From contig PKZC01000348.1 in NCBI GenBank assembly GCA_003132905.1, forward strand, positions 11,315 through 20,715: a DNA stretch of 9,401 nucleotides. The letters run 5' to 3'. This stretch comes from Bryobacterales bacterium (lineage in GTDB: Bacteria; Acidobacteriota; Terriglobia; Bryobacterales; Bryobacteraceae). Below, piece by piece: positions 1-9,401 of the stretch. The notes beneath the pieces were generated by a model. That model had not been told where the DNA came from and searched no databases. It saw only the letters and a program-made list of their open reading frames with translations. Positions within the stretch are counted from its first letter, which is position 1. The number at the start of each line of letters is the position of its first letter. Position numbers and translations under genes: made by a program.

Positions 1-1302
1 AGCCAGGCATTTGCCGATGTGGTGCGTTCCATCGCGTTCGCCAAAGAAGTGGGTCTCAAGCCGGTCTGCCGAGCGGGTGGGCACAATACCGCCGGTTACT
101 CCGTTAATGACGAAATGGTGATCGATGTAAGCGGGATCAACTACGTGCGCGTCGATCCGGACGCCCGCATCGCTTGGGTGGGAGCGGGCACCAATTTTGC
201 GCAGATCAACGCCACGCTCGAATTGTATGGACTGCATATGCCGGGCGGCGGTTGTGAGACGGTGTGCGCGGCTGGCTATGTACAAGGCGGTGGATACGGC
301 TTCACGTCCCTGATGTTCGGAATGAATTGCGACCAGGTAATTGGTTTGCAGATGGCGTTGGCCGACGGCCGCATTGTGAAGGCCAATGCGAACGAAAATG
401 CGGACCTGTTTTGGGCCGTTCTCGGCGGCACTGGCAACAACTTCGGCGTGCTGCTCGAAATCGAGTACCGTCTGCATGAGATCGGCAAGTTGTGGGGATT
501 TGGATTTAAGTGGCCGCTTGACACCGCCGAGCAGGCTGCGGCTGCCAGCATCGCTCTGCAGGTTTGGCAGGCGAATTTCACGGGGAAAACAGTCCCGCCG
601 AATCTTGGCCATGAGGCCATGTTGGCATACACGCAAGGTCCGAACGATGCCCTGGCGCCTTTTTTCTTGTTGCGCGGTATGTTCAATGGCACAGAAGCCG
701 CGTGCCAGAGCGTGCTGGCGCCGTTGCTCAAACTGATGCCAAATGTAGAACAGTATCGCGATATCTGGCGCGCAGAGACATACCGTGATTTGAACGTGTA
801 TCTGCTCACTTATCCGACCGAGCTTCCAGCCAACATCCCAGACTCCGCGCGATCGGTTGCCAAGTCCCATATTGTGGGCCGCCACCTGACGGTCGCCGAA
901 TTCGCCTCTATCGTTGAGCTCTTCCGCTCGTCGGGGAACGAGGACAACTTTATGGGCTTCGAACCCTATGGCGGCGCTATCAACGCCATCGCGCCGGACG
1001 CCAACGCGTTTTGGCATCGCACGGCGATGATGGATGTGTTCCTGTTCTCCTTCTGGCTGCTTGAAGACAATCGCGGCCGAGCCCTGGCCTATGTGAGCGA
1101 CTTCGACCGCGTGATTCAGCCGCTGTCCAACGGCTGCTCCTACCAGAACTATCCCAACCGGCACATCCAGGATTTCGGCAACGTGTACTTCGGCGGAAAT
1201 CTCCCGCGCCTGTTGCAGGTGAAACGAGCCTACGATCCGGATAACCTTTTCACTTTTCCGCAGGGTCTGGGATCAATAACGAAGGCGGCTGCCAGCCGCT
1301 AA
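1..1302 (+). CDS. FAD-linked oxidase of the berberine bridge enzyme (BBE) family, 5' end missing
   Basis: The frame is open from base 1, so the gene starts left of the window; the GTG at 19 is only the first internal start-like codon. 433 residues are visible and roughly 40-50 N-terminal residues appear to be missing. The family oxidises alcohols, sugars or alkaloid-type substrates with O2 and returns H2O2. The FAD-binding fold shows RAGGHNTAGYS (His codon 82-84, the usual 8-alpha-histidyl attachment site) and GGGCETV followed by QGGGYG. The Cys codon at 253-255 lies where BBE-type enzymes carry the second, 6-S-cysteinyl flavin bond, so bicovalent FAD is likely. The C-terminal BBE domain shows the YQNYPN motif, then YFGGN, then KRAYDPDNLFTFPQ. 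No secretion signal can be judged because the start is missing. The substrate cannot be predicted. The next gene lies 181 bp downstream, so co-transcription is not obvious. Confidence 0.9.
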   Translation, partial: SQAFADVVRSIAFAKEVGLKPVCRAGGHNTAGYSVNDEMVIDVSGINYVRVDPDARIAWVGAGTNFAQINATLELYGLHMPGGGCETVCAAGYVQGGGYGFTSLMFGMNCDQVIGLQMALADGRIVKANANENADLFWAVLGGTGNNFGVLLEIEYRLHEIGKLWGFGFKWPLDTAEQAAAASIALQVWQANFTGKTVPPNLGHEAMLAYTQGPNDALAPFFLLRGMFNGTEAACQSVLAPLLKLMPNVEQYRDIWRAETYRDLNVYLLTYPTELPANIPDSARSVAKSHIVGRHLTVAEFASIVELFRSSGNEDNFMGFEPYGGAINAIAPDANAFWHRTAMMDVFLFSFWLLEDNRGRALAYVSDFDRVIQPLSNGCSYQNYPNRHIQDFGNVYFGGNLPRLLQVKRAYDPDNLFTFPQGLGSITKAAASR

Positions 1303-1483
1303 CAAATTCTGTTTTGGCCCTCGCCGCGGAGTGCGATCTTGCCTCCCGCGTAGCGCTGCCTCACGTTCACGCCACGCCCCAATCAATCTTGCCCTCCCGC
1401 CCAACAACATCCATCATCCACCGCGCAAAATCCCCACCCGCCCATGCTAAAACGGCACCGGAGATCCTCCACGAAAATTCGAT
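1303..1483. other. Intergenic gap, very C-rich on the + strand
   Basis: This is 181 bp between the BBE oxidase and the hypothetical gene. From about 1340 onward the + strand is poor in G and rich in C and A. No hairpin followed by a T run was seen, so no terminator is called. TAAAAC at 1448-1453, preceded by TG, is a weak -10-like hexamer without a -35 partner. Confidence 0.4.
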
Positions 1484-2236
1484 ATGACAAACCCGATTCC
1501 CACCCCAATCCCGAATCCCCAACAGCCAGTCCCCAACTCCCGCAACCGCGCCAATCGCGCCAACGCGCTCCTCTCCACCGGACCGCGCACCTCCGCCGGC
1601 AAACACCGTTCTTCGCTCAACGCCCAAACCCACGGCCTCACCAGCCGCACCCCCGTCCTCGCTACCGAGGACCTCGCGGCCTACCAGCGCCACTCCCGCC
1701 AGTTCTTCGATGAATACCAACCCGCCAATCCCACCGAAACCCAGCTCACCCAGGAACTCATCGATACCTCCTGGCGTCTCAACCGCATCCCCATGCTGGA
1801 ATCCGCGCTTCTCGATCGGGCCGCTAACCCGCCCTCCGATCGAGCAGCGATCGACTTCGACATCGTCGACGCCCACCGCGCCCTCGCTACTCTCGGCCTG
1901 CACTACCAGCGTCTCTCCCGCCAGTTCCAAAAAACCGTGGAGAACCTCCGCGAAATCCAATTCGAGCGCCGGCGCATGCAAGACCGCGCCATCGAGCGTG
2001 CCGCGGCCCTCCTCGAACTCCACAAACAGAAAGGCATTCCATACGATCCGGCCGAGCTTTTTTCAGGAGATGGGTTCGTTTTTTCAAAAGACCAAATCGA
2101 AGCTCACTCCCGGCGCCTCATGCGTCTCAACCAGTCGCGCCACATCGAACATGTCCTTTTCCACATGCAGCCGGCCATCGAGCGTGAAGTCCCCCGCGCC
2201 CCAAGCGCCTCTTTTGGAACCGCGTCCGTGGGGTAG
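1484..2236 (+). CDS. Conserved hypothetical protein with 'STGPRT..GK..S.NA..HG' N-terminal motif
   Basis: The product is 250 residues of unknown function. The N-terminus is a Pro/Asn-rich stretch (residues 4-18, with repeated Pro-Ile/Pro-Asn units). It is followed by RANALLSTGPRTSAGK and SSLNAQTHGL (about residues 25-52). I recall this signature from many paralogous hypothetical proteins of Acidobacteriota and Planctomycetes; that is from memory, not a search. The rest looks helical and charged, with possible coiled-coil stretches around residues 86-110 and 140-182, ending in an Arg/His-rich segment. No signal peptide or membrane segment is visible. The ATG at 1484 lacks a close Shine-Dalgarno; the nearest purine run, GGAG, is about 20 bases upstream. 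The coding strand is unusually C-rich compared with its neighbours. A 218-codon open frame runs on the opposite strand (1367-2023), but the recognisable motif identifies the + strand as coding. The kinase begins 40 bp downstream on the same strand. Confidence 0.75.
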   Translation: MTNPIPTPIPNPQQPVPNSRNRANRANALLSTGPRTSAGKHRSSLNAQTHGLTSRTPVLATEDLAAYQRHSRQFFDEYQPANPTETQLTQELIDTSWRLNRIPMLESALLDRAANPPSDRAAIDFDIVDAHRALATLGLHYQRLSRQFQKTVENLREIQFERRRMQDRAIERAAALLELHKQKGIPYDPAELFSGDGFVFSKDQIEAHSRRLMRLNQSRHIEHVLFHMQPAIEREVPRAPSASFGTASVG

Positions 2237-2262
2237 CCCGTAACCATCTTGGTCTCACGCGC

Positions 2263-2268
2263 TACACT
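2263..2268 (+). promoter_or_regulatory. Candidate -10 element for a leaderless kinase transcript
   Basis: TACACT ends 8 bases before the kinase ATG at 2277, and no Shine-Dalgarno-like run lies between. A start of transcription about 7 bases past this hexamer would fall at or next to the ATG. No good -35 hexamer is seen 16-18 bases upstream, so the call rests on the -10 match and spacing only. Confidence 0.35.
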
Positions 2269-2276
2269 GGATTCCG

Positions 2277-4526
2277 ATGCTGGTTTCAGGCGACCGACTC
2301 GGGCCGTACCGGCTAGTGGCGTCCATTGGCAAAGGTGGTATGGGCGAAGTTTACCGCGCCACCGACACGCGCATGGGACGCGATGTCGCCATCAAAGTGG
2401 TAGCCGAACAGTTTATTGAACGTTTCGATCGCGAGGTCCGTGCCATCGCTGCGCTCAATCATCCCAATATCTGCACCATTCACGACGTCGGCCCCAACTA
2501 TCTGGTGATGGAATACGTGGATGGAGTTCCTCTCAAGGGTCCGCTACCCGAAGCTACGGCGATGCAATTCGCGGTGCAGATCGCGGCGGCTCTGGATGCG
2601 GCGCACGCCCGCGGGATCGTGCATTGCGATTTGAAGCCGGCCAATATGCTGGTCACCGGCGACCGGCTGAAGCTGCTCGATTTTGGCGTGGCGCGGTTGG
2701 CGTCGGCACCCAGGCCGGAACGGTTGCAGGCGGTACTGGCGACAGCTTCCCACCCTGTCGTCGACGGGGCTAATTCCCCGAATGAAGCAGAAACGGTGCA
2801 GTTTACAGTCAGCAACATGAGCGGCACGCCAGCCTACATGTCGCCGGAACAAGCGGCAGGCCTAATAGTAGACACACGTTCCGATATTTTTTCCCTCGGG
2901 GTGGTCCTCTATGAGCTGATCAGCGGCCGCCGGCCGTTCCCTGGCACCACCGTGAACGCGGTGCTATCGGCGATCCGTGAGAGCGACCCCGCGCCCCTGG
3001 ATGCTTCGGCTGAAGTGAGGCAGCTTGTGTTCCGCTGTTTGCGCAAAAGCCCGGACGAGCGCTTCCAGAGCATGGGCGAACTTCGGGTGGTTCTGGAAAA
3101 TGCAAAGGCGTCGCTCAACCGCAAAGAACCTTCCATCGCGGTGCTTCCCTTCGTTATGACCGGCGCGGGCGCTGAAAGCGAATACTTCAGCGAAGGGTTG
3201 GCCGAAGACATCATCAACGCGTTGTCCGGAGTCTCCGGCCTGAAGGTTATCGCACGCACTTCCACCTTCGCTTACAAAGACCAATCCCAGGATGTCCGCG
3301 CCATCGCCCAGGCGCTGGGAGTTGACCACGTGCTGGAAGGCAGCGTCCGCACAGCCGGTAACCGGATTCGCGTGAATACGCGGCTCATCTCGGGCCGCGA
3401 CGGCGCGCAGCTTTGGTCCAAGCGCTATGATCGCGACCTGAGCGACGTTTTCGTGATCCAGGATGAAATCTCGAACGCCATTGCCAACGAGCTCAAGCTC
3501 AGCCTTACTACGCAGAAGCTGGTGAAAGCTCCCACCACTCACTTCGCCGCCTACGAAGCGGTGTTGCAGGGCCGCTATCATTTTTATCGCTTCGATCCAT
3601 CGGACCAGGCCAAGGCGCTGGCTCACTTTGAAAGGGCCATCGCCATCGATCCGCAATATGCGGCAGCGCACATCGGCATTGCTCTGAATTATTGGGGTCA
3701 AATGGTGGTCGGCATGGCTGACCCGCGCCAAGCCATGCAGCGCTCCGTGGATGCCACCCGCGAAGCATTGCGTCTGGATCCTGCTCACTCCGAGGGCCAT
3801 CATATTCTTGGCAGCTATTACGCACTCCATGATTTCGATTGGGTGAAAGCGGAACACCACTTCAATCGAGCCCTGGAACTGAATCCGCATTCGCTGTGGG
3901 CCTACCATTGCAAAACGATTTACCTTCTTCTTCCCTTGGGCCGTCTCGAAGAAGCTGTCGAGTGCCAGGACCGGGCGATGGCAATCGATCCTTTGACGCC
4001 GGCGGTGCTCGCCAATCAGGCCCTTGCTTTGGAGGGCTTACAGAGGGAAGAGGAAGAGGCGCGGATCCTTTATCGCGTGACGCAGTTGGATCCCAATTTT
4101 GTGGGCGGCCAGTGGACTCTGGTTCGCTTCCGCATCCGCCAGGGCCGCATTGCCGAGGCTGTTGACTTAGCCACACGATTGGTTGAAACGGCGGGGCGCT
4201 GGGGCATGACACTGGGCGCATTGGGCGCTGCCTATGCCGCGTCGGGCAGGGTGGATGAGGCAGGCGAAATCATCGCCGAACTCGGCCTCGATCACAACCG
4301 TGAATCGCGCGCATTCTATTCTTTCCTGATCGCCGCCGCACTGGACGATCGCGACGCGGCCTTCCACTGGGCCCAAGAAAGTATCGAACATCGCGACCCC
4401 ATCATGCTGAGCTTCATTTGGACTTCCAGCTTTGACAAGCTGCGCGGCGATCCGCGTTTCATTGACCTGCTGCGTACGCTTAGGATGGAAGATCGAACGC
4501 CCGCTTCAACCAGCCGAGTAGTTTGA
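2277..4526 (+). CDS. Ser/Thr protein kinase fused to TolB-like domain and TPR repeats
   Basis: This 749-residue regulator has three parts. Residues 11-275 form a PknB-type kinase: glycine loop GKGGMGEV (18-25), ATP-anchoring Lys40, helix-C Glu53, catalytic loop HCDLKPAN (116-123), DFG (135-137), activation segment ending TPAYMSPE (184-191), and Asp203. The Arg of the usual HRD triplet is Cys117, making this a non-RD kinase. Both N-lobe linkers look short, and the activation segment is long (about 138-188). Residues 285-410 match the TolB-like domain (COG5616) of CadC- and adenylate-cyclase-associated regulators: SIAVLPF, YFSEGLAEDIINAL, ARTSTFAYK, VLEGSVR, LWSKRYDRDL. Residues 425-735 hold tetratricopeptide-like repeats, for example FERAIAIDP, FNRALELNP and QDRAMAIDP, which probably bind partners. 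No membrane helix separates the kinase from the rest, so a cytosolic protein is expected. The ATG at 2277 leads directly into the GPYRLV sequence that opens such kinases. The last 15 codons overlap the convergent peptidase gene. Targets are unknown. Confidence 0.93.
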   Translation: MLVSGDRLGPYRLVASIGKGGMGEVYRATDTRMGRDVAIKVVAEQFIERFDREVRAIAALNHPNICTIHDVGPNYLVMEYVDGVPLKGPLPEATAMQFAVQIAAALDAAHARGIVHCDLKPANMLVTGDRLKLLDFGVARLASAPRPERLQAVLATASHPVVDGANSPNEAETVQFTVSNMSGTPAYMSPEQAAGLIVDTRSDIFSLGVVLYELISGRRPFPGTTVNAVLSAIRESDPAPLDASAEVRQLVFRCLRKSPDERFQSMGELRVVLENAKASLNRKEPSIAVLPFVMTGAGAESEYFSEGLAEDIINALSGVSGLKVIARTSTFAYKDQSQDVRAIAQALGVDHVLEGSVRTAGNRIRVNTRLISGRDGAQLWSKRYDRDLSDVFVIQDEISNAIANELKLSLTTQKLVKAPTTHFAAYEAVLQGRYHFYRFDPSDQAKALAHFERAIAIDPQYAAAHIGIALNYWGQMVVGMADPRQAMQRSVDATREALRLDPAHSEGHHILGSYYALHDFDWVKAEHHFNRALELNPHSLWAYHCKTIYLLLPLGRLEEAVECQDRAMAIDPLTPAVLANQALALEGLQREEEEARILYRVTQLDPNFVGGQWTLVRFRIRQGRIAEAVDLATRLVETAGRWGMTLGALGAAYAASGRVDEAGEIIAELGLDHNRESRAFYSFLIAAALDDRDAAFHWAQESIEHRDPIMLSFIWTSSFDKLRGDPRFIDLLRTLRMEDRTPASTSRVV
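4480..4526. other. 47-bp convergent coding overlap (kinase tail / peptidase tail)
   Basis: The peptidase stop (TAA, 4482-4480 on the - strand) lies inside the kinase, and the kinase stop (TGA, 4524-4526) lies inside the peptidase. The shared bases encode about the last 15 residues of both proteins, just beyond their recognisable domain ends (LLRTLRM in the kinase, CTGLGSPHG in the peptidase). No separate terminator fits between them. Confidence 0.85.
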
Positions 4527-5985
4527 TCCCATGCGGACTGCCCAGTCCGGTGCATGCGTCCCACGTCTTGCGCGCGTCATATCCGTTTCGTCCGTCCAGA
4601 CGGTTGTTCCCCTCGTATGTGTTGCGCAGGCCAGGATTGCGCTTTCTGCGGTAGAGCAAAGGCGTGAAATACCCGATGCGGCGGCCGAGCGCTTCATTCA
4701 AGCAAGCCACCAGACCGGCCCAGAGGGGAGCAGTCGCGCTTGTGCCCCCGAGCGACATCGCGGTGTCATCCGCCCAAATCAAATAGCCTGTTGCGGCGCT
4801 CGCGTTGGCTGCCACGTCGGGGATACCTCGGCCTTTGGCACTGGTCCCAAAACGCGCGGGCACATGATGAGCCTCTTGAAATGTGGGCAAGCCAAAAAGC
4901 CGGCTGATGCCTCCGCCCGATGCGACGCCGGAAACTCTGGAATCGTTCCAAACAGTCTCGCGCCTGCGGGCGTCAGGGAGAATATCGAGACGCGTGCCGC
5001 CGCACGCCAATACATGCGGACTCGATGCCGGGTATGGCACCGAATAGGGCTGAGTGTTGGCCTCGAATACACCGCGATCGCCCGAAGAACAGCACACCGT
5101 GATTCCCAGCAACGCCGCCATTTGCAGAAGGTGCTCGATTGCCGCGATGGTCTGCGCATCCCAGTACATCTCGGCCTGGCCCCAACTAACCGACAAGACC
5201 GAAATGCGATGCTTCCGGTCAAAAATGGCGGCCTGCATCGCCTCAATCCAGCCCCGGCTACTGTTCTCCGCGAAATACACCACCAGAGTGGCGTGGGGCG
5301 CGACGCTGGCCAGAATCTCCAGATCCATGTAGACCTCGGCGTCCGGCGAGAGCGTGCCCTGCCGATTCAGCGGGTGATTTCCACCCGGCGCGATTTCGCG
5401 CACGATGATGCGCGGAGGCGTTACACCCAGCTTGTTCAGATAAGATCGGAGCTTCGCTCGCGAGAAACCGCCACCGAACTCCAGCACGGCGATGCACTGG
5501 CCCTTGCCGGTAGCATTCCTGGGAAATTCGTAAAGCTTACGAAAATCTTTGGGCCGCCGGGTGTTTGCTGTTACCGGGGGCGGCGTCATTGATTCTTCGG
5601 GCGGAAAGGCTATTCGGCCCGGACGTTTCGAAACGGGCCTTTTGTTCAGGCCGAAGACACCAATCACGCAATCCAACTCGAGGGGAATCTTCAACAACTT
5701 TCGAGTAGTGGTTCCAAAAGCCGCGCTCATCGCGTGCGCGGACCCGCGCAAGATGATCGTCCGGGTGCGCCTGTTCACGCGCGCGATTGTAAGCTGGTGT
5801 TTGGCCGCATAGCGGCGCACTGCCTCAATATCTGCTGCTTCGGCGGCGGATTCGCGAAGCAAAGTATCGATCTCAAAATGCCGCCGCTGGTTCCGCGACT
5901 CATGGACTGGCAGTTGGAAATTCTTATTCGGCCGCAACAAGACCAACACTTCCAGCATCTCTTTGCCCGATGTCGGGGCGCTCAT
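4480..5985 (-). CDS. S53 family serine-carboxyl pro-peptidase (sedolisin/kumamolisin type)
   Basis: This is a 501-residue acid endopeptidase precursor. Residues 1-125 match the activation pro-domain, including EAVRRYAAKHQLTI (55-67), an ILRGSAHAMSAAFG segment (78-91) and a Pro-rich linker to about 140. The catalytic domain begins near KDFRKLYEFP (146-155). Expected active-site residues are present: Glu217 and Asp221 in EVYMD, the oxyanion Asp303 in SSGDRG, and nucleophile Ser416 in GGTSATAPLW. The C-terminal WDACTGLGSPHG (475-486) is the family signature near the calcium site. The preceding FxDIT-type segment, which normally supplies a calcium-binding Asp, reads LRNTYEGNN, with Asn455 at that position. 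There is no signal peptide; kumamolisins are often found this way, so the export route is unclear. The ATG at 5985 has GGTGA about 7 bases upstream. The gene is divergent from the methyltransferase and overlaps the kinase tail-to-tail by 47 bp. Substrate is unknown; scavenging of extracellular protein would fit the family. Confidence 0.93.
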   Translation of the reverse strand: MSAPTSGKEMLEVLVLLRPNKNFQLPVHESRNQRRHFEIDTLLRESAAEAADIEAVRRYAAKHQLTIARVNRRTRTIILRGSAHAMSAAFGTTTRKLLKIPLELDCVIGVFGLNKRPVSKRPGRIAFPPEESMTPPPVTANTRRPKDFRKLYEFPRNATGKGQCIAVLEFGGGFSRAKLRSYLNKLGVTPPRIIVREIAPGGNHPLNRQGTLSPDAEVYMDLEILASVAPHATLVVYFAENSSRGWIEAMQAAIFDRKHRISVLSVSWGQAEMYWDAQTIAAIEHLLQMAALLGITVCCSSGDRGVFEANTQPYSVPYPASSPHVLACGGTRLDILPDARRRETVWNDSRVSGVASGGGISRLFGLPTFQEAHHVPARFGTSAKGRGIPDVAANASAATGYLIWADDTAMSLGGTSATAPLWAGLVACLNEALGRRIGYFTPLLYRRKRNPGLRNTYEGNNRLDGRNGYDARKTWDACTGLGSPHGIKLLGWLKRAFDLPS

Positions 5986-5996
5986 CGTGGTTCACC

Positions 5997-6002
5997 ATTC
6001 TA
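5997..6002 (-). promoter_or_regulatory. Candidate -10 element for the peptidase gene
   Basis: On the - strand the 61-bp divergent gap carries TAGAAT, a close match to the sigma-70 TATAAT box. It ends 11 bases before the peptidase ATG, which would give a leader of only about 5 bases. A clear -35 box at the right distance is not visible. Confidence 0.45.
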
Positions 6003-6034
6003 GCTCGCCTGGCTTCAGTCCATGTTGGGCAGGT

Positions 6035-6040
6035 TAGGCT
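6035..6040 (+). promoter_or_regulatory. Possible -10 element for the methyltransferase gene
   Basis: TAGGCT fits the TAnnnT core of a -10 box and lies 6 bases before the ATG at 6047, which would give a leaderless message. The same stretch could instead act as a weak ribosome binding site (AGG, then AAGGG right next to the ATG). The two readings cannot be separated from sequence alone. Confidence 0.25.
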
Positions 6041-6046
6041 AAGGGC

Positions 6047-7027
6047 ATGGCCGCGTTAGATCCTACTTGGTTGTTGGATGAGTTCCGGGCTTTCGAGCGC
6101 ACGCTGGCTCTTCGAACTGCAATCGAGATGGATTTGTTCACGCGCATCGGCGACGGGACCAATACCGTTCGAGCGTTGTCGGCAGCCTGTGGATCCTCCG
6201 AGCGCGGCCTGCGTGCACTGTGCGACTACTTGACGGTGCAGGGGCACCTCGCAAAGAAAGGCGCGCGCTACACCCTCTCGCTGAACGCACGGCTCTATTT
6301 GACCACCGCTTCGCCGGCCTATTTTGGATCCGCCGTGAAGTTCTTCGCGAGCGATGCAACCGTGGCCGCGTTCTGCCGCCTTCGACAGACGGTAGAGCAG
6401 GGAACTGCCGCAGTCCCTGAATTGGATTGGGTGGAATATGCCCGCTCCATGGCGCCGCTCGCTGAAGCGACCGCCGAATTTGCCGCGAAGGCCCTGGTGT
6501 TGGATCCGGGCGCGCCGATTCAAGTGTTGGACCTGGGCGCGGGCCACGGCTTGTACGGACTCGCGATCGCGGTGCGAAATTCGTCGGCTCAAATCTTCGC
6601 TCTGGATGCCCCACAGGTCCTCGAAATAGCCAGCGACAATGCCCGCGAGGCTGGAGTGGACGGACGCTACCATCCGATTCCCGGCGACGCATTCAAGACC
6701 AGTTTCGGCGGCCCCTACGATCTCGTGCTGGCGGCTAATCTCGCACACCATTTCGATGCAGCCGCTAATGTCCGGCTCTTTCAGAAGGCGCGCGCTGCGC
6801 TCAAGCCCAAGGGACGCATCGCACTCATCGAATGGGTGCCCAACGCCGACCGGGTATCGCCATCGCATGACGCCGCTTTCGCGCTCACCGTGCTCGCCAC
6901 CAGTGCGCGCGGCGCAATCTATACGTTGAGAGAATATTCCAAAATGCTGCGCGCGGCGGGTTTCCGGCAAGTGCGCCGTTTGGATATCGGCGAGTTCGGG
7001 CGTTGGATCATCACTGCGTCACGCTGA
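6047..7027 (+). CDS. SAM-dependent O-methyltransferase-like protein with N-terminal winged-helix dimerisation region
   Basis: This 326-residue class I methyltransferase has the two-part layout of small-molecule O-methyltransferases such as plant caffeate/isoflavone and bacterial polyketide or hydroxyneurosporene enzymes. Residues 10-90 look like the winged-helix dimerisation region (ALRTAIEMDLFTRIG, then LSAACGSSERGLRALCDYL). The SAM-binding domain starts near 155 with motif I VLDLGAGHG (160-168). Acidic Asp187, in FALD, ends the second strand and should bind the ribose. GDAF follows at 213-216, then NLAHHF (231-236), LKPKGRIALIEW (252-263) and a C-terminal segment YSKMLRAAGF (297-306). The double His in NLAHHF is common in this family, but I cannot assign a catalytic base or acceptor. 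The gene is divergent from the peptidase. Its stop overlaps the stop of the opposing diiron oxidase gene by 9 bp, so it is not in that operon, although a shared metabolic role is conceivable. Confidence 0.88.
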   Translation: MAALDPTWLLDEFRAFERTLALRTAIEMDLFTRIGDGTNTVRALSAACGSSERGLRALCDYLTVQGHLAKKGARYTLSLNARLYLTTASPAYFGSAVKFFASDATVAAFCRLRQTVEQGTAAVPELDWVEYARSMAPLAEATAEFAAKALVLDPGAPIQVLDLGAGHGLYGLAIAVRNSSAQIFALDAPQVLEIASDNAREAGVDGRYHPIPGDAFKTSFGGPYDLVLAANLAHHFDAAANVRLFQKARAALKPKGRIALIEWVPNADRVSPSHDAAFALTVLATSARGAIYTLREYSKMLRAAGFRQVRRLDIGEFGRWIITASR

Positions 7028-7747
7028 CGCAGCGCGCGTTCTCTTGTCCGGTTCCGCGGCCAGTCCGGATTCAATGATGTCTTCCATGATCCCGGTCATC
7101 ATGCGGATGGTGCGCAGCGAACTGATGCCAATCAGTTCCATATGAGCCGGGGTCAACGGCAGCGCATCCAACACCGCGTCCAGATCCCGCGTGTGTTGCG
7201 GATCGATCTTGGCGTGATACAGAAAACTACTGAAACATTTGAGCGAAAGATTGTTGCGCTTGGCTGCTTCTTCAAAGAATTCGGCCGGAGGCGGATTGCC
7301 TTCCATGGTGGCGATAAAGCCGGCCAGCGCGATGGGATTGTAGTGATGAATCCAGTAATATTGGACCCCCACCAACTGCGTTGCGCTTTCCTTGGGAAGC
7401 CGTTGGAGAATGGCCTGGCGATCCATACCCAGAGCTACGCCGTCATTGACGATCCACTCATGATGGCCCATCTCTTCAGGAATGTGATGGCGCAGGTAAT
7501 TACCAAAGTCCCGCAGGACGGGATCTTCAGCGTGCATCGGCAACTGGCAAGCCTTTTCGGCGGCCTGCATGAGAGGCACGCTGGCCCGAATGATGGAATG
7601 GCTCTGGTAAATGTATTCCCGGTAGATGCGCGGAAATTGCGGATGAGTCCAGAATGAGTGAGCAGTGTGTCCCAGCCGCCCGCCGAAAAGCCGGATCTTG
7701 GATCGAATAATTTGACTGTTCGGGACCCGTTCGCTAGCTTTGGCCAT
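7019..7747 (-). CDS. Haem-oxygenase-like diiron oxidase (iron-containing redox enzyme family)
   Basis: This 242-residue, mostly helical protein matches the haem-oxygenase-like diiron oxidase (HDO) superfamily, which includes UndA, SznF and CADD. These enzymes use a diiron centre and O2 to oxidise small molecules or amino-acid side chains. The visible ligand pattern is Glu92 and His95 (EEMGH), Glu149 (TMEG), and His178, Asp182 and His185 (HAKIDPQH, an H-x3-D-x2-H). Spacing agrees closely with UndA and CADD, so all six iron ligands appear intact. It is therefore an oxidase rather than a true haem oxygenase or a thiaminase-type TenA. No signal peptide or membrane segment is seen. The ATG at 7747 lies 12 bp after the stop of the 84-residue peptide gene and has a modest GGCGAGA-like site, so translational coupling is likely. 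It is the last gene of its operon, and its stop overlaps the methyltransferase stop. Its substrate is unknown; the neighbouring peptide is one candidate. Confidence 0.85.
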   Translation of the reverse strand: MAKASERVPNSQIIRSKIRLFGGRLGHTAHSFWTHPQFPRIYREYIYQSHSIIRASVPLMQAAEKACQLPMHAEDPVLRDFGNYLRHHIPEEMGHHEWIVNDGVALGMDRQAILQRLPKESATQLVGVQYYWIHHYNPIALAGFIATMEGNPPPAEFFEEAAKRNNLSLKCFSSFLYHAKIDPQHTRDLDAVLDALPLTPAHMELIGISSLRTIRMMTGIMEDIIESGLAAEPDKRTRAASA

Positions 7748-7759
7748 TCTCGCCAGTAT

Positions 7760-8014
7760 TTAGTAATACATTCCGTGCGTGGCGTGTTTGGAGAAAAACT
7801 TGGTCCCCATCTTAGTCTTGGTGGAGATGACCGCTGACACTTCGCTGGCCGAAAGCGACGCCAGGGCCTTCTTTTCAGCCGGTGTGAAATGCGGGTAGTC
7901 GGCAGGAATAACTCCTGCTTTCGTAAGCGCGGCCAGATTCTTGTCCGCACCGGTGGTTTTCGCACTCGCCGCTTTCTTAGCAGGCGCTTTTTTGGCGGAC
8001 GTTTTCATTGCCAT
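7760..8014 (-). CDS. Small Lys/Ala-rich peptide, candidate substrate of flanking oxidases
   Basis: The product is 84 residues and I do not recognise its family. Residues 1-22 are a basic Lys/Ala/Ser/Thr/Pro run resembling histone-H1-type or nucleoid-protein tails. The middle (about 25-66) looks helical, with ADYPHFTPAEKKAL followed by LSASEVSAVIS. The tail KFFSKHATHGMYY (72-84) is rich in His and aromatic residues and ends in two tyrosines. There is no Cys or Trp and no hydrophobic secretion signal. The ATG at 8014 has a strong site, AGAGGGA, about 7 bases upstream; a second in-frame ATG is codon 3. The gene lies 33 bp after the flavoprotein and 12 bp before the diiron oxidase on the same strand, so it is surely part of that operon. 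The possibilities are a ribosomally made peptide with an N-terminal leader and oxidised C-terminal core, a small partner protein, or a DNA-binding protein. The gene call is secure and the role is open. Confidence 0.8.
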   Translation of the reverse strand: MAMKTSAKKAPAKKAASAKTTGADKNLAALTKAGVIPADYPHFTPAEKKALASLSASEVSAVISTKTKMGTKFFSKHATHGMYY

Positions 8015-8047
8015 CGTTGGTCCCTCTTTCTTTTGTCGTTGGAGCTA

Positions 8048-9115
8048 TCAGGTTGATGTTATAACCGAGCTCTCGGAATTTGCAAGAGGATTCGATAGAA
8101 ATTCGAAATTTTGCAGCCAGACGGGTGGTTCCTCGAGTTCGGCATAGCGCGCTGCGAGTTGCCGCGCCTGATCCAGGAACTGATCGGCACACCAGCGGCG
8201 ATACAGCATGGCTCCCGCCTGCGCGTCCATTTCGTTATTTGTAATCTGAGCGATGAAATCTGCGGCCTTCATGCCACTGGACAACGCCCGCGCAACTCCG
8301 CTCGATGCCGCCGGATCAAGCACAGCGGCAGCGTCGCCGCAAAGAAAGTACCCAGCTCCCGCACATTCGGGAACCAAGCGCCAGGTGACGTCGGCCCCTC
8401 GAAAACGGACATCCGGAGAATCAAATGGAGAAGGAGGAACTGACCCGACGGCATCGGCAGCCAGTGAAAGTTGAACACATTGACAACAATCTTCCTGTAC
8501 TCGCGCCAGCCAAGTCCAGCCACATCCATGTTCGCGGAGTTCAGGAATTACTCCCAGATCGCAATCTCCGCGAAAGTAAGCGTATCGGGCCACCAGCCGG
8601 GGAGAAAAATCTTGCACGCGCAATCGGAGACTTCGCCGCAGAAGCCGATTCGCCCCGGAGGCGTCGACCAGGTTCCGGCAAAGCCACGTCTTACCTTCGG
8701 CCTCGATTCCAGCCACTAGACCGCCTCTCAGGATTACGCTAGCGTGGCTCACCGGTTGAACCACCGTCACGCCCGCGCGTAGCGCGCGATTCAGGAGAAT
8801 GGAATCCAAATCCGAACGCCAGCATTGATATCCAAAGCCCAGGCCGGATTGCCCTTCAAAAGGCACGAAAGCACGCTCGCCCGATCGTTCTCTGATCCAG
8901 CCTGGGTAGCGCAGGAACCCAGCCTTCGAAATGGCGTCAGCTACGCCCAACTCGTCGAATAGGCGTTCAACGTCAGGATGAAGCGCTTCGCCGGGTAGAT
9001 CTCGTGGGAAGTTCGCCTTCTCGATCAGGGCGACGTGCAAGCCGTGGGTGGCCGCGCGGATTGCCGCCGCGGAGCCGGCCGGACCGGCACCCACGACCAG
9101 TACGTCAAAAACCAC
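8048..9115 (-). CDS. FAD-dependent oxidoreductase, LodB/QhpG/flavin-halogenase-like, compact form
   Basis: This 355-residue flavoprotein of the p-hydroxybenzoate-hydroxylase fold begins at GTG 9115, which places the Rossmann motif GAGPAG at residues 9-14. Glu32 ends the second strand for FAD ribose binding. PGEALHP (41-47) resembles the GESL-P segment of flavin halogenases. RSDLD (100-104) is typical of the fold. CGDAAAVLDPAASSG (259-273) combines the second FAD site with the DP-x2-SSG loop shared by halogenases and LodB-like proteins. At the place of the halogenase WxWxIP motif it reads WTWLARV (200-206). The catalytic Lys region is not recognisable, and the protein is much shorter than tryptophan halogenases (over 500 residues). 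Hydroxylation or dehydrogenation is therefore likelier than halogenation. LodB and QhpG, from the same group, modify Trp in quinone-cofactor enzymes, a precedent for acting on a peptide. The gene begins 2 bp after the hydrolase stop and ends 33 bp before the peptide gene. A reductase for FAD is not seen nearby. Confidence 0.85.
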   Translation of the reverse strand: MVFDVLVVGAGPAGSAAAIRAATHGLHVALIEKANFPRDLPGEALHPDVERLFDELGVADAISKAGFLRYPGWIRERSGERAFVPFEGQSGLGFGYQCWRSDLDSILLNRALRAGVTVVQPVSHASVILRGGLVAGIEAEGKTWLCRNLVDASGANRLLRRSLRLRVQDFSPRLVARYAYFRGDCDLGVIPELREHGCGWTWLARVQEDCCQCVQLSLAADAVGSVPPSPFDSPDVRFRGADVTWRLVPECAGAGYFLCGDAAAVLDPAASSGVARALSSGMKAADFIAQITNNEMDAQAGAMLYRRWCADQFLDQARQLAARYAELEEPPVWLQNFEFLSNPLANSESSVITST

Positions 9116-9117
9116 GA

Positions 9118-9401
9118 CTACGCGAGTGCGCCTTTATACAACGCGGTCAGCTTGCCCCAAGCGCGGTCGGCCTCGGCTTTGTCGTAAGTAGGAGTGCCGT
9201 CCGCCTGCTTGGGCATATCCGGAACGCACCAGCCGTGATAACAGGTGGAGTAAACTTCAATCTCGGCCGGATTGCCCGCTGCAATGAACGCTTCCTTCAG
9301 CTTGTCTTTCGCGTCCGGTTGCTGCTTGTCGTCGCTCATCGCGATTCCGAAATACATCTTCGCCTTGATCTTCGGCGCGAGCAGATGCGGGCTGTCGGGC
9401 T
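9118..9401 (-). CDS. Dienelactone hydrolase family protein, C-terminal part (cut at right edge)
   Basis: The frame stays open to the window edge. Codons before the internal ATG at 9357 encode PDSPHLLAPKIKAK, which reads on into MYFGIAMSDD, the pattern expected of dienelactone-hydrolase relatives. The ATG is therefore an internal methionine and about 93 C-terminal residues are visible. These alpha/beta-hydrolases open dienelactones or cleave small esters with a Cys-Asp-His triad. The His is seen in YHGWCVPD, the HGF/HGW motif, and the Asp is probably in the AMSDD segment; the Cys nucleophile lies outside the window. The tail YDKAEADRAWGKLTALY is also typical of the family. It is the most upstream visible gene of the - strand operon, ending 2 bp before the flavoprotein start, so the two are co-transcribed. 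Whether it takes part in the same pathway is unknown. Confidence 0.85.
   Translation of the reverse strand, partial: PDSPHLLAPKIKAKMYFGIAMSDDKQQPDAKDKLKEAFIAAGNPAEIEVYSTCYHGWCVPDMPKQADGTPTYDKAEADRAWGKLTALYKGALA

Follow-up and report, generated by a model that had tools for sequence, protein, structure and literature searches.

The Bryobacterales DNA analysed here, a window of 9,401 nucleotides, carries three adjoining genes for a flavoprotein, an 84-residue peptide and a haem-oxygenase-like dimetal oxidase (HDO), which probably constitute a RiPP-type system with the peptide as substrate and both oxidases acting on its C-terminal aromatic tail. The sequence-only reading of this locus had proposed the peptide as the substrate common to the two enzymes, a proposal supported by gene fusions, by co-occurrence and by an HDO-peptide pairing in other lineages; that both enzymes change the peptide chemically is what we infer. 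The arrangement is that of a RiPP locus: a short precursor gene lies beside presumed modifying enzymes, and its product has a recognition domain separate from the core that these enzymes would modify.

ORF calling places the trio on the minus strand (Table 1) and agrees with the sequence-only reading, with gaps of 33 nt between the flavoprotein and peptide genes and 12 nt between the peptide and HDO genes. Since both gaps are multiples of three, all three genes are in one frame, separated by the stops TGA-TAG and TAA, respectively. A dienelactone-hydrolase gene ends 2 nt ahead of the flavoprotein start and is probably co-transcribed with the trio, so that the operon start probably lies outside the window. 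At the other end, the HDO gene faces a convergent O-methyltransferase gene, and the 3’ ends of the two overlap by 9 nt. The antisense of the 3’ part of the methyltransferase gene matches the C-terminal tails of the HDO homologues P0058, P0060 and P0061 and, weakly, that of P0094 (4 of the 32 long tails compared). Within the window, which cuts the operon, no gene next to the trio could be assigned to an RRE domain, a transporter or a dedicated leader protease, and a Pfam scan of the nine window proteins revealed no radical-SAM enzyme, including MftC, in this part of an operon that extends further.

Table 1. Features of the peptide-oxidase locus, in window positions.
Feature	Positions	Strand	Basis
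O-methyltransferase, convergent; possible accessory gene	6047..7027	+	PF00891 and PF08100 (Pfam)
HDO, 242 aa, ATG start	7019..7747	-	PF14518, predicted ligands
Precursor-like peptide, 84 aa, ATG start	7760..8014	-	57 homologues, alignment, fused forms
Presumed core, last 12 residues, consensus FFSKHATHGMYY	7763..7798	-	Alignment, conservation
Leader-like domain, residues 26-70, resembling NF045560 (aroma_sacti)	7805..7939	-	Profile score, predicted helices
Variable Lys/Ala-rich N-terminal extension, residues 1-25	7940..8014	-	Alignment
Shine-Dalgarno-like sequence of the peptide gene, AAAGAGGG	8022..8029	-	Read by eye
Flavoprotein resembling FAD-dependent monooxygenases (355 aa, GTG start), with variant-B halogenase/QhpG fold	8048..9115	-	ORF, Pfam, fold
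Dienelactone-hydrolase gene, 3’ end, cut by the window edge	9118..9399	-	ORF list, Pfam

The peptide is no chance ORF, since 57 homologues exist (E≤0.01; 60-96% identity over the aligned part). A GAGGG motif ends 7 nt ahead of its ATG, and the strong ribosome binding site ascribed to the gene is thus present as a good Shine-Dalgarno-like sequence, but not as a perfect AGGAGG. Alignment of the family, which had been suggested as a check for a conserved C-terminus, identifies the last 12 residues as the best-conserved segment (mean pairwise identity 0.80), compared to 0.71-0.72 for positions -58 to -13 and 0.25 for the Lys/Ala-rich N-terminus. Met at -3 and either Tyr or Phe at -1 are found in 70/70 sequences, six of which end in Phe, and His at -8 occurs in 69/70. 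The middle of the window peptide resembles NF045560 (aroma_sacti_dom), a domain that NCBI named for RiPP clusters (26.3 bits, E 6.7e-6, below the curated cut-off of 30), and the corresponding region in the model of the fused flavoprotein-peptide homologue P0288, residues 386 to 430, is predicted to contain helices. Of the earlier division into a Lys/Ala-rich leader half and a C-terminal core, the core stands (the last ~12-15 residues), but the domain for recognition spans residues 26-70, outside the variable Lys/Ala-rich N-terminus. The peptide contains neither Cys nor Trp; a sactipeptide, as the domain name might suggest, was rejected for want of Cys as thioether donor.

As judged from their sequences, both enzymes retain the residues expected in working catalysts. 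The assignment of a haem-oxygenase-like oxidase is upheld by a match to PF14518 (42.1 bits, cut-off 28.9) together with an HO-like fold, which make the protein an HDO, and by six predicted ligands, E92, H95, E149, H178, D182 and H185 (three His, three carboxylates). These were assigned via conservation and via spacing, with that of UndA as a guide, and are invariant in 69/69 sequences (homologues counted among the best 120 of 149 matches), the motif being present in 3dde too. In fold comparisons, 3dde is nearer to the HDO than CADD is, and haem oxygenases are about as near; Pfam and NCBIfam attach no RiPP-enzyme label to the protein. The flavoprotein matches the Trp_halogenase family PF04820 (60.5 bits, cut-off 21). 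Its NCBIfam scores are all far under the respective cut-offs and are led by QhpG (93.3 bits, cut-off 240), followed by a geranylgeranyl-reductase superfamily model (91.4) and CmlS (84.9), with GoxB fourth (70.1) and LodB sixth (59.3; cut-offs 400). The protein is therefore not an equivalog of QhpG, LodB or GoxB; its description as LodB/halogenase-like is correct as a likeness, but QhpG is nearer. Flavin-dependent halogenases employ a catalytic lysine, whose column, set by alignment to CmlS, FasV and Bmp2, contains no Lys among 119 residues and two gaps (best 120 of 318 matches), and a halogenase reading was set aside. Highly conserved are W73 (119 of 121 sequences), W200 (120) and W202 (121), which resemble, when matched by order rather than superposition, the QhpG channel residues Trp74, Trp181 and Trp183 as these are named in the cited account (PMC7876137).

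The peptide is linked to the flavoprotein by fusion. In 12 of the 120 flavoprotein homologues listed (best 120 of 318), the whole peptide is joined to the C-terminus of the enzyme (P0191, P0192, P0208, P0264, P0284, P0286, P0287, P0288, P0290, P0291, P0293 and P0294), by way of three junction types. Because the last five residues of the P0288 model have pLDDT values <50, its tail is not placeable in the flavin site. Co-location in the window’s relatives was assessed by equal contig sizes rather than contig names, and short sizes may coincide by chance, as happens with two sizes that different proteins of a single list share. Among longest contigs of more than 5 kb, 14 of 20 peptide-homologue sizes recur among the flavoprotein homologues listed and 5 of 20 among the HDO homologues listed; 13 of 39 HDO longest-contig sizes recur among the flavoproteins listed, and five longest-contig sizes are common to all three lists. 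Relatives of the enzymes are also present in Burkholderiales and Halioglobus, and for these, with the surrounding DNA out of reach, no peptide turned up. The peptide thus has homologues beside such enzymes elsewhere, as the sequence-only reading demanded, by virtue of the fusions, the equal-sized contigs and the HDO pairing in other lineages.

Searches of other lineages with the HDO alone yielded seven loci of the window’s HDO clade, and in 7/7 an NF045560-like peptide is encoded near the HDO. Two of these loci, L001 and L002, were used in building the peptide profile, and the other five are independent. Their NF045560 scores lie above the cut-off of 30 in L024 (33.2 bits), L025 (33.1) and L026 (33.2), and below it in L002 (23.9), L027 (19.9), L001 (16.9) and L019 (12.5). 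For a more distant HDO clade, the profile found no matching peptide in the DNA examined around the HDO at 19 loci (best E 4.3). Searched directly, NF045560 exceeds its cut-off in 2 of 200 genomes of one phylum, and both matches adjoin an HDO. The phylum to which G002 belongs gave no match at E≤1e-4 across 299 genomes, and G001 and G002 gave none, although these two carry the L001 and L002 peptides; because these peptides were missed, such zeros do not prove absence. The eight HDO-linked peptides end in YY, FF, FF, IF, IF, MF, VI and GL, and thus 6/8 have an aromatic C-terminus, compared to 5/65 long program-called ORFs at the same loci. The window-type flavoprotein is absent from all seven outside loci (5.4-17.5 kb examined each), two of which add other RiPP enzymes, namely two radical-SAM proteins and a YcaO. 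L019 is located on a Sinorhizobium fredii plasmid, its HDO being 33-35% identical to that of the window. The HDO search matched five plasmid records, of which H3 and H5 were examined and H1, H2 and H4 are also from S. fredii; a scan of viral contigs with the HDO alignment gave no relative. Within the order of G002 (300 genomes), the HDO search returned G002 and five matches near 1e-26, with no peptide within ~3-3.5 kb of each; the orders of G532 (150 genomes), G107 (151) and G521 (285) returned only G532, only G107 and G150, and only G521, respectively. These searches scored part of each genome’s candidates (≤7 in one search), and distant HDOs may be missed.

We propose that the 84-residue peptide is the substrate of a small RiPP-type system, in which its helical middle domain would be the handle bound by the enzymes, and the last ~12 residues, bearing two terminal aromatic residues and a free carboxylate, would be modified by the flavoprotein and the HDO. 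The HDO would act on the C-terminal residue beside its carboxylate, by desaturating it or decarboxylating it oxidatively, an evenly balanced assignment made because the HDO-linked peptides share a hydrophobic, mostly aromatic C-terminus. By analogy with QhpG, which hydroxylates a peptidyl Trp, the flavoprotein would hydroxylate an aromatic ring of the tail rather than halogenate it, and we give this step about an even chance. Methylation of the product by the convergent O-methyltransferase is conceivable but doubtful. In a bolder and rather unlikely reading, the product would be a small, conserved molecule serving as redox cofactor or signal, not an antibiotic, and thus an O2-dependent counterpart of mycofactocin or PQQ. 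Both enzymes would then convert the C-terminal Met-Tyr/Phe-Tyr/Phe into an excised, oxidised aromatic compound used by many relatives. This reading is based on a core that is near-invariant across 70 sequences, unlike those of antimicrobial peptides, which are expected to vary. In the fused relatives, such an enzyme carries its own substrate.

Alternatively, the peptide might stay whole, either as an adaptor for the flavoprotein and the HDO or a subunit that regulates them, or as a structural protein with an enzyme-made cofactor on its tail, as CTQ in QhpC. This is improbable, even though the entire helical domain (0.71-0.72 at -58 to -13) and not the tail alone is conserved, the peptide is a domain of the enzyme in 12 of the 120 flavoproteins listed and its Lys/Ala-rich N-terminus is unlike typical leaders: the extreme C-terminus is better conserved still, and the domain resembles one named by NCBI for RiPP clusters and accompanies two radical-SAM proteins and a YcaO elsewhere. 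It is also quite improbable that one enzyme alone, HDO or flavoprotein, uses the peptide and the other acts on a free small molecule, for instance by halogenating or hydroxylating it in a pathway encoded nearby. The seven outside loci, where HDO and NF045560-type peptide occur without the flavoprotein in the 5.4-17.5 kb examined each, are what such a division would produce, but the 12 fusions among 120 flavoproteins listed and the 14 of 20 long-contig sizes shared by the peptide and flavoprotein homologues listed tie the flavoprotein to the peptide as well.

The HDO could further make p-aminobenzoate from a peptide Tyr, much as CADD does from its own, with the peptide sacrificed as donor. Such a role is very unlikely, since Phe is the last residue in 6/70 members of the family, and peptides paired with HDOs elsewhere end in FF, IF, MF, VI or GL; a terminal Tyr is not needed, as the wider family includes peptides with Phe, Ile or Leu at the end, and in fold the HDO is nearer to 3dde, with haem oxygenases about equally near. 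That the three genes are unrelated neighbours by chance has a negligible probability in view of the fusions, the equal-sized contigs and the pairing of HDO and peptide in other lineages.

No description of one peptide oxidised by both a flavoprotein and a dimetal enzyme was found in the literature searched, in agreement with the earlier statement that no named system with this exact trio was known. The VIA lists contain no nearer family, an absence that rules nothing out. In borosins, the precursor is fused to its modifying enzyme, a methyltransferase. The fused flavoprotein-peptide homologues are alike in that the enzyme carries its own substrate, but they differ in the type of enzyme, and the window genes are separate. 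The HDO finds a parallel in VarO, a heme oxygenase-like protein of the thiovarsolin RiPP pathway, whose deletion alters the products and suggests a dehydrogenase that changes a ribosomal peptide (PMC6511847). In contrast to the window, that pathway comprises a YcaO-TfuA cluster and repeating precursors, the proposed target of VarO is the side chain of an Arg, and the seven genes named in this source include no flavoprotein. For Sinorhizobium, YcaO clusters of the thioamidated-RiPP type that include a gene for a heme oxygenase-like protein are described in the account cited (PMC8120280), and L019 looks like one of them; here YcaO replaces the flavoprotein, and the peptide matches NF045560 weakly and ends in ICGL. 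QhpG is a peptidyl-Trp dihydroxylase and, like LodB and GoxB, targets a residue in a partner protein; it shares its fold (7ctq), FAD-site and channel residues with the window flavoprotein as far as these are set out in the cited account (PMC7876137). The differences are scores far below the QhpG, LodB and GoxB cut-offs, a length of 355 residues versus 423 QhpG model positions, and a presumed substrate that is a small, Trp-free peptide ending in Tyr/Phe. Mycofactocin likewise involves a short precursor, MftA, the C-terminal Val-Tyr pair of which is the core in the description cited (PMC7491314), but MftC is a radical-SAM enzyme, whereas the candidate enzymes here would use O2. CADD and UndA share the fold and the 3-His/3-carboxylate ligand type with the window HDO, yet are only ~15% identical to it by structure alignment and use other substrates: fatty acids in the case of UndA, and for CADD a protein-borne Tyr, its own, as reported in the cited section (PMC13108848).

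The same source counts only about a dozen HDOs with validated function (PMC13108848), and peptide-modifying HDOs are barely explored, with at least one HDO-like RiPP protein, VarO, published. The present analysis adds an HDO clade with likely substrates attached, in several lineages, and the simple prediction that a C-terminal aromatic residue is modified. The flavoprotein-precursor fusions provide a ready-made single-chain pair of substrate and enzyme, and the conservation of the core is a hint that the product is a shared metabolite and not a weapon.

The genes of a flavoprotein resembling QhpG and variant-B halogenases, an 84-aa precursor-like peptide and a haem-oxygenase-like dimetal oxidase (HDO, PF14518) are separated by gaps of 33 nt (flavoprotein/peptide) and 12 nt (peptide/HDO), which hold the stops TGA-TAG and TAA. 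Since both gaps are multiples of three, all three genes lie in a single frame. A dienelactone-hydrolase gene ends 2 nt ahead of the flavoprotein gene, and the operon therefore probably starts beyond the window.

Features of the window
Feature	Position	Strand	Remark
FAD oxidase	1-1302	+	berberine-bridge-enzyme-like; truncated at window edge
Ser/Thr kinase	2277-4526	+	FlgO-like domain and TPR repeats
Peptidase	4480-5985	-	S8 and pro-kumamolisin (S53-like) families matched; divergent from O-methyltransferase
O-methyltransferase	6047-7027	+	directed towards HDO
HDO	7019-7747	-	
84-aa peptide	7760-8014	-	
Flavoprotein	8048-9115	-	GTG start

A search of 5.8 billion proteins yielded 57 homologues of the peptide; adding the window peptide and 12 fused copies gives a set of 70. 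Counted from the C-terminus, the tail reads Y 64, F 6 (-1), Y 50, F 19, L 1 (-2), M 70 (-3), G 69, A 1 (-4), H 69, Q 1 (-8) and F 69, L 1 (-11), in a set where distant forms are under-represented, as every member was retrieved by its likeness to the window proteins. Mean pairwise identity is 0.80 for the last 12 residues, 0.71-0.72 for positions -58 to -13 and 0.25 for the Lys/Ala stretch. Residues 26-70 match the NCBIfam RiPP-cluster domain NF045560 (E 6.7e-6) with 26.3 bits, below the curated cut-off of 30. This “aroma-sacti cluster domain” takes its meaning from NCBIfam alone, the term “aroma-sacti” having no match in the literature searched. Across the lists for peptide, flavoprotein and HDO, named homologues belong to Bryobacteraceae (P0005, P0016, P0068, P0182, P0197) and, outside this family, to Burkholderiales (P0147, P0266) and Halioglobus (P0149); the closest of them suggest that the window is acidobacterial.

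In 12 of the best 120 of 318 flavoprotein matches, the whole peptide forms the C-terminal part of the flavoprotein, with three kinds of junction as judged by eye: an apparent read-through of the ribosome-binding stretch (P0191, P0192, P0208), where ...EEG..MAKK is similar to the in-frame KEGPTM of the window; a separate kind (P0264); and the mutually alike junctions of P0284, P0286, P0287, P0288, P0290, P0291, P0293 and P0294. Some fused forms may still give rise to free peptide from an internal start.

As a proxy for co-occurrence, the length of the longest contig of each homologue was compared among the 57 peptides, the best 120 of 318 flavoproteins and the best 120 of 149 HDOs, equal length being no proof of the same contig. 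Among these lists, 14 of 20 peptide lengths above 5 kb recur with the flavoproteins and 5 of 20 with the HDOs, and 13 of 39 HDO lengths above 5 kb recur with the flavoproteins. Among the matches listed, the lengths 2742, 7593, 9147, 12856 and 212578 are common to all three, and 380470, 19541, 12808 and 2390 pair fused flavoproteins with HDOs; matches of short contigs may be due to chance, since 1660 and 1711 recur within a single list for different proteins. Both members of the pair at 18581 are named Burkholderiales.

Searches with the HDO only, covering contigs and plasmids (15 loci in genome contigs; 5 plasmid records, two examined) and genomes (3/200 including G001; 3/398 including G002), revealed seven distinct loci where an HDO of the window's clade accompanies an NF045560-like peptide.

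HDO-peptide loci outside the window's lineage
Locus	Lineage	Peptide end	Arrangement	Signalling-type gene nearby
L001	phylum of genome G001	...GADFF	peptide ends 6 nt before HDO	Ser/Thr kinase
L024	phylum of G001	...GADFF		Ser/Thr kinase
L025	phylum of G001	...GALIF		TPR protein, TPR only
L002	Paraburkholderia polaris, Pseudomonadota	...GNIIF	peptide, two radical-SAM genes, then HDO	
L026	Pseudomonadota	...RPMMF	divergent	cyclase-TPR protein, also NB-ARC
L027	Pseudomonadota	...VGIVI	peptide abuts HDO start; papain-like protease next	
L019	S. fredii, Pseudomonadota	...VICGL	YcaO gene present; HDO divergent	cyclase-TPR protein, about 2 kb from peptide

Of the seven peptides, three score above the threshold of NF045560 and four below it, the weakest being that of L019 (12.5 bits, E 0.13). 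This peptide reaches E 5e-4 with a profile built with L001 and L002, and only five of the seven loci are thus independent evidence. A search of 200 genomes for NF045560, which overlooked G001's own peptide, gave 7 matches at E<=0.01; the two above cut-off are the HDO neighbours in L024 and L025. No such peptide was found in the DNA examined of 19 loci of a more distant HDO clade (L003-L015, L020, L036-L040; best E 4.3), and the flavoprotein profile found no match in that of the seven loci.

Members of the more distant clade come from Lysobacteraceae, Pseudoxanthomonas, Pseudoalteromonas and other groups. The annotation of L020 shows thermostable hemolysin, AMP-binding protein/AMP-ligase, HDO and SDR in a row, a cluster that L036 and L038-L040 resemble by eye. 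In L002, a second small ORF (5368-5631, +; 87 aa, hydrophobic second half by eye, no Pfam match) sits immediately ahead of the precursor gene, which is followed by the two radical-SAM genes and then the HDO gene. The L001 contig is titled Candidatus Kuenenia stuttgartiensis; its genes appear unlike that organism by eye, and the bin may be misnamed.

HDO-like proteins are already known from RiPP clusters, as described for VarO in thiovarsolin biosynthesis (PMC6511847) and for Sinorhizobium clusters (PMC8120280). Neither the flavoprotein-peptide-HDO trio nor the flavoprotein-precursor fusion was found described in the literature searched on HDO/flavin enzymes and RiPPs, subscription papers lying mostly outside the search.

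In this probable RiPP-type system, the peptide would be the substrate of both oxidases, its helical domain serving as docking part and its tail entering the active sites. Beyond the domain, the HDO-linked peptides share a hydrophobic end, with terminal Phe or Tyr in 6/8 (L001 and L024 may be non-independent), compared with 5/65 of the long ORFs called mechanically in these loci. According to PMC13108848, HDO substrates are of fatty- and amino-acid types, and a carboxylate is named as the site of attack for UndA. Based on these ends and substrates, we propose that the HDO desaturates or oxidatively decarboxylates the C-terminal residue beside its free carboxylate. In RiPPs, C-terminal oxidative decarboxylation is carried out by other enzymes, namely a flavoenzyme, P450, MNIO or 2OG enzyme, and in mycofactocin by a radical-SAM enzyme (PMC12871766). 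For the flavoprotein, the proposed step is hydroxylation of an aromatic ring in the tail; the exchange of Phe and Tyr at -1 and -2 suggests that neither ring in particular needs a prior hydroxyl.

Among 32 long HDO tails, three run into the antisense of the O-methyltransferase 3' part (P0058, E 1.8e-19; P0060, 6.3e-18; P0061, 6.3e-8) and that of P0094 matches weakly (E 8e-5). Among 1600 shuffled tails, no E-value was better than 0.001. The O-methyltransferase is a kept neighbour of the HDO in some relatives. The window peptidase might take part in leader removal, or be unrelated. The window kinase lies ~2.5 kb from the HDO, with the peptidase and methyltransferase genes in between.

In five of the seven outside loci, a large signalling-type gene adjoins the HDO-peptide pair or lies close to it, which hints at a signalling role for the product. 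Genes of this type are common in some of these genomes: G532 has 19 cyclase domains, G001 has 20 kinase domains and G107 has 51.
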